From the NCBI GenBank assembly GCA_005240025.1, contig SBBK01000010.1, forward strand, positions 1 to 6,454: 6,454 nt of DNA, written 5' to 3'. Source of the stretch: an archaeon (GTDB lineage Archaea > Thermoproteota > Nitrososphaeria > Nitrososphaerales > Nitrosopumilaceae). The translations under genes and the position numbers were made by a program. A model generated the notes under the pieces. The model saw only the letters and a list, made by a program, of their open reading frames with translations. It was not told the DNA's origin and did not search any database. Positions within the stretch are counted from its first letter, which is position 1, and each line of letters opens with the position of its first letter. This document shows, one piece after another, positions 1-6,454 of this stretch.

Positions 1-10
1 AAACTATAAC

Positions 11-244
11 ATGGAAACTGGCACATCGCGTCACGATATCAAAAAGATTTTGAACGATATCAAAAAATACAAGCAATCCACAGATCAAGAAATAAGGCTG
101 CTTAATTTGAAAATCTCCAGGTTACAAAAAATTATAGAAAAAAACACAATACAAGAAGACAATCCAGACAAATACGAGATTAAAGCAATAAGGGATTTCG
201 AAGCAAAAAAGAAACAAATTGAATTCCTTCCGCTAGATTCTTAG
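11..244 (+). CDS. Small antitoxin-like protein paired with a RelE/ParE toxin
   Basis: This 77-residue, lysine- and glutamate-rich protein lies directly upstream of a RelE-fold toxin. That position, the size and the 2-base gap to the toxin start are the main evidence that it is the cognate antitoxin. Residues about 8-45 (HDIKKILNDIKKYK through LQKIIEKN) have a heptad-like spacing of I and L and probably form one long helix or a short coiled coil. The tail, EIKAIRDFEAKKKQIEFLPLD, resembles the acidic/basic C-terminal arm by which RelB-type antitoxins wrap their toxin. No ribbon-helix-helix, AbrB or HTH DNA-binding domain is evident, so any autoregulation is uncertain. The ATG at 11 is the only start seen, but just 10 bases precede it in the window, so a longer N-terminus cannot be excluded. 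I recognise no specific family by sequence. Confidence 0.6.
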   Translation: METGTSRHDIKKILNDIKKYKQSTDQEIRLLNLKISRLQKIIEKNTIQEDNPDKYEIKAIRDFEAKKKQIEFLPLDS

Positions 245-246
245 CT

Positions 247-504
247 TTGCCAATCCGGGTTTTAATTAAAAAACAGGTCCATAACAAATTTGCGCAATTT
301 CCACCCGATCTACGATTGCGAATCAATACCGCATTAAATGAGCTTCAAAACATGTGGCCTACATGCAGACTTGATATAAAGAAACTAAAGGGATATGACA
401 ACCATTACCGAATCCGGGTCGGAGATTATAGGATCTTATTTTTTCGGGAAGCTAATGTTGCAATGATTTACGACATATCGCATAGAAGCGACGTATACAT
501 CTGA
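247..504 (+). CDS. RelE/ParE-superfamily toxin (type II toxin-antitoxin system)
   Basis: This 85-residue protein has the usual length and layout of the RelE/ParE fold: an N-terminal strand (PIRVLIKK), two helices (VHNKFAQFPPDLRLRINTALNELQ), then the conserved beta-sheet. The family signature is clear: KKLKG at 45-49, YRIRVGDYRILF at 54-65 and ISHRSDVY at 77-84. RelE members cleave mRNA in the ribosomal A site and ParE members poison gyrase. The basic R55/R57/R62/H79/R80/Y84 set leans towards a RelE-type RNase, but this is inference. The start is TTG at 247, two bases after the upstream TAG. No in-frame ATG is available and no good ribosome site is seen, so translation is probably coupled to the antitoxin. 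The gene converges on bioF, leaving 113 bases between the two stops. Confidence 0.82.
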   Translation: MPIRVLIKKQVHNKFAQFPPDLRLRINTALNELQNMWPTCRLDIKKLKGYDNHYRIRVGDYRILFFREANVAMIYDISHRSDVYI

Positions 505-515
505 GAATTGCTAAA

Positions 516-529
516 TCATAATCTTATGA
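516..529. repeat. Short inverted repeat downstream of the toxin gene
   Basis: TCATAA-TC-TTATGA is a perfect 6-base inverted repeat, and its left arm plus spacer (TCATAATC) recurs at 542-549. It lies in the 113-base gap between the convergent toxin and bioF. It could form a weak stem or be an operator half-site, but it has no T-run after it, so it is not a convincing terminator. Nothing else was found in 505-617. Confidence 0.35.
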
Positions 530-617
530 ACAAAAGATTTGTCATAATCGGCATATCTCAAATGCGATTATTGAATAGTATGTGCTCACCATCATTTCTA
601 GGCTCTGACATGCATCG

Positions 618-1748
618 CTAGAGGATCCCGAACTTTTTCCCGGCCTTCTCAAAGACTCGCAATGCCGTCTGGATCTGTGTTTTTGTCAGCCACGCCGTGA
701 CCGAGACCCGAATACGTGCGCTGTTTTTTGCCACGGTCGGATACCTTATTGGCTGCGCAAATATTCCGTTGTCATACAGGTATCTGCCAAACTCCAGTGC
801 GGTTTTTTCATTGCCGATTATTATTGGAATTATGTGGGTTTCTGAATTTATCTGGTACCCAATTCTTTCCAGCCCGCAGGAAAGCATTGAGACATTTTGT
901 TGTAGTTTTTTTTGTCGTTTTTCTCTGTCCTGCCCAATCCTGTTCAGTGCCAGATCCACAAGAAAAGATGGCAGTGCAGATGTGTAGATAAAAGAGCGGG
1001 CCCTGTTTATGCACAGCTGAATTACAGAGTCATCAGATGCAACATATCCACCAAATGCGCCAAGTCCCTTGCTCAGGCTGCTTGTATACACATCAATTTT
1101 TTTTTCCACACCGAAATGACTGGCAGACCCGCGACCGTCCGGGCCCACTGTAAAATCACCATGCGCATCATCCAAGACCAGTATGGCACCGTGTTTTCCA
1201 GAGATTTCTGAAATCTGGCCGAGGGCAGCGAAATCGCCGTCCATGCTAAAGATGCCTTCTGTTATTATGAACTTTCTTGCACCATCGTGCTTTCGCAGCT
1301 TTTTTTCCAGATCTTCGGCGTTGTTGTGTTTGTATATGACGGTTTTAGCGGTACCCAGACGGCAGGCCTCGATTATACTCGCATGATTCAGCTCATCGCT
1401 GAGTATGATGTCACCTTTTTGAGTGAGGGCAGAAATTGTGCCAAGGTTTGCCATGTATCCTGTTGGAAAAATCAGTGATGACTCCTGTGACTTGTGTTTT
1501 GCAAGTGTGCCCTCCAGTTTCTTAAATGAGACGTCATTTCCAGATACAAGTCTCGAGCTGGACTGGAGCTGAGATTGGGGCACCACTCCGGACAAACCGA
1601 GGTAGTCATTTGAGCAAAAATTCACCAGACTCTTGGAATTGAACGTTATGAACGGACCGTGTACCTTGCCGTAGCGTAGCTGGCGGTACAGATTTTCCTT
1701 TCTTATTTCCGCCAGAATGTGGTCTGCAAATTTCAGTTTATGCTTCAA
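618..1748 (-). CDS. bioF: 8-amino-7-oxononanoate synthase (biotin synthesis)
   Basis: This is a PLP-dependent alpha-oxoamine synthase of 376 residues, normal for BioF (about 380). The enzyme condenses L-alanine with pimeloyl-ACP/CoA, releasing CO2, to give 8-amino-7-oxononanoate, the first ring-forming intermediate of biotin. Visible motifs are NFCSNDYLGL (43-52), SRLVSGN (65-71), FPTGYMAN (94-101), SDELNHASI (117-125) with the PLP-stacking His at 122, DDAHG (193-197) and SSLSKGLGAFGG (223-234), whose K227 is the Schiff-base lysine. IRYPTVAKNSARIRVSVTA near 334-352 is the usual C-terminal substrate region. The start is TTG at 1748, overlapping the end of bioB by 11 bases, and no in-frame ATG lies nearby. 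Related enzymes (2-amino-3-ketobutyrate CoA ligase, 5-aminolevulinate synthase) share these motifs. Coupling to bioB makes BioF much the most likely. Confidence 0.92.
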   Translation of the reverse strand: MKHKLKFADHILAEIRKENLYRQLRYGKVHGPFITFNSKSLVNFCSNDYLGLSGVVPQSQLQSSSRLVSGNDVSFKKLEGTLAKHKSQESSLIFPTGYMANLGTISALTQKGDIILSDELNHASIIEACRLGTAKTVIYKHNNAEDLEKKLRKHDGARKFIITEGIFSMDGDFAALGQISEISGKHGAILVLDDAHGDFTVGPDGRGSASHFGVEKKIDVYTSSLSKGLGAFGGYVASDDSVIQLCINRARSFIYTSALPSFLVDLALNRIGQDREKRQKKLQQNVSMLSCGLERIGYQINSETHIIPIIIGNEKTALEFGRYLYDNGIFAQPIRYPTVAKNSARIRVSVTAWLTKTQIQTALRVFEKAGKKFGIL

Positions 1749-2712
1749 GATTTATTTTTCTAATCATTTCGAGGTCTTCATCCATTTTATTTCCGCCAAT
1801 TGTAAGATAGCCTTCACTTATGATGCCGTTTGCACCGCTCAAAAGAACATCCTCACCTGAGTCCTTGAGGTGCACCTCGCGCCCGCCGGAAATCTTGATG
1901 ATGGATTTTGGAAGCGCAAATCTTGTCACTGCAAAGGTCCGCAAAATCTCCTCTGGTTCGAGGGGTACCTGGAGCTCGAGTGGCGTGCCAGGTATTGGAA
2001 CAAGCATGTTTATTGTGACCTCTTCGGGTTTGAGTCTTGCCAACTCGAGGATCAACTCAAGTCTCTGTGCTCTGGTCTCACCGAGTCCAATTATCCCTCC
2101 GGTGCAAAGCTCAAGCCCTGCCTTTCTGGCAATGTGCAGTGTGTCGAGCCTGTCCTGATAGGTGTGAGTTGTGCAGATCTCGGAAAATTTGGACCTTGCA
2201 GTCTCTAAATTGTGGTTGTATCTGTGGACGCCGAGCATTTTGAGTTTTCTGGCCTGCTCTATAGTAAGAAAGCCAAGACTGCATTCGATGCTTATCCCAA
2301 CCTCGTCGTTTATACTCGTGATGATATCGCAAACCTTCTCAAAATCCACGTTTGCTGGCTCTCTCCACGCGGCAACAAGGCAGTATGATTCTGCGCCCTG
2401 ACTTTTTGCCTTTTTTGCCATCTCAAGTATCTGCTCTGCGGGAAGCAGCTGGTAGCCATCCTCCTTACTAAAAAATGCAGACTGGCCGCAAAAAGAACAG
2501 TCTTCACTGCAATAGTTTTTTTTGATGTTTGCCAGCTGCTCGACGTCTACTTTGTTTCCATGAAATACACGCGTAATTTTGTTTGCCGAGTCTGATAGTA
2601 ATTTTAGCTCATTTTTCGGCGTGTTTATCAATGCCCCAAGTTCGGTTTCATTTAATTCAGTGCCGTCAAGAACCTTTCTTTGGCAATCTAAAATAAACTG
2701 CAGAGAACCCAA
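1738..2712 (-). CDS. bioB: Biotin synthase (radical SAM)
   Basis: BioB inserts sulfur into dethiobiotin to form the thiophane ring, using a radical-SAM [4Fe-4S] cluster and a sacrificial [2Fe-2S] cluster. The 324-residue length is typical. The radical-SAM motif is CSEDCSFCGQS with ligands C68, C72 and C75. The [2Fe-2S] ligands are present in order: C111 (ESYCLVAAW), C144 (IECSLGFL), C203 (ELCTGGIIGLGE) and R278 (ISGGRE). YNHNLETA at 165-172 is the conserved substrate/SAM segment, so all catalytic residues appear intact. Translation starts at TTG 2712. Upstream in this frame no ATG, GTG or TTG occurs before a stop. The gene leads an operon with bioF, overlapping it by 11 bases. A TATA-like element about 29 bases upstream suggests a leaderless or nearly leaderless transcript. 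Confidence 0.95.
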   Translation of the reverse strand: MGSLQFILDCQRKVLDGTELNETELGALINTPKNELKLLSDSANKITRVFHGNKVDVEQLANIKKNYCSEDCSFCGQSAFFSKEDGYQLLPAEQILEMAKKAKSQGAESYCLVAAWREPANVDFEKVCDIITSINDEVGISIECSLGFLTIEQARKLKMLGVHRYNHNLETARSKFSEICTTHTYQDRLDTLHIARKAGLELCTGGIIGLGETRAQRLELILELARLKPEEVTINMLVPIPGTPLELQVPLEPEEILRTFAVTRFALPKSIIKISGGREVHLKDSGEDVLLSGANGIISEGYLTIGGNKMDEDLEMIRKINLEA

Positions 2713-2734
2713 TATGCCGTAGCGCGCATTTACG

Positions 2735-2748
2735 TTTAATTAATATTT
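2735..2748 (-). promoter_or_regulatory. TATA-like promoter element for bioB-bioF
   Basis: On the minus strand this reads AAATATTAATTAAA, preceded by GAA, which could serve as a purine-rich BRE. Its centre is about 29 bases ahead of the bioB TTG. Archaeal TATA boxes sit about 25-27 bases before the transcript start, so the mRNA would begin at or within a few bases of the start codon. No Shine-Dalgarno sequence is seen, which fits. Confidence 0.5.
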
Positions 2749-2833
2749 CAAACCCTCATTGACTTGCCAAACCTCACGATGTCCTTCCGATTGTTGTTCA
2801 TGTGTACGAGTCACAACATCTGCCGCCTATTTT

Positions 2834-2867
2834 CTGACATACTCCCAACCCTAAAGGGTTTGGGGTT
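2834..2867 (-). repeat. IS200/IS605-type right-end hairpin, copy 1 (at the tnpB stop)
   Basis: The core at 2838-2860 is identical over 23 bases to 5525-5547, and with flanks the match covers about 33 bases with three differences. It contains AACCC-TAAA-GGGTT, a perfect 5-base stem. Outside one bulged base, CCC pairs with GGG, giving an 8-base stem. The tnpB relic's TAG stop (2851-2853 on plus) lies inside the hairpin. In IS200/IS605 elements a subterminal hairpin at the right end directly follows tnpB and forms the 3' scaffold of the omega/reRNA, so position and structure both fit. Confidence 0.7.
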
Positions 2868-3520
2868 CTACAGTCACCGGCATCCCGGCGTTGCTGTTTT
2901 GTGGGGTATCAGTGCTCCCATTACACAAATCGCTTTGTTCGCGCAACCGATCCATGATATGTGCCAATGGCACAAAGGCACAATGCGATACCGGATTTCC
3001 GATATTAAATGCCGCATTGACGTCCGCATGATCTGCGTGTCCGCACCGGACACACTGGAATCTTTTTTGTTTTCGGTTACCCAAAGACCCGCATCTAGAA
3101 CATGTCTGGCTTGTGTATGCTGGTGCGACATGGGTGACCTCTATTCCACACATTTTGGCCTTGTACTGGACGAATTTCTGTAGCGGATAGTACGACCAGG
3201 AGTTTATGGAATATCGAAATGATTTGTGATGCGTTTTGTTTTGTCTGATGCCGGACAGATCCTCAAATCGTATGCTGGATTTTTCAGATGTGGCTATTTG
3301 TATTATTTTTTTGATATCTGGTGGTTGATGTTTCTAATGATGTTTGACTCCCTAGACTTGATCTGGCGCAACAACAGGTACCTTCCTTGTTTTTGCAGTT
3401 TTGCCCGAATGTCGCGGTATTTTTTGTGTGTGTGGATTGCCTGCAAAAGACGCCGTACATGCCGTGTGCCGTGGATTGGGCGGTGTGATACGGCACAGGA
3501 CTGCACCAGCTGGTATTCAA
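2851..3520 (-). pseudogene. tnpB: Truncated, frameshifted TnpB of an IS200/IS605-family element
   Basis: TnpB is an RNA-guided RuvC-like nuclease of IS200/IS605 transposons. Two frames together encode its C-terminal half. The first, ending at 3303, includes HTHKKYRDIRAKLQ and NINHQISKK. The second, from about 3333 down to 2851, includes SIRFEDLSGIR (RuvC-II glutamate, codon 3264-3262), SINSWSYYPLQKFVQYKAK, AYTSQTCSRCG and FQCVRCG (zinc ribbon), and HADVNAAFNI (RuvC-III aspartate, codon 3024-3022). The frames join at A7 (minus strand, 3312-3306). Eight A would restore a continuous ISKKIIQIA reading. Farther upstream LEYQLVQSCAVS (about 3521-3486) resembles a decayed RuvC-I segment with the catalytic Asp replaced by Tyr, a tentative alignment. 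The N-terminal half is absent, since only about 70 bases separate this point from the next gene. No tnpA is present. Homology is firm to about 3450 and tentative beyond. Confidence 0.85.
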
Positions 3521-3589
3521 GGTGTGATGCAGCCGACAGTTTTGTGTATGAACGCCTCAGCCGAGCACGGTACGTATAGTAGGAATGAA

Positions 3590-3813
3590 ATGAACGAACT
3601 GTGGCAGTGCGGAGTCTGCAAGTCGATTGTGACAAGGGACCAGATTGACGGCAAGTGCAAGACCTGCAAGAACAGGACATGCACCACTGCAAGAGGACGT
3701 GCGACAGATGTCTGGAAATCTGTTGCGTGTTTCACAGTGATGCGAAGTTGGTCATGAGACAACAGCAACCCAACATCCACAAACTGTGTTGGATATGCAA
3801 GAGCATTCGGTAG
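3590..3813 (+). pseudogene. Small Cys-rich zinc-binding protein, split by a one-base frameshift
   Basis: Two overlapping frames encode a strikingly cysteine-patterned product. From ATG 3590 comes MNELWQCGVCKSIVTRD, then GKCKTCKNRT, giving two CxxC knuckles. Starting at ATG 3679, in the -1 frame, comes MHHCKRTCDRCLEICC, then HKLCWICKSIR and TAG 3811-3813. Joined, they make a protein of about 74 residues with four or five metal-binding pairs. Past 3680 the first frame continues without a Cys pattern to a TGA near 3757, so the join is plausible. An AGGA lies 5 bases before ATG 3590. The stop is 6 bases from the convergent abiEii stop. I do not recognise the family. It could be a frameshift mutation, an assembly error, or two tiny coupled genes whose start overlaps in ACATG. 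Zinc binding is inferred from spacing alone. Confidence 0.45.
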
Positions 3814-3819
3814 GCCAGG

Positions 3820-4755
3820 TTACTTTGGGCCGTCTATCATCCTGACTAGCTTTTTTAGATATTCAGTGAGTTCTCTGACGAACTTGATGAACTCTTCCTC
3901 ATTGATCTTTGAGACAAGTAGTCCCTTCTCAGTTCCCCAGTCAAAGATCTTGCCTTGTTCGATGAGCTTCTTTTTCGATCTAAAGTTTGTTTGGTACTTG
4001 GCATAAAGTCCGAGCGTGTGTTTCGTCTTTCTGATTACGTATTTTTCTACGTCGGCCACCCTGATGCCGAGATGTTTCTGGATAAAGTAGATATCGAGAA
4101 AATCTCTTGCCTTTATCCCCTTTCTTGTGAGCAACGCCCTCACCTTTTCGCTCAGAATTTCCTTTGCCCCACAGACATGGAAAGGAATGGTTTTTGAGTA
4201 TTCTTCGTACTCGGCGAACAAGGATGCCATCTTTTTGTCATTTTTCCTGATGGCGCCGTGTAAGCGCCCGGTTTCAGGTTTTGTGCAAATGTCTTCGACG
4301 AAATTTATCTGAACTTTGATGAACGTGTCAGTTTTCTGAACTTCTGAATAATACCACATTTTGAAGGTGCAAAGCTTGTTGCTACCTCCCAACTCGACGT
4401 GCCTTCTGTCGCTTTTTACGCATTTGAAATCAAGTCCTCTTTTCTTGGCTATGGCCTCGAAGGTTTTCCCCATGTCGTCGATGAGGTCTGACAGGTCCCT
4501 TCTGATTTCATTCGAGGATTTTTTATCAAACCTCGATTGATCTTTCCAGGTGAAGTCAATGTCTTCGGAGAATCTGAGATACCCAAGATGGTGCTTTATC
4601 AAACATGTGCCGCCCTTGAAGAGAAAGTTTTCTGAGAAGAACTCGTCATTAGAGAGGTCTGTCAGAATCTGGTGAAGTGTGATGTCCTTTTCCACCATGT
4701 CGAGCCTTTTGGTCTTGATTTTTGTTGCTACCTTTTTGATAAAATCTAAATTCAT
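3820..4755 (-). CDS. abiEii: AbiEii-family nucleotidyltransferase toxin (type IV TA / abortive infection)
   Basis: This 311-residue protein carries the ordered motifs of the AbiEii/MenT-like nucleotidyltransferase family. FLFKGGTCLIK at 44-54 supplies the GG(S/T) nucleotide-binding turn. LRFSEDIDF at 60-68 supplies the metal-binding D65/D67 pair. FIKVQINF near 145-152 supplies a further strand, ILSEKVRALL at 200-209 the conserved E203/K204, and ARDFLDIYF at 216-224 D218 and D221. Known relatives transfer nucleotides onto targets such as tRNA acceptor ends and block translation until the antitoxin relieves them. AbiE was first described as a phage-abortive system. The length is in the family range and the gene looks intact. 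ATG 4755 overlaps the abiEi TGA in ATGA, so translation is probably coupled. It ends 6 bases from the convergent split zinc-protein gene. The target here is unknown. Confidence 0.9.
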   Translation of the reverse strand: MNLDFIKKVATKIKTKRLDMVEKDITLHQILTDLSNDEFFSENFLFKGGTCLIKHHLGYLRFSEDIDFTWKDQSRFDKKSSNEIRRDLSDLIDDMGKTFEAIAKKRGLDFKCVKSDRRHVELGGSNKLCTFKMWYYSEVQKTDTFIKVQINFVEDICTKPETGRLHGAIRKNDKKMASLFAEYEEYSKTIPFHVCGAKEILSEKVRALLTRKGIKARDFLDIYFIQKHLGIRVADVEKYVIRKTKHTLGLYAKYQTNFRSKKKLIEQGKIFDWGTEKGLLVSKINEEEFIKFVRELTEYLKKLVRMIDGPK

Positions 4756-5387
4756 TTGATCACCAGCCCCACCGCTCTTTTTACGGTTTTTGGATAATTC
4801 ATCGCATACTTACGGAGTTTCTTTTCTGATATATCCTTGATCCAGTCTCCAACATCCATGGCTATCTTTTCAAATGTCATGCCCTCATGTCTTGAGAGAT
4901 AAATGAAGTCCAAAATTGTTTTTTCAGGATCAGAATACCGTATTATCTCCTCCTCCCTCACTCCGAATTTAATCAATGGTGGTGACAGTTTGATGAACCT
5001 GAATTTGTAACCGGCAATGTTGATAGGATTCGCTCTGAACAGTGAATCGCTAATCACCTCATCAATCGTGAAATACTCGTGCGTCATGTTGTTACGCTTC
5101 AGCGCAGTGTGCAGCCCGAAATACCAGTTCTTCACTCCTTTCAATTCAAGGCCTTTGGCAACAAGCTCCAGGTGATTGTATTTGGCCCTCCCAAGCATCA
5201 AACCCTCAGGAGAACGCACGTAGAATATGCCTCTAAATATCCTTACCAGATGGCCACGGTGAACGAAGTTTTTTACCGTGGTGGTGTAATCCAGCTTCAT
5301 AGTCTTGCAATACAACTTCAGATCGGCCGCGGTGACAAATTCTTTCTTGTCTATCCACAACTTTTCAAGCAAAATGCTTACTTTCAC
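4752..5387 (-). CDS. abiEi: AbiEi antitoxin / transcriptional repressor
   Basis: This 211-residue partner of AbiEii has the expected two-part structure. An N-terminal winged helix-turn-helix spans roughly 5-60 (FVTAADLKLYCKTM, TTVKNFVHRGHLVRIFRGIFYV). It is followed by the antitoxin domain with YFGLHTALKRNN (89-100) and YSDPEKTILDFIYLSRHEG (151-169), a segment typical of AbiEi proteins. In studied systems AbiEi neutralises AbiEii without a stable complex (type IV) and represses its own operon by binding inverted repeats in the promoter. A strong candidate operator lies just upstream at 5411-5442. The start is GTG 5387, because the next upstream in-frame codon is a stop. An ATG at 5391 is in another frame. 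GAGG lies 11 bases ahead of the GTG, a rather long spacing for a ribosome site. First gene of the operon. Confidence 0.88.
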   Translation of the reverse strand: MKVSILLEKLWIDKKEFVTAADLKLYCKTMKLDYTTTVKNFVHRGHLVRIFRGIFYVRSPEGLMLGRAKYNHLELVAKGLELKGVKNWYFGLHTALKRNNMTHEYFTIDEVISDSLFRANPINIAGYKFRFIKLSPPLIKFGVREEEIIRYSDPEKTILDFIYLSRHEGMTFEKIAMDVGDWIKDISEKKLRKYAMNYPKTVKRAVGLVIK

Positions 5388-5410
5388 TCATATCACAACC
5401 TCTCAGTATA

Positions 5411-5442
5411 TGAGATATTGTGACATATATAACAATATCTCA
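5411..5442. promoter_or_regulatory. Probable AbiEi operator: inverted repeat around a TATA-like element
   Basis: TGAGATATTGT (5411-5421) and ACAATATCTCA (5432-5442) are perfect 11-base inverted arms around a 10-base spacer. The TGAGATATT half-site recurs directly at 5448-5456, and a shorter CTCA...TGAG pair lies at 5402-5414. On the minus strand the spacer and first base of an arm read TTATATATG (5432-5424), a good archaeal TATA box for a transcript starting near 5402, about 15 bases before the abiEi GTG. A repressor on these arms would block TBP. The assignment to AbiEi rests on its known autoregulation and on position. Confidence 0.65.
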
Positions 5443-5504
5443 CTTGTTGAGATATTATGATATATGTCTCTAGGCTTAAATCTAGGCCTAAAAACAGGCA
5501 CTTG

Positions 5505-5527
5505 GCGGAAAGCCGCATGCCTGGCAT
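5505..5527. repeat. Two adjacent small hairpins beside the orphan right end
   Basis: GCGG-AAAG-CCGC (5505-5516) is directly followed by ATGCC-T-GGCAT (5517-5527), whose right arm runs into the right-end repeat. With the hairpin at 5532-5551 this makes three consecutive inverted repeats in about 45 bases. Each stem is short, so chance is possible for the first two. Confidence 0.35.
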
Positions 5528-5554
5528 ACTCCCAACCCTAAAGGGTTCGGGCTT
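5521..5554 (-). repeat. IS200/IS605-type right-end hairpin, copy 2 (orphan)
   Basis: This copy has the same 23-base core and orientation as copy 1 at 2838-2860, and the match extends to about 33 bases with three differences. The AACCC-TAAA-GGGTT stem and the outer CCC/GGG pairing with one bulged base are both conserved. Farther out on the tnpB-proximal side AGAA is shared with a one-base gap, and then similarity ends. No tnpB sequence was found next to it on the minus strand, so it is a solo end, either a scar of a lost element or a recombination product. Confidence 0.65.
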
Positions 5555-5587
5555 TCTCGCTCGCAATTTGTAAAAGGTGGAAAAAGA

Positions 5588-5731
5588 GTGGCCAAGATTA
5601 TGAGAAAAGAACGGCGCGAGATTTTTGAGAAAACAGCAGAACGGCCGGCAAGAGCAACTGAAGAAGAAAGCATCGGCGCAGTAGGCAGACAGAAGGTGAA
5701 AAGCTGCCACAAGGCATCAGCAAAAAACTAA
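5588..5731 (+). CDS. Possible 47-residue basic protein upstream of nadC
   Basis: An open frame runs from GTG 5588 to TAA 5729-5731. It encodes a highly charged product (VAKIMRKERREIFEKTAERP..., ending KSCHKASAKN) with no recognised domain, signal peptide or membrane segment. AAAGGTGG lies 7 bases before the GTG and resembles an archaeal Shine-Dalgarno site, the best such match in the window. An alternative ATG lies at 5600. It starts about 35 bases after the orphan right-end repeat and stops 23 bases before nadC, with which it might be cotranscribed. The frame stays open backwards through the repeat, so it could equally be chance coding in a charged, A-rich spacer. I cannot assign a function. 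Confidence 0.33.
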   Translation: MAKIMRKERREIFEKTAERPARATEEESIGAVGRQKVKSCHKASAKN

Positions 5732-5733
5732 TA
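5722..5733 (+). promoter_or_regulatory. Weak TATA-like element ahead of nadC
   Basis: AAAAAACTAATA is centred about 27 bases before the nadC GTG, the right distance for a leaderless archaeal transcript. The match to a TATA box is modest, and the element overlaps the end of the possible 47-residue ORF. Confidence 0.3.
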
Positions 5734-5754
5734 CCTCACAGTAAAACTGGGTTT

Positions 5755-6454
5755 GTGGATACGAAAAAACTGCTGGCCTCATTTTTAGCGGAAGACACTG
5801 GTCGTGGCGACATCACTGGCAGGCTTGTACAAAACAGAAAAATCACTGCCAGAATAGTTTGCCGCCAGGAGGCAATAATGGCAGGGGCCAGATTTGCGCG
5901 ACAGATCTTTGAAATGCACGGATGCCGCACCAGAATACTGGGAAAGGACGGCTCAAAAATAAAGCCAGGCCAGACCGTCCTGACAGTATCAGGAAATGCC
6001 AGAAGCGTCCTCAAATGCGAGAGAACCGCGCTGAATCTGATGTCAAGAATGAGCGGCATTGCGACTGAGACAGACAAGCTGGTCAAAATGATAAAAAAAG
6101 AAAACAAAAAAGCCGGCCTGTACTCAACAAGAAAGACCGCGCCAGGCCTGCGCTATTTTGACAGGGAAGCCGTGGCAATTGGCGGCGGAAAAAAGCACCG
6201 GCTTTCGTTATCCGACATGGTAATGATAAAGGACAACCACATTGCATCGGAGGGCTCGATGATACGCCTCATCCAGAAGGCGAAAAAAAACACCAGAGCC
6301 TTCGAGGTCGAAGTCGAGGATATTTCGGATGCCATCCTTGCGGCAAGCCTTGGCGCGCCAATCATAATGCTGGACAATTTTTCGCCTGACAGAATCAAAA
6401 AAACAATTTCGGTACTGAAAAAACTCGGCCTGCGGAAAATGGTAAGACTGGAGG
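5755..6454 (+). CDS. nadC: Quinolinate phosphoribosyltransferase (decarboxylating), 3'-truncated by the window end
   Basis: NadC converts quinolinate and PRPP to nicotinate mononucleotide, CO2 and pyrophosphate, the entry of de novo NAD synthesis. The 233 visible residues cover most of a protein usually about 270-290 long. The N-terminal LAEDTGRGDIT (11-21) is the family opening. CERTALNLMSRMSGIAT (88-104), STRKTAPGLR (124-133), AIGGGKKHRLSLSDMVMIKDNH (141-162), EVEVED (184-189) and MLDN (205-208) carry the quinolinate- and PRPP-binding residues: R90, R126, K127, H148, R149, K159, E186 and D207. None is missing. GTG 5755 is the only possible start, since no ATG, GTG or TTG occurs between it and the upstream in-frame stop. 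The reading frame is open at 6454. It runs divergently from abiE, with 367 bases between the two starts. nadA and nadB/nadX are not in the window. Confidence 0.95.
   Translation, partial: MDTKKLLASFLAEDTGRGDITGRLVQNRKITARIVCRQEAIMAGARFARQIFEMHGCRTRILGKDGSKIKPGQTVLTVSGNARSVLKCERTALNLMSRMSGIATETDKLVKMIKKENKKAGLYSTRKTAPGLRYFDREAVAIGGGKKHRLSLSDMVMIKDNHIASEGSMIRLIQKAKKNTRAFEVEVEDISDAILAASLGAPIIMLDNFSPDRIKKTISVLKKLGLRKMVRLE

What the first reader, a model, noticed from the sequence alone, without database searches (positions are those of the whole stretch)
2834..5554. AbiE operon, split zinc gene and tnpB relic bracketed by two same-orientation IS605-type ends
A 23-base identical core (about 33 bases with three differences) with a conserved bulged hairpin occurs at 2838-2860 and again at 5525-5547. 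Copy 1 is in the expected place at the end of a tnpB. Copy 2 has none. Everything between them is accessory. Two direct copies could allow excision or gain of the AbiE cassette by recombination, or record successive insertions of one element family. The sequence shows the repeats. The mobility is inferred.
Basis: partly seen in the sequence, partly recalled or inferred. Interest (0 to 1): 0.72.

Follow-up and report, generated by a model that had tools for sequence, protein, structure and literature searches.

The report
Two stray jumping-gene scars beside AbiE
The two matching hairpins around an AbiE toxin-antitoxin operon in what is likely an ammonia-oxidising archaeon are probably not the two ends of one mobile unit: one is the right end of a decayed tnpB element, and the other is a complete 49-base element that joins left-end and right-end sequence of the same family in one hairpin, like at least 12 others in this genome, so the AbiE genes most likely lie between them by coincidence.

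Summary
The repeat is real: 2834-2867 and 5521-5554 match at 31 of 34 bases with a 23-base identical core. The bracket is not supported. At least 24 copies occur in this fragmented genome. Full tnpB elements carry a similar hairpin at both ends, in direct orientation, with different outer sequences: left TTAC...AAAG-hairpin-ATGAAAGCG, right GAAC-hairpin-AGTATGTCAG. Copy 1 is a right end joined to a frameshifted tnpB that lacks its first 141 of 355 residues and its left end. Copy 2 is a whole 49-base element (5521-5569, beside target TTAC) with left-end sequence before the hairpin and right-end sequence after it. Thirteen such fusions, five identical, sit at unrelated loci. Guide and cleavage tetranucleotides are those of IS608 apart from one paired change at the right end. 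The same object, a 52-bp 'terminal-only PATE' made by repeat-mediated deletion, is published for Haloquadratum. A same-orientation pair within 2.7 kb arises in 19-40% of simulated genomes. AbiE homologues in two relatives lie elsewhere. None of 17 relatives' nadC loci read carries bioB, so the proposed empty-site test could not be run. New member of a known kind.

The parts
2834..2868 (-). Copy 1: right end (RE) of an IS605-type tnpB element. Cleavage site TCAG (2834-2837), hairpin 2844-2864, guide GAAC (2865-2868), on the minus strand
   Evidence: RE-left/RE-right class, right-arm score 18 of 18; homologous to the right ends at C51, C191 and C98
2854..3497 (-). tnpB relic: TnpB residues 142-355 in two frames (frameshift near 3306-3312); residues 1-141 and the left end not found
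5521..5569 (-). Copy 2: complete 49-base terminal-only element. Right cleavage site reads CCAG in place of TCAG (5521-5524), hairpin 5531-5551, left guide AAAG (5552-5555), left terminus to 5569
   Evidence: (LE-left/RE-right fusion)
5570..5573 (-). Target tetranucleotide TTAC adjoining the left terminus of copy 2
   Evidence: IS608 rule from passages of PMC5934647
3820..4755 (-). AbiEii (predicted nucleotidyltransferase toxin of a type IV toxin-antitoxin system); lies between the copies
4752..5387 (-). AbiEi (predicted antitoxin/regulator), GTG start, overlaps abiEii by 4 bases
5390..5468 (.). Inverted repeats in the abiE promoter, likely the AbiEi operator; the stretch is partly conserved beside AbiEi of G016 and G006 and ends before copy 2

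Best explanation
The two repeats are most likely two separate remnants of one IS608-like tnpB element family: copy 1 is the right end of a decayed tnpB element and copy 2 is a complete 49-base element in which left-end and right-end sequence meet within one hairpin, so that the AbiE operon between them is probably a bystander. Shown: full elements carry similar hairpins at both ends in direct orientation (19 of 22 bases alike in C51 and in C191); 13 copies, copy 2 among them, have left-end sequence before the hairpin and right-end sequence after it; these sit beside TTAC at unrelated loci. Inferred: a full element enters single-stranded DNA 3' of TTAC; its two direct hairpins later recombine or slip during replication and delete the tnpB core, leaving a one-hairpin scar, as a retrotransposon leaves a solo LTR. 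Some scars may then have been copied in trans. AbiE probably arrived by separate horizontal transfer.
For: Inventory of 24 copies on 19 contigs of the own genome: 4 LE/LE, 4 RE/RE, 13 clear LE/RE fusions, one weak fusion (C31), and two whose left side fits neither end (C124 and a second, degenerate C181 copy; the script labels both RE/RE on left scores of 6/21, and I set them aside); 0 of 24 show the reciprocal RE-left/LE-right form. Copy 2 in local-alignment scores: right arm 16/18 to RE and 7/18 to LE; left arm 16/22 to LE and 3/21 to RE. Full elements: C51 (left end 1309, right end 2559, open 355-aa TnpB, NF040570 at 147.6 bits over a cut-off of 100) and C191 (tnpB in pieces). TTAC, AAAG and GAAC/TCAG against IS608's TTAC, AAAG and GAAT/TCAA, the last guide and last site base changing together. 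The same 52-bp product, from 22- and 19-bp direct palindromes, with four strain pairs showing core deletion, is published for Haloquadratum (PMC3119063). Solos of other subfamilies in Nitrosotalea, Nitrosotenuis and REEA26 contigs. The G005 solo sits in a 137-base spacer between hisB and hisH, which abut or overlap by one base in 11 of 11 relatives compared. Chance of a same-orientation pair within 2,687 bases: 0.19, 0.32 and 0.40 for 15, 20 and 23 units.
Against: No clean empty site or full-versus-solo allele was found in this lineage: relatives are about 70% identical in DNA at nadC, and the G005 spacer holds about 85 bases besides the solo. The paired hairpins of the two surviving full elements differ at 3 of 22 bases, less alike than the Haloquadratum repeats. 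No Y1 transposase was found in the own genome (0 matches, MAG 79% complete) and only in 1 of 17 genus genomes, so what moved the elements is unknown. Five identical solos and two shared derived variants (C33/C177 lack the same two bases; C76/C109 share GCGAGCGAG) suggest copying of solos rather than only repeated collapse. The simulation ignores contig ends and gives 60-81% without such a pair.
Confidence: 0.84

Rival explanations
1. Composite transposon: copy 2 serves as a left end (TTAC, guide AAAG, hairpin) and, its own right site being changed to CCAG, the next intact right end on the same strand is copy 1, so 2834-5569 would move as one single-stranded unit carrying AbiE.
For: Orientation and order on the minus strand are right: left-type terminus at 5569, right terminus with intact GAAC and TCAG at 2834; copy 2's own right site is altered.
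Against: Copy 2 is a whole solo like 12 others; no transposase gene found in the genome; AbiE in G016 has no copy found within 4.4 kb; a chance pair is not rare.
Confidence: 0.06
2. One reading: homologous recombination between the two direct copies gains or loses AbiE and leaves one repeat.
For: 23 bases identical in direct orientation; deletion between such hairpins is documented in Haloquadratum.
Against: No allele with a single repeat seen; 0 of 17 relatives' nadC loci read carry bioB or bioF, so the locus cannot be compared. Loss would be ordinary repeat-mediated deletion, not a cassette system.
Confidence: 0.06
3. Generic regulatory or terminator hairpin conserved for function.
For: A hairpin near gene ends could act so; of the 12 main-subfamily solos listed, 3 overlap no ORF of 70 aa or more, and the ORFs overlapping the other 9 were mostly not checked to be genes.
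Against: Copies end sharply at TTAC and TCAG with unrelated flanks; left-end and right-end forms match tnpB element ends; a match in only 6 of 41 genomes, the own included; the G005 copy is absent at hisB-hisH from 11 of 11 relatives compared.
Confidence: 0.04

Closest known systems
Terminal-only PATE (HqIRS46 core-deleted form; ISHwa23 52-bp form) of Haloquadratum walsbyi, PMC3119063 (passages and section 30 read)
   Same: About 52-53 bp with target; one near-terminal palindrome left; fusion of the two termini of an IS605/IS1341-type element across direct palindromes; tnpB parent; no terminal inverted repeats
   Different: Different lineage and sequence; no strain pair here shows the deletion; hairpins of the surviving full elements are less alike; here the ends follow IS608's TTAC/AAAG rule and solos outnumber right ends 13 to 4 in one MAG
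IS608 (ISHp608), IS200/IS605 family, PMC5934647 (passages read)
   Same: Target TTAC kept at the left; left guide AAAG; subterminal hairpin at each end; right guide and cleavage site GAAC/TCAG against GAAT/TCAA
   Different: No tnpA in the element or found in the genome; most copies found are reduced to one hairpin
Free-standing IS605 stem loops of Borrelia plasmids, PMC2775950 (abstract and outline read)
   Same: IS605 end hairpins scattered without the transposase gene
   Different: There the left and right motifs are reported apart and some follow lipoprotein genes; here single loops are left/right fusions with both termini
REP sequences and TnpA-REP, PMC8266576 (search listing with start of abstract only)
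   Same: Short palindromes that may be non-autonomous elements moved by a Y1-type enzyme
   Different: Nothing I read links REP to fused tnpB element ends; no Y1 enzyme found in this genome

Membership tests
IS200/IS605 family, tnpB-only (IS1341-like) group, IS608-like ends | Target tetranucleotide beside the left end (TTAC in IS608) | tested here: met
   Seen in 4 of 4 left ends and in 13 of 13 main-subfamily solos; one search's pattern required TTAC and is not independent; C31 shows none by eye
IS200/IS605 family, tnpB-only (IS1341-like) group, IS608-like ends | Guide 5' of each hairpin matching its cleavage site | tested here: met
   AAAG with TTAC at 4 of 4 left ends; GAAC with TCAG at 4 of 4 right ends; IS608 AAAG/TTAC, GAAT/TCAA. 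Solos have AAAG but no GAAC
IS200/IS605 family, tnpB-only (IS1341-like) group, IS608-like ends | TnpB with Cas12f1-like_TNB domain | tested here: met
   open frame at C51, broken in the window
IS200/IS605 family, tnpB-only (IS1341-like) group, IS608-like ends | Y1 (HUH) transposase TnpA in the element or genome | tested here: not met
   0 matches to PF01797 in the own genome, 79% complete; 1 of 17 genus genomes. That tnpB-only groups are still filed in the family is recalled, so I claim IS608-like ends and a tnpB-only member, not an IS608 member
Terminal-only PATE (copy 2) | Too short to code, near-terminal palindrome, no terminal inverted repeats, both termini present | tested here: met
   49 bases, one hairpin, left and right termini
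Terminal-only PATE (copy 2) | Deletion product of a longer element shown by strain comparison | not testable with these tools
   No close strain found; relatives too distant
AbiE type IV toxin-antitoxin system | Adjacent AbiEi and AbiEii genes | tested here: met
   PDLC02273 1.4e-45 and PDLC02321 1.4e-62; frames overlap at 4752-4755
AbiE type IV toxin-antitoxin system | Toxin neutralised by antitoxin; phage defence | not tested
   Bench work

The most novel reading that the evidence does not exclude
The 49-base single-hairpin fusion is itself a mobile element, copied in trans, and so among the smallest transposable DNAs: it moves with one hairpin, the left guide only and both cleavage sites. 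Five perfect copies at unrelated loci, two pairs of solos sharing derived variants absent from the full ends, and a hairpin base that is G in 13 of 13 solos but A in 4 of 8 full ends (Fisher p 0.012) are what such copying would leave.
Probability: 0.33. Interest if true: 0.55.

Novelty: new member of a known kind. Interest (0 to 1): 0.3.

Why it matters
It turns a suggestive 'AbiE cassette between two ends' into two likely ordinary element scars, and gives a rule for reading such repeats: compare what lies on each side of the hairpin with the left and right ends of full copies. It extends the solo, LTR-like form of IS605-type tnpB elements from haloarchaea to Nitrosotenuis/Nitrosotalea-type archaea with IS608-type guides, and points to a genome rich in single-hairpin copies in which their mobility could be tested.

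Tried and rejected
Copy 2 as the left end of the tnpB element at copy 1: rejected, its right arm is RE-type. AbiE as constant cargo: strong matches in 2 of 40 relatives, AbiEi in G016 and G006, AbiEii in G016 only; the other matches (G027; G017 twice, G008) were weak, E about 5e-4 to 7e-4. Empty site at bioB-nadC: no bioB or bioF match in 17 of 17 nadC loci read; several are cut short by contig ends or by my choice of stretch. bioB in viral contigs: 24 pattern stretches, none a relative. Repeat in viral contigs: 0. A strict pattern found only 6 copies in the own genome, so counts come. In one search I compared hisB-hisH in 11 of the 18 other genomes with a match; the rest (partial matches or loci not given to the script) were left out. 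Papers: searches listed 1, 2 and 1 papers, none titled on such elements in Nitrosotenuis or Thaumarchaeota; passages of PMC6563490 mention IS200/IS605 in thaumarchaea, and its text holds 0 uses of 'MITE' or 'TnpB'. One protein search of an ORF ending in a solo gave two homologues of 51% and 48% identity whose last residues differ; not carried further.
Full report
What is in the window. On 6,454 bases (contig C109 of a 1.35-Mb, 238-contig, 79% complete genome) lie bioF and bioB (minus; names from domains and recalled families), copy 1 with a tnpB relic, a frameshifted small zinc-type ORF, abiEii and abiEi (minus), copy 2, and nadC (plus, cut by the window). The genus is inferred to be Nitrosotenuis: contig G003:C150 of a same-genus genome and the named record JAENJF010000069.1 (Candidatus Nitrosotenuis sp. 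CoA_2_bin.53) have the same length, 7,241, and the same element. That this genus oxidises ammonia is recalled.

The repeat. The 34-base pair with a 23-base identical core is the longest repeat pair of the window. In the own genome the copy 1 region has 19 matches (E up to 0.001) and the solo consensus 23 (E up to 1). I classified 24 copies on 19 contigs by comparing the sequence on each side of the hairpin with full-element ends. Four are left ends (C51, C191, C208 twice), four are right ends (C51, C191, C98 and copy 1), thirteen are left/right fusions (copy 2, C22, C33, C50, C68, C76, C117, C125, C177, C181, C193, C231, C237). C31 scores as a weak fusion and shows no TTAC by eye. C124 has a left part unlike either end but carries TTAC and AAAG by eye; a second C181 copy is degenerate; the script called both RE/RE on weak left scores. 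The reciprocal form was seen in 0 of 24.

Anatomy. Left end: TTAC, AAATTGCGAGCGGG, AAAG, a hairpin of the type CCCGAACCCTTTAGGGTCGGG (with up to three changes), then ATGAAAGCG. Right end: GAAC, hairpin CCCRAACCCTTTAGGGTTGGG, then AGTATGTCAG. The two hairpins lie in direct orientation about 1.2 kb apart in the C51 element, which has an open 355-aa TnpB; left and right hairpins agree at 19 of 22 bases in C51 and in C191. In IS608, insertion is 3' of TTAC, the left guide is AAAG and the right guide and site are GAAT and TCAA (passages of PMC5934647). Here the right pair is GAAC/TCAG in 4 of 4 right ends: the last guide base and last site base differ together.

Copy 2. Read on the minus strand, 5573 to 5521 is TTAC followed by 49 bases with left-end sequence to AAAG, the hairpin, and right-end sequence ending CCAG instead of TCAG. 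Of thirteen solos listed, five are identical to the consensus and the others have one to six differences; the flanks look unrelated. So copy 2 is complete and needs no partner. The tnpB element of copy 1 lacks TnpB residues 1-141 and a left end. Folding: the bulged hairpin is the best fold of copy 2 and part of the C51 right-end fold, but the solo consensus prefers two small adjacent hairpins and copy 1 another fold.

Why the bracket is probably chance. With 15, 20 or 23 randomly placed units in 1.35 Mb, at least one same-orientation pair within 2,687 bases arises in 0.19, 0.32 and 0.40 of 20,000 simulations each (contig ends ignored). AbiE homologues occur in G016 (AbiEi 64%, AbiEii 54% identity) and G006 (AbiEi 66%, at a contig end) among 40 relatives, on other contigs than nadC. 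In G016 the nearest copy found is about 4.4 kb from AbiE. The similarity to G016 spans 3741-5489 in pieces, including part of the inverted-repeat promoter and the last stretch of the zinc ORF, but not copy 2 beside it. This fits separate transfer of an AbiE block.

Comparison with relatives. The solo consensus matches 6 of 41 genomes, the own included, all of the same genus. An exact pattern for hairpin plus right terminus hit 7 contigs in the GTDB species collection (the own genome may be left out there): six are solos by eye (TTAC, AAAG, hairpin, right terminus) from Nitrosotalea, Nitrosotenuis and 'Thaumarchaeota REEA26', with several left-end variants, and one Freyarchaeota copy shows no left end. 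This suggests that several subfamilies have produced the same fusion. In G005 a solo lies between hisB and hisH, 137 bases apart, while the genes abut or overlap by one base in 11 of 11 relatives compared (10 same genus, 1 same family; 11 of the 18 with a match). About 85 bases of that spacer are not the element, so this shows gained DNA but not a clean empty site.

How it works (inferred steps marked in the statement). The published parallel is close: in Haloquadratum, HqIRS46 and the tnpB element ISHwa23 are reduced to 52 bp by deletion between 22- and 19-bp direct palindromes; HqIRS46 is four times complete in one strain and core-deleted in the other; six strain-specific ISHwa23 insertions are all of the 52-bp form, which 'may indicate' that it moves (section 30 of PMC3119063). 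Here the data leave open whether solos arise one by one or are copied. For copying: five identical solos, shared variants C33/C177 and C76/C109, and a hairpin base G in 13 of 13 solos against 4 of 8 full ends (p 0.012, letters entered by hand). Against: solos lack the right guide GAAC, and no Y1 transposase was found in this genome.

Verdict. Observation confirmed and extended; 'successive insertions of one family' supported; AbiE bracket not supported. Known kind, new lineage as far as searches show.

Noticed in passing
window 2821-2922 (minus); L011 2471-2571; L010 2656-2757; L009 2994-3093: Rfam HgcC (RF00062) matches 4 of 4 right ends of this tnpB family over model positions 1-130 but weakly (19.2-21.5 bits, gathering 50; none of 21 genomes reaches the cut-off). 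Its consensus ends GGAACCCCCGCCCUUUAGGGCGGGGAGGAGGUCAG, like guide, hairpin and TCAG of an IS605 right end, so HgcC is probably the omega-RNA/right end of tnpB elements. Three of five expressed T. kodakarensis HgcC lie in transposase genes and two do not (PMC4247193 passages); 0 held papers contain both 'HgcC' and 'TnpB'.
   Followed up: partly
window 5390-5468: Overlapping inverted repeats upstream of abiEi, partly conserved in G016 and G006: likely AbiEi operator.
   Followed up: partly
window 3590-3813 (plus); L118 about 6550-6630: Split CxxC (zinc-type) ORF after abiEii; a short stretch of it (MRQQQP...CWI) recurs beside AbiEii in G016, so a zinc gene remnant may travel with this AbiE.
   Followed up: partly
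window 11-504: Small ORF pair ending in a ParE-like toxin (PF05016, 25.9 bits, cut-off 23); a ParE-like frame also lies near nadC in G008 (L092 2186-2341, 35% identity).
   Followed up: no
G007:C6:156417-156629 (L144): The only Y1 transposase match in 17 genus genomes, in a short frame divergent to a 404-aa frame that looks TnpB-like by eye; the locus did not show this family's hairpin at the mismatch level tried.
   Followed up: partly
L133 (C208) 11-211 and 5003-5072: Two left ends in one 5-kb contig; the first is followed by about 200 bases of element and then no further blastn similarity, the second runs into the contig end.
   Followed up: no
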